Part shown: in pieces, positions 1 to 47,018 of the stretch
Numbering within the stretch: position 1 is the stretch's first letter
Layout of the letters: each line of letters begins with the position of its first letter
NCBI GenBank assembly: GCA_025463565.1
Contig: JAODAT010000037.1
Span: 1 to 47,018 of the forward strand
Direction of reading: 5' to 3'
Source of the DNA: Microbacteriaceae bacterium
GTDB lineage: Bacteria; Actinomycetota; Actinomycetes; Actinomycetales; Microbacteriaceae
DNA: 47,018 bases
Position numbers and translations under genes: made by a program
The notes under the pieces: model-generated
Told to the model about the DNA's origin: nothing
The model's input: only the letters and a program-made list of their open reading frames with translations
The model's database searches: none

Positions 1-823
1 GCTCATCCAGGCCGCCGCCGGTCCGGGCGACGAGGTGATCTACTCCTGGCGCAGCTTCGAGGCGTACCCGGGGCTCGTTGCGGTGGCACACGCCACCAGC
101 GTGACGGTGCCGAATGACGCCGCCGGCCGACACGACCTGCCCGCGATGGCGGCCGCGGTGACCAACCGCACCCGGGTCGTCATCGTCTGCAGTCCGAACA
201 ACCCGACGAGCACGATCGTGACCGCGGACGAGTTCGAGGCCTTCATGGCCGAGGTGCCCGAGAACGTGCTGGTGCTGCTCGACGAGGCCTACGCGGAGTT
301 TGTCACCGACGAGTCATCCGTCGATGGACGGGGGCTGTTGGCGCGCTATTCAAACCTCGTCGTGCTGCGCACGTTCTCGAAGGCCTACGGTCTCGCCGGT
401 CTGCGCATCGGGTACGCCGTCGGCCCCGAATACGTGCTCGATGCCGCGCGCACCACGGCGATCCCGCTGTCGGTGACCGAACCTGCCCAGCGCGGCGCTC
501 TCGCCTCCCTCGACCACGAGGAGGTGCTGCTCGAACGTGTTGCGCGCCTTTCGGTGTTGCGCGACGAGGTCTGGGCGGCGCTCATCGAGCAGGGCTGGCG
601 CGTACCGCGACCGCAGGGGAATTTCGTCTGGCTGGAGACCGGCGCGATGACCGGGCGCGCGGCGGAGATCTTCGCGGAGCACGGGATCGTTGCGCGCGCA
701 CTCGGTGAGGACGGCATCCGGGTCTCGATCGGTGAGGCGCAGTCTGTGGAGAAACTCCTAAGGGCTTCCGCGGAGGTTGTTCGCAATCTACCAACGGCTC
801 TCGCAGACTCCGCGTTAGATTAG
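1..823 (+). CDS. HisC/Pat-family PLP-dependent aminotransferase, 5' partial
   Basis: The open frame enters from the window edge (reading from base 2), so the N-terminus is missing and about 274 residues are visible. The family moves an amino group from histidinol phosphate or aromatic/branched amino acids to 2-oxoglutarate using PLP in the cytoplasm. Seen here are the NNPTS turn (CSPNNPTS), the LDEAYAEF segment with the PLP-ring Asp/Tyr, and the [17 protein letters not shown] block with the Schiff-base lysine, followed by a typical C-terminal domain with an RVSIG motif containing the substrate-carboxylate Arg. HisC and the aromatic aminotransferase Pat cannot be separated from this fragment. 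It sits 5 nt before a 2-oxoacid dehydrogenase operon rather than in a his operon, so a role feeding amino-acid-derived oxoacids to that complex is a reasonable inference, not proven. Confidence 0.85.
816..821 (+). promoter_or_regulatory. Candidate leaderless -10 (TAGATT) for the E1-alpha gene
   Basis: TAGATT ends 7 nt before the GTG at 829 and overlaps the end of the aminotransferase gene. No Shine-Dalgarno is visible before that GTG. The same TAnnnT-6/7 nt-start arrangement recurs across the window. No convincing -35 is seen. Confidence 0.45.
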
Positions 824-828
824 ACCGC

Positions 829-1944
829 GTGCCCACAACACCCCGGATGATCCAGCTGCTCTCCGCGGACGGAAAACTCGCCTCGGACGCGGCCTCGGCC
901 GAGTACATCCCCTACATCGAGGCGCTCAGCGACGATCAGCTCCGGCAGTTCCACCGGGACATGGTGATCACCCGCCGTTTCGACCTCGAGGCGACCAACC
1001 TGCAGCGCCAGGGCCAGCTCGCGCTCTGGCCGCCGAGCCAGGGCCAGGAGGCGGCCCAGGTGGGCTCTGCCCGCGCCAGCCGCCAGCAGGACCACATCTT
1101 CCCGTCGTATCGTGAGCACTCCATCGCGATGATCCGCGGACTCGACATCATCGAGGTCGTGCGGGTGATGCGCGGGGTGAGTAACGGCGGCTGGGATCCG
1201 GCGACGAACAACAACTTTCATCTCTACACGCTGGTGCTCGGCTCCCAGGCGCTCCACGCAACGGGCTACGCGATGGGTGTTTCGCTCGATGGCGCGACCG
1301 CGACCGGCGATCCCGACCGTGACGAGGCGGTGATGGTCTACTTCGGTGACGGGGCGACCAGCCAGGGGGATGTCAGCGAGGCGCTGGTCTTCGCCGCCAG
1401 CTTCCAGGCGCCAACACTGTTCTTCCTGCAGAACAACCAGTGGGCGATCTCCGTGCCGGTGAGCGTGCAGTCGAGGGTGCCGCTCTATCTCCGAGCGGGT
1501 GGTTTCGGCGTGCCCGGCATCCAGATCGACGGCAACGACGTGCTCGCAAGTTACGCGGTCACCAGGAGGTATCTCGACGAGGCTCGTTCGGGCGGCGGCC
1601 CGCGCATGATCGAGGCGATGACCTATCGCATGGGCGCGCACACCACGAGCGACGACCCCACCAAATACCGCCATGACAAAGATGTCGACGAGTGGGCGTT
1701 GAAAGACCCGATCATCCGGTACGAGAAGTACCTGCGCGGTCGAGGCGAGTCGGATGCCTTCTTCACCGAGACCGCCCAGGAGGCGGAGGATTTCGCGGCC
1801 GACATGCGGGCGCGGACTCTCGAACTCGGGCCTCCCTCGCCCGACGACTTCTTCGACACCGTCTACACCGAGCAGCACCCGGTGACCGCTGCACAGAAGA
1901 TCTGGCTCGCGGAGTACGAGGCATCGTTCGGGAGCGAATCATGA
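829..1944 (+). CDS. 2-oxoacid dehydrogenase E1 component, alpha subunit
   Basis: This 371-residue protein is the thiamine-diphosphate-binding alpha subunit of a heterotetrameric E1, which decarboxylates a 2-oxoacid (pyruvate or a branched-chain oxoacid) and passes the acyl group to lipoyl-E2. The ThDP motif is clear: GDGATSQGD at about residue 171, ending near QNNQWAIS at about 204. The segment TYRMGAHTTSDDPTKYR matches the conserved loop that in eukaryotic homologues carries phosphorylation sites. The start is GTG at 829, with a candidate leaderless promoter in front. The end overlaps the beta-subunit gene by ATGA, so translation is probably coupled. Actinobacteria usually oxidise pyruvate with a homodimeric AceE, so a branched-chain (BkdA) role, supplying primers for iso/anteiso fatty acids, is more likely. 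Substrate remains inferred. Confidence 0.9.
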   Translation: MPTTPRMIQLLSADGKLASDAASAEYIPYIEALSDDQLRQFHRDMVITRRFDLEATNLQRQGQLALWPPSQGQEAAQVGSARASRQQDHIFPSYREHSIAMIRGLDIIEVVRVMRGVSNGGWDPATNNNFHLYTLVLGSQALHATGYAMGVSLDGATATGDPDRDEAVMVYFGDGATSQGDVSEALVFAASFQAPTLFFLQNNQWAISVPVSVQSRVPLYLRAGGFGVPGIQIDGNDVLASYAVTRRYLDEARSGGGPRMIEAMTYRMGAHTTSDDPTKYRHDKDVDEWALKDPIIRYEKYLRGRGESDAFFTETAQEAEDFAADMRARTLELGPPSPDDFFDTVYTEQHPVTAAQKIWLAEYEASFGSES

Positions 1945-2921
1945 CCACCGAGGAACTCCCGCTCGTGAAGGCGCTCAATGCCGGTCTGCGGAAAGCGCTC
2001 GCCGACGATCCGAAGGTCCTGCTCATGGGCGAGGACATCGGGCCGCTCGGGGGGGTGTTCCGCGTCACCGAGGGCCTGCAAGCGGAATTCGGCGTGAAGC
2101 GCGTTTTCGACACGCCTCTCGCCGAGTCGGGCATCGTCGGCACCGCCATCGGACTCGCCATGCGCGGCTACCGTCCGGTCTGCGAGATCCAGTTCGACGG
2201 GTTCATCTTCCCGGCGTTCGACCAGATCACCACCCAGCTGGCGAAGATGACGGCGCGGCACGAGGGCAAGGTGCCGATGCCCGTCGTCATCCGCGTCCCA
2301 TACGGCGGGCACATCGGTGCCGTGGAGCATCACCAGGAGAGCCCGGAGGCGTACTTCGCGCACACCGCCGGTCTGCGGCTGGTGAGCCCGAGCACGCCGA
2401 ATGATGCGTACTGGATGATCCAGGAGGCGATTGCCTCGCAGGATCCCGTGATGTTCTTCGAACCGAAGAGCCGATACTGGCACAAGGGGCCGGTCGACTT
2501 CTCGTCCAGCCCGTCCCCGCTGCACTCCAGCCGGGTCGTTCGCGAGGGCACCGAGGTCACCGTCGTCGGCCACGGAGCGATGATAAATGTGCTATTGCAG
2601 GCCGCGGAGCTCGCCGCCGCCGAGGGCACGAGCCTCGAAGTGATCGACCTCAGATCGCTCTCGCCGATCGACTACGAGCCGATCATCGCGTCGGTGCAGA
2701 AGACCGGCCGGCTCGTGGTGGCATCCGAGGCACCCGGGTTCGTCAGCATCTCCTCCGAGATCGCGGCGACCGTCACCGAGCGTGCGTTCTACTCGCTGGA
2801 GTCGCCCGTGCTGCGCGTCACGGGCTTCGACACCCCGTTCCCGCCCGCGAAGCTCGAAACGAGCTACCTCCCCGACGCCGACCGCATTCTCGAGGCCGTC
2901 GACCGCGCTCTCGCCTACTAG
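1941..2921 (+). CDS. 2-oxoacid dehydrogenase E1 component, beta subunit
   Basis: The 326-residue beta subunit pairs with the preceding alpha subunit to complete the E1 active site. Family landmarks are LLMGEDIGPLGGVFRVT near the N-terminus, the DTPLAESGIVGTAIGLA stretch, the EIQFDGFIFPAFDQI helix and the C-terminal transketolase-like domain ending TGFDTPFPPAKLE. The start chosen is the ATG at 1941, overlapping the alpha-subunit stop as ATGA; a longer in-frame opening upstream is only readthrough of the alpha gene in another frame. It is followed 12 nt later by the E2 gene. The order E1-alpha, E1-beta, E2 is the usual branched-chain/pyruvate dehydrogenase operon. No E3 (dihydrolipoamide dehydrogenase) gene follows, so E3 must be encoded elsewhere. 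Confidence 0.92.
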   Translation: MTTEELPLVKALNAGLRKALADDPKVLLMGEDIGPLGGVFRVTEGLQAEFGVKRVFDTPLAESGIVGTAIGLAMRGYRPVCEIQFDGFIFPAFDQITTQLAKMTARHEGKVPMPVVIRVPYGGHIGAVEHHQESPEAYFAHTAGLRLVSPSTPNDAYWMIQEAIASQDPVMFFEPKSRYWHKGPVDFSSSPSPLHSSRVVREGTEVTVVGHGAMINVLLQAAELAAAEGTSLEVIDLRSLSPIDYEPIIASVQKTGRLVVASEAPGFVSISSEIAATVTERAFYSLESPVLRVTGFDTPFPPAKLETSYLPDADRILEAVDRALAY

Positions 2922-2933
2922 GACTGGATTCTG

Positions 2934-4247
2934 ATGAGCACCTCGCAGTTCGAACTACCGGATGTCGGCGAAGGTCTGACCGAGGCCGAGATCGTTTCCT
3001 GGCGGGTCTCCCCCGGCGATACGGTCGTCGTCAACCAGGTGCTGGTGGAGATCGAGACCGCGAAGTCGCTGGTCGAGCTGCCCTCGCCGTTCGCCGGGGT
3101 GGTGGACGAACTGCTCGTCGAGGAGGGCCAGACGGTGGACGTCGGCACTCCGATCATCTCGGTCAGTTCCGAGGGTGATGCTCCGGCCGTTTCGATTCCC
3201 TCCGAGGTCGCTGACACAGCGGCAGGGATCAGCGAAGAGGGCGGCGGTGCGGTTCTCGTCGGCTACGGGCTGAAGGGTGGGGTGACGTCACGGCGCGGCA
3301 AGCCTGCGGCCGCGAAGCCTGCGGCTGCGAAGCCGACGGCCCGGAACACAGCAGCCCGGCCCGCATCGGTGCCGGCGGCATCCGCATCGGCGATCATCGC
3401 TAAGCCACCGATCCGCAAGCTTGCGAAAGACCTCGGGGTCGACCTCGCCGAGGTCGTCGCCACCGGGCTCGCCGGCGAGATCACCCGCGACGATGTGGTG
3501 CGCCAGGCGTCGCAGGCGAGCCTGTTCCACAACATCGAGACGCCGGCCTGGTCGGAGGAGCGCGAGGAGCGCATTCCGGTGAAGGGCGTGCGCAAGGCGA
3601 TCGCCACCGCGATGGTCACGAGCGCGTTCACCGCCCCGCACGTGAGCATCTTCGTGGATGTCGACGCCACCCGCACGATGGAGTTCGTGGCACGCCTGAA
3701 GAACTCGGTCGACTTCGCGGGCGTCAAGGTCTCGCCGCTCCTCATCGTCGCGAAGGCGATGATCTGGGCGGTGCGCCGAAACCCCACGGTGAACGCGCAG
3801 TGGACCGACAGCGAGATCATCGTCAAGCACTACGTCAATTTCGGCATCGCGGCGGCAACGCCTCGCGGGCTCCTGGTGCCGAACATCAAGAACGCACAGG
3901 ACCTCTCGCTGCGCGACCTCGCGATCGCGATCGAGCAGCTCACCCTCAAGGCGCGCGACGGCAAGACTCCGCCCGAGGACATGGCGAACGGAACCATCAC
4001 CGTGACCAACATCGGGGTGTTCGGCATGGACTTCGCCACCCCGATCCTCAACCCCGGCGAGGTGGGCATCGTCGCCTTCGGCACTGTGAAGCAGAAGCCG
4101 TGGGTGGTCGATGGAGAGGTGCGCCCGCGCTTTGTCACGACACTGGGCGGCAGCTTCGACCACCGGGTGGTTGACGGGGATGTGGTGAGCCGGTTCATGG
4201 CGGATGTGGCCGCGGTCATCGAGGAGCCTGCGCTGCTGCTCGACTAG
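2934..4247 (+). CDS. 2-oxoacid dehydrogenase E2, dihydrolipoyl acyltransferase
   Basis: The 437-residue core enzyme carries acyl groups on a lipoyl arm and transfers them to CoA. One N-terminal lipoyl domain is visible with the lipoylated lysine at residue 44 in [13 protein letters not shown]. It is followed by an Ala/Lys/Pro-rich flexible linker (about residues 123-156), a peripheral subunit-binding domain (about 157-187, [12 protein letters not shown]), and the C-terminal catalytic domain with the active-site motif DHRVVDGD near the end. A single lipoyl domain fits a branched-chain-type E2, whereas actinobacterial pyruvate E2 often has two or three. It closes the operon started by E1-alpha and ends 13 nt before a Fur/Zur-like operator of the next transcription unit. 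Confidence 0.92.
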
Positions 4248-4260
4248 TGTGTATGCTATC

Positions 4261-4279
4261 GATAATAGTTCTCATTATC
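4261..4279. promoter_or_regulatory. Fur/Zur-type operator before znuA
   Basis: GATAATAGTTCTCATTATC lies inside a 23-nt inverted repeat with perfect 8-bp arms (TCGATAAT/ATTATCGA, 4259-4281). It matches the classical 19-bp Fur-box consensus at 15 positions. GATAAT (4261-4266) could itself be the -10, so a bound repressor would block RNA polymerase. Since the operon imports zinc and ends near zur, Zur is the likely ligand. A GAAAG Shine-Dalgarno follows at 4291. Confidence 0.75.
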
Positions 4280-4302
4280 GATGCACGTTAGAAAGCACTC
4301 CC

Positions 4303-5202
4303 ATGCGCCCTGTCGCACTGTTCGCAGTTTCCGCTCTCCTCCTCACCGGCTGCGCCGCAGCTTCGCCCGCACCATCCGGCCCCCATCGGCTCTCGATCGT
4401 CGCTTCCACCGACGTCTGGGGTGACATCGCGAAACAGATCGCCGGCACCCCCGTGACGATCACCTCGATCATCACGGACCCCAGCCAGGACCCGCACTCG
4501 TATCAGGCGGACGCCCGGGTGCAGCTCGCGCTGTCGAAAGCGGACGTCGTGATCGAGAACGGCGGAGGATATGACGACTTCGTCGACACGATGCTGAAGG
4601 GCGCGAGCAACAGCAACGTGAAACTGCTCAACGCGGTGAAGCTGTCGGGCGTCGGCGAAGACCCGATCATCCATGACGTGAACGAGCACGTCTGGTACGA
4701 CTTCCCCGGCGTGCAGAAAGTGGTGGCGAAGCTCACCAGCACGCTGTCCTCCCTCGACCCATCCAAGGCATCCCTCTTCGCGGCCAACGAGAAGAAATTC
4801 GATGCGTCGCTTGCCACACTCGAGAGCGCGGAGGCGCGGATTAAGTCGACCGCGAGCGGCACGGGTGCAGCCATTACCGAGCCGGTTCCGCTCTACCTGC
4901 TTGAAGCATCCGGTCTGGTCGACAAGACTCCGCCGGCGTTCAGCAAGGCCATCGAAGACGGCACCGATGTCGCGCCGGTCGTTTTGCAGCAGACGCTCGC
5001 GCTGTTCACTAACCATGACGTGAAGGTGCTTGCCTACAACGAGCAGACCACCGGTCCAGAGACGCAGCAGGTGCTGGCAGCGGCCAAGTCGGCGGGTGTC
5101 GCCATCGTGCCGGTGACGGAGACGCTGCCGACTGGCAAGCACTACGTTGGCTGGATGACGGACAACGTCGACGCCATCGCAGCGGCAGTCGGGGCCAAGT
5201 GA
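4303..5202 (+). CDS. znuA: Zinc ABC transporter substrate-binding lipoprotein
   Basis: The 299-residue cluster A-I metal-binding protein captures Zn2+ (possibly Mn2+) outside the membrane and hands it to the ZnuBC permease. The start is the ATG at 4303, 7 nt after GAAAG; an earlier in-frame ATG at 4204 lies inside the E2 gene and is rejected. The N-terminus is a lipoprotein signal with lipobox LLTGC. Metal-ligand positions typical of the family are seen: DPHSYQ and NEHVWYDFPG (His ligands) and the C-terminal YNEQTTGPETQ segment. The long His-rich loop of many ZnuA proteins is absent. It is first in the znuACB operon, overlaps znuC by GTGA, and is preceded by a Fur/Zur box. Confidence 0.9.
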   Translation: MRPVALFAVSALLLTGCAAASPAPSGPHRLSIVASTDVWGDIAKQIAGTPVTITSIITDPSQDPHSYQADARVQLALSKADVVIENGGGYDDFVDTMLKGASNSNVKLLNAVKLSGVGEDPIIHDVNEHVWYDFPGVQKVVAKLTSTLSSLDPSKASLFAANEKKFDASLATLESAEARIKSTASGTGAAITEPVPLYLLEASGLVDKTPPAFSKAIEDGTDVAPVVLQQTLALFTNHDVKVLAYNEQTTGPETQQVLAAAKSAGVAIVPVTETLPTGKHYVGWMTDNVDAIAAAVGAK

Positions 5203-6017
5203 CAGAACCCGTTCTCTCGCTGCGCTCTGCCACGCTGTCGTTCGGCGACCGCGAGCTGTGGCGCAACCTCACTCTCGACGTCGTGCCTGGCGAATTCCTG
5301 GCGGTTCTCGGTCCGAACGGCACCGGCAAGACAAGCCTTCTGAAGACGATCCTCGGCCAGCAGAAGCTCACGTCGGGCTCGATCGAGTTTCTCGGCCAGC
5401 CCGTGGGCAAGGGCAGCAAGCGCATCGGCTACATCCCCCAGCAGAAGTTGATCGAGCAGGGCACGCCACTTCGCGCGCGCGATCTGGTCGCCTTCGGGGT
5501 GAACGGCAATCGCTGGGGTCTGCCCGTCAGCTCGCGGGCGGTGCGGCGGCGCGTCGACGAGGTGCTCGAGGCGGTCGGGGCCACAGAGTACGGGAGTGTG
5601 CCGGTCGCGACCCTCTCCGGCGGGGAGCAGCAGCGCGTGCGGGTGGGCCAGTCCATCGCGGGAGACCCGAAGCTCCTGCTCTGCGACGAGCCGCTTCTCT
5701 CACTCGACCTGCACCACCAGCGCCAGGTGAGCGAACTGATCGACGAGCAGCGCAAGCGGCTGAACACCGCGGTGGTCTTCGTGACCCACGACGTGAATCC
5801 GATCCTTGGCATGGTGGACCGGGTGCTCTATCTGGCGGGTGGGCGCTTCCAGATGGGAACACCCGACGAAGTGCTGAGGTCGGAGGTGCTGTCGTACATG
5901 TACGACACCCCGGTCGAAGTGATCCGCAGCCGTGGCCGCATTGTCGTGCTCGGTGCGCCGGAAGGCTATGGCGTGCACGATCACCTCGAGCACCACACCG
6001 AGACGGCGCCGCAGTGA
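5199..6017 (+). CDS. znuC: Zinc ABC transporter ATP-binding protein
   Basis: The 272-residue ATPase powers zinc import. It has Walker A GPNGTGKT (about residues 36-43), the Q-loop region, the ABC signature LSGGEQQR, Walker B LLLCDEPLLSLD and the switch histidine in VFVTHDVN. The GTG start at 5199 overlaps the znuA stop as GTGA, and its own stop overlaps the next gene the same way, so the three cistrons look translationally coupled. Transcription is presumably controlled from the operator at 4261-4279. Manganese ABC systems look alike, but the zur-linked context favours zinc. Confidence 0.92.
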   Translation: MTEPVLSLRSATLSFGDRELWRNLTLDVVPGEFLAVLGPNGTGKTSLLKTILGQQKLTSGSIEFLGQPVGKGSKRIGYIPQQKLIEQGTPLRARDLVAFGVNGNRWGLPVSSRAVRRRVDEVLEAVGATEYGSVPVATLSGGEQQRVRVGQSIAGDPKLLLCDEPLLSLDLHHQRQVSELIDEQRKRLNTAVVFVTHDVNPILGMVDRVLYLAGGRFQMGTPDEVLRSEVLSYMYDTPVEVIRSRGRIVVLGAPEGYGVHDHLEHHTETAPQ

Positions 6018-6868
6018 GCGACTTCTGGGGCCAGATCTTCAACTTCTCCGACTACGGCGAGTTGCTCGTGCTGGTGCATAACTCGATCATCGCCGGGGCG
6101 ATCCTCGGCGTCGTCGGCGGGCTGGTCGGGCCGTTCGTGATGACCCGCGATCTGGCCTTCGCCGTCCACGGCGTGAGTGAACTGAGCTTCGCGGGGGCAT
6201 CCGCGGCCCTGCTCCTGGGAGTGAACGTCGTCACCGGGTCGATCGCCGGGTCGCTGCTGGCCGCGCTGCTCATCGGAGTGCTGGGCACGCGGGCGCGGGA
6301 ACGCAACTCGATCATCGCCGTGCTGATGCCGTTCGGCCTCGGTCTCGGCATCCTGTTCCTCGCCCTCTATAAGGGCCGCAGCGCGAACAAGTTCGGCCTG
6401 CTCACCGGGCAGATCGTGTCGGTGGACGATCCGCAGTTGCTGATGCTCGTGATCATCTCGCTCATCGTCATCGCGGGCCTCGTCTTCGTCTGGCGCCCGC
6501 TCAGCTTCGCGAGCGTTGATCCGGATGTCGCCAGGGCCAAAGGGCTGCCGGTCACGACCCTGTCGATCGTCTTCATGATCCTCCTCGGGCTCGCGACCGC
6601 GGTGTCCATCCAGATCGTGGGCGCCCTTCTCGTGCTCTCGCTGCTCGTCACCCCTGCGGCCGCGGCGATGCGGGTGACGGCATCGCCGCTTCTCACGCCA
6701 CTGCTGAGCGTGCTGTTCGCGGTGACCTCCGTCGTTGGCGGCATCCTGCTCGCCCTGGGCGGTGGCCTGCCGATCAGCCCATACGTCACGACGATCTCCT
6801 TCCTGATCTATGTGGTCTGCAGGATCATTGGATCAAGAAAGACGACGAGACGACAGGTCACAGCATGA
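6014..6868 (+). CDS. znuB: Zinc ABC transporter permease
   Basis: The 284-residue integral membrane protein belongs to the ABC-3 family (ZnuB/MntB type) and forms the metal channel. About eight hydrophobic helices are visible, including the conserved DLAFAVHGVSELSFAGASAALLLG stretch after TM1 and the LLVTPAAAAM loop that contacts the ATPase. The start is the GTG at 6014, overlapping znuC by GTGA; the longer in-frame opening beginning at 5258 is readthrough within znuC. A 104-nt hairpin-rich segment separates it from zur, unlike the 4-nt overlaps elsewhere in this operon. Confidence 0.9.
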   Translation: MSDFWGQIFNFSDYGELLVLVHNSIIAGAILGVVGGLVGPFVMTRDLAFAVHGVSELSFAGASAALLLGVNVVTGSIAGSLLAALLIGVLGTRARERNSIIAVLMPFGLGLGILFLALYKGRSANKFGLLTGQIVSVDDPQLLMLVIISLIVIAGLVFVWRPLSFASVDPDVARAKGLPVTTLSIVFMILLGLATAVSIQIVGALLVLSLLVTPAAAAMRVTASPLLTPLLSVLFAVTSVVGGILLALGGGLPISPYVTTISFLIYVVCRIIGSRKTTRRQVTA

Positions 6869-6972
6869 AGCGCAACACCTGCGCGGTGGAGCTATGGCGA
6901 TTGCATCGCAATCGCGCGACCCCAGCGCCGATGAAGCTGCGCTTCATCGGTACGAGAGTGTGAGTTACGACC
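6865..6972. repeat. Hairpin-rich spacer with partial copy of the zur 5' end
   Basis: The segment between znuB and zur begins ATGAAGCGCAACACCTG, matching 15 of 17 bases at the start of zur (ATGAAGAGAAACACCTG, 6973). Two perfect hairpins follow: an 8-bp stem GCGATTGC/GCAATCGC with loop ATC (6897-6915) and a 10-bp stem CCGATGAAGC/GCTTCATCGG with loop TGC (6928-6950). The block is 108 nt, 36 codons, so the duplicated ATG is in the zur frame and overlaps the znuB stop as ATGA. A 32-codon open frame from 6865 ends at TGA 6961-6963. This looks like a small insertion that displaced the original zur start. Confidence 0.6.
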
Positions 6973-7368
6973 ATGAAGAGAAACACCTGGCAAAGGGAGG
7001 CCGTCAAAGAGGCCCTCTACGACAACGAGCACTTCGTGAGCGCGCAGACCCTGCACTCCACGCTGCGAAATAGCGGTTCGCCGATCGGCCTCGCCACGGT
7101 GTACCGGGCGCTCGCTGACCTCGCCACGGAGGGCGAGGCCGACTCCCTGCAGCAGGAGGGTGAGAGCCTCTACCGTGCATGCACTCCCGGCCAGCACCAC
7201 CATCACCTCATCTGTCGCAACTGCGGACTCACCGTGGAGATCGAGGCGGATGCCGTGGAGACCTGGGCGAAGCAGGTCGCCGCCGAGCACGGCTTCACCC
7301 AGCCGAACCACGTCGTCGACGTCTTCGGCCTCTGTGCTGACTGCAGCACGCTGCAGTCGCACGGGTAG
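6973..7368 (+). CDS. zur: Fur-family transcriptional repressor, probable Zur
   Basis: The 131-residue metalloregulator has an N-terminal winged helix (TLHSTLRNSGSPIGLATVYRALADL, recognition helix about 38-50). Its C-terminal half has a His cluster at 75-78 and two CxxC pairs, C81/C84 (CRNC) and C121/C124 (CADC), which in the family hold structural zinc. With zinc bound such repressors occupy palindromes like the one at 4261-4279. The direct link to znuACB identifies it as Zur rather than Fur by context. The ATG at 6973 has no strong Shine-Dalgarno, and the region before it is the hairpin-rich insert, which may affect expression relative to the transporter. Confidence 0.87.
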   Translation: MKRNTWQREAVKEALYDNEHFVSAQTLHSTLRNSGSPIGLATVYRALADLATEGEADSLQQEGESLYRACTPGQHHHHLICRNCGLTVEIEADAVETWAKQVAAEHGFTQPNHVVDVFGLCADCSTLQSHG

Positions 7369-7371
7369 GGT
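7366..7371 (+). promoter_or_regulatory. Candidate leaderless -10 (TAGGGT) for the small lipoprotein
   Basis: TAGGGT begins with the zur stop codon TAG and ends 7 nt before the ATG at 7379. No Shine-Dalgarno is visible. Confidence 0.45.
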
Positions 7372-7378
7372 CTCAGTC

Positions 7379-7789
7379 ATGCCTTTACGCGTCGCCCCGA
7401 TGATAGCCGTCCTCGCGCTCGGGGCACTGCTCCTCACGGGTTGCGCCGGCTCGACGCAGACGAAAGCTGTCGCGTGCAAGTCGCTCCTGGCCTCCACCGA
7501 CACGGTCACCGTCGGTCTCAACTCGAGCCTCACCAGCCTGACGACCAACCCTAAGACGTCGATGGCAACGCTCACCAAGGCCAGCAGCACCTTCCACGCC
7601 GGGGTGGTGAAGATCAGCAATACCGAGGTGCGGGCCGTCGCAGACAAGGCCGATTCGACCGTGAAGACGCTCGCGACCGCGATCAACGCGGCCCTCACGA
7701 ACCCCGACAGCGCGGACACCGCCAAGCTCACCGCGGCATCCAACGCGGTCTCCACTGCTTTCGGCAAAGTGCGCGACCTCTGCAATTGA
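7379..7789 (+). CDS. Small secreted lipoprotein of unknown function
   Basis: The 136-residue protein has a lipoprotein signal peptide with lipobox LLTGC (lipidated Cys22). The rest is a helical, Thr/Ser/Ala-rich domain with one further Cys near each end (CKS and the final LCN), which could form a disulfide. No family is recognised. The ATG at 7379 is preferred because it gives the signal peptide and sits 7 nt from a TAGGGT hexamer; an upstream in-frame opening from 7160 is a shadow of zur. Its position after zur does not by itself show a zinc role. A short hairpin (AAGCGC-TACT-GCGCTT, 7797-7812) follows the stop without a clear T-run. Confidence 0.7.
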   Translation: MPLRVAPMIAVLALGALLLTGCAGSTQTKAVACKSLLASTDTVTVGLNSSLTSLTTNPKTSMATLTKASSTFHAGVVKISNTEVRAVADKADSTVKTLATAINAALTNPDSADTAKLTAASNAVSTAFGKVRDLCN

Positions 7790-7810
7790 GTTGCCGAAGC
7801 GCTACTGCGC

Positions 7811-7962
7811 TTGCCGTAGCGTGCTGGCCCGCGTAACATAGGACGCTGCTGCGCGTATCTCGCCAGCCATGTGCGCAAATCCCCTTCTTGAAAAATTGGT
7901 GGGTTGTGCGTGCCGACAAGAAATCTTGGGTAGCCAGAGGTCCTGGCTACGGTATTTGGAGG
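7811..7962 (+). promoter_or_regulatory. Promoter and structured leader of the rpmB-rpmG-rpsN operon
   Basis: TTGCCG (7811-7816) and TAACAT (7834-7839) are spaced by 17 nt, a plausible -35/-10 pair. The resulting leader is about 120 nt and ends in an 8-bp perfect hairpin, GTAGCCAG/CTGGCTAC with a 5-nt loop (7930-7950), only 7 nt before the GGAGG Shine-Dalgarno (7958-7962). A hairpin there could be a translational control site, but this is inference. No Zur-like palindrome is seen. Confidence 0.5.
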
Positions 7963-7968
7963 AAAACC

Positions 7969-8205
7969 ATGGCCGCAGTGTGCCAGGTGACCGGAGCCGT
8001 TCCCGGCTTCGGACACAACATTTCGCACTCGCACCGTCGCACCAACCGACGCTTCGACCCGAATGTGCAGAAGAAGAAGTACTACGTTCCGTCGCTTCGC
8101 CGTAACGTCACGCTGACCCTCAGTGCCAAGGGCATCAAGGTCATCGACGCTCGCGGTATCGAATCTGTGGTCAAGGATCTCCTTGCCCGTGGGGAGAAGA
8201 TCTAA
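7969..8205 (+). CDS. rpmB: Ribosomal protein L28 (bL28), cysteine-poor form
   Basis: This 78-residue large-subunit protein begins [16 protein letters not shown] and continues [13 protein letters not shown] and [14 protein letters not shown], the normal bL28 pattern. Zinc-binding L28 proteins carry CxxC pairs; here only Cys5 is present, so it should not need zinc. The ATG at 7969 follows a strong GGAGG. Its stop overlaps the rpmG start (TAATG), so the genes are coupled. In several actinobacteria the L28-L33-S14 cluster of zinc-free paralogues is made under zinc starvation; proximity to znuACB-zur fits that, but no Zur box is seen here. Confidence 0.93.
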
Positions 8206-8372
8206 TGGCCAAGGCACAGGATGTTCGTCCGATCATCAAGCTCCGCTCCACCGCCGGCACGGGTTACACCTACGTGACCAAGAAGAACCGTCGCAACGAC
8301 CCCGACCGTCTCGTACTCAAGAAGTACGACCCCATCGTGCGCCAGCACGTCGAATTCCGCGAGGAGCGCTAA
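8205..8372 (+). CDS. rpmG: Ribosomal protein L33 (bL33), zinc-free form
   Basis: The 55-residue protein has the typical L33 sequence ([29 protein letters not shown] in outline) and contains no cysteine at all, so it is the C-minus type. It starts with ATG at 8205, sharing one base with the rpmB stop, and ends 2 nt before rpsN. The cysteine-containing alternative L33, if present, lies elsewhere in the genome. Confidence 0.93.
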
Positions 8373-8374
8373 CC

Positions 8375-8680
8375 ATGGCGAAGAAGAGCAAGATCGCTGC
8401 CAACGAGCAGCGCAAGGTGATTGTCGCCCGGTACGCCACGAAGCGTCTCGAGCTGAAGAAGGCACTGGTCGACCCGACCTCCACCGACGAGCAGCGCGAG
8501 GCCGCCCGCCTCGGCCTGCAGAAGCTTCCCCGCGACGCTTCGCCGGTGCGCGTGCGTGGTCGCGACGCGATCGACGGCCGTCCGCGCGGCTTCCTCTCCC
8601 AGTTCGGCGTTTCGCGCGTTCGTTTCCGCGATATGGCGCACCGGGGCGAATTGCCCGGAATTACCAAGTCAAGCTGGTAA
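8375..8680 (+). CDS. rpsN: Ribosomal protein S14 (uS14), long zinc-free form
   Basis: The 101-residue S14 lacks the four zinc-binding cysteines of the short (about 61-residue) form and has the insertion seen in the long, zinc-independent type. The C-terminal signature [19 protein letters not shown] is diagnostic. The ATG at 8375 is 2 nt beyond the rpmG stop. It is the last gene of the rpmB-rpmG-rpsN operon; 82 nt then separate it from the HU gene. A zinc-requiring S14 copy would be expected in the spc ribosomal operon, outside this window. Confidence 0.94.
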
Positions 8681-8762
8681 ATTACAGGCGGCTTCGGGGA
8701 TAACACTCCGAGTCACGTGATCCACGCGGGTTCTGCACCGCACAACGTCCGAGGAGGACACA

Positions 8763-9050
8763 ATGGCTGACAAGTCACTAAACCGTACTGAGCTCGTAGC
8801 GGCAGTTGCCGCAGAGTCTGGCCAGAGCCAGGCCGCAGTGGGCGGCGTCCTCGACGCCCTCTTCAACACCCTGGCGACCTCGGTCTCCGAGGGCACCAAG
8901 GTCACCATCCCGGGCTGGCTCGCGGTCGAGCGCACCCACCGTGCCGCTCGCGCCGGTCGCAACCCGTCCACGGGTGAGGCCATCGAGATCAAGGCCGGAT
9001 ACGGCGTGAAGGTCAGCGCCGGCAGCAAGCTGAAGGCCGCTGCAAAATAG
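8763..9050 (+). CDS. HU-family nucleoid DNA-binding protein
   Basis: The 95-residue histone-like protein bends DNA and compacts the nucleoid as a dimer. The N-terminal helices (NRTELVAAVAAESGQSQ), the KVTIPGWL turn and the RNPSTGEAI arm with its conserved Pro are all present. It lacks the long Lys/Ala-rich C-terminal tail of mycobacterial HupB and is a short HU, with only LKAAAK at the end. A GAGGAGG Shine-Dalgarno precedes the ATG at 8763, and GATAAC at 8699 is a possible -10. The gene is followed by a 7-bp hairpin containing its own stop codon (9046-9062) and by a strong intrinsic terminator. Confidence 0.92.
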   Translation: MADKSLNRTELVAAVAAESGQSQAAVGGVLDALFNTLATSVSEGTKVTIPGWLAVERTHRAARAGRNPSTGEAIEIKAGYGVKVSAGSKLKAAAK

Positions 9051-9072
9051 GCTTCGCCTATTCAGTTTCATT

Positions 9073-9117
9073 CCGAGGGGGATGCCGACTAACCGTCGAC
9101 ATCCCCCTCGGTCTTTT
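9073..9117 (+). terminator. Strong intrinsic terminator after the HU gene
   Basis: A 12-bp perfect stem, CCGAGGGGGATG (9073-9084) with CATCCCCCTCGG (9100-9111), is extended inward by CGAC/GTCG and followed by TCTTTT. It separates the HU unit from the CopD/CtaG gene. Confidence 0.92.
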
Positions 9118-9133
9118 AACAGCGCAATGACCA

Positions 9134-9139
9134 TAGGGT
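9134..9139 (+). promoter_or_regulatory. Candidate leaderless -10 (TAGGGT) for the CopD/CtaG gene
   Basis: TAGGGT ends 7 nt before the GTG at 9147, which supports that start over the GTG at 9138 that overlaps the hexamer. Confidence 0.45.
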
Positions 9140-9146
9140 GGATGCC

Positions 9147-11117
9147 GTGCCCAGGCTCGTGAGGATCGCAGGTCCCGCCCTGCTGTTGATCGTCGCCTTT
9201 GCGGCGATGCTCTGGGCGATCGCTTTCGGAGGGGCTGCGGCACCCCAGCAGGTCTTCGACCCGGGAGCCGTCGTTCGATACGGCCTCATCATCTCGACGC
9301 TGTTCACGCAGCTGGGCATGTCGCTCACGCTGGGTTCGCTGGTGCTCGCGTGTATCGCTCTCAACCAGGGCCCCGAGTTCGGCAAAGCCCTCGACATCGC
9401 GTCAGGCGCGGCCGCGTTCTGGGCGATCTCCTCCGCGGTCACCGGGTTCTTCACGTTCATGAGCCTCTCCGATAAGCCGATCGCGTTCGACCAGGACTTC
9501 GGCAACATCCTCGGCCAGTTCTTGGTCGGCGGCGGTAATCAGACGATCGGCCCGTCCTGGCTCGCCACCACCCTCATCGCCGCGGTGGTGACCGTGCTGT
9601 GCTTCGCCGTGCGCAATCGCACGGCGCTCGTGCTGGTGACGATCTTCGCCGGCGTCGGCTTCGTGCCGATGGCGCTGCAGGGCCACTCGGCCGACGCGGC
9701 CGGGCATGACGCCGCGACGAGTTCGCTCGGCCTGCACGTCGTCTTCGCCGGCATCTGGCTCGGCGGCCTGCTCACTCTCGTGCTGCTGCGCAAGACCCTG
9801 CAGGCCGAGGGTCGAGTCGGCATCGTGCTGTCGCGCTACTCCACCCTTGCGCTGATCAGCTTCATCGTGGTGGCGTGCTCCGGCTATGTGAATGCCGCGC
9901 TGCGCGTCGGCACGCTGCCGCAGCTGCTCACCACATACGGCATCCTCGTACTGGTCAAGGTGATCGCACTCAGCGCACTCGGTCTGTTCGGGCTGGCGCA
10001 GCGCAGCCTGCTGGTGCGCAAGATGCAGGACGCGAAGAACGGCGGCTCGAAGTTCTTCTGGTGGATGGTCGCGGCCGAACTCGGATTCATGGGCCTGGCC
10101 TTCGGCGTGGCCGCCGCGCTCGCGAAGACGGCGACGCCGGTGTCCCAGGCCGCCGTGACGAACACGCCCGCCGCGTATCTCACCGGCGAACAGCTGCCAC
10201 CCGAACTCACCTTCGCGCGGTACTTCACCGAGTGGCGCTTCGACCTCATCTGGGTGCTCATCGTCGCCTTCCTGGCGTTCTTCTACGTCGCCGGTGTCGT
10301 GCGCCTGCATCGCCGCGGCGATCGCTGGCCGATCCACCGTACGGTGTTCTGGCTGCTCGGCCTGGCGCTGCTGTTCTACGTGACCAACGGCCCGGTCAAC
10401 GAGTATGAGCGTTACCTGTTCAGCGTGCACATGCTCGGGCACATGCTGCTCGGAATGCTGGTGCCGCTGCTTCTCGTACCTGCGGCGCCGATCACGCTGG
10501 CCCTCCGCACCATCGACAAACGCACGGACGGCAGCCGGGGCATGCGCGAGTGGATCATGATCGTGGTGCACTCGCCGGTCTCGCGGGTGCTTACCAACCC
10601 CATCGTGACGGCGATCATCTTCGCGGGTTCGCTGCTCGCGTTCTACTACACGCCGCTATTCAGCTGGGCCACGACCGACCACATCGGGCACGAGTGGATG
10701 ATCGTGCATTTCCTGATCGCCGGCTACCTCTTCGTGCAGTCGCTGATCGGGGTCGACCCCGTGCCGTATCGCGCGAGCTATCCGATTCGCCTCATCACGC
10801 TCTTCGCCACCATGGGCTTCCACGCGTTCTTCGGGGTCACTCTCACCACCAGCACCGGGCTGCTGCTCGCGAACTGGTACGGCGCGATGGGCCGGGTGTG
10901 GGGGCAGACTCCGCTCGGTGACCAGCAGACCGGCGGTGGCATCGCCCTGAGTGTCGCGGAGATCCCCACGGTCATCCTGGCGATCATCGTCGCGATCATG
11001 TGGGCGCGCAGCGACGAACGCGACGCGAAACGGCTCGACCGCAAGGCGGATCGTGACGGCGACGCCGACCTCGAGGCCTACAACCGCATGCTGGCGGGCC
11101 GGTCGCGCCAGGCCTGA
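9147..11117 (+). CDS. CopD / CtaG fusion: copper-related cytochrome oxidase assembly membrane protein
   Basis: The 656-residue polytopic membrane protein joins an N-terminal CopD-like half and a C-terminal CtaG (caa3-type) half. The first half has about eight helices, with GHSADAAGHDA and LGLHVVFAGIWLGGLL carrying the histidines typical of CopD. The second half, from about residue 355, contains HMLGHMLLGMLVPLLLV and DHIGHEWMIVHFLIAGYLF, conserved His-rich helices of CtaG involved in copper delivery to cytochrome c oxidase. The tail is charged and cytoplasmic (SDERDAKRLDRKADRDGD). The fused arrangement is common in actinobacteria. The start at GTG 9147 rests on the leaderless-type promoter; GTG 9138 is an alternative. 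It converges on the next gene with 22 nt between stops. Confidence 0.87.
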   Translation: MPRLVRIAGPALLLIVAFAAMLWAIAFGGAAAPQQVFDPGAVVRYGLIISTLFTQLGMSLTLGSLVLACIALNQGPEFGKALDIASGAAAFWAISSAVTGFFTFMSLSDKPIAFDQDFGNILGQFLVGGGNQTIGPSWLATTLIAAVVTVLCFAVRNRTALVLVTIFAGVGFVPMALQGHSADAAGHDAATSSLGLHVVFAGIWLGGLLTLVLLRKTLQAEGRVGIVLSRYSTLALISFIVVACSGYVNAALRVGTLPQLLTTYGILVLVKVIALSALGLFGLAQRSLLVRKMQDAKNGGSKFFWWMVAAELGFMGLAFGVAAALAKTATPVSQAAVTNTPAAYLTGEQLPPELTFARYFTEWRFDLIWVLIVAFLAFFYVAGVVRLHRRGDRWPIHRTVFWLLGLALLFYVTNGPVNEYERYLFSVHMLGHMLLGMLVPLLLVPAAPITLALRTIDKRTDGSRGMREWIMIVVHSPVSRVLTNPIVTAIIFAGSLLAFYYTPLFSWATTDHIGHEWMIVHFLIAGYLFVQSLIGVDPVPYRASYPIRLITLFATMGFHAFFGVTLTTSTGLLLANWYGAMGRVWGQTPLGDQQTGGGIALSVAEIPTVILAIIVAIMWARSDERDAKRLDRKADRDGDADLEAYNRMLAGRSRQA

Positions 11118-11139
11118 GCCGGCCTGGTACCAGACTGCG

Positions 11140-12111
11140 CTAGAACTGCCCGACCAGCAGCAGCGTTCCGTCGGCCTGGAAGGTGACGACGAAACTCACG
11201 TCGAACGGCACGTCCCGGTCGAAGGTCGACACGCTGCCGTCGAAGATCGACTGCACGGTGACCACCAGGTGGGCGGTCGCCGCGGTCGGGGGGATCGTCC
11301 AAGTGGCCGGCGCGTTACCGGGCGTGATCTGGATGACCGGGTCGGTCACCATCGACCAGGTCGGGGCATCCTGGATGCGGTCGGTGATCTCCTGGCCCAT
11401 CGGGCACCCGGTTGGCAGCAGCACCTTCTGCTTCACGCATTTCAGGAGGTACGCGTCGATCTCCTTCTGTGCCTCCTTCACGAAGGCGGTGTTCGCCTGC
11501 ACGTTCACGTTCGCGTCGACCCGTGAGCCCGGGGCGCTGACCATGCTGGTCTTGGTGGTCGCCGTGAGCCACTTCGACCGGTGGGAGAGCGCGAAGCCCG
11601 ACGGGACGAGCACGGAATAGCGGGTCGCGACATCCTGCCCGGCCTTCGGGCTGAGGTCGAAGCCGTTCGCGCTGAACGATCCGTCGTGCTGCGGGGTGAC
11701 CGACAGGGTCGCGATCGGGCTGGTGGAGAATCTCCAGGCCGAGAACAGTCCGAGGTTCGTTCCATCGCGCTGCACCGTGAACGATGACCTGCCGGCCTTC
11801 GTTCCGGCGCGATAGCTGTAGACGACGCGGTGACTGCCGTCGGCCGACGCGGTGTCGCTGACCAGGTGGATGTCGGTGAGGTCGCCCATCGCATCCGGCC
11901 TCAGCAGCGCCCGCGAACCGCCCGCGGGAACCGAGACGCCCGGTGTCGCCAGCGCACCGGCGACGTCGTGGCGAGCGAGCGTGTCGAGGTACGACGACAC
12001 GAACCCCGACGCGCTGTACACGGTGAGGTTGAGCACCAGCACGGTGCCGGCGAAGGCCAGCACCGCGATGCCAAGGGCAATGAGCCACGCCCTTGGTCTG
12101 CTGCGCTCCAT
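11140..12111 (-). CDS. Membrane-anchored extracytoplasmic protein of unknown function
   Basis: The 323-residue protein has one N-terminal membrane helix (about residues 10-32, LIALGIAVLAFAGTVLVLNLTVY) after a short basic segment, so the rest is probably outside. The outer part is beta-rich, with Ser/Thr- and Val-rich repeats of hydrophobic strands and a single Cys pair (KCVKQKVLLPTGCPMG), which could form a disulfide. No family is recognised. The ATG at 12111 is preferred because TAGGAT sits 6 nt upstream; a GTG six bases earlier (12117) is possible. It is divergent from the helicase gene and convergent with the CopD/CtaG gene. Confidence 0.75.
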   Translation of the reverse strand: MERSRPRAWLIALGIAVLAFAGTVLVLNLTVYSASGFVSSYLDTLARHDVAGALATPGVSVPAGGSRALLRPDAMGDLTDIHLVSDTASADGSHRVVYSYRAGTKAGRSSFTVQRDGTNLGLFSAWRFSTSPIATLSVTPQHDGSFSANGFDLSPKAGQDVATRYSVLVPSGFALSHRSKWLTATTKTSMVSAPGSRVDANVNVQANTAFVKEAQKEIDAYLLKCVKQKVLLPTGCPMGQEITDRIQDAPTWSMVTDPVIQITPGNAPATWTIPPTAATAHLVVTVQSIFDGSVSTFDRDVPFDVSFVVTFQADGTLLLVGQF

Positions 12112-12117
12112 CCCCAC

Positions 12118-12123
12118 ATCCTA
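12118..12123 (-). promoter_or_regulatory. Candidate leaderless -10 (TAGGAT) for the membrane-anchored unknown
   Basis: On the minus strand TAGGAT ends 6 nt before the ATG at 12111. Confidence 0.4.
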
Positions 12124-12179
12124 GGTCGCGGAGTGTCAACAACCCGCTGTGGCGAGCGGGCGCCCGAGGCACCGCTCGA

Positions 12180-12185
12180 TACAGT
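12180..12185 (+). promoter_or_regulatory. Candidate leaderless -10 (TACAGT) for the helicase gene
   Basis: TACAGT ends 6 nt before the GTG start at 12192, and no Shine-Dalgarno precedes that GTG. Confidence 0.45.
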
Positions 12186-12191
12186 TGATCG

Positions 12192-13490
12192 GTGAGCACG
12201 ATCACCCTCTCCGCCGAGCAGGCGGCCGTCTTCGAGGCGATCGAGAACTCGCGCGAAAACATGTTCGTGACCGGCCGCGCCGGCACCGGCAAGTCAACGC
12301 TGCTGAATCATCTCGCGTCGAACACGGCCAAGCAGGTGGTGATCTGCGCGCCCACCGGGGTGGCCGCGCTGAACGTGGGCGGCCAGACGATCCACTCCCT
12401 CTTCCGACTGCCCATCGGCGTGATCGCCGACCACACCATCGATCAGCTTCCCGCGCTCAAGAAGCTGCTGAACACCATCGACACCCTGGTGATCGACGAG
12501 GTGTCGATGGTGAACGCCGATCTGGTGGACGCGATCGACCGCAGCCTGCGCCAGGCCCGGCAGAAACCGAACGAGGCTTTCGGCGGCGTGCAGGTGGTGC
12601 TCTTCGGCGACCCGTACCAGCTCGCGCCCGTTCCAGGGGATGCCGACGAGCGCGCGTACTTCACCGACCAGTACCGGTCCATGTGGTTCTTCGACGCGAA
12701 GGTGTGGCAAGAGACCGACCTGCGCATCTTCGAGCTCACTCTCATCCACCGCCAGCACGAGGGCGAGTTCAAGTACCTGCTGAACGGCGTGCGGCACGGC
12801 CAGGTGACGGCCGAAATGGCGGCCCGGCTCAACGAGGTGGGCGCACGGCCGGCGCCCACCGACGGTGCGATCACCCTCGCCACTCGCAATGACACCGTGA
12901 ACCGCATCAACGCGACGCAGCTCGCTCGGCTGCCCGGCAAGTCGCTCACCGCGAAGGCAGAGATCACCGGCGACTTCGCCGGCCGCGCGTTCCCCGCGGA
13001 CGAGGAGCTGGAACTGAAAATCGGTGCGCGGGTGATGTTCCTGCGCAACGACAACTCGGGCGAGGGCGGCCAGCGCTGGGTGAACGGCACCGTCGGCACG
13101 GTCATCAAGATCGCCAACACCGTCTTCGTAGACGTCGACGGTGAAGTTCACGAAGTGCAGCCCGCCATCTGGGAGAAGTTCAAGTACACCTACTCCGCCG
13201 CGACCAAGCAGCTGAAGAAAGACATCGTGGCCGAGTTTCAGCAGTTTCCGCTGCGCCTGGCCTGGGCGGTCACCATCCACAAGTCACAGGGCAAGACCTA
13301 CGACCGGGCTATCGTCGACCTCGGCTCCGGCACCTTCAGCGCCGGGCAGACCTATGTGGCCCTCAGCCGCATCACCGCCCTGGACGGGCTCTACCTGACG
13401 CGCCCGCTGCGCCCAGGCGACATCCGTGTCGACCAGGACGTGCTGCGGTTCATGGAGGGCGCGACCGCGATCCCTGGCCTCAGCGCCTAA
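12192..13490 (+). CDS. Pif1/RecD-like superfamily 1 DNA helicase
   Basis: The 432-residue protein is a compact SF1B-type helicase. Walker A is GRAGTGKS (residues 28-35), motif II is VIDEVSM near residue 101, motif III is FGDPYQLAPVPG and the C-terminal motif is TIHKSQGKTYDRAIVDLG, followed by YVALSRITALDGLYL. These are the Pif1/RecD2 core elements. No N-terminal nuclease or extra DNA-binding domain is attached, making it shorter than RecD2 and much shorter than RecD. Pif1-like enzymes unwind 5' to 3' and resolve structured DNA such as G-quadruplexes. It stands alone as a transcription unit, and its TAA stop directly abuts a palindromic repeat shared with the convergent heme oxygenase gene. 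Confidence 0.85.
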   Translation: MSTITLSAEQAAVFEAIENSRENMFVTGRAGTGKSTLLNHLASNTAKQVVICAPTGVAALNVGGQTIHSLFRLPIGVIADHTIDQLPALKKLLNTIDTLVIDEVSMVNADLVDAIDRSLRQARQKPNEAFGGVQVVLFGDPYQLAPVPGDADERAYFTDQYRSMWFFDAKVWQETDLRIFELTLIHRQHEGEFKYLLNGVRHGQVTAEMAARLNEVGARPAPTDGAITLATRNDTVNRINATQLARLPGKSLTAKAEITGDFAGRAFPADEELELKIGARVMFLRNDNSGEGGQRWVNGTVGTVIKIANTVFVDVDGEVHEVQPAIWEKFKYTYSAATKQLKKDIVAEFQQFPLRLAWAVTIHKSQGKTYDRAIVDLGSGTFSAGQTYVALSRITALDGLYLTRPLRPGDIRVDQDVLRFMEGATAIPGLSA

Positions 13491-13560
13491 GCGGGTCGAG
13501 CTTGTCGAGACCTCACCGACGAGCTACCCGCTGGTGAGGTCTCGACAAGCTCGACCCGCT
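13490..13560. repeat. Palindromic repeat, inverted pair, between convergent stops
   Basis: Two copies of the window's dispersed repeat (core GTCGAGCTTGTCGAGAC) face each other. Perfect 28-bp arms span 13490-13517 and 13533-13560 around a 15-nt loop. The left arm begins at the last base of the helicase TAA and the right arm ends immediately before the heme oxygenase stop (13561-13563). The transcript from either side would fold into a very stable hairpin, so it may act as a bidirectional terminator or 3' stabiliser, although no T-run is seen. Confidence 0.9.
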
Positions 13561-14208
13561 CTAGGCGACGGCCTTCGCTCGCGAGAGGTCGACGAACAGC
13601 TCGGTGTTGAAACGGTAGGCGACGAGTACCTCGTCGATCACCCGGTCCTGCTCTTCGTCTGACCAGTCGACGGCATCCAGTTGGTCGCGGTAGGTCTCCT
13701 TGAACTGCTTCGGGCTCGCTATCTCGGCAAACAGGTAGAAGCCGACGCCGTTGGTCTGGAAGCCGAACTGCCGCTGCATCAGAGTGCGGATCACCTGGCC
13801 GCCCGACAGGTCGCCGAGGTACCGCGTGTAGTGGTGCGCGATGAAGCCGCCCGGCCAGGTGGCCGCGACCGTGTTCACGCGCTCGACGTATCGCGCGGTC
13901 GTGGGGAGCGGAGAGATCTGGTCGCGCCAGTCCGCCCCGATGAGAAATCCGAGGTCGGCCTCGATGGCCGGAAGACGCGTGAGTTGCGGTGAGATGAATC
14001 GCGCGGCGATCGGATCGCCGGCCATCCGCGCTGCGGCGGCCTCGAGCGCCTCGTAGATGAAGAAGTGCTGTGCCACTAGCGCGATGTAATCGTCGCGTGT
14101 GCCCTTGCCGGTCATGAGATCCGACATGAATCCGGCGCCTTCGCTCTCGCCGTGACCCGACCAGGTGCGCTCACGAAGGGCCTGCGAAAAGGGGATGGCG
14201 ACGGCCAT
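13561..14208 (-). CDS. hmuO: Heme oxygenase (biliverdin-producing)
   Basis: The 215-residue enzyme opens heme to biliverdin, CO and Fe2+ in the cytoplasm, releasing iron from imported heme. It resembles HmuO: the proximal heme ligand is His19 in the SGHGESEGAGFM segment, and the distal-helix glycine motif is GDLSGGQ (132-138), preceded by HHYTRYL. Length is normal for the family. A GGAGGG Shine-Dalgarno lies just before the ATG at 14208. TATAGT on the minus strand (14241-14246) is a good -10 and overlaps a DtxR/IdeR-like box, so expression should rise when iron is scarce. A DUF2470 protein, a domain linked to heme use, lies nearby on the same strand. Confidence 0.92.
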   Translation of the reverse strand: MAVAIPFSQALRERTWSGHGESEGAGFMSDLMTGKGTRDDYIALVAQHFFIYEALEAAAARMAGDPIAARFISPQLTRLPAIEADLGFLIGADWRDQISPLPTTARYVERVNTVAATWPGGFIAHHYTRYLGDLSGGQVIRTLMQRQFGFQTNGVGFYLFAEIASPKQFKETYRDQLDAVDWSDEEQDRVIDEVLVAYRFNTELFVDLSRAKAVA

Positions 14209-14227
14209 TGGCCCTCCGATCCGCTGG

Positions 14228-14246
14228 TTAGGTGACCCTAACTATA
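14228..14246. promoter_or_regulatory. DtxR/IdeR-type iron box before hmuO
   Basis: TTAGGTGACCCTAACTATA matches the 19-bp DtxR/IdeR consensus at about 15 positions, with the TTAGG and CTAAC half-sites intact. It lies 20 nt upstream of the hmuO start and overlaps the TATAGT -10 on the minus strand, the position expected for repression by iron-loaded DtxR/IdeR. Confidence 0.75.
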
Positions 14247-14251
14247 GCGGA

Positions 14252-14797
14252 TCAATGTCCGGCGTGACCGGTGCCGGTGAAGAAGTGTGCAGCGTGCGGG
14301 TCGACCGAACCGGCCGTTGTGAATGCGAGGGCCGGTGTGGTCATCGCCGCGACGATGAGGGCGCCGGCGAACATGCCGAGAAGGTAGCGGCCGGCACTTG
14401 CGGTCTTCGCCGAGCGCTTCTCGCGGCGCAGCACCGTGGTGATCGTGAGTGCAATGAAGAGTTCGAACACGGTGGCCACGAACATCGGGATGAAGTTGAA
14501 GTACGAGGTGACCTCGGGATTGTCGAGCACGGTGGCGAGAACGACGATCACGCTCCACAGCAGCACGGGTGCCATCGCCCCGATGCGTGCGGCACGCGGG
14601 AACAGCAGGCGGTCGCGGGCCAGCGTGAAGACACCCCAGGCGAACTCGACGACGCCGAGGATCACCAGCACGACGGCCAGGGGAGGAGGGGAGCTGATTA
14701 CGAGCGCCAGGTGGATCACCGCGGTGCCGATGGCGGCGAACGCCAGCCAGCCCCGCAGAACCTGAGACACGATCAGTCCCCTCTCCTCGGTCGTCAT
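14252..14797 (-). CDS. Four-helix membrane protein with His-rich tail, unknown function
   Basis: The 181-residue protein has about four predicted membrane helices: WLAFAAIGTAVIHLALVI, LAVVLVILGVVEFAWGVF, GAMAPVLLWSVIVVLATVL and FIPMFVATVFELFIALTI. A fifth hydrophobic stretch precedes the C-terminus, which ends in DPHAAHFFTGTGHAGH with four histidines in 16 residues, a possible metal- or heme-ligand cluster. No family is recognised. The ATG at 14797 is preferred; an upstream in-frame start at 14848 would run back into the preceding DUF4383 gene. It lies between hmuO and the DUF4383 and DUF2470 genes, all on the minus strand, so a link to iron or heme is possible by context only. Confidence 0.7.
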   Translation of the reverse strand: MTTEERGLIVSQVLRGWLAFAAIGTAVIHLALVISSPPPLAVVLVILGVVEFAWGVFTLARDRLLFPRAARIGAMAPVLLWSVIVVLATVLDNPEVTSYFNFIPMFVATVFELFIALTITTVLRREKRSAKTASAGRYLLGMFAGALIVAAMTTPALAFTTAGSVDPHAAHFFTGTGHAGH

Positions 14798-14810
14798 GAC
14801 GACACTAGCC

Positions 14811-15218
14811 TCAGGCGACGGCCGTGCGGGTGCGGCGATCTGCGGCAAGCCCGACGGCGAGCAGCAGGATCGCGGATGCGAAGTGCAGCACGTGGTCGGC
14901 CGAGTTCAGCGCCAGGATGTTGAACATCGTGTTGACGATGAACAGGCCCACGATGCCGAGCACGAGGTATGCGAGGCCGATGACGATGTTGACCGTCTTA
15001 GCCGCACGCACGTTCGAGAGACCGGCGATGAGCAACGCTGCTCCAATGATGAGATGAGCAACGTTGTGAAGCGGGTTCACCTCGAAGATGCCGAGCAGCA
15101 GGCCACCCTGCGTCGAGATGAAGCCCACGCCTGCGGTCGCCGTGAATCCGAGGATCCCGATGAGCAGGTAGACGGCGCCGAAGATGGTCGCCAGCAGACG
15201 GTTCGGTGACTTGGACAT
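14811..15218 (-). CDS. DUF4383-type membrane protein
   Basis: The 135-residue protein has four membrane helices and the pattern of the actinobacterial DUF4383 family: NRLLATIFGAVYLLIGILGF at the start, NPLHNVAHLIIGAALL in the middle with conserved Asn/His, and NSADHVLHFASAILLLAVGL near the end. Function of the family is unknown. A strong GGAGGA Shine-Dalgarno precedes the ATG at 15218, giving an unambiguous start. It is 13 nt upstream of the next minus-strand membrane protein gene, so the two are probably co-transcribed. Confidence 0.8.
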   Translation of the reverse strand: MSKSPNRLLATIFGAVYLLIGILGFTATAGVGFISTQGGLLLGIFEVNPLHNVAHLIIGAALLIAGLSNVRAAKTVNIVIGLAYLVLGIVGLFIVNTMFNILALNSADHVLHFASAILLLAVGLAADRRTRTAVA

Positions 15219-15278
15219 TTCGTTCCTCCTTGGAGTCCGGCGCTCGCCGGGCTTGGGAGGTATTCGTATCCAGCCAAC

Positions 15279-15554
15279 TCACGGTTTGGAGAGCCTGCGT
15301 TGCGCTTCTTCGTAGATGACGACGACCTCGCGCCGGATCTCCGGGCGTTCGGTGATCGGGGCCGACCAGGGGATGCGAAGTTCTGTGCCGCCGTCGTATT
15401 GCCAGTAGCCCGCCTCGCCGTCGAGCCCGGACATCCGTGAGGTCGTCGCGGACGGGTCGCCGAAGGCCCGCGCGATGCTGAGCGAGTCGGGCCCGTGGTC
15501 GCTGTTCATGTGGGCGAGCACGGCGGTCACGACGTCGTCGGGGAAGGTTGGCAC
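15279..15554 (-). CDS. DUF2470-domain protein
   Basis: The 91-residue protein is essentially one DUF2470 domain, seen by the DDVVTAVLAHMNSDHGPDSL motif near the N-terminus. In other proteins this domain is the C-terminal part of HugZ/HutZ-type heme-utilisation proteins, where it contributes to heme binding. Here it is free-standing, without the FMN-binding split-barrel. Its proximity to a DtxR-box-controlled heme oxygenase supports a role in heme handling, by inference. The GTG start at 15554 is preceded by TACCGT at 7 nt, a leaderless arrangement. It is divergent from the DinB-like gene. Confidence 0.75.
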   Translation of the reverse strand: MPTFPDDVVTAVLAHMNSDHGPDSLSIARAFGDPSATTSRMSGLDGEAGYWQYDGGTELRIPWSAPITERPEIRREVVVIYEEAQRRLSKP

Positions 15555-15561
15555 GAAATCT

Positions 15562-15567
15562 ACGGTA
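15562..15567 (-). promoter_or_regulatory. Candidate leaderless -10 (TACCGT) for the DUF2470 gene
   Basis: On the minus strand TACCGT ends 7 nt before the GTG at 15554. Confidence 0.35.
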
Positions 15568-15598
15568 GCGGGCGATCGCCGTGCTGCACGATGGAGGC

Positions 15599-16120
15599 AT
15601 GCCGATCACACCCGACACCAAGAACTGGACCTGGGTGCTCGAAGCACCGTGCCCCGAGTGCGGCTTCGACGCCGCGACCTTCGTCATCACCGAGGTGCCC
15701 GCCATGATCCGGGCGAACGCGGCCCAGTGGCCGGCGGTGCTCAAGCGGACGGATGTCGCGGTGCGGCCCGACGACAGCACCTGGTCCGCGCTCGAATACG
15801 CCTGCCATGTGCGGGACGTCTTCCGCATCTTCGCCACGCGCGTCAACCTGATGCTCGACGAAGACGACCCGTCATTCGAGAACTGGGACCAGGACGCCAC
15901 CGCGGTGGAGGAGCGCTATAACGAACAGGACCCGGCCGTGGTGTCCGGCGAGCTGCAGTCCGCAGCGCTCACCATCGCGAACCTGTTCGAGTCGGTGCAG
16001 GGCGAGCAGTGGGAGCGCAAGGGTCTCCGCGGCGACGGCGCGTATTTCACCGTCGAGTCGATGGGCAAGTACTTCATCCACGACCCCGCGCATCATCTCT
16101 GGGATGTAACGCACGCTTAG
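15599..16120 (+). CDS. DinB-like four-helix protein, thiol-transferase superfamily
   Basis: The 173-residue protein has the DinB/mycothiol-maleylpyruvate-isomerase pattern: a first helix with a conserved Trp, W-SALEYACHVRDVFRIF with the first metal-type histidine, and a final HDPAHHLWDV helix with the second and third histidines. This His triad usually holds a divalent metal, and many actinobacterial members use mycothiol or bacillithiol as cosubstrate. The N-terminus also carries a CPECG pair. The substrate is unknown. The ATG at 15599 gives MPITPDTKNWTWVLE, as in relatives; a GTG at 15581 is the alternative. It converges with the HD-domain gene, with 10 nt between stops. Confidence 0.78.
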   Translation: MPITPDTKNWTWVLEAPCPECGFDAATFVITEVPAMIRANAAQWPAVLKRTDVAVRPDDSTWSALEYACHVRDVFRIFATRVNLMLDEDDPSFENWDQDATAVEERYNEQDPAVVSGELQSAALTIANLFESVQGEQWERKGLRGDGAYFTVESMGKYFIHDPAHHLWDVTHA

Positions 16121-16130
16121 CTCTCATCAC

Positions 16131-16769
16131 TCAGGACGGCCAGGCAGACCCGATGACGCGCTCCACCATCGTGGTGCTCCGGTAATCGGGGGAGAAGTGC
16201 TCGAGGATGTCGGCGTTCACGGTGCCGTACGTCGTCTCCGGCCGATGCTTGATGCCGTCGTAATAACCGTGCAGGAAGTCGTTCTTGAAGTCACCCCGCG
16301 GATGCGCGGCCGTGATCTCGTCGATGGTCCCGGTATCCAGCTCGTCGAGACCGAAGCCGATGACATCGGTGAGTACTCCCAGGTTGATGGCGGCAATCTC
16401 CGATCCCATACGAACGGGAATGGCCGGGGTGGTGTGGAGCGCGATCGCGTTCCAGACGACTTCGATTGAGCGCGGGTCGAACCCGCGTTCAAGCAGGAAG
16501 GCCTTGGCGTGATCGGCGCCGTCGATCTCGAATCGCTGCTCGACGCTCGAGAACGGCGTAAGAAGGCCGGTGTCGTGGAAGAGAGCTGCGACGTAGAGCA
16601 ACTCGGGGTCGGCCTCCAGGCCGAGCCGGCGAGAGTGAAGCGAGCTGAAGATGAACACCCGGCGAGAGTGGTGGAACAAGAGCGGACTGGTGGTCTCCCC
16701 GACGAACCGGGTGGCATCTGCGGTAGCGGCAGTGTCGGGAACCGCCACTCCTGCGATAATTTCGGACAT
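16131..16769 (-). CDS. HD-domain hydrolase, cyanamide-hydratase-like
   Basis: The 212-residue protein has a metal-dependent HD domain. The ligands are in HSRRVFIFS (first His), the HD dyad ALFHDTGL and a later Asp, with the helix NAIALHTTPAIP typical of the cyanamide hydratase-like branch. Members hydrate cyanamide or act on uncharacterised small molecules; the substrate here cannot be told. The ATG at 16769 is well supported. It is divergent from a GlxA-type regulator gene, and a 19-bp palindrome lies between them (16803-16821), so the regulator may control it. Confidence 0.82.
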   Translation of the reverse strand: MSEIIAGVAVPDTAATADATRFVGETTSPLLFHHSRRVFIFSSLHSRRLGLEADPELLYVAALFHDTGLLTPFSSVEQRFEIDGADHAKAFLLERGFDPRSIEVVWNAIALHTTPAIPVRMGSEIAAINLGVLTDVIGFGLDELDTGTIDEITAAHPRGDFKNDFLHGYYDGIKHRPETTYGTVNADILEHFSPDYRSTTMVERVIGSAWPS

Positions 16770-16802
16770 GGCAACGTCTCTTTCATGCGGAATTCATGGG
16801 CT

Positions 16803-16821
16803 GTCGAACTATTCGTTCGAC
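16803..16821. promoter_or_regulatory. Palindrome in the HD/glxA-type divergent promoter region
   Basis: GTCGAAC-TATTC-GTTCGAC is a perfect 7-bp inverted repeat with a 5-nt centre, lying between the divergent HD-hydrolase and GlxA-type regulator starts. It could be an operator for that regulator. A single GTCGAAC half-site recurs at 18090-18096, at the start of the downstream dehydrogenase gene. Confidence 0.45.
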
Positions 16822-16862
16822 GTCCAGAGTGCCGGTGAGCGGGCTCGTCCCGCCGCATTGGC

Positions 16863-17903
16863 ATGGCCATGAACCACTCACATCCGGACAGCGCTGTGAT
16901 CCATGCGGAACCGAAGGTCGCCCACCACACGGTGGCGGTCCTCGTGTATGACGGCGTAAAACTTCTCGATGTCGCGGGGCCCGTCGAAGTCTTCGCCGAG
17001 GCGAACCGGTTCGGTGCCGACTACCGGGTCGTGTTGCTCTCTCCGACGGGTGCCGGCATCACGACATCCATCGGCATCAGGATGGCGGTCGACGGCAAGG
17101 CGAGTCTCCAGCCCCCGGCCGACACGTTTCTGATCGCCGGCAGCGACCTCTTTCCGGGCGCGGCGGTGCCGCCCGAACTCATCGCGGCAGTGCGGGCCGC
17201 ATCGGCGGGCGCCAGACGGGTGGCGTCCATTTGCACCGGGGCGTTCATTCTCGCCGCGGCTGGACTCCTCGACGGCAAGCGCGCGACGACTCACTGGAAG
17301 GTCGCCCACACGCTGGCCTCACGGTATCCCCTCACTCAGGTCGAGCCCGATTCCATCTATGTGCGCGATGGGACAACGTACACATCTGCCGGGGTGAGCG
17401 CAGGGATCGACCTTGCCCTGGCTCTCGTCGAGGAGGACCACGGCGCGGACCTCACCAGGGACGTCGCACGCGGGCTCGTCGTCTACCTACAGCGCGCGGG
17501 CGGCCAGTCCCAGTTCTCGGCCCCGCTGCAGGGATCGCCGCCGCGAACGCCTGCGCTGCGCACGATCGTGGATCTCGTGACCTCCGATCCGTCCGCAAGT
17601 CACTCGCTGAGCGAACTCGCCCGCTACCTGAACCTGAGCGCCCGCCATATCACCCGGCTGTTCCACGACGAGCTGTCGACCACCCCGGCCAGGTATGTTG
17701 AATCCATCCGGCTGGACATGGCGAAGGCCTTTCTGGATCAGGGTTTCACCGCGACGCGGGCCGCGGAGCGCGCGGGATTCCCCAGCTACGAAAGCCTGCG
17801 CCGCGTCTTCGCGCGGGAGCTGGCGATGTCACCGGCCATCTACCAGCGCCGATTTCGTACCTCGCAGCGACCTGCGGCCGAGGTGAGCGGCTCGCCATCC
17901 TGA
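16863..17903 (+). CDS. GlxA-family transcriptional regulator (DJ-1/PfpI plus AraC domains)
   Basis: The 346-residue protein combines an N-terminal DJ-1/PfpI-like amidotransferase domain (about 15-200) with a C-terminal AraC HTH domain (about 230-335). The first half has VASICTGAFILAAAGLLDGKRATTHW, the nucleophile-elbow region with Cys in the catalytic position, so a ligand-binding or vestigial catalytic role is likely. The second half has two HTH units: LSELARYLNLSARHITRLFHDE and ATRAAERAGFPSYESLRRVFARE. GlxA-type regulators typically activate nearby genes. Candidate targets are the divergent HD hydrolase and the following dehydrogenase. The start ATG at 16863 is followed by a second ATG at 16869. 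Confidence 0.88.
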   Translation: MAMNHSHPDSAVIHAEPKVAHHTVAVLVYDGVKLLDVAGPVEVFAEANRFGADYRVVLLSPTGAGITTSIGIRMAVDGKASLQPPADTFLIAGSDLFPGAAVPPELIAAVRAASAGARRVASICTGAFILAAAGLLDGKRATTHWKVAHTLASRYPLTQVEPDSIYVRDGTTYTSAGVSAGIDLALALVEEDHGADLTRDVARGLVVYLQRAGGQSQFSAPLQGSPPRTPALRTIVDLVTSDPSASHSLSELARYLNLSARHITRLFHDELSTTPARYVESIRLDMAKAFLDQGFTATRAAERAGFPSYESLRRVFARELAMSPAIYQRRFRTSQRPAAEVSGSPS

Positions 17904-18009
17904 CCCACCGGCGGTTCGTGTCTGGATTCGGGTGGATCTTGTCCGGATGGATGCTGCGCAACGCCGTCGGCTGAGCCATTCTTGAACGAGTGACGGGCAC
18001 TCCGGACCC

Positions 18010-18066
18010 GACGCCCGCAGCACGAGCAGACGCCCGCAGCACAGGCAGATGCCCGCAGAACAAGCA
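18010..18066 (+). repeat. Three tandem 19-bp units before the dehydrogenase gene
   Basis: Three adjoining units occupy 18010-18028, 18029-18047 and 18048-18066, consensus GAYGCCCGCAGMACRRGCA. They sit just before the Shine-Dalgarno and start of the dehydrogenase gene and could be binding sites for the upstream GlxA-type regulator or a simple slippage repeat. Confidence 0.8.
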
Positions 18067-18078
18067 GATGAAGGACGC

Positions 18079-19056
18079 ATGATGGATGTCGAACGACCGG
18101 CCACCGGAGCAGCGGCGGGATCGATGATGGCACTCCGTGCGCGCGAGCGCGGCGGACCAGAGGTGCTCGTGTACGAAGAGGCACCCGTGCCACGTCCGGG
18201 CCGTGACGAGATCTGCGTTGCCGTCCACGCGGCGGGAATCACCTTCGCAGAACTGACCTGGCCGGAAACCTGGACGTCGAATGGGACCGACAGGACCCCG
18301 ATCATCCCCTCTCATGAACTCGCGGGTGTCGTCACACAGGTCGGGGCGGAGGTGAGCGATCTCTCGGTGGGTGACGCTGTGTTCGGGCTCGTGCCATTCA
18401 ATCGCGACGGGGCGGCCGCAGAATTCGTGGTGCTCCCGGCCGCGGATGTTACGCGCAAGCCCGCGGCCGTCACCGATGTCGATGCCGCCGCCGCCGTGCT
18501 CCCGGCGTTGACCGCGTGGGAGGCGCTGCGCGACCATGCCCATCTCGAGGCCGGGCAGCGCATCCTCATCCTCGGAGGAACCGGCGCGGTCGGCGCATTC
18601 CTGACCCAGTTCGCCCACGGGATGAATGCGGACGTCACCGTGACGGTGAGCTCCGCATCGAACGAGGCCCGGGCTAAGTCGCTCGGCGCCAATCATGTCG
18701 TCGTGGTCGGTCACGACCAGGAACCCGACGGGCTCTCCGGATTCGACGTCGTAATGGACGCGGTGGGAGGCCACGTGGCCGAGTGGCTGTACGCGTCGCT
18801 TCGTCCCGGCGGCCAACTCGTCGTCCTCCAGGAACCGCCAAGCGAAGAGCTGGCCGCCAAGTACGGCGTGCACGCCACCTTCTTTGTCGTGACAACCCGT
18901 CGCGACAGACTGGACGAACTCGGTGCGCTCCTCGCCGCGGGAGGCATCGAGGTTGCGGTGGCGCAGACGTTCGGTCTTTCCGCGGGCAGGGCCGCCTACG
19001 AGAGCGGGCCATTGCCGAAGCCTGCGCCGGGTAAGACTGTCATCGTCGTCGCGTAG
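18079..19056 (+). CDS. Medium-chain dehydrogenase, NADP-dependent quinone-oxidoreductase type
   Basis: The 325-residue MDR-superfamily protein has a GroES-like N-terminal part (PVPRPGRDEICVAVHAAGITFAEL) and a Rossmann domain with the nucleotide motif ILGGTGAVGAFLTQFA. The structural-zinc cysteines and catalytic zinc ligands of classical alcohol dehydrogenases are absent, which fits quinone oxidoreductase or enone reductase relatives. The ATG at 18079 follows AAGGA at 18071; the next codon pair gives another ATG at 18082, and a third possible start is at 18124. It lies 175 nt behind the GlxA-type regulator gene on the same strand, with three 19-bp repeats between, so regulation by it is plausible. 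Substrate unknown. Confidence 0.85.
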   Translation: MMDVERPATGAAAGSMMALRARERGGPEVLVYEEAPVPRPGRDEICVAVHAAGITFAELTWPETWTSNGTDRTPIIPSHELAGVVTQVGAEVSDLSVGDAVFGLVPFNRDGAAAEFVVLPAADVTRKPAAVTDVDAAAAVLPALTAWEALRDHAHLEAGQRILILGGTGAVGAFLTQFAHGMNADVTVTVSSASNEARAKSLGANHVVVVGHDQEPDGLSGFDVVMDAVGGHVAEWLYASLRPGGQLVVLQEPPSEELAAKYGVHATFFVVTTRRDRLDELGALLAAGGIEVAVAQTFGLSAGRAAYESGPLPKPAPGKTVIVVA

Positions 19057-19077
19057 TCGCTGAGCTTCCCGAAGACT

Positions 19078-19671
19078 TCAGTCGCTGAGCTGGTCCTCGA
19101 GAAACGCAGCGGTGCGTGCGAACGCCAGCGCCGACGCCGACGCGTGGAACGTGCCCTCGATGGATGCGTTCGCGAACGAGTGCGCCGCCCCGAGGTAGCT
19201 GTGCGCGGTGACCGGGGTGCCGTGATCCTTCAGCCGGTCGATGAACGACTCGGGGTCACCGCCCTCCTGCCAGGTGTCGTTCTCGGCGAGGTTGAGCAGC
19301 ACCGGGCAAGGAACGATGCCGTGCTCCGCCGAGGTGAGGGTCGCGTAGTAGGAGACCACGGCATCCACCGATCCGCCCTGGGCGTGCAGCAGGGCCAGCC
19401 ATCCGCCCATCGAGAATCCGACGGTGGCGATGCGGGTCGACCCGTCGGTCCGGCCGTCGAGCACCAGGTCGTCGACGGTCGCGAGGGCGTGCCCGACATC
19501 CAGGCCGTCCATGAGAGAGCGAGCGACATCCGCGTCGTCGGTTGTCGCCCCGTCGAAGAAGTCGGGGATCGCTACGCGGAACCCGACGCGGGCGAGCCCG
19601 TCCGCATAGGTGTCGAGCCAGGGCAGCCTGCCGTACCAGTCGTGCAGCACGATGACGAGCGGTTCTGCCAA
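19078..19671 (-). CDS. Dienelactone-hydrolase-family alpha/beta hydrolase
   Basis: The 197-residue protein has the alpha/beta-hydrolase fold of the DLH family: an N-terminal VIVLHDWYG strand-turn, the nucleophile elbow GFSMGGW, the acidic residue in LAENDTW and the histidine in GAAHSFAN. The nucleophile is Ser where classical dienelactone hydrolases have Cys, so an esterase or related activity is more likely than true DLH. The start appears to be TTG at 19671, with a GGAAGGA Shine-Dalgarno about 7 nt upstream on the minus strand; no in-frame ATG lies close. It is convergent with the dehydrogenase gene and ends 30 nt before the tRNA gene in the minus direction. Confidence 0.83.
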   Translation of the reverse strand: MAEPLVIVLHDWYGRLPWLDTYADGLARVGFRVAIPDFFDGATTDDADVARSLMDGLDVGHALATVDDLVLDGRTDGSTRIATVGFSMGGWLALLHAQGGSVDAVVSYYATLTSAEHGIVPCPVLLNLAENDTWQEGGDPESFIDRLKDHGTPVTAHSYLGAAHSFANASIEGTFHASASALAFARTAAFLEDQLSD

Positions 19672-19700
19672 CGGGCATTCCTTCCCTCATCGGAAAGCTG

Positions 19701-19774
19701 TGGAGCGAGTGACGGGAATCGAACCCGCACTACCAGCTTGGGAAGCTGGAGTTCTGCCATTGAACTACACTCGC
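19701..19774 (-). tRNA. tRNA-Gly(CCC)
   Basis: Read on the minus strand, a full cloverleaf is visible: acceptor stem GCGAGTG/CACTCGC, D-arm GTTCAATGGCAGAAC, anticodon stem CCAGC/GCTGG with loop TTCCCAA (anticodon CCC), and T-arm CGGGTTCGATTCCCG. The discriminator is T and the 3' CCA is encoded (19701-19703). It reads GGG glycine codons. Confidence 0.96.
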
Positions 19775-19803
19775 GAACTGCCTAGTCAGGATACCCGGTT
19801 GGG

Positions 19804-19809
19804 TAGGCT
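19804..19809 (+). promoter_or_regulatory. Candidate leaderless -10 (TAGGCT) for dcd
   Basis: TAGGCT ends 6 nt before the ATG at 19816, without a Shine-Dalgarno. Confidence 0.5.
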
Positions 19810-19815
19810 CATCGC

Positions 19816-20400
19816 ATGCTGCTCTCCGACCACGACATCCGCATCGAGCTGGACTCCGGACGGGTCGGCCTCGAGCCCTATGACCCGGCGATGATCCAGC
19901 CCTCGAGCGTCGACGTTCGGCTCGACCGCTTCTTCCGGCTGTTCGACAACCACAAGTACCCGTTCATCGATCCGGCGATCGACCAGCCCGAGCTCACGCG
20001 GTTGGTGGAGATGGACCCCGACGAGGCATTCATCCTGCACCCGGGCGAGTTCGTGCTCGGTTCGACCTATGAGACGGTGACGCTTCCGGATGACCTGGCC
20101 GCCCGCCTCGAGGGCAAGAGTTCGCTGGGTCGCCTTGGCCTCCTTACTCACTCCACCGCCGGCTTCGTCGACCCGGGTTTCAGCGGGCACGTAACCCTCG
20201 AGCTCTCCAACGTCGCGACCCTGCCGATCAAGCTCTGGCCGGGCATGAAGATCGGGCAGCTCTGTTTCATCAGGCTCTCGAGTCACGCAGATAAGCCATA
20301 CGGGTCGGCCGAGTACTCGTCCCGCTACCAGGGGCAGCGCGGGCCGACGGCATCGCGGTCGTTCCAGAACTTCCACGTCACGAAGATCCCGGTCGACTAG
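19816..20400 (+). CDS. dcd: dCTP deaminase, probably bifunctional DCD:DUT type
   Basis: The 194-residue homotrimeric enzyme deaminates dCTP and, in the actinobacterial type, also cleaves dUTP to give dUMP for thymidylate synthesis. The substrate-binding block [32 protein letters not shown] is present with conserved Ser, Arg and the catalytic-loop Glu further on. The C-terminus has [13 protein letters not shown], which closes over the nucleotide. Length and the THSTAGF signature match the bifunctional DCD:DUT, as in Mycobacterium; activity is inferred. It is convergent with idi, overlapping it by 4 nt at the stops (20397-20400). Confidence 0.93.
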
Positions 20401-20906
20401 CCGAGCTGTTCGAGCTGCCAGCCCAGCCACGGGCTGAACGCGAACGGCGCGGACTCGACCGCGGTGCTCAGGGCTGCCGGCGAGAGCCACGCGAACTCGG
20501 AAACCTCGTCGGGGTTGGCGGCCACGGCATCCGTCGTGAACGCCCGGAAAACCGGGCAGATCTCGTTCTCGACGATGCCCGAGGCGTCGACCGCGCGGTA
20601 GCGGAAATCGGGCAGCACCAGCTCGATCGACTGGACGGTGATGCCCAGCTCGAAGGCCGCGCGCCGGGCTATCGCGTCGTCGAACGACTCCGAAGGAAGA
20701 GGGTGACCGCAGAAGGAATTCGTCCAGACGCCCGGCCAGGTCAGCTTCGACAGGGCTCGACGGGTGACGAGAACGAGCCCATCGGCGTTGTAGACGTGAC
20801 ACGAGAAAGCGAGGTGAAGGGCAGTCTCCGTCGTGTGCACTAGCACTTTGTCGGCCGTGCCGACAGGGGTCCCCCCCTCATCGACCAGAACTACCTGCTC
20901 CGTCAT
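20397..20906 (-). CDS. idi: Isopentenyl-diphosphate delta-isomerase, type 1
   Basis: The 169-residue Nudix-fold enzyme interconverts IPP and DMAPP, providing the allylic starter for prenyl chains. Type-1 signatures are TNSFCGHP (catalytic Cys and metal His), and the Glu-rich ENEICPVF motif with the second catalytic Glu. The N-terminus [18 protein letters not shown] is typical. Its start (20906) lies 22 nt from the crtE start on the opposite strand, so the two promoters overlap and the gene is presumably coregulated with carotenoid synthesis. It converges with dcd. Confidence 0.94.
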
Positions 20907-20916
20907 GACCGTCCAT

Positions 20917-20922
20917 TACCCT
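20917..20922 (+). promoter_or_regulatory. Candidate leaderless -10 (TACCCT) for the carotenoid operon
   Basis: TACCCT ends exactly 6 nt before the ATG at 20929, which favours that start over the ATG at 20905. It falls in the short divergent region shared with idi. Confidence 0.5.
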
Positions 20923-20928
20923 GTCAGA

Positions 20929-21999
20929 ATGACCGGCCCGGAGCTTGCGATCGTCTCGGATGAGAGACAGGCCCAGGTCGACGCCGTGCTTGACCGCTTC
21001 TTCAGCCTAGCCAAGAACCGGGCGACCGGATTCGGCGCCGAGTACGTGAAGCTGTGGCAGACGCTCGAGTCGAACACCGCCGGTGGCAAGCGATTTCGCC
21101 CGCGAATGGTGATGACCGCGTACCAGGGACTGGGGGGAACGGATCTCGAATCGGCCGCCTGCATAGGCGCGGCATTCGAGCTGCTGCACACCGCCCTCAT
21201 CGTGCACGATGACGTGATCGACCGTGACTTCAGCCGCCGCGGTGCGCCGAATGTCTCTGGCAGCTATCGCGACATCGCTACGACTGCCGGCATCCCGATC
21301 CCGCGCGCGGAGCACCGCGGCATCTCGGCGGCGGTCATCGCCGGCGACCTCGCGCTGTTCAACTCGCTTCGGCTCGTCGACCAGAGCGGTGCGAACCACG
21401 ACGTCCGCGCGCGACTGATGGAGATCATGGATGAGGCGCTGTTTGCCTCCGCGGCCGGCGAGATGATCGATATCGACTTCTCCGCGACCACGGAAGTGCC
21501 GCGTGTGCACGAGGTCATCACCATGGAGCGATTCAAGACGGCCGTTTACTCCTTCGAGTGCCCTCTCCAGGCCGGTGCTGTTCTCGCCGGCGCCAGCGAG
21601 CAGGCGGTGATGGCGCTCGGCCAGTTCGGTCGCGAGATCGGCATCGCGTACCAGATCGTCGACGACCTGCTCGGCGTCTTCGGCACGGAGGCCGAGACCG
21701 GCAAGACGACGATCGGTGACCTGCGCGAGGGCAAGCGCACCGTGCTGATCTCGTACGCGACGAGCACCAAGGCGTGGCCGCTGATCGAGCGGCTGGTCGG
21801 CAAACCGGACCTGAACGAAGACGAAGCCGACTTCGTCAGGGACGTTCTCACCACGTCGGGAACGCGCGGGTTCACCGAGGGGCTGGCCCGCAACTACACG
21901 AACGAGGCGCTGGCCCACCTGCGCTGCGCTGACATTCCCGAAGCCCTGCGTCTCGAATTGGAGCCGCTCGCGGCCGCCGTGCTCGAGCGCGTCAAGTGA
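20929..21999 (+). CDS. crtE: Geranylgeranyl diphosphate synthase (trans-polyprenyl synthase)
   Basis: The 356-residue trans-prenyltransferase condenses IPP units onto an allylic diphosphate to give C20 GGPP, the precursor of phytoene. The first aspartate-rich motif is DDVID (94-98) in ALIVHDDVIDRD and the second is DDLLG (245-249) in YQIVDDLLGVFG; GGKRFRPRM near residue 52 binds diphosphate. It is first in the operon crtE-crtB-crtI-crtYe-crtYf-crtEb. The start at 20929 is chosen from the TACCCT hexamer 6 nt ahead; ATG 20905 is in frame but overlaps the idi start. The 13-nt gap to crtB is the largest inside the operon. Confidence 0.93.
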   Translation: MTGPELAIVSDERQAQVDAVLDRFFSLAKNRATGFGAEYVKLWQTLESNTAGGKRFRPRMVMTAYQGLGGTDLESAACIGAAFELLHTALIVHDDVIDRDFSRRGAPNVSGSYRDIATTAGIPIPRAEHRGISAAVIAGDLALFNSLRLVDQSGANHDVRARLMEIMDEALFASAAGEMIDIDFSATTEVPRVHEVITMERFKTAVYSFECPLQAGAVLAGASEQAVMALGQFGREIGIAYQIVDDLLGVFGTEAETGKTTIGDLREGKRTVLISYATSTKAWPLIERLVGKPDLNEDEADFVRDVLTTSGTRGFTEGLARNYTNEALAHLRCADIPEALRLELEPLAAAVLERVK

Positions 22000-22012
22000 C
22001 TGGGCCCGCCAA

Positions 22013-22873
22013 ATGACCAGACTCTCGCTCTACGACAGCGTCGCCGATGAGACGGCGAGCATCGTCATCCGCCGATACTCGACATCGTTCGGGCTCGCGT
22101 CACGGCTGCTCTCCGCGCCGGTGCGACGCCACGTCGAGAACATCTACGCGCTGGTGCGGGTCGCCGACGAGATCGTGGACGGCGCCGCGACCGACGCGGG
22201 CCTGACCGCGCTGGATGCCGCCCGCATCCTGAACGACCTGGAGCGCGACACGGATGCCGCGCTCGCCGACGGCTTCAGCGCCAACCTGGTGGTGCACGCC
22301 TTCGCCCGCACCGCCCGGGAGTCCGGTTTCGGCAGCGAACTCACCCGGCCGTTCTTCGAGTCGATGCGTGCCGACCTCAGTGCGACCGAGCACGACCAGG
22401 AGAGCTTCGACCGCTACGTCTATGGTTCGGCCGAGGTGGTGGGGCTGATGTGCCTGCGCACTTTCCTTCTCGGTGAGAACGTGAGCGAGCCGGATGAGGT
22501 CCGGCTGGTGCACGGCGCGCGCCGCCTCGGTGCCGCCTTCCAGAAGGTCAATTTTCTTCGCGATCTCGCCGCGGACTTCGAAACGCTCGGCCGCAGCTAC
22601 TTCCCCGGCATTGACGTGGACTCCTTCACCGAGGCAGACAAGAACCGGCTGCTGGATGACATCGACTCCGACCTTCGCGAATCGGCCGCTGCACTGCCGT
22701 TACTGCCCGCGTCGTCGCGTCGCGCCGTCACCCTCGCGCATGGACTGTTCACGGAGCTCGCCGTGCGGCTGAGGGCGACCCCCGCGGCGCTGCTCGTGAA
22801 GTCTCGTGTCCGCGTGCCGGACCCGGTGAAGCTGCGGATCGCGGCGGGAGCTTTCGTGGGGCGCAGACCGTGA
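22013..22873 (+). CDS. crtB: Phytoene synthase
   Basis: The 286-residue squalene/phytoene-synthase-family enzyme joins two GGPP head to head to make C40 phytoene. The two Asp-rich motifs are DEIVD (52-56) and the segment FLRDLAADFETLGRSYFPG near residue 181, both positioned as in the family. The N-terminal SIVIRRYSTSFGLASRLL helix is also typical. The ATG at 22013 lies 13 nt after crtE; the stop overlaps the crtI start as GTGA, so translation is coupled. The length is normal. Confidence 0.95.
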   Translation: MTRLSLYDSVADETASIVIRRYSTSFGLASRLLSAPVRRHVENIYALVRVADEIVDGAATDAGLTALDAARILNDLERDTDAALADGFSANLVVHAFARTARESGFGSELTRPFFESMRADLSATEHDQESFDRYVYGSAEVVGLMCLRTFLLGENVSEPDEVRLVHGARRLGAAFQKVNFLRDLAADFETLGRSYFPGIDVDSFTEADKNRLLDDIDSDLRESAAALPLLPASSRRAVTLAHGLFTELAVRLRATPAALLVKSRVRVPDPVKLRIAAGAFVGRRP

Positions 22874-24411
22874 GCTCAGTGGTTGTCATCGGTGGCGGGA
22901 TCGCGGGGCTCGCCTCCGCGGCCCTGCTCGCCCGTGACGGACACACGGTCACGCTGCTGGAGCAGCGCGCAGAGCTCGGCGGCCGGGCGGGCTCGTGGTC
23001 CAGCAAGGGTTTCCGTTTCGACACCGGCCCGAGCTGGTATCTCATGCCGGAGGTCTTCGACCACTTCTTTCGGCTGCTGGGCACCAGCGCGGCGGAGCAG
23101 CTGAGACTCGTCACGCTCGACCCCGGGTACCGCGTCATCTTCGAGGGAGTAAACGAGCCGATCGACATCGCCGCGAGCCGGGACGAGAACCTCGACCTGT
23201 TCGAGCGGATCGAACCGGGGTCTCGGGCGCGGATGGAACGGTACCTGGATTCCGCGCGGGAAACCTACGAGATCGCCAAGTTGCGGTTTCTGTACACCAG
23301 CTTCGCGAGCATCCGCCCCCTGCTGCGCCGTGACGTGCTGTCGCGCCTTGGCACTCTCCGCCGCCTGCTGCTGCAGCCGCTGTCGGGCCTCGTCGAGCGC
23401 ACCGTGAAGGATCCGCGGCTGCGTCAGATCCTCGGCTACCCGGCGGTGTTCCTCGGTTCATCTCCATATATCGCTCCGAGCATGTACCACCTGATGAGCC
23501 ACCTCGACCTCGAGGGCGGGGTGCTCTATCCGTTGGGCGGATTCACGAAGCTCATCGACAGCATCGCCGCCCTGGCTCGCGCGGAGGGCGTCACCGTGAT
23601 CACTCGCGCGACCGCGACCGCCATCACCACGGTCGATGGAACGGCCACGGGCGTCGACTATTCGGGCCCCACAGGAGCCACACATCACATTGACGCCGAC
23701 ATCGTCGTCTCGGCCGCGGACCTCCATCACACCGAGACCCGGCTGCTGCCGCCGGAACTGCGGACGTATCCAGAGGAGTATTGGGCCAGCCGGGTTCCGG
23801 GGCCGAGCGCCCTCCTTCTCTATCTGGGTGTGAAGGACGAACTACCCGAGCTCGAGCATCACACGCTGTTCTTCGCCCGGGATTGGAAGGCGGGCTTCGA
23901 CCGCATCTTCGGTTCGCCGTCGTCCATTCCCGATCCGGCATCCATCTACGTCTGCAAGCCGAGTGGCGTGGATCCGAACGTCGCGCCCGACGGATTCGAG
24001 AACATCTTCGTTCTGGTGCCGATCCCCGCCGATCCCTCCCTCGGTCACGGGGCGGACCTCACCGGCGTCGCCGACCGTGTGATCGAGCAGATCGCCGAAT
24101 GGGCGGGTATCCCCGACTTCGCGAAGCGGATCACGGTGCGCAAACAGGTGGGGCCCGCCGACTTCGTCGACGACCTCAACTCCTGGCGCGGCACGGCGCT
24201 CGGCCCCGCACACACCCTGAAGCAGAGCGCGATGTTCCGCGCGGGCGACAAGAGCAAGAAGGTGCGCGGGCTCTTCTACGCGGGCGGCTCGACCATCCCC
24301 GGCATCGGGCTGCCGATGTGCTTGATCAGCGCTGAGGTCCTGGTGAAGCGACTGCGCGGCGATGTGTCCACCGAGCCGCTCGCCGAGCCGCTGGTGCGAA
24401 CGGTCGGCTGA
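22870..24411 (+). CDS. crtI: Phytoene desaturase
   Basis: The 513-residue flavoprotein inserts four double bonds into phytoene to make lycopene. The N-terminal dinucleotide-binding motif is VVVIGGGIAGLASAALLARDG, followed by ELGGRAGSW, and the C-terminal carotenoid-binding signature is LFYAGGSTIPGIGLPMCLISAEVL. The GTG start at 22870 overlaps crtB by GTGA, and the stop shares one base with the crtYe start (TGATG). It is the third step in the C50 carotenoid pathway encoded here; there is no separate phytoene dehydrogenase, so this enzyme alone is expected to carry out all steps. Confidence 0.95.
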   Translation: MSSVVVIGGGIAGLASAALLARDGHTVTLLEQRAELGGRAGSWSSKGFRFDTGPSWYLMPEVFDHFFRLLGTSAAEQLRLVTLDPGYRVIFEGVNEPIDIAASRDENLDLFERIEPGSRARMERYLDSARETYEIAKLRFLYTSFASIRPLLRRDVLSRLGTLRRLLLQPLSGLVERTVKDPRLRQILGYPAVFLGSSPYIAPSMYHLMSHLDLEGGVLYPLGGFTKLIDSIAALARAEGVTVITRATATAITTVDGTATGVDYSGPTGATHHIDADIVVSAADLHHTETRLLPPELRTYPEEYWASRVPGPSALLLYLGVKDELPELEHHTLFFARDWKAGFDRIFGSPSSIPDPASIYVCKPSGVDPNVAPDGFENIFVLVPIPADPSLGHGADLTGVADRVIEQIAEWAGIPDFAKRITVRKQVGPADFVDDLNSWRGTALGPAHTLKQSAMFRAGDKSKKVRGLFYAGGSTIPGIGLPMCLISAEVLVKRLRGDVSTEPLAEPLVRTVG

Positions 24412-24746
24412 TGGGCGTGCTCTACCTGGTCGCCCTCGTGATCGCGCTCACCGGGATGGTGATGCTCGACCGGCGGTTTCGCCTGTTCTTCTGGCGCTCG
24501 GCCCGACGCGCAGCAGTCGTGCTCGTAGTCGGGGTTCTCTTCTTTCTCGCCTGGGACCTGTCGGGCATCGGGCTCGGCATCTTCTTCCGCGGCGAGACAA
24601 CGTTCATGACCGGCCTGGTGATCGCGCCGGAGTTGCCGATCGAGGAACTGTTCTTCCTCACGCTGCTCTGCTACCTGACGATGAACCTCTTCGGTTTTGT
24701 TTCCGCACGCGTGAGCGGGTCGAGCTCGTCGAGACCTCACCGATGA
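24411..24746 (+). CDS. crtYe: Lycopene e-cyclase subunit CrtYe (C50 carotenoid)
   Basis: The 111-residue membrane protein is one half of the heterodimeric C50 carotenoid cyclase, which forms epsilon- or gamma-type rings on the elongated chain. Three hydrophobic helices are seen, with the catalytic-type PIEELFFLTLLCYLTMNLF stretch (conserved Pro-Glu-Glu) in the last. The final 11 codons (VSGSSSSRPHR, 24711-24743) are read through one copy of the palindromic repeat, so the C-terminus is not family-like but repeat-encoded. The stop overlaps the crtYf start by 4 nt (24743-24746). ATG at 24411 shares a base with the crtI stop. Confidence 0.9.
   Translation: MGVLYLVALVIALTGMVMLDRRFRLFFWRSARRAAVVLVVGVLFFLAWDLSGIGLGIFFRGETTFMTGLVIAPELPIEELFFLTLLCYLTMNLFGFVSARVSGSSSSRPHR
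24715..24741 (+). repeat. Single palindromic repeat inside crtYe
   Basis: A copy of the dispersed repeat with one change in the core (GTCGAGCTCGTCGAGAC) covers the last codons of crtYe and ends 1 nt before the crtYf ATG. It has the same orientation as the operon. It is the only copy in the window that lies in a coding sequence. Confidence 0.88.
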
Positions 24747-25036
24747 GCTACTGGGCGCTCAACGCGATCTTCCTCGCCGTCGTTGCCCTGGTGGCGATCA
24801 TCGCGACACTTCGGGCACGACCGTGGGTCGCCGTGGTCATCACCCTCGGCATCCTGCTGGTGGTCAGCGCTGTGTTCGACAACGTGATGATCGGCGTCGG
24901 CCTGGTCGGCTATGACCGGTCGAAGATCTCGGGGGCGTTCATCGGCGTCGCGCCGCTGGAAGACTTCGCCTATGCGATCGCCGCAGCAGTGCTGCTGCCG
25001 TCGTTGTGGATTCTGACCGCGGGGCGCAAGCGATGA
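24743..25036 (+). CDS. crtYf: Lycopene cyclase subunit CrtYf (C50 carotenoid)
   Basis: The 97-residue membrane protein is the second subunit of the heterodimeric cyclase. It has three hydrophobic helices, with VFDNVMIGVGLVGYDRSKISG and the conserved APLEDFAYAIAAAVLLP segment characteristic of the family. The start is the ATG at 24743, 1 nt beyond the repeat and overlapping the crtYe stop by 4 nt; longer in-frame readings from 24362 only run through crtI and crtYe. The stop overlaps the crtEb start as ATGA. CrtYe and CrtYf act together on CrtEb products. Confidence 0.92.
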   Translation: MSYWALNAIFLAVVALVAIIATLRARPWVAVVITLGILLVVSAVFDNVMIGVGLVGYDRSKISGAFIGVAPLEDFAYAIAAAVLLPSLWILTAGRKR

Positions 25037-25887
25037 AAGCACTCCTTCTGTCTTCTAGGCCGCTGAGCTGGATCAACACCGCCTATCCATTCGCGGCCGC
25101 CTACCTGCTGACCACTCGTCAGCTCGACCTCACCTTCATCATCGGAACGCTGTATTTCCTCATTCCCTACAACCTCGCGATGTACGGCATCAACGACGTG
25201 TTCGACTACGAGTCCGACCTGCGCAACCCGCGCAAGGGTGGCGTCGAGGGTGCGTTGCTCGACCCGGCGGTGCACCGCCGCACGTTGATCGCGGCTCTGG
25301 TGACGAACGTTCCGTTCCTCGTGTACCTCGTGATCATGGGCGGTCCGCTATCGTGGCTGGTGCTCGCGGTCAGCGTCTTCGCGCTGATCGCATACTCCGC
25401 TCCGAAGTTGCGGTTCAAGGAGCGGCCATTCGTCGACTCGCTCACCTCCAGCACTCACTTCGTTTCGCCGGCCGTCTTCGGTCTCGTCGTCGCCGGAGCC
25501 CACTTCACCGGCGCACTGTGGGCGTTGCTCGCCGCGTTCTTCCTCTGGGGTGTCGCGTCGCACGCCTTCGGTGCCGTGCAGGACATCATCGCCGACCGCG
25601 AGGGCGGCATCGGCTCGATCGCGACCGTCATCGGCGGCAAGGCAACGGTGCGGCTGGCGTTCTTCACCTACCTCGCGGCGGGCATCCTGCTGCTGCTCAC
25701 GCGCTGGCCCGGACCTCTCGCTGCGATCCTGATGCTTCCGTACGCCGCGAGCGTGCTCCCGTTCTGGTCGATCACCGACACCGACGCCGAGCGGGCGAAC
25801 CGCGGCTGGAAGCGGTTCCTTTGGCTCAACTTCGTCACCGGATTTCTGGTGACCCTGCTACTGATCGCCTACTGGGTACAGACCTAA
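25033..25887 (+). CDS. crtEb: Lycopene elongase, UbiA-type prenyltransferase
   Basis: The 284-residue polytopic UbiA-superfamily protein adds two C5 units to lycopene to give C50 flavuxanthin-type intermediates. The two Asp motifs are NDVFDYESD (about residues 54-62) and DIIADREGG, the diphosphate/Mg2+ sites; about eight helices surround them. The start at 25033 overlaps crtYf by ATGA; an ATG at 25006 is inside crtYf. The final stop TAA abuts a copy of the palindromic repeat (25888). With crtYe/crtYf it predicts a cyclic C50 carotenoid such as decaprenoxanthin, sarcinaxanthin or C.p.450; ring type cannot be read from sequence by eye. Confidence 0.93.
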   Translation: MKALLLSSRPLSWINTAYPFAAAYLLTTRQLDLTFIIGTLYFLIPYNLAMYGINDVFDYESDLRNPRKGGVEGALLDPAVHRRTLIAALVTNVPFLVYLVIMGGPLSWLVLAVSVFALIAYSAPKLRFKERPFVDSLTSSTHFVSPAVFGLVVAGAHFTGALWALLAAFFLWGVASHAFGAVQDIIADREGGIGSIATVIGGKATVRLAFFTYLAAGILLLLTRWPGPLAAILMLPYAASVLPFWSITDTDAERANRGWKRFLWLNFVTGFLVTLLLIAYWVQT

Positions 25888-25954
25888 GCGGGTCGAGCTT
25901 GTCGAGACCTCACCAGCGACCTGCGTCGGTGAGATTTCGACAAGCTCAATCCGC
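25888..25954. repeat. Palindromic repeat, imperfect inverted pair, after crtEb
   Basis: The left copy (25888-25914) starts directly after the crtEb TAA. The right copy (25928-25954) is inverted and differs by four transitions, reading TTTCGACAAGCTCAAT in its core. The stem is therefore 23/27 paired, with G-T pairs possible in RNA at the mismatches. It likely ends the carotenoid operon. Confidence 0.88.
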
Positions 25955-25962
25955 ATAAGCCT

Positions 25963-26754
25963 TCAGTACGCGAAGCCGAGCTCGGGCGGGTAGTCGCCGA
26001 AGGCCGTGAGGGTGGATGCCGCGACCTGCAGGTGCGCGAGCGTGAGTCCCAGCATCCCGGGCCCGAAGCTCACCCGAGCAACCCCGAGTTCGGCGAGCCG
26101 CTTCAGCGGCAGCGCCTTCGGGTGAGCGATCACCGAGACCGGTCCTTCGACCTGCGCGACGCCGCGCTCGACCAGCTCTTCGGTGTTGAGGCCGAGGAAG
26201 AAGATGCTCGTCGCGCCGGCGTCGAGGTAGCGGTTGGCGCGGTCCACCGCGGCAGCCCACTCGTCGGGGTGGCCGACCAGCAGGTCGACGCGCGCGTTGA
26301 TCGAGAGCGGAACCCCGGCCTCGATCGCCGCCGCCCGTGCGGCCGTCACCCGGGCCACGGAATCTTCGGCGGACCGGTAGGGGCCGGCGGCGGACTCGAG
26401 CGAATCCTCGATGTTGAGGCCGGCCGCGCCCGCCTCGATGAGGCGCGCGACGTTGTCTTTCACGCCGGCGGCATCCGCGGCATAGCCCTTTTCGAAGTCC
26501 ACGGAGACCGGCTTGTCGACCGCCGAGGCAATGATGCGGGCGGCCTCGATCGCCTGGTCGACCGTGAGGCCCTCGTTGTCGGGAACCCCGTGCGCGAAGC
26601 TCACCGCGTGGCTTGCCGTGGCGAGCGCCTTCACCTCGGGCAGGTCGGCGACGATGCGGGCCGTGACGGCATCCCAGATGTTCGTGACGATGAGCGGGTC
26701 GCCGGGAACGTGGAGCGAGGCGAGCAGGGCGGCCTTGTCAGCGGTGGAGGTCAT
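25963..26754 (-). CDS. Isocitrate lyase / PEP mutase superfamily enzyme
   Basis: The 263-residue TIM-barrel protein belongs to the PEP mutase/isocitrate lyase family. Landmarks are VTNIWDAVTARI near the start, the SHAVSFAHGVPDNE segment, the metal-binding DFEKGYA (Asp and Glu), GLNIEDS, and the ARVD strand. The catalytic Cys-containing loop of methylisocitrate and isocitrate lyases (KKCGH) is replaced by PDNEG, so it is not a classical lyase; family members include oxaloacetate hydrolases and unknown carboxylic-acid lyases. The ATG at 26754 has TAGCTT 6 nt before it. It is divergent in orientation from crtEb's end and follows the MFS gene on the same strand, 25 nt apart. Confidence 0.85.
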   Translation of the reverse strand: MTSTADKAALLASLHVPGDPLIVTNIWDAVTARIVADLPEVKALATASHAVSFAHGVPDNEGLTVDQAIEAARIIASAVDKPVSVDFEKGYAADAAGVKDNVARLIEAGAAGLNIEDSLESAAGPYRSAEDSVARVTAARAAAIEAGVPLSINARVDLLVGHPDEWAAAVDRANRYLDAGATSIFFLGLNTEELVERGVAQVEGPVSVIAHPKALPLKRLAELGVARVSFGPGMLGLTLAHLQVAASTLTAFGDYPPELGFAY

Positions 26755-26760
26755 GCGTCA

Positions 26761-26766
26761 AAGCTA
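26761..26766 (-). promoter_or_regulatory. Candidate leaderless -10 (TAGCTT) for the PEP-mutase-like gene
   Basis: On the minus strand TAGCTT ends 6 nt before the ATG at 26754. It sits in the 25-nt gap after the MFS gene. Confidence 0.45.
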
Positions 26767-26779
26767 GCTGCCGCCGATG

Positions 26780-28162
26780 TCACTTCGACGGGATCAGGTC
26801 GTCCTTCTGCTGGTAGAAGGCGGCCATTGTCGGTTTCTTGACGAAGAACAGCAGGATGAGGCCGATGAGGATGATGAGAACGATCCCGAGCATGCCCCAG
26901 TAGGTCGCGCCTCCCACCGCAACGAAGACCGTGAAGGCCACCGGTGCGAGGAAGGTCGCGGCCCGGCCGGTCGTCGCGTAGAGACCGAACGCGGCACCCT
27001 GGCGCTCGGGCGGCGTGACACGCGTCAGGAAGCTGCGGCTTGCCGATTGGGCCGGCCCAACGAAGAGGCAGAGGAACAGGCCGCCGATCCAGAACACGAT
27101 CTGGCCGGAATCGTGCAGGAAGAAGACCGCCAGCCCGGCTACGACCAGGCCGACGAGCGACGCGAACATGACTGTCCTCGGGCCGAGCACATCATCGAGG
27201 AACCCGACGACGGCGGTGCTGATGCCCGCCACGACGTTCGCCGCGATTCCGAAAATCAGTACCTCGCCGGTGGAGAAACCGAAGGTGAGCCCGGCGATGA
27301 TCGCGCCGTAGGTGAATACGCCGGCGAGGCCGTCGCGAAATACCGCGCTCGCGAGGAGAAAGCGAAGGGTGTTCCTGTCGGTGCGCCAGAGCTCTGCGAT
27401 GAGCTTGAAGAGCTGAACGTATGACTGGAAGAAACCCACCTTGGGTGCTGTCAGGTTCTTGGGCAGCTCAGGAACCGAGAGCAGAACGGGAATCGAGAAG
27501 ATGAGGGTCCAGATAGCGGCCACCAGCTCGACGATGCGGATGTTGAGCCCGTCCGCGGTGGGCACCTTCAGCAGTCCACCCGTCGCGGGGTCCGAGCCGG
27601 CCACCAGCCCGATATAGACGATGAGAAGCAGCACGATGCCCGCGATGTACCCGCTCGCCCAGCCGATACCGCTGATACGGCCCACGTTCTTCGGGGTCGA
27701 GACCTGCGCCAGCATGGCGTTGTACTGCACGAAGGCGATCTCGTAAGCGAGGGTCCCGATGCTGAAAACGATCAGTCCATATAGGAGGAACGACGGCTTC
27801 GCCTGAACGAAGAACAGGGAGAGCAGCGAGAGCACGACGACGGCCGTACTGATGCCGAGCCAGATCTTGCGTCGGCCGCTGCCGTCGGACTGGCGCCCCA
27901 GGGCTGGAGCGATCAATGCCACGAACACCGCGGTAACGATCCCCGCGATTCCGAACTGGGTCGACGCCATCGCGTCGACAGCATCTTTGCTGTGGGTGGC
28001 GACGAAGTGCGGATCCTGGAACTGGGAACTCGTGATGTAGCGATTGAAAACGAACGTCGTCGTGATCGCGTTGATGCCAGCGGAGCCGGCATCCCAGAGG
28101 GCCCAGGCGGCGACGCGTCGTTTCGGAATTGTGGGGGACGACATCGTCACGGCCTCGCTCAT
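26780..28162 (-). CDS. MFS transporter, UMF1/Atg22-like family
   Basis: The 460-residue polytopic protein has 12 predicted helices and the N-terminal signature of the UMF1 family, RVAAWALWDAGSAGINAITTTFVFNRYI, which is related to the vacuolar effluxer Atg22. The cytoplasmic loop GRQSDGSGRRKIWL is the MFS A-like motif. Bacterial members are uncharacterised; an amino-acid or metabolite exporter is one suggestion from Atg22. The ATG at 28162 is preferred because TACTCT sits 6 nt upstream; the GTG two codons earlier (28168) directly follows the hexamer. The tail (KDDLIPSK) is short and polar. Confidence 0.87.
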   Translation of the reverse strand: MSEAVTMSSPTIPKRRVAAWALWDAGSAGINAITTTFVFNRYITSSQFQDPHFVATHSKDAVDAMASTQFGIAGIVTAVFVALIAPALGRQSDGSGRRKIWLGISTAVVVLSLLSLFFVQAKPSFLLYGLIVFSIGTLAYEIAFVQYNAMLAQVSTPKNVGRISGIGWASGYIAGIVLLLIVYIGLVAGSDPATGGLLKVPTADGLNIRIVELVAAIWTLIFSIPVLLSVPELPKNLTAPKVGFFQSYVQLFKLIAELWRTDRNTLRFLLASAVFRDGLAGVFTYGAIIAGLTFGFSTGEVLIFGIAANVVAGISTAVVGFLDDVLGPRTVMFASLVGLVVAGLAVFFLHDSGQIVFWIGGLFLCLFVGPAQSASRSFLTRVTPPERQGAAFGLYATTGRAATFLAPVAFTVFVAVGGATYWGMLGIVLIILIGLILLFFVKKPTMAAFYQQKDDLIPSK

Positions 28163-28168
28163 GGTCAC

Positions 28169-28174
28169 AGAGTA
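28169..28174 (-). promoter_or_regulatory. Candidate leaderless -10 (TACTCT) for the MFS gene
   Basis: On the minus strand TACTCT ends 6 nt before the ATG at 28162. Confidence 0.45.
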
Positions 28175-28197
28175 GTGGGAGAACGTAGCCAGTTGGA

Positions 28198-28203
28198 TAA
28201 CAT
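28198..28203 (+). promoter_or_regulatory. Candidate leaderless -10 (TAACAT) for the EXPERA-like gene
   Basis: TAACAT ends 6 nt before the GTG at 28210. It is back to back with the MFS promoter in a 47-nt divergent region. Confidence 0.45.
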
Positions 28204-28209
28204 ACTTCC

Positions 28210-28740
28210 GTGACTGAAACTGTCGTTGTCCCCGCCCGAGTGACCGTCGAGAATCTGCCCCTGCGGAAGCGTCCTTTCGACATCGTCTTCATCGTCGTTT
28301 TCGCGCTGATGATCGTCACCTGCATCATCAGCGACTCGGTAGAAGGACTCGGCCTCGACCAGGTGCCGAACTCACCCAACATCCTGGTGCAGTGGAACTA
28401 CACCTATGCGTCGAACTTCGACCCGCTGTACCAGTCGCACCCGGTCTGGCTGCGCTTCATCAGCGGCACCTCGGCTTTCATCTACATCGTCTTCTACGTG
28501 CTGCTGATCATCTCGCTGGTGAAGGGCTTCAACCGCATCCAGCTGTTCGCCGTCATCTACGCGACGATGATCATCTCCCTCACCGGAATCCCGATCTTCG
28601 GCGACGAGTTCTTCGGCCCGGCGGCGGAGCGTACCCCGAATCCGCTGATCTTCCTCTGCTACAACGGGCCGTACATCCTGTTCCCGTTGCTCCTGCTGAT
28701 CCGGATGCGGAAGCCGCTGCCCTTCACTCGCAAGTTCTGA
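28210..28740 (+). CDS. EXPERA/emopamil-binding-like membrane protein
   Basis: The 176-residue protein has four hydrophobic helices. The first loop and second helix read YASNFDPLYQSHPVWLRFISGTSAFIYI, similar to the DPL-x-P-x-W pattern of the EXPERA fold (EBP, TM6SF2, sigma-2 receptor), although the usual following Glu is not obvious. The third helix has YATMIISLTGIPIFGDEFFG. Eukaryotic relatives isomerise or bind sterols; the role in bacteria is unknown. GTG at 28210 is chosen from the leaderless promoter. The C-terminus is basic (RMRKPLPFTRKF). It is transcribed toward dnaK, 145 nt away, where the HAIR operators lie. Confidence 0.62.
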   Translation: MTETVVVPARVTVENLPLRKRPFDIVFIVVFALMIVTCIISDSVEGLGLDQVPNSPNILVQWNYTYASNFDPLYQSHPVWLRFISGTSAFIYIVFYVLLIISLVKGFNRIQLFAVIYATMIISLTGIPIFGDEFFGPAAERTPNPLIFLCYNGPYILFPLLLLIRMRKPLPFTRKF

Positions 28741-28749
28741 TTTTTCATA

Positions 28750-28770
28750 CCTGAGTCGAAGTGACTCAAG
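28750..28770. promoter_or_regulatory. HAIR operator 1 upstream of dnaK
   Basis: CCTGAGT-N7-ACTCAAG matches the HspR-associated inverted repeat CTTGAGT-N7-ACTCAAG at 13 of 14 positions. Confidence 0.82.
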
Positions 28771-28812
28771 TTTTTGCCTGAGGACTTGACTTAGCTTTCC
28801 ACAGGTAGCAAA

Positions 28813-30744
<1,932 letters not shown>

Positions 30745-30747
30745 CCC

Positions 30748-31311
30748 GTGGCAGACGAGAAGAAGCAACCCGACGAGGAGCCGGAGGAGCCTGTAGAGGC
30801 TCCCGAGGATCTCATCGAGGCCGAAGGCCCGGATATCGAGACCTCATTTACGGATGAGGATCTCGCCTTCCTGGCCGGCGACGCGATCGAGCCCGACCCC
30901 GCGGCCGAGTTGCTCGCCGACCTCAAGCGGGTGCAGGCCGAGTTCGCCAACTACCGCAAGCGGGTCGACCGTGAGCGGGAGACGGCGCGGGATGCGAACA
31001 CCGCAGAGGTCGTCAAAGCCCTGCTGCCGGTGCTCGACGACTTCGCGCTCGCGGAAGCGCATGGCGACCTCACCGACGGACCGATGCTGGTGATCGCGCA
31101 GAAGTTCCGCGCGGGCCTCGAGAAGTTCGGTCTCACGGCGATCGGCGAGAAGGGCGACGTGTTCGACCCCAACCTGCACGAGGCTCTCGTGCAGCTGCCG
31201 ACGCCGGACGTGACGGTGAACACCATCGCGGACGTCATCGCCCAGGGGTACAAGATCGGTGACCGCCTGCTTCGCCCGGCCAAGGTCGCGGTCAGCGTTC
31301 CCGCGGAATAA
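30748..31311 (+). CDS. grpE: Nucleotide exchange factor GrpE
   Basis: The 187-residue cochaperone releases ADP from DnaK. An acidic, low-complexity N-terminus (DEKKQPDEEPEEP) is followed by the long coiled-coil helix with RVQAEFANYRKRVDRERE and the C-terminal beta domain with LVQLPTPDVTVNTIADVIAQGYKIGDRLLRPAKVAVS, the GrpE signature. The GTG start at 30748 lies 3 nt after the dnaK stop. It ends 7 nt before a large palindromic repeat that separates it from dnaJ. Confidence 0.95.
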   Translation: MADEKKQPDEEPEEPVEAPEDLIEAEGPDIETSFTDEDLAFLAGDAIEPDPAAELLADLKRVQAEFANYRKRVDRERETARDANTAEVVKALLPVLDDFALAEAHGDLTDGPMLVIAQKFRAGLEKFGLTAIGEKGDVFDPNLHEALVQLPTPDVTVNTIADVIAQGYKIGDRLLRPAKVAVSVPAE

Positions 31312-31318
31312 TCAAAAT

Positions 31319-31386
31319 CGCTGATTGAGCTTGTCGAAATCTCCCGGCGAATTACGTCGATGAGATTTCGACAAGCTCAATCAGCG
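31319..31386. repeat. Palindromic repeat, perfect inverted pair, between grpE and dnaJ
   Basis: Arms of 25 bp (31319-31343, 31362-31386) are perfectly complementary around an 18-nt loop. The core reads TTGAGCTTGTCGAAATC, an A/T-shifted version of the repeat elsewhere in the window. Here it lies inside an operon rather than between convergent genes, so a role in mRNA processing or differential stability is possible. Confidence 0.92.
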
Positions 31387-31408
31387 TAGTTAAAGAAAGC
31401 AGGCGCCC

Positions 31409-32395
31409 GTGGCCAGCCAGGACTGGTTCGACAAGGACTTCTACGCCGTGCTCGGCGTGTCTAAGGACGTGTCTGACGCAGAGCTCAAGAAGACCTATCG
31501 CAAGCTCGCCCGCCAGTATCACCCCGACTCGAACCCGGGGGACGCGAAGGCGGAGGCGAAGTTCAAAGAGATCAGCGAGGCTCACTCCGTGCTCTCCGAT
31601 CCGGAGCAGCGCAAGGAGTACGACCAGATGCGCGCGATGGGGCCGGGCCGTGCCCGGTTCACGTCGGGTGCCGGCGGCCAGGGCGGTGGTGGCTTCGAGG
31701 ATGTCTTCGGCGGCATGTTCGGCCAGGGCAACCAGCGCACCACTTACTCGGGTGGTGGCGGTGGCTTCGAGGACATCTTCAGCAGCATGTTCGGCGGTGG
31801 CGGCCGCAGTGGTCCGTTCGGCAACGGCGCGCAGGGTCCGACCCGCGGGCGCGACCTGACCGCCAGCACGACCCTCGACTTCCTCACCGCCATCAAGGGC
31901 GAGACCATCAAGCTGCAGCCGCAGGGCGGCAAGCCGATCAACGTGAAGATCCCGGCCGGGGTGAGCGACGGCCAGAAGATCCGTCTGAAGGGCAAGGGCG
32001 AGCCCAGCCCCGATGGCGGGCAGGCTGGTGACCTGACCCTCACGATCACGGTGCGAAAGCACCCCGTGTTCGAGCGGGACGGGCTGAACCTCCGGGTCGA
32101 CATCCCGGTCACCTTCACCGAGGCGGTGCTCGGCGCCACTATCGAGGTGCCAACGCTCGGCGGTGAGCCGGTGAAGCTCAAGGTTGCGCCCGGCACACCG
32201 AGCGGTCGGGTACTGCGCGTCAAGGGTCGCGGTGTCACGACGGCGAAGGGCTCAGGCGATTTGCTCGCTACCGTCGAGGTCGCCGTCCCGTCGCACCTGA
32301 GTCCCGAAGCGCAGGCGGCGCTGGAGGAGTTCCAGAAGCTGCAGCCCATCGAGAACCCGCGCACGGAACTCCTTGCGCGTGCGAAGTCGGAGTAG
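31409..32395 (+). CDS. dnaJ: DnaJ-family cochaperone without zinc finger
   Basis: The 328-residue protein has an N-terminal J-domain with the HPD tripeptide (YHPDSNPGD) and a Gly/Phe-rich linker with two FEDVFGGMFG/FEDIFSSMFG repeats, followed by the two C-terminal substrate-binding barrels. The four CxxCxGxG zinc-finger repeats of type I DnaJ are absent, so it is a type II (CbpA-like) J-protein in the dnaK operon. The GTG start at 31409 gives the J-domain; the palindromic repeat ends 22 nt upstream. It is followed 2 nt later by hspR. Confidence 0.93.
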   Translation: MASQDWFDKDFYAVLGVSKDVSDAELKKTYRKLARQYHPDSNPGDAKAEAKFKEISEAHSVLSDPEQRKEYDQMRAMGPGRARFTSGAGGQGGGGFEDVFGGMFGQGNQRTTYSGGGGGFEDIFSSMFGGGGRSGPFGNGAQGPTRGRDLTASTTLDFLTAIKGETIKLQPQGGKPINVKIPAGVSDGQKIRLKGKGEPSPDGGQAGDLTLTITVRKHPVFERDGLNLRVDIPVTFTEAVLGATIEVPTLGGEPVKLKVAPGTPSGRVLRVKGRGVTTAKGSGDLLATVEVAVPSHLSPEAQAALEEFQKLQPIENPRTELLARAKSE

Positions 32396-32397
32396 CC

Positions 32398-32814
32398 ATG
32401 GAACCCACCGATCCCGTCTTCGCCATCGCGGTCGCCGCGGAGCTGGCGGGCATGCACCCGCAGACGCTTCGCCAGTACGACCGCCTCGAGCTGGTGGTGC
32501 CGCAGCGCACCGCGGGCCAGTCCCGACGGTATTCGATGCGGGATGTCGTGCAGCTGCGGGAGATCGCGCGTCTCGGCGCCGAAGGGGTCAGCCTCGAGGG
32601 TATCCGGCGGATCCTGCAGCTGGAGAACCAGGTCGCCGCGCTCGCCGATCGTGTGCGCGAACTGGAGTCTGCGCTCGCCGATGAGCTGCTCAACCGTCCC
32701 GGTCGCCGCGTGTTCGCCGGCGGCGAGTCAGGCGAGGTCGTGTCGCTTCGTGCCGGAACCCGTACCCAACGAAACACGCAACTGGTAGTTTGGCGCCCAC
32801 TCACTCACGACTAG
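32398..32814 (+). CDS. hspR: Heat-shock repressor HspR (MerR family)
   Basis: The 138-residue protein has a MerR-type HTH: FAIAVAAELAGMHPQTLRQYDRLELVVPQRTAGQSRRYSMRDV, then a long dimerisation helix (LQLENQVAALADRVRELESALADEL). HspR represses dnaK-type operons by binding HAIR sequences, with DnaK as corepressor in related bacteria. It closes the dnaK-grpE-dnaJ-hspR operon, and three HAIR-type sites are present in the window (28750, 28813, 34480). The ATG is 2 nt after the dnaJ stop. Confidence 0.95.
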   Translation: MEPTDPVFAIAVAAELAGMHPQTLRQYDRLELVVPQRTAGQSRRYSMRDVVQLREIARLGAEGVSLEGIRRILQLENQVAALADRVRELESALADELLNRPGRRVFAGGESGEVVSLRAGTRTQRNTQLVVWRPLTHD

Positions 32815-32824
32815 GCGGGATCAC

Positions 32825-33412
32825 ATGACTGTCGTTGCTCCGATCCGTCCATCGCTCACCCCAACCGCACGTCGCGGCGCGGCCGTCGCCGGATCTGTGG
32901 GGTTCGGCATGCTCACGCTCGGCTGGGCGCTTTTTCTCACGCCGCTTCTCATCCTCATCGCGGCGTCAACAGCCGCCTATTTCCTGAGCGCACTCTCCGA
33001 CAACCCTGACGACACGGAAGCGTCGAACACGCAGGCCCTGCTCAACGGGTTCGTTGGCGCGGGGTTTTTGATACCCCTCATCGCCAGTGTCGTCGTCGGC
33101 CTCGTGCTGATCGTGTTCGGCGTGATCGTCAGCGGGCGCGTATTGAAGTCGCACGGCGCGACCCGCCCCTGGGGCATCACGTGGTCGAGCATCGGCATCT
33201 CGATCGTGGCCTCGTGGATCGTCGACGGGGTGCTCGGCACCATCGGTGGTGTGGCCGCCTCCGCGGCGTCTGATCCCAACACCGGCTTCGGTACCGGATA
33301 CTGGACGGCGCTGGCCGTCGCCGGGGTGGTCATCCTCGCGGTCGACGTCGTGATCGGGCGATTCGTCTGGTGGTGGATGGCGAGCGCGTTCCGGCCGGCG
33401 GCGAGTGCCTGA
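32825..33412 (+). CDS. Membrane protein of unknown function, four helices
   Basis: The 195-residue protein has four predicted membrane helices (GFGMLTLGWALFLTPLLILIAAS, GAGFLIPLIASVVVGLVLIVFGVIV, GISIVASWIVDGVLGTIGG, WTALAVAGVVILAVDVVIGRFVWW) with short polar loops and a 15-residue cytoplasmic N-terminus. No family is recognised. It begins 10 nt after hspR and its end overlaps the methyltransferase start by 8 nt, so it may be cotranscribed with the heat-shock operon and the methyltransferase. The GGCGGGA before the ATG at 32825 is a weak Shine-Dalgarno. Confidence 0.75.
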   Translation: MTVVAPIRPSLTPTARRGAAVAGSVGFGMLTLGWALFLTPLLILIAASTAAYFLSALSDNPDDTEASNTQALLNGFVGAGFLIPLIASVVVGLVLIVFGVIVSGRVLKSHGATRPWGITWSSIGISIVASWIVDGVLGTIGGVAASAASDPNTGFGTGYWTALAVAGVVILAVDVVIGRFVWWWMASAFRPAASA

Positions 33413-34478
33413 CTTCTCACTTCTCCGCCGCTACCCCGATCCGGAGGCCGAGAACCTCCATGCGGTCGACGCGACCGACCGGCTGCTCGCCGAGCACGCG
33501 TCCGCGGCGCCAACGGCCATCCTCGGCGACCACTACGGCGCGCTGACTCTCGGCGCCATCGCGGCCGGGGCAACGGATGTGCGCGTCTTCCAGGACCGGC
33601 TGGTCGGCGAACGGGCATTGGCCAACAACATCGCAAGCGGTTATCGCAGCCTGCCGCTCTCCCGAGAACTGCTCACCGGAGCGACCGTCGTGCTGGTGCA
33701 GTTGCCGAAAGGCCTCGGTGAGCTCGACGAGTTGGCCGGAGCGGTGGCCCGCTGGGCGTCACCCGACGTCGTTCTCTACGCCGGCGGCCGCATCAAGCAT
33801 ATGAGCGTCGAGATGAACGCAGTGCTCGGCCGTCACTTCGAGACGGTCACCGCCTCGCTGGCCCGGCAGAAATCGCGGGTGCTGGTCGCGAGCGGCCCGA
33901 AGCCCTCGGAGGCGGACTACCCGCGACGCGAGTTTCACGATGACGTCGGGTTGTGGGTGTGCGCCCACGGCGGTGTCTTCGCCGGCTCGAGGGTGGACAT
34001 CGGCACGCGCTTTCTGCTGTCCGTGCTACCGGATGCCATGCCGGCCGCGCAGGCAGCCATCGACCTCGGGTGCGGGTCGGGCATTCTCGCCGCATCCCTC
34101 GCCAGAGATCGGCCGGGGCTTCGCGTGATCGCGTCGGACCAGTCCTGGTCGGCTGTCGAGTCCGCACGGGCGACGATGGAGGCGAACGGCGTCGCCGGCC
34201 GGGTGATCGTGGTCCGGGATGTCGGCCTGGGGTCGCAGCCGGCCGCGAGCGCGGATCTGGTCGTGCTCAACCCGCCTTTCCACAGCGGGACGACGGTGCA
34301 GACCGGACTTGCGAACGGATTGTTCGCCGAGGCCGCGCGTGTGCTGGCGCCGGGCGGGGAGCTCTGGACGGTCTTCAACTCCTCGCTGGCCTACCGGCCC
34401 GCGCTGGAGCGGATCGTCGGCCGAACCCGCGAGATCGCGCGCAATGCGAAGTTCACAGTGACCGCTTCTCGGGTGTAA
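33405..34478 (+). CDS. RlmG/RsmC-like SAM-dependent methyltransferase
   Basis: The 357-residue protein has the two-domain layout of the RlmG/RsmC rRNA (guanine-N2) methyltransferases: an N-terminal degenerate methyltransferase-like domain with a GxYGALTLG-type segment, and a C-terminal catalytic domain with the SAM motif [15 protein letters not shown] and the NPPFHSG active-site motif. The C-terminus [33 protein letters not shown] matches the RlmG signature. The substrate is probably 23S or 16S rRNA guanine, but which is undetermined. The GTG start overlaps the preceding gene by 8 nt, and the stop lies next to the clpB HAIR site. Confidence 0.85.
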
Positions 34479-34479
34479 A

Positions 34480-34500
34480 CTTGAGCCAGCTAGGCTCAAG
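34480..34500. promoter_or_regulatory. HAIR operator upstream of clpB
   Basis: CTTGAGC-N7-GCTCAAG is a perfect inverted repeat and matches the HAIR consensus at 12 of 14 positions. TAAACT (34476-34481), overlapping the methyltransferase stop, is a possible -10, so HspR could block it. A GAAAGGA Shine-Dalgarno follows. Confidence 0.85.
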
Positions 34501-34518
34501 TTGTCGAAAGGACAATGA

Positions 34519-36666
<2,148 letters not shown>

Positions 36667-36670
36667 GCCA

Positions 36671-37110
36671 CCGCGGGTTGAGACCTCACCAACGGGCAAC
36701 TTAAGCGGGTCGAGCTTGTCGAGACCTCACGAACGAGTAACTTAGCGGGTCGAGCGTGTCGAGACCTCACCAGCGGGCAACCTAAGCGGGTCGAGCTTGT
36801 CGAGACCTCACGAGCGGGTGACTTAAGCGGGTCGAGCTTGTCGAGACCTCACCAGCGGGTGACTTAAGCGGGTCGAGCTTGTCGAGACCTCACGAGCGGG
36901 TGACTCAAGCGGGTCGAGCTTGTCGAGACCTCACGAGCGGGTGACTCAAGCGGGTCGAGCTTGTCGAGACCTCACCAGCGGGTGACTCAAGCGGGTCGAG
37001 CTTGTCGAGACCTCACGAGCGGGTGACTCAAGCGGGTCGAGCTTGTCGAGACCTCACCAGCGGGTAACTCAAGCGGGTCGAGCCTGTCGAGACCTCACGA
37101 ACGAGCTAAC
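36671..37110 (+). repeat. 41-bp tandem repeat array, ten units plus a truncated one
   Basis: This fills the 439-nt gap between clpB and the GIY-YIG gene. A truncated unit (36671-36704) is followed by ten units beginning at 36705, 36745, 36786, 36827, 36868, 36909, 36950, 36991, 37032 and 37073. The first unit is 40 nt and units 2-9 are 41 nt. Each contains the dispersed core GTCGAGCTTGTCGAGAC, then CTCAC and a linker ending in TAA or CAA. Base 27 alternates between G and C in most units, suggesting an 82-bp dimer. No unique spacers exist, so it is not CRISPR. Each unit can form a small hairpin. Confidence 0.95.
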
Positions 37111-37390
37111 TCTCGCTGTGCGAGCGACTGAGCCCAGGCAGATCCCCGAGCCGGCCATCAATGAGCGCCTTCCGCTTGGCGCGACTCCAACCCTGCACTT
37201 GCTTCTCGCGCTCGAAGGCATCATCGATTCGATCGAACCACTCGCTGAACACGAGCTTCACCGGCTGACGCTTCGCCGTGTAGGCGCATCCGATTCCCGA
37301 CTGGTGTTCTGCAACTCGTAGCTCGAGGATGCGAGCGCTACCGACGTAATAGGAGCCGTCGCCGCACTCGAGGATGTAAACATTGGGCAT
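37106..37390 (-). CDS. GIY-YIG family nuclease-like protein (UPF0213-type)
   Basis: The 94-residue protein is a free-standing GIY-YIG domain. The two strands are VYI (4-6) and YVG (15-17) in NVYILECGDGSYYVG, followed by a helix with catalytic-type Arg25 and His29 (ELRVAEH), and a Glu in EREKQVQGWSRAKRKALI. Such short proteins (YhbQ/UPF0213) are nucleases or DNA-binding proteins of mostly unknown role. The ATG at 37390 matches the family start; a GTG at 37408 would add six residues. Its last codons touch the final unit of the 41-bp array, and oppositely oriented copies of the same repeat lie upstream of it (37461-37574), so the gene is bracketed by the repeat. Confidence 0.87.
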   Translation of the reverse strand: MPNVYILECGDGSYYVGSARILELRVAEHQSGIGCAYTAKRQPVKLVFSEWFDRIDDAFEREKQVQGWSRAKRKALIDGRLGDLPGLSRSHSES

Positions 37391-37460
37391 TGATGAAGGC
37401 TGCCTCACGCGCTAGGGGAGCACCGAGCTCCCGGTAGCCGTTGTGGGAACTCGGTGACGG

Positions 37461-37574
37461 TTACTCGCTGGTGAGGTCTCGACAAGCTCGACCCGCTGGG
37501 GTTGCCCGCTGGTGAGGTCTCGACAGGCTCGACCCGCTTAGGAGGCTCGACCCGCTAAGGAGGCTCGACCCGCT
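37461..37574 (-). repeat. Inverse-orientation repeat block upstream of the GIY-YIG gene
   Basis: Two full copies in minus orientation, 37470-37497 and 37511-37538, are separated by a 13-nt linker. They are followed by two truncated 18-nt tandem units (37539-37556, 37557-37574) that keep only the GGCTCGACCCGCT end. Together with the array at 36671-37110 they flank the GIY-YIG gene in opposite orientations. Confidence 0.9.
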
Positions 37575-37583
37575 CGGCGATGT

Positions 37584-37589
37584 TAGCCT
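37584..37589 (+). promoter_or_regulatory. Candidate leaderless -10 (TAGCCT) for the acyltransferase gene
   Basis: TAGCCT ends 7 nt before the ATG at 37597 and begins 9 nt after the repeat block. Confidence 0.5.
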
Positions 37590-37596
37590 CGATCCG

Positions 37597-39663
37597 ATGA
37601 CCCAGACCGAGCCGGCGCAGCCCAAGGCGACCCACTTCCAGCCGCACATCCAGGGCTTGCGGGCCATCGCCGTCGTCCTGGTCGTGCTCTACCACTTCTG
37701 GCCGGGCCGGCTCAGCGGTGGTTATATCGGCGTCGACATCTTTTTCGTGATCTCCGGCTTTCTCATCACCGGGCAGCTTGCCCGCGAGCTCGATCGCAGC
37801 GGGCGCATCTCGCTTCCCTCGTTCTGGGCGAAGCGCGCTCGACGGTTGCTCCCGGCGTCGCTGTTGGTGCTGCTGTTCGGCGTGATCGTGACCCTGTTCA
37901 TCCTTCCGCTGTCGAGCCTGGTCTCGTCGCTGAAGGAGATCGTCGCGAGTGCCTTCTACGTCGAGAACTGGTCGCTCGCCGCCGGGTCGGTCGACTACCT
38001 CGCCTCTCACGATGCGACTGTCGCCCAGCACTACTGGTCGCTCTCGGTGGAGGAGCAGTTCTACATCATCTGGCCACTGCTGCTGCTCGGCGCAACCTGG
38101 CTGGCGGTGAAGTTCTTCTCGAAGCGCCGGTGGATCCCGATGATCGGCATCGTCGCGCTGGTGACGGTGGTCTCGCTGGTCCTCTCGATCGCATACACGC
38201 ACACGAACCCGTCCGAGGCGTTCTTCGTCACGTTCACCCGCGGCTGGGAGTTCGGGGTCGGCGGCATCCTTGCCCTGCTGCCGCGCCTGCGACCCCGGCG
38301 GGTGTGGCTGTCGAACCTGCTCGGTTTCGCGGGCATCCTGATCATTCTGGTGACGGCATATCGCTACAACCAGGACACCCAGTTCCCTGGCACCGCGGCT
38401 ATCCTCCCGGTGATCGGTGCGGCTCTGGTGATCGTCTCCGAGCGGCGGGCGCACTGGTTCGACGCGGCCGGATTGCTCTCGCTGCGGCCGGTGCGGTTCA
38501 TCGGCGACATTTCATACTCGGTATACCTCTGGCACTGGCCGCTGATCATCATCGCCCCGTACATCCCGGGCTGGGGGCTCGACGGTATCAACCGCGTCGC
38601 GCTGGTGATCGCCTCGTTCGTGCTCGGCTGGCTGACGAAGCGGTTCGTCGAAGACCCGGTGCGCAAGTGGCGGTTCTTCAGCGCGCGCAAACCCCGGGTG
38701 ACCTACGCCTTCGTGGTCGCAGGGATGGCGGTGATCGCGCTCGCGGCCGGCAGCGTGTTCGCCGTGCAGAACCCCAAATACGCGGCGGCCGCATCCGAAC
38801 TTGCGTCGATTTCGGCGAACCCGCCCGCCTGCTTCGGCGCGCTGGCGAGCGACAGCTGCGTCAACGCGAAGCTCGCGAACGCGGTGATACCGGATGCCGG
38901 ATTCGGCAATGCAGACGAGCCCGGTCACGACAACTGCTTCGTGCAGCTCAACGACTCCGCCGTCGTCGCCTGCCACTTCGGATCGAAGGCCAAGGACGCG
39001 CCACGCGTCGCGCTCATCGGCGACAGCCACGCGTACCAGTACATCGAGGTGATGATCGCGCTCGCCGACAAGAATGGCTGGGCACTCACCACCTACCTGA
39101 AGGGTGCGTGCCCCTGGAACACGACACCGATCGGCGGGCCGTCGATCGCGTTCACGGACTCCTGCAGCGCCTGGCTGGCGAACCTGAAGACCACCCTCGC
39201 CGCGGCTCCAAAGTATGACGCGATCGTGGTCGGCGCACTGCACGATACGCCGTATGTCACCTCGTCCTCCAACCCCGAGCAGCAGATCGCCACCGGATTC
39301 GAGAACGCCTGGCAGCAGGCGAAGGGTGCGCCGATCGTCGCGATGGTCGACAACCCCGACTTCCTGACCGACCCGAACAAGTGCCTGCGACTGAGTCCCG
39401 CCAAGGACTGCACAGAGGCCCGCAGTGACGTGCTTCCGAAGCTCGACCCGCTGAAAACGGCGGCGGATTCGGTGGGCGCGGCCGAGGTCGACCTCACCGA
39501 CAAATACTGCGATGCATCGAAGTGCTACAGCGTGATCGGCGGCGCTAACGTCTACCGCGACCAGGATCACCTCACGGTCACCTGGACCATGACGCTCCGG
39601 TCGTTCATCGGGGATGCCGTCACCCAGACCCTCGACAAGTATGCGAAGGCTTCGCTCGAATAG
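37597..39663 (+). CDS. Acyltransferase-3 with C-terminal SGNH domain (OafA-like)
   Basis: The 688-residue protein has an N-terminal membrane acyltransferase-3 domain of about ten helices (residues 1-370) with HFWPGRLSGGYIGVDIFFVISGFLI and the catalytic-type SLSVEEQFYIIWPLLL motif, and a C-terminal extracytoplasmic SGNH hydrolase-like domain. The latter has block I GDSHAYQYIEV (near residue 474) and a final DQDHLT motif (near 654) with the catalytic Asp-His. Such fusions O-acetylate cell-wall or surface glycans. A cysteine pair (CFGALASDSC) suggests a folded exterior. The gene stands alone; the TAG stop begins the -10 hexamer of the next gene. Confidence 0.92.
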   Translation: MTQTEPAQPKATHFQPHIQGLRAIAVVLVVLYHFWPGRLSGGYIGVDIFFVISGFLITGQLARELDRSGRISLPSFWAKRARRLLPASLLVLLFGVIVTLFILPLSSLVSSLKEIVASAFYVENWSLAAGSVDYLASHDATVAQHYWSLSVEEQFYIIWPLLLLGATWLAVKFFSKRRWIPMIGIVALVTVVSLVLSIAYTHTNPSEAFFVTFTRGWEFGVGGILALLPRLRPRRVWLSNLLGFAGILIILVTAYRYNQDTQFPGTAAILPVIGAALVIVSERRAHWFDAAGLLSLRPVRFIGDISYSVYLWHWPLIIIAPYIPGWGLDGINRVALVIASFVLGWLTKRFVEDPVRKWRFFSARKPRVTYAFVVAGMAVIALAAGSVFAVQNPKYAAAASELASISANPPACFGALASDSCVNAKLANAVIPDAGFGNADEPGHDNCFVQLNDSAVVACHFGSKAKDAPRVALIGDSHAYQYIEVMIALADKNGWALTTYLKGACPWNTTPIGGPSIAFTDSCSAWLANLKTTLAAAPKYDAIVVGALHDTPYVTSSSNPEQQIATGFENAWQQAKGAPIVAMVDNPDFLTDPNKCLRLSPAKDCTEARSDVLPKLDPLKTAADSVGAAEVDLTDKYCDASKCYSVIGGANVYRDQDHLTVTWTMTLRSFIGDAVTQTLDKYAKASLE

Positions 39664-39666
39664 GCT
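39661..39666 (+). promoter_or_regulatory. Candidate leaderless -10 (TAGGCT) for the alcohol dehydrogenase gene
   Basis: TAGGCT begins with the acyltransferase stop codon and ends 6 nt before the ATG at 39673. Confidence 0.5.
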
Positions 39667-39672
39667 CAGTTC

Positions 39673-40722
39673 ATGCTTGCAACGATGATCTATGGCGAAC
39701 GCGACATCCGGCTCGACGAGGTTCCCGACCCCAAGCTCTCCACCGGCGGGGACGCGATCGTGCGCGTGGTGGCAGCCTGCGTGTGCGGTTCCGACCTTTG
39801 GCCGTACCGGGGCGTGGTGCCGACCGAGCACCCCCGCCGCATCGGCCACGAGTTCGTCGGGATCGTCGACAGCGTGGGCCGTGAGGTCACGAAGATCAAG
39901 GTCGGTGACTTCGTCATCGCACCCTTCTACGACTGCGACATGACCTGCGTCAACTGCCGAAACGGCGTCAGCACCTCGTGCCTGCACGGCGGCTGGTGGG
40001 GTGCGGATGACCGCATCGGCGGGTTCGCGGATGGCGGCCAGGGCGAGTGGGTGCGCGTGCCGCACGCGGACGGCAGTCTGGTCGCCGTACCCGGCCAGCC
40101 GACCGACGAGCAGGTGCCGGGGCTCCTGACCCTGGCTGACGTCATGGGAACGGGTCATCATGCGGCGCTCTCCGCGGGCGTGACGTCGGGCAGCACCGTG
40201 GTCGTGGTCGGTGACGGGGCGGTCGGTCTTTGCGCGGTCATCGCGGCGAAGCGGCTGGGGGCATCCCGTATCGTGGCCATGTCCCGGCACGCTGACCGGC
40301 AGGCCCTCGCCCGGGAGTTCGGCGCGACCGACGTCGTGGCGGAGCGCGGCGACGACGGCGTCGACGCTATTAGGGAGCTGTTCGGCGGCATCGGCGCGGA
40401 CTGCGTGCTCGAGTGCGTCGGCACGAAGGAGTCGATGGATCAGGCGATCCGGTCGACCCGCCCCGGCGGCACGGTGGGCTACGTCGGTGTGCCGAACGGC
40501 GGTTCCGAGCTGCCGATCCGCTCACTGTTCAACCGCAACGTCGGCGTCAACGGCGGCGTCGCCCCGGTGCGCAACTACGTCGAGGAGTTGCTGCCCGAGG
40601 TGCTCTCGGGCACTATCCGGCCCGGGTTGGTCTTCGACCTGCAGCTGCCGCTCGCTGAGGTCGCGGAGGCGTATGCCGCGATGGACGAGCGCCGTGCCAC
40701 GAAGGTGCTGCTTCGCCCGTAG
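39673..40722 (+). CDS. Zinc-dependent alcohol dehydrogenase family protein
   Basis: The 349-residue MDR enzyme keeps the catalytic-zinc set: Cys38 in CVCGSDLW, the GHEFVG motif and the following Glu. Structural-zinc cysteines are partly present (CDMTCVNCRNGVSTSC, 4 Cys with the spacing of the lobe loop). The Rossmann motif is VVVVGDGAVGLCAVIAA, and HADRQALAREFGATDVV is typical of S-(hydroxymethyl)glutathione/IMP-DH-like relatives. NAD(P) and substrate specificity cannot be decided. ATG 39673 is supported by TAGGCT 6 nt upstream. It is convergent with threonine aldolase, with one repeat copy between the stops. Confidence 0.9.
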   Translation: MLATMIYGERDIRLDEVPDPKLSTGGDAIVRVVAACVCGSDLWPYRGVVPTEHPRRIGHEFVGIVDSVGREVTKIKVGDFVIAPFYDCDMTCVNCRNGVSTSCLHGGWWGADDRIGGFADGGQGEWVRVPHADGSLVAVPGQPTDEQVPGLLTLADVMGTGHHAALSAGVTSGSTVVVVGDGAVGLCAVIAAKRLGASRIVAMSRHADRQALAREFGATDVVAERGDDGVDAIRELFGGIGADCVLECVGTKESMDQAIRSTRPGGTVGYVGVPNGGSELPIRSLFNRNVGVNGGVAPVRNYVEELLPEVLSGTIRPGLVFDLQLPLAEVAEAYAAMDERRATKVLLRP

Positions 40723-40756
40723 CTCGCAGGTGAGGTCTCGACAGGCTCGACCCGCT
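40723..40756 (-). repeat. Single palindromic repeat between convergent stops
   Basis: One minus-oriented copy (core GTCTCGACAGGCTCGAC) occupies the whole gap between the dehydrogenase TAG (40720-40722) and the threonine aldolase stop (40757-40759). It abuts the aldolase stop exactly, as the copy at 13533-13560 abuts hmuO. Confidence 0.88.
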
Positions 40757-41812
40757 CTACCGAGAGAGCTCCTCGAGGATGACCGCGACGAACGCATCGA
40801 CGTCGGCCTCGGTCGTGTCGAACGCGGCCATCCAGCGCACCTCGCCCTTCGCGCGGTCCCAGTCGTAGAAGCGCACCCGCTCGCGGATGCGGTCTGAGAC
40901 GGCGGTGTCGAGCATCGCGAAAACCGCGTTGGCCTGGGTCTTCTGGCTGAACCCGAGCCCCTCGGGCGCGGCATCTTCGAGCGATCGGCGCAGGTGCGCT
41001 GCCATCGAGTTGGCGTGGCCGGCGGAGGTGAGCCACAGGTCGTCGTCGAGCATGGCCAGCAGTTGCGCCGAGACGAAGCGCATCTTGCTGGCGAGTTGCA
41101 TGGTGAGCTTGCGCAGGAAGATGAGGCCGTCGGCCGCGTCCGGGTTGATGGCGACGATGGCCTCGCCGTACAGCATGCCGTTCTTGGTGCCGCCGAAGCT
41201 CAGGATGTCGACGCCGGCATCCGTCGTGAAGTCGCGTACCGGAACCTGCAGCGCCGCCGCCGCGTTCGCGATGCGCGCGCCGTCCATGTGCAGCTTCATG
41301 CCGAGCGAGTGAACGTGATCGCCGATCGCCTTCACCTCGTCGACGCTGTACAGCGTGCCGAGCTCGGACGTCTGGGTGATGCTCACCGCGAGCGGCTGGG
41401 CACGGTGCTCGTCGCCCCAGCCCCAGGCTTCGCGGTCGATCAGCTCGGGTGTGAGCTTTCCGTCGGGCGTCGCGACCGTCAGCAGCTTGAGCCCCGTGAG
41501 CCGTTCGGGGGCTCCCCCCTCGTCGGTGTGGATGTGCGCGGTCGAGGTGCCGATGATCGCGCCCCAGCGCGGCACCAGTGATGTCAGAGCCGTCACGTTG
41601 GCCCCCGTGCCGTTGAACACGGGAAAGGTCTCGGCCCGATCGCCGAACAGGCGCTTCATCTCCACCTGCAGCTGCGCGGTGTAGTCGTCCTCACCGTAGG
41701 CGATCTGGTGGCCGCCGTTGGCCTCGGACAGGGCCGCCAGCACCGCAGGGTGTGCGCCGGCATAGTTGTCGGAGGCGAAGCCGCGCCAGGCCGGGTCGTG
41801 GAGTTGCGTCAT
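40757..41812 (-). CDS. L-threonine aldolase (low-specificity) family protein
   Basis: The 351-residue PLP enzyme cleaves threonine and allo-threonine to glycine and acetaldehyde. The fold-type I landmarks are the N-terminal DNYAGAHPAVLAAL, the HMDGARIANAA region with the PLP-ring Asp and Arg, and the Schiff-base lysine in LSFGGTKNGMLYGEA. Relatives include beta-hydroxyaspartate and phenylserine aldolases, so exact substrate is open. The ATG at 41812 gives MTQLHDPAWRGFASDNYAGA; the open frame extends to 41920 but runs over the divergent regulatory palindrome. It is divergent from the LuxR-type regulator gene and ends at a repeat copy. Confidence 0.9.
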   Translation of the reverse strand: MTQLHDPAWRGFASDNYAGAHPAVLAALSEANGGHQIAYGEDDYTAQLQVEMKRLFGDRAETFPVFNGTGANVTALTSLVPRWGAIIGTSTAHIHTDEGGAPERLTGLKLLTVATPDGKLTPELIDREAWGWGDEHRAQPLAVSITQTSELGTLYSVDEVKAIGDHVHSLGMKLHMDGARIANAAAALQVPVRDFTTDAGVDILSFGGTKNGMLYGEAIVAINPDAADGLIFLRKLTMQLASKMRFVSAQLLAMLDDDLWLTSAGHANSMAAHLRRSLEDAAPEGLGFSQKTQANAVFAMLDTAVSDRIRERVRFYDWDRAKGEVRWMAAFDTTEADVDAFVAVILEELSR

Positions 41813-41837
41813 GCCTCTATTCTCTCCCGCCCCGATT

Positions 41838-41858
41838 GCTGAGTAGGAACTACTCAGC
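41838..41858. promoter_or_regulatory. 21-bp palindrome between threonine aldolase and LuxR-type regulator
   Basis: A perfect 8-bp inverted repeat, GCTGAGTA and TACTCAGC, surrounds a GGAAC centre. On the plus strand it contains TAGG-N3-TACTCA, and the last base of TACTCA (41856) lies 27 nt before the GTG at 41884. The same TACTCA-27 nt spacing recurs at both surface-protein genes to the right. Autoregulation by the regulator is inferred. Confidence 0.6.
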
Positions 41859-41883
41859 CGGTCGAACGGGGCGCTGCCGTACT

Positions 41884-44475
41884 GTGAGTAACGTGGACCG
41901 GGCCATCGGGGTAGAGCCATTCGAGTGGCCGATCACGGTCGACGAAGCGATGCTGAACACGCTTGTCGCCCGCCTACTGATCGCAAACCCACGGGCGCAG
42001 CTGCTGCTCGGCGCCGCCGGACTCGGAAAGTCGACGATGGCGTTCGCCGCTGCGTCTGCACTGGAGGCCCGAGGTTTCGTGGTGCTGCCGGTGATCGCGC
42101 TTGCCGAGCTGGCCACCGTGCCGCTGGCGGCCATGGCGCCGGTACTGGCGCGACTGCGTACCGACTCTTCCGACATTCTGGGCCAGCGCCTGCAGCAGCT
42201 CTTCACAGTTATCGCCTCGAACGCCGACGGATACGTGCTGGTGGTGGATGACGCCCCCGACCTCGACAGCGTGTCGGCGTCGATGATCTACCAACTGGTC
42301 CGCGCGACCGGGGTTCGCTGCATTCTCACCGCGAGGTCCGACCGCGAACTGACCGGACCCGTCGCGAGACTCCTCGCCGAGGGTCGAATCGACCAGACGA
42401 CGATGCCGGGTCTCGCTCCGGACACGGCGGGGCGGCTGGTCTACGCCGTGCTCGGCCAGAGCGTGGATCCGCAGAGCCTGCGCCGGCTGGTCACCGTCGC
42501 GGATGGGAACCCCCTGTTCCTCCGCGAGCTGGTGATCGGGGCGATCGAACGACAGGCGATCACGGTGGGGCCGCGCGGTCTGCTCATTGACCACGCGAGC
42601 CTGCCCGCGCGGCTGAGCGAGGGAATCCGTTCACACTTCGACACCCTTCGCGAGGACCTGCGCGAACTCGTCGACCTGATAGCCGTGGCCGAGCCCTGGC
42701 CGGAATCGATGCTCGGGCAGCCCTCGCTGCTCGCGGAACTCACCGATCGCGGCCTGGTGAGGCGCTCGTTCGACGGCGAGATCTACCTCGCCCACCCGCT
42801 GTTCGCGGAAACGCTACTGGCCGGAATGTCCGCGGAACGCCTGGATGCCCGGCGGCGTGCCGCCGCGGCCCGGTTCGTCGTGACCGGCGATGATTCGCGG
42901 CGCTTCAAGGTCGCCGTGCTCCTGGCAGAGACCACCACCCCTCCCGCGGCGGCAGAACTGGCGTGGGCCGCCCGGTATGCGTACTCGGTCACCGACCAGG
43001 CGCTCGCCGTGCGTCTCGCGGACAGCTCCATCGCGGCGGCGCGGTCGTTCGACGCGCTGCTGGTGCGCGCCGCAGCCCTGTCGGCGATGAAGGATGCGGC
43101 CGCCGACGAGGCCTTCACGAATGCCGACCGCGCCGCTCAATCGGACATCGAACGCGCGCTTGTCGCGCGCGAGTGGAGCGAGCATCACGCGATCCGGCTC
43201 CAGAATCCCCGCGCCGCGATCGAGCGCGAACTCGTGATTCTCGAAAGCATGGCCGACGTCGCCGCCCGCACTCTGCTTGAGGCCGACATCGGTCGCTGGC
43301 GCCTGATGATCGGTGAGGCACCGCTGCTCGAGCCGAGGAGTCTCACCGTCATGGATGACGACCCGATGGCGGCGCTCAACGCGGCAACCTACGAGGTGAT
43401 GTATGCCGCGCAGGCTGGTCGGTTTGCGCAGGCGCGTGCGGCACTGGCACGGGCCCGGCCGCTGGCCGACCGGGTGCGGCTCACCGTCCCGTCCGCCGGC
43501 GGTGTGCTCGACCTGTTCGAGTTCAGGGTGCTGCTCTACGAGAACGGCATTGCGGCAGGCGAGGCATACGCGCGCGAGCGACAGCGTGACGATTTCAACG
43601 ATGCCGTCGGCATCTGGTCTTATGCAATGGCCTCGCTCGCCATGCACTCGGGGCGCGTGGTCGAGGCGGACGAGTTCGCTGAATACGCCATCGAGCAGCT
43701 GCTCTGGCGCGACTTCAGCGGACTCCTCGGCACGGCGGTCGCCCTGCGCGCCTCCATCGCAGCCCAGCTGGGCAGTCCCGCGCTCGCGCACGAGCTGCTG
43801 GCCACGCGGTCCACCGGTGATGTCAAGGAGATGCTGCAGCGCGTCGAGGTGGAGGCCTGGCTGCTGGTCGCCGCCGGCGACCGGGGTGCCGCGGCAGCAG
43901 CGCTTCGGGCGGCGGGTGTTCGCGCCATCGAGATGCACGCGAACGCCCTCGCGGCTCCGACGCTGTATCTAGCTGTTCGGCTGGGGAAGGCGGCTGTGGT
44001 CATCGAGCAACTGAGGACCATCGCCGCGACGGCCGAGGGCGTATTCATCCACTCGATGGTCGGCCATGCCGAGGCGGCCGTCGCGCGGGATGCCGAAGCG
44101 CTGCTCGCAGCGGCGGGCCAACTCGCGGAGGTCGGACTGCTAGCGGGAGCGGTGGATGCCGCCGGCCAGGCCGCCGCGCTGTTCCGCTCGGTTGGCCGTG
44201 CCGAGCGCGAACGCAGGGCGAGCATCCTGATCGCGAAGTGGGATGTCGGTCTGTCAGGTTTCCGTGCCGCACGTGACGAGCGCGGGTCCCTCGACCTCAC
44301 CGAGCGCGAATGGGCGGTCGCCCGGGCGGCAGCCAACCGGCGACGGAGCAAGGAGATCGCCGAGCAACTGGGCGTGTCGGCGCGAACGGTCGACAACCAC
44401 CTCACGAACATCTATCGCAAGCTGGGTGTCGCCGGACGCGACGAACTACGCGCCGAGATCGAGCGCCTCGACTAG
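41884..44475 (+). CDS. Large ATPase-containing LuxR-family regulator
   Basis: The 863-residue STAND/LAL-type regulator has an N-terminal ATPase module with Walker A GAAGLGKST (about residue 42), a Walker B-like VLVVDDAPDLDS and a sensor-type ARSDREL stretch. A long alpha-helical TPR-like middle follows (about 270-790), then a C-terminal GerE HTH: LTEREWAVARAAANRRRSKEIAEQLGVSARTVDNHLTNIYRKLGV. Such proteins oligomerise on ligand and ATP and activate operons. GTG 41884 is chosen because TACTCA lies 27 nt ahead, as at both presumed target genes; GTG 41893 is an alternative with TACTGT 7 nt ahead. Its stop shares bases with the next convergent gene's stop. Confidence 0.87.
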   Translation: MSNVDRAIGVEPFEWPITVDEAMLNTLVARLLIANPRAQLLLGAAGLGKSTMAFAAASALEARGFVVLPVIALAELATVPLAAMAPVLARLRTDSSDILGQRLQQLFTVIASNADGYVLVVDDAPDLDSVSASMIYQLVRATGVRCILTARSDRELTGPVARLLAEGRIDQTTMPGLAPDTAGRLVYAVLGQSVDPQSLRRLVTVADGNPLFLRELVIGAIERQAITVGPRGLLIDHASLPARLSEGIRSHFDTLREDLRELVDLIAVAEPWPESMLGQPSLLAELTDRGLVRRSFDGEIYLAHPLFAETLLAGMSAERLDARRRAAAARFVVTGDDSRRFKVAVLLAETTTPPAAAELAWAARYAYSVTDQALAVRLADSSIAAARSFDALLVRAAALSAMKDAAADEAFTNADRAAQSDIERALVAREWSEHHAIRLQNPRAAIERELVILESMADVAARTLLEADIGRWRLMIGEAPLLEPRSLTVMDDDPMAALNAATYEVMYAAQAGRFAQARAALARARPLADRVRLTVPSAGGVLDLFEFRVLLYENGIAAGEAYARERQRDDFNDAVGIWSYAMASLAMHSGRVVEADEFAEYAIEQLLWRDFSGLLGTAVALRASIAAQLGSPALAHELLATRSTGDVKEMLQRVEVEAWLLVAAGDRGAAAAALRAAGVRAIEMHANALAAPTLYLAVRLGKAAVVIEQLRTIAATAEGVFIHSMVGHAEAAVARDAEALLAAAGQLAEVGLLAGAVDAAGQAAALFRSVGRAERERRASILIAKWDVGLSGFRAARDERGSLDLTEREWAVARAAANRRRSKEIAEQLGVSARTVDNHLTNIYRKLGVAGRDELRAEIERLD

Positions 44476-44488
44476 TCGACGCGACTAG
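44472..44488. other. Shared-stop palindrome at the LuxR/surface-protein junction
   Basis: CTAGTCG-ACG-CGACTAG is a perfect 7-bp inverted repeat. Its first CTAG supplies the stop codons of both convergent genes (TAG of the plus-strand regulator at 44473-44475, TAG of the minus-strand gene at 44472-44474). Confidence 0.85.
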
Positions 44489-45608
44489 TACGACGGGCGC
44501 GGCCGACGACGGCCCACATCGCGAGGATCGCCCCGAGTCCGAGCGCGATCACTCCGCCGACTGTGAGCCATGAGGTCCACGGACCTGCACCGGTGGATGC
44601 CAGGGAAGGCTTAGGTGCGGCCGGCGCTGCCGCCGGCGGGTTCAGGTTGAGCACATCGACACTGTCGTTGACCGTGAACCAGATGTTGCCGTCCGGCCCC
44701 GTCACCAGTGACGACGGGGGGAAGGTCGTTCCATCCCCATACTGGGCGATGTTCACACCGGCAGGCGTGATGGTGTCGATGGTGCCGTTCGCGCTATCGC
44801 CGATGCGGAGGTTGCCGTCCGGCCCGTTTGTGACAACGCCGGCTTCGTCCATGCCGGCGATGATCGAGACGGTTCCGGCCGGCGTGACGTTCCCGTTCGC
44901 CGCGAAGCTACTGGTGCTGAACCATACGTTGCCGTCGCTGCCGAGAGCAAGGAAGCGCGTGCCGACTACTGCAACCCCCACGGGATAGTCCGTCGCGGTG
45001 CCGGTCGTGATGTCTGTGGTCCCAATCGAGGGTTCGCCGAAGTTCGTATACCAGAGGTTGCCGTCGGAACCCACAACAATCTCGTTCGGTTGGTCGCCGA
45101 CTGTTGCGACCGGGTACTCGTGCAGCACGGTGCCCGTGGTGTCAATGACGCCGATCTTCTCGTTTCCCTCTTCCGTGAACCAGAGGTTGCCGTCGGCAGC
45201 CGCGATGATGCCCGAGGGGCCCGCCCCGGCCGCGAGAGAGAATTCGGTGATGACGCCCGCGGGGGTGATCTGGCCGATCTTGTTGGTGTCCCCTTCGGTG
45301 AACCAGAGGTTACCGTCCGGCCCGCTGGTGATGCCCTGCAGATTGGCTGCCGGGGTGGGAACCGGAAATTCGGTGACGACGCCAGCTGTCGTGATCCGGC
45401 CAATGCTGTTCGTGCCCTCTTCGGTGAACCAGAGGTTACCGTCCGGCCCTACCGTGATGTGCTCGGGATCCGACCCGGCCGTAGTGGGCCACGCGGTAAC
45501 GACCGGGGTGGGGGCGGCGGATGCGGGGGCGACAAAGGCGAGCGCGCCGACGAGCGCGAGCGCGCCGCCGGCCGCTGCGAGGGCGGGTGTGTTCAGCATG
45601 ACACCCAT
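44472..45608 (-). CDS. Surface-anchored beta-propeller protein, virginiamycin-B-lyase-like fold
   Basis: The 378-residue protein has a signal peptide (ALAAAGGALALVGALAFVAPASA) and seven repeats of about 42 residues built around GPDGNLWFTE, the Vgb/Streptogramin-lyase beta-propeller repeat. A Pro/Ala-rich linker leads to the sorting-type C-terminus LASTG (336-340), a hydrophobic helix and basic end, so the protein should be anchored to the wall by a sortase, probably class E type (LAxTG). The lyase catalytic residues cannot be confirmed, so an enzymatic role is not assigned. Start ATG 45608 keeps the MxVM start shared with the next gene; ATG 45599 is possible. Promoter motif at 45629-45652. 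Confidence 0.85.
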   Translation of the reverse strand: MGVMLNTPALAAAGGALALVGALAFVAPASAAPTPVVTAWPTTAGSDPEHITVGPDGNLWFTEEGTNSIGRITTAGVVTEFPVPTPAANLQGITSGPDGNLWFTEGDTNKIGQITPAGVITEFSLAAGAGPSGIIAAADGNLWFTEEGNEKIGVIDTTGTVLHEYPVATVGDQPNEIVVGSDGNLWYTNFGEPSIGTTDITTGTATDYPVGVAVVGTRFLALGSDGNVWFSTSSFAANGNVTPAGTVSIIAGMDEAGVVTNGPDGNLRIGDSANGTIDTITPAGVNIAQYGDGTTFPPSSLVTGPDGNIWFTVNDSVDVLNLNPPAAAPAAPKPSLASTGAGPWTSWLTVGGVIALGLGAILAMWAVVGRARRTSRVD

Positions 45609-45628
45609 GCTGCGAGAAGGCCGCCCCC

Positions 45629-45652
45629 GCTGCCATGAGTAGGGATTACCTA
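45629..45652 (-). promoter_or_regulatory. Shared upstream motif of the beta-propeller gene
   Basis: On the minus strand: TAGG-TAATCCC-TACTCATGGC-AGC. TACTCA ends 27 nt before the ATG at 45608. The TAGGTAA part contains the stop codon TAA of the preceding gene (45646-45648). Nearly the same block precedes the next surface gene. Confidence 0.6.
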
Positions 45653-46521
45653 GCCTCGCGCCGCCGGATCCAGAGCACGAGCAGGAAGGTCAGGCCCGCG
45701 AAGACCAGGGCTCCCGCGAGGATGAGCGGCGGAGCAGCGTTCACGCCGGTGGACGCCAGCGCCGGATCTGCGGCGGCCGGGGCGGCCGGCGCAGGCGCGC
45801 CGGCGGGCGGCGCAACGACCGCCGCGGGAATCGTGACCGTCGCTGCGTCCACGTTGCTCTCGGCGATGTGCAGGGTGATCACATCGCCGGCGGCGCCCGA
45901 ATACGTGCCGGAGAAGGTGCTGCAGCCATCGGCAGCAACCGGGGCGCCGCTAGCGACCCCGTTGTCGAATAGCTGGTAGTGGACGACGCCCGCCTGGTTC
46001 CCGGTGTTGGCGAGGAAGGTGCCGGTGGTGGGGGCTGGATCGGGGGTGAAGCTCGCGACCACGTCACCGGCCACAACAGGGGTGGCCGGGTCGGTCGCGA
46101 AGACCGCAGTGCTGACCAGTGGGGCCCCACCGCCGTTACTCGCGAAGAGCTGAACTTTCACGTAGCCGGTCGCCGGGATCGCGACGTAGAGCGAGCTGGC
46201 GGCGATGGAGCCCGGTACAGGCTCGATCGGCAGCTGCTCATCCGTGTCGGTGACCGTGGGTGCCCCGCAGTTGTCGTAGGTGGTCACCTCGACGATCACG
46301 TCGCCGACGTGGGTGTCGTCGGTCAGCACCCAGTTGTATTGCACGTGGACATTGCGCGCCGGGAGGAGGACGACATCGGCGGTGACGTTGGTGATGGTGA
46401 CAGCCGGGTCGGGGTCGGGGGTCGGGCTGGCGAAGGCGGGGGCGGCGAAAGCGAGCGCACCGACGAGCGCGAGTGCGCCGCCGGCCGCGATGAGGGCAGA
46501 TTTCTTGAACATGACACTCAT
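45646..46521 (-). CDS. LASTG-type surface protein of unknown function
   Basis: The 291-residue secreted protein has a signal peptide (ALIAAGGALALVGALAFAAPAFA) nearly identical to that of the neighbouring beta-propeller protein and starts with the same MxVM pattern. The mature part is beta-rich with two Cys in its conserved positions (NCGAPTV and DGCSTF), which may pair. A Pro/Ala-rich linker precedes LASTG (255-259), a hydrophobic helix and the basic tail WIRRREAR, the cell-wall sorting layout. No known domain is recognised; an Ig-like or adhesin-type fold is only a guess. It ends inside the promoter motif of the beta-propeller gene and begins 27 nt after its own copy. Confidence 0.82.
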   Translation of the reverse strand: MSVMFKKSALIAAGGALALVGALAFAAPAFASPTPDPDPAVTITNVTADVVLLPARNVHVQYNWVLTDDTHVGDVIVEVTTYDNCGAPTVTDTDEQLPIEPVPGSIAASSLYVAIPATGYVKVQLFASNGGGAPLVSTAVFATDPATPVVAGDVVASFTPDPAPTTGTFLANTGNQAGVVHYQLFDNGVASGAPVAADGCSTFSGTYSGAAGDVITLHIAESNVDAATVTIPAAVVAPPAGAPAPAAPAAADPALASTGVNAAPPLILAGALVFAGLTFLLVLWIRRREAR

Positions 46522-46541
46522 GGTGCGAGGAGCCGAGCCTT

Positions 46542-46565
46542 GCCGCCATGAGTACCAATTGCCTA
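46542..46565 (-). promoter_or_regulatory. Shared upstream motif of the LASTG surface gene
   Basis: On the minus strand: TAGG-CAATTGG-TACTCATGGC-GGC. TACTCA ends 27 nt before the ATG at 46521, the same spacing as at 45629-45652 and at the regulator gene. The TAG of the motif is the stop codon of the preceding DUF6421-like gene. Confidence 0.6.
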
Positions 46566-47018
46566 CGAGCGGGCGGTGATCCCCGCGGTCGACTCGATCA
46601 CGCCGGCCATCTTCTTCGAAAGCGCCTCGTAGAACATCGAGAGCGGAAACTCATCGTCGAGCACGGCGTCGGTGAGGCCCTTCGCGGGTCCGTCGAGCGG
46701 CAGGTCGTGGTACGCCCAGACGGAGGCCGGATGCGGCGTAAGCGTGCCCGACACCAGTTCGTAGGCGGCGAGCCAGTGAGCCATCTTCGGGCGGTCGATC
46801 GATCGCCAGTACAGCTCGTCGATGGCCTCGCCGAGTTCGATCACGACGGCCGGCACGTCATCCCAGTCGATTGTGAGCTGCGTGTCGGTCCAGTGCAGCA
46901 CGTGGTGCTGGTGAAGCCAGGCGAACAGCAGCTGGCCGCCGAGCCCGTCGTAGTTGCGCACGCGAGCGCCGGTGATGGCGAAACGGAAGATGCGGTCGAA
47001 GATGACCGCGTACTGCAC
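46563..47018 (-). CDS. DUF6421-like protein, 5' partial
   Basis: The gene runs off the right edge; the visible 151 residues are its C-terminal part. The pattern YAVIFDRIFRFAITGARVRNYDGLGGQLLFAWLHQHHVLHWTDTQLTIDWDDV and the ending DEFPLSMFYEALSKKM recall the DUF6421 family of actinobacteria, about 450-480 residues long; this is from memory and not checked. The first visible codon, GTG at the window edge, is probably internal. Function is unknown. Its TAG stop lies in the promoter motif of the surface-protein gene. Confidence 0.65.
   Translation of the reverse strand: MQYAVIFDRIFRFAITGARVRNYDGLGGQLLFAWLHQHHVLHWTDTQLTIDWDDVPAVVIELGEAIDELYWRSIDRPKMAHWLAAYELVSGTLTPHPASVWAYHDLPLDGPAKGLTDAVLDDEFPLSMFYEALSKKMAGVIESTAGITARS

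Follow-up and report, generated by a model that had tools for sequence, protein, structure and literature searches.

Palindromic repeats are often found dispersed over bacterial genomes. The locus described here raises the question whether a small nuclease gene, lying between two opposite-facing blocks of such a repeat, is responsible for the spread of that repeat. The locus belongs to a stretch of 47,018 nucleotides from a Microbacteriaceae bacterium (contig JAODAT010000037.1), referred to below as the window, i.e. the whole stretch of DNA that was analysed. A preliminary description had proposed that the nuclease generates, mobilises or processes the repeat, as an analogue of the RAYT/REP pairing. 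In this study, the partnership between gene and repeat was borne out by flanking, matching of repeat type, copy number and empty sites, while the part of the proposal that concerns the enzyme's own role is still something that we infer from these observations.

Results

The gene and its repeats in the window

The following features were located in the window:

13493..13557, both strands: REPIN-like inverted pair, dispersed, with the hairpin of the array; core matches at 13493 and 13538
24717..24736, plus strand: single dispersed copy with one mismatch, from the core search
25890..25951: dispersed inverted pair made of a GGTC-stem plus copy (25890) and a GATT-stem minus copy (25933)
31323..31382, both strands: dispersed inverted pair with GATT stem, GATTGAGCTTGTCGAAATC, copies at 31323 and 31364
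36671..37110, plus strand: ten tandem units of 41 bp, built from a G tag, a GGTC stem, the core GAGCNTGTCGA and a GACC stem
37106..37390, minus strand: single-domain GIY-YIG nuclease gene, 94 aa, ATG start, stop in the last array unit
37459..37538, minus strand: two full opposite-facing units of the same 41-bp repeat, upstream of the gene
37525..37574, minus strand: truncated copies, half-hairpins with an 18-bp period
40734..40753, minus strand: single dispersed copy, from the core search

In the plus block (36680-37100), TRF found 10.3 copies of a 41-bp unit with 92% matches, and in the minus block (37459-37538) 2.0 copies of a unit of this length. The ten array cores lie between 36707 and 37094 at a spacing of 40 and then 41 bp; full minus-strand cores start at 37475 and 37516, and truncated pieces reach 37574. 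In total, the 20-mer core with up to three mismatches matched 18 times in the window versus 0.05 expected. The layout given in the preliminary description (ten plus units, the GIY-YIG gene, two full and two truncated minus units) was thus confirmed by TRF and core search. Contact between the last codons of the gene and the array was found as claimed, its TAG stop falling within the last unit, and the reported scattering of the repeat was recovered at 13493/13538, 24717, 25890, 40734 and, as a weak match with three mismatches, 23104. That description did not include a second stem variant, in which GATT replaces GGTC, located at 25933 (minus) and 31323/31364. The pairing of a GATT/AATC copy with a GGTC copy at 25890/25933 fits recombination between repeat subfamilies. 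A known structured RNA was considered and rejected, as Rfam at its gathering threshold returned one tRNA only in the window. A separate 126-bp imperfect tandem repeat (2.4 copies, 77% matches) occupies 45150-45449.

In the genome from which the window derives (G000; 3.12 Mb, 162 contigs, 88% complete), a search for the 20-mer that allowed at most two mismatches gave 107 + 108 = 215 copies, and the reversed control gave 0. For 21 of the first 30 listed copies, a partner on the other strand lies within 60 bp in plus-minus order, so that inverted doublets of the REPIN kind are present. Eight distinct pairs consist of GCGGGTCGAGCNTGTCGAGACCTCA, a variable spacer and the reverse complement, with small differences among the pairs.

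The GIY-YIG protein

Only one domain was detected by Pfam in the 94-aa protein (PF01541, E 1.1e-14); an alternative GTG start at 37408 would give 100 aa. A single NCBIfam equivalog match lay below its cut-off and was rejected. The GIY-YIG catalytic fold is characterized by a conserved Tyr, Tyr-x-Gly, Arg, His and Glu. In a 21-sequence alignment Y5, Y15, G17, R25, H29 and E62 are invariant, which we take to be the GIY-YIG active-site positions. The best Foldseek matches of the AlphaFold2 model (pLDDT 91) were the UPF0213 proteins 1zg2 (E 9e-6) and 1ywl (0.003), as judged from the predicted structure, and the same two proteins were matched by sequence profile (1e-21 and 4e-16). Weaker structural matches (E >0.01) included Slx1, I-TevI and UvrC domains. 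Domain, conserved residues and predicted fold therefore place the protein in the GIY-YIG superfamily, as UPF0213-like. Two further PF01541 matches are present in the genome of the window, a paralog on contig 134 and a 646-aa open frame that is UvrC-like by its length.

Hairpin design

The repeats around the gene and its relatives share one design: a 5' G tag, a 4-bp stem and GAG-loop-TCGA with a bulged GA. They were searched for as a perfect 4-bp stem, GAG, a loop of any sequence, TCGA and the stem partner, and fall into types A (GAGCNNGTCGA), B (GAGCGNAGTCGA), C (GAGGNNCTCGA) and D (loop of 10 or more). The tag G, three bases before the stem and not part of the search, was present in 290 of 301 hairpins, often as C-G-N-T. 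When type-A cores were collected with no stem required (121 copies, 34 loci), four positions paired in 94-99% of cases versus 42-78% after reassortment, and pairing dropped to 40% at the fifth position.

Covariation was tested against 500 shuffles on 35 rows, made up of the window and a single copy from each locus. Stem cells were paired in 98.6% versus 75.4% in shuffles, 49 cells were changed on both stem sides versus 15.3 +/- 3.2, and the covariation score was 0.61 versus 0.17; none of the 500 shuffles reached any of these values. Stems slid out of register were 23-56% paired. Two of the five measures were not above the shuffles (double-change pairs, 4 versus 3.4; pair types, 10 versus 8.6), and two inner pairs of six never vary. 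On folding, idealised type C and D hairpins have a two-base GA bulge on the 3' side and idealised type B has no bulge, and an idealised inverted pair forms one long hairpin. The window's own single 24-mer, folded as single-stranded DNA, was no better than its shuffles. With respect to the gene, the nearest hairpin before it is in plus orientation in 40 of 63 loci, and the nearest after it in minus orientation in 55 of 66. Among the 54 loci with hairpins on both sides, 31 have this plus-minus arrangement (25% expected, p 6e-7).

Repeats flank the gene across the family and beyond

Of the 150 genomes taken as Microbacteriaceae, 40 contain the protein. The 52 family matches were reduced to 48 loci for the 13-mer and motif test, leaving out L035, the paralog L031 and the G002 and G149 matches; hairpin counts and 13-mer coverage refer to 29 family loci. 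At these 29 loci, the share of sequence covered by repeated 13-mers falls from 43% in the 150 bp adjoining the gene to 1-5% at distances above 450 bp, and 13-mers common to both sides of the gene were found in 23, versus 2 of 29 at far control positions. A hairpin lies within 400 bp in 27 of the 29 (5.99 per kb near versus 0.47 far), and a G-tagged one likewise in 27.

The gene was then sought by protein alignment, blind to the flanks, in one genome per species from 84,980 species. The loci named here are the best 80 of at least 581 confirmed stretches, and some of them are genes of family loci (e.g. L093 = L037, L100 = L043). These best 80 of at least 581 come from Actinomycetota (28), Bacteroidota (25), Chloroflexota (7), Fibrobacterota (6), Pseudomonadota (4), Thermodesulfobacteriota (3), Cyanobacteriota (3), Fidelibacterota (2), Calditrichota (1) and Ignavibacteriota (1). 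Within 400 bp of the gene, 75 of these 80 hold 301 hairpins, at 4.82 per kb versus 0.19 beyond 800 bp, and 74 of the 80, across ten phyla, hold a G-tagged one. Flanking is therefore broader than had been claimed, and orthologues lying usually far from any copy, which were named beforehand as evidence against the partnership, were not seen among the 29 family loci or the best 80 of at least 581.

Loci of the cold-shock gene CspA in 30 of the same genomes served as control: any hairpin was found in 4 of 30 and a G-tagged one in 2 of 30. 13-mers common across the gene were present at 37 of 48 family loci and 52 of the 80 named loci (best 80 of at least 581), and at 0 of 30 CspA loci. Control motifs combined the stem rule, here with a 5-bp stem, with other inner letters. 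Close to the gene, four of five occurred at 0.00-0.06 per kb; for the remaining one, AG..TCGA, the values were 0.16 and 0.23 per kb near and 0.06 and 0.20 far. The neighbourhood of the gene is poorly conserved, with a flanking homologue common to 7 of 406 locus pairs versus 35 of 406 for CspA. Taken together, the association of gene and hairpin is close to certain.

Copy number follows gene presence

Types A and D were counted in the 150 family genomes, and genomes with 15 or more of either type were called repeat-rich. The gene is present in 28 of 39 repeat-rich genomes versus 12 of 111 others (Fisher 1.6e-12, uncorrected for kinship), with median copies of 39.5 with the gene and 4 without it. 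With the copies at gene loci removed, except in G002 and G149, 26 of 40 gene-bearing versus 11 of 110 gene-less genomes were rich (p 6e-11, again uncorrected for kinship) and the median with the gene was 37.5. The expectation that copy number tracks gene presence in Microbacteriaceae thus held with and without the gene-locus copies. Sixteen genera include both states. Counting copies outside gene loci, the gene-bearer was higher in 11 and lower in 5 (Wilcoxon 0.009), and for all copies 11 were higher, 4 lower and one tied (sign test 0.12). The type-A count pattern needs T before the stem Y and misses CCCT-stem copies, so that G050, G120, G077 and others are undercounted, and some gene-bearing genomes look repeat-poor because only types A-D were counted.

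Repeat-rich genomes without the gene, which had been named as a refuting observation, were in part encountered: the gene is missing from 11 of the 36 genomes that contain at least 20 copies, including G045 (1,191 type-D copies), G025 (204) and G069 (147). PF01541 matches in these 11 were confined to open frames of 320-816 aa, with none in G012, and the clade profile scored these loci at 16 bits at best (G136) versus 103-156 for four members. G045 is rated 100% complete, yet has no cognate gene. Its repeats are of the same kind as in the congener G116, which has the gene, and the gene may have been lost after the repeats had expanded; another driver would be the alternative. A search for another partner gene in 200 kb of the 4.6 Mb of G045 gave nothing convincing. 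None of the 36 repeat-rich genomes, the window's own included, gave a match to PF01797, the Y1 transposase domain of the RAYT type; 1 of 20 others did.

Repeat type follows the protein tree

In a protein tree of 100 rows, 93 of them typed, repeat type changed 19 times versus 44.3 times in shuffles (0 of 200 as low); the tree was built from few columns by a quick method and 6 of its 93 inner branches are starred. Shuffling within phyla on the tree of the 80 named loci (best 80 of at least 581; 7 of the 80 are untyped and were excluded from the type tests) gave 16 changes on 73 typed loci versus a mean of 30.1 and a minimum of 24 (0 of 500). The ten type-B rows all fall into one starred clade of 14 with members from Bacteroidota, Thermodesulfobacteriota and Cyanobacteriota; two D rows and two untyped rows, one of the latter from Pseudomonadota, complete it. 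Chloroflexota have types A, C and D, each beside proteins of the same type from other rows, with partly weak branch support. The paralog in the genome of the window (L031, G000:C134) belongs to the same clade. Repeats resembling type D, GGTCGAGTAGCG, flank it on either side, and copies of the window type were not found within 1.5 kb of it. This genome thus carries two gene-repeat pairs of different repeat type, and G117 likewise has two members with different types.

Genome-wide counts of types A, B and C were made in 50 of the 80 named genomes, chosen for clear flank types. When copies lying less than 2 kb from the gene were discounted, 27 of 39 genomes with an A, B or C flank had that type as the strictly commonest of the three (1 of 10,000 shuffles as high). 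By type, this applied to A in 17 of 18, B in 8 of 11 and C in 2 of 10; C was not commonest elsewhere in eight of the ten C-flanked genomes (L104, L105, L112, L115, L117, L127, L133, L145, L148, L151). Genome-wide dominance of the flank type was therefore observed for A and B but not for C. Because type C is not dominant outside the gene locus, our confidence that the nuclease spreads the hairpins, and that a superfamily of such pairs exists, is slightly lower.

Hairpin presence differs between related genomes

Type-A copies number 482 in Agreia Leaf283 (G491) and 58 in Leaf210 (G446). A comparison of 400 kb with 400 kb, 85.6% identical where aligned, contained 51 versus 4 cores. Mapping with longer flanks gave 15 clusters, two of which are one site, and thus 14 sites; a further 400 kb added no mapped site. 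At 11 of the 14 mapped repeat sites of Leaf283 the core is lacking in Leaf210. Seven of these 11 are at least 37 bp longer in Leaf283 (e.g. 104 versus 11 bp, 80 versus 13 bp), and the four without such a difference may reflect substitution or decay. Orthologous sites therefore differ in hairpin presence, as for a mobile element, with gain and loss not polarised. No target-site duplication was seen by eye in ten alignments of these 85.6% identical genomes, and no repeat insertions were called in the pair G050/G120 (87% identical).

Discussion

A proposed gene-bearing master copy and its derivatives

We consider it probable, at roughly 60%, that the single-domain GIY-YIG nuclease propagates its cognate hairpins and that the locus in the window is a gene-bearing master copy. 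Such a copy would consist of one or more hairpins facing one way, the nuclease gene, and one or more hairpins facing the other way, and the dispersed inverted pairs would be its gene-less derivatives. In this model, the nuclease would recognise the folded hairpin through tag and bulge, on DNA that is single-stranded or extruded, and would cut next to it. As enzymes of the GIY-YIG group act by hydrolysis, host replication or repair would have to copy the hairpin pair into new sites. Local re-copying could give rise to the tandem arrays at the gene.

The main competing explanation is that the gene is a free-standing selfish nuclease gene of the homing kind, for which the repeats are only cutting and landing sites spread by something else. 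Homing endonucleases are found among the GIY-YIG enzymes, the gene is embedded in arrays at positions that are not conserved, repeat-rich genomes without it exist, and type-C flank repeats are mostly not dominant elsewhere. However, copy number follows gene presence even without the gene-locus copies, for types A and B, 25 of 29 genomes have their flank type as the commonest repeat elsewhere, repeat type tracks the protein tree within phyla, and the usual transposase candidate (PF01797) was not found in 36 repeat-rich genomes; homing thus appears unlikely, though it deserves more weight than the other alternatives. Still less probable is a domesticated nuclease in host service, which would resolve or trim hairpins (cruciforms or transcript 3' ends) and keep nearby repeats for its own regulation. 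A structure-specific nuclease, Slx1, is indeed among the weaker structural matches. Such a role accords poorly with a gene found in only 40 of 150 family genomes, with variable neighbour genes, with two members of different repeat type in G000 and G117 and with hairpin presence differing between Agreia genomes.

The resemblance of hairpin, tag, bulge and inverted-pair design to REP and REPIN elements, as these appear in the available parts of PMC8266576 and PMC3116915, might suggest that the repeats are REPs moved by a RAYT (Y1 transposase) and that the GIY-YIG gene is a bystander. RAYT as the mover was rejected, as PF01797 was not found in the 36 repeat-rich genomes including that of the window; moreover, there is no GTAG tag, and it is a GIY-YIG gene that the repeats flank, which leaves this reading highly improbable. 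Repeats are abundant in several of these genomes, and could fill intergenic DNA and so adjoin any small gene by coincidence. At the CspA loci of the same 30 genomes, however, G-tagged hairpins were found in 2 of 30 and common 13-mers in 0 of 30, and coincidence was rejected with hardly any probability left to it. The reading preferred here remains that of a nuclease that spreads its own hairpins.

Relation to known systems

The closest likeness is to REP/REPIN elements with their RAYT (TnpA-REP), the REPtrons. Dispersed hairpins, inverted doublets, a 5' tag and a bulge are common to both, as are a gene flanked by its own repeats and a repeat type matched to the protein. REPtrons, however, have a Y1 (HUH) transposase and a GTAG tag, whereas the locus described here has a GIY-YIG protein (PF01541), a core GAG..TCGA and presumably hydrolytic chemistry. 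A Y1/HUH transposase was found in 0 of 36 genomes, a single near-invariant G stands in place of the GTAG tetranucleotide, and mobilisation in trans by a RAYT, as for REPINs, finds no counterpart in the 36 repeat-rich genomes, where PF01797 was not found. Because the two tested REPtron features, transposase and GTAG, fail, we regard the system as a new kind that works like REPtrons and does not belong to them; a prior report may exist. For RAYTs, the tag and, in E. coli, the bulge matter for recognition and cutting (PMC8266576, in the part available), and the unit that moves is proposed to be the REP doublet (PMC3116915, likewise in part). Therefore, the two systems look convergent.

CGTC-tagged REPs (PMC3733652, as described in the accessible part) are also palindromic, dispersed and apparently without a dedicated transposase, but are named for another tag; they were compared by description, not by sequence. 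Single-domain UPF0213 proteins (1zg2, 1ywl) have the same fold and a similar length and are the best profile and Foldseek matches, and to our knowledge they have no repeat association. Free-standing GIY-YIG homing endonucleases share the catalytic superfamily and a selfish-looking placement. They have a separate sequence-specific DNA-binding domain and a conserved target gene, whereas the present protein (94 aa, one Pfam domain) has no separate DNA-binding domain, occurs with high-copy hairpins instead of a single target site, and its gene occupies places that are not conserved. MITEs are similar in being gene-less inverted-repeat derivatives of a gene-bearing element; here, in contrast, there is no transposase gene, and no target-site duplication was seen in the ten Agreia alignments.

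Among the matches listed in a literature search, which left preprints and most subscription journals uncovered, none linked GIY-YIG genes with dispersed palindromic repeats. The co-mention of such terms in PMC10928387 and PMC9465073 is incidental in the parts available, some other matches concern restriction enzymes to judge by their titles, and the REP surveys PMC12306157 and PMC5082802 name no GIY-YIG partner in theirs. How dispersed repeats spread without a RAYT is described as unexplained, at least for the CGTC class, in the available part of PMC3733652. With a dedicated nuclease of an unrelated superfamily that is matched to its hairpin in ten phyla, such spread could be tested using a protein of 94 residues and an oligonucleotide of 27 bases; if the proposed role is true, this nuclease would add a hydrolytic enzyme to the ways in which short elements spread.

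A possible wider superfamily

The range of phyla raises the idea of a cross-phylum superfamily of palindromic repeats generated by a superfamily of single-domain GIY-YIG nucleases, in which every clade would recognise a hairpin of its own; we see slightly less than even odds for this idea. The cores of the repeats would be GAGCYTGTCGA, GAGCGNAGTCGA, GAGGYTCTCGA and GAGTAG..CGTATCGA, perhaps with more distant ones such as CATTCTGAGCGAAGCGAAGAATC. If true, this would be a second, independently evolved partnership of nuclease and repeat, spanning ten phyla, and would offer a partner for many orphan repeats. Among more distant GIY-YIG loci of the same phylum, the present hairpin was found in only 3 of the 23 scored, and at 7 of 27 at least three 13-mers are common across the gene, versus 1 of 27 at far positions. 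Hairpins at two distant loci, CATTCTGAGCGAAGCGAAGAATC at L185 and CATTCCGAGCGAAGCGAGGAATC at L186, are similar in layout and different in the bulge. From their sequences, such loci hint at a wider nuclease-repeat superfamily, which they do not establish.

Some further observations concern single loci. The distant GIY-YIG loci L182, L184, L185, L186, L190 and L191 have 8-109 13-mers common to both sides of the gene, which derive from other repeats (CATTCTGAGCGAAG.., ATTGCGAG..). Plasmid matches comprised 11 records, three of which were examined. No hairpins were found by this search at the Sphingomonas paeninsulae plasmid gene; related hairpins accompany the Methylobacterium bullatum plasmid gene. 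On plasmid unnamed4 of Sphingomonas parapaucimobilis (L353), the GIY-YIG gene lies between nrdR and an RNA methyltransferase gene, with type-B hairpins upstream of it and overlapping its annotated 3' end. Finally, the gene on a contig filed as Stenotrophomonas maltophilia P13 (L130) groups with the Microbacterium record L129 and has D-type repeats, a placement that reflects either contamination or recent transfer.
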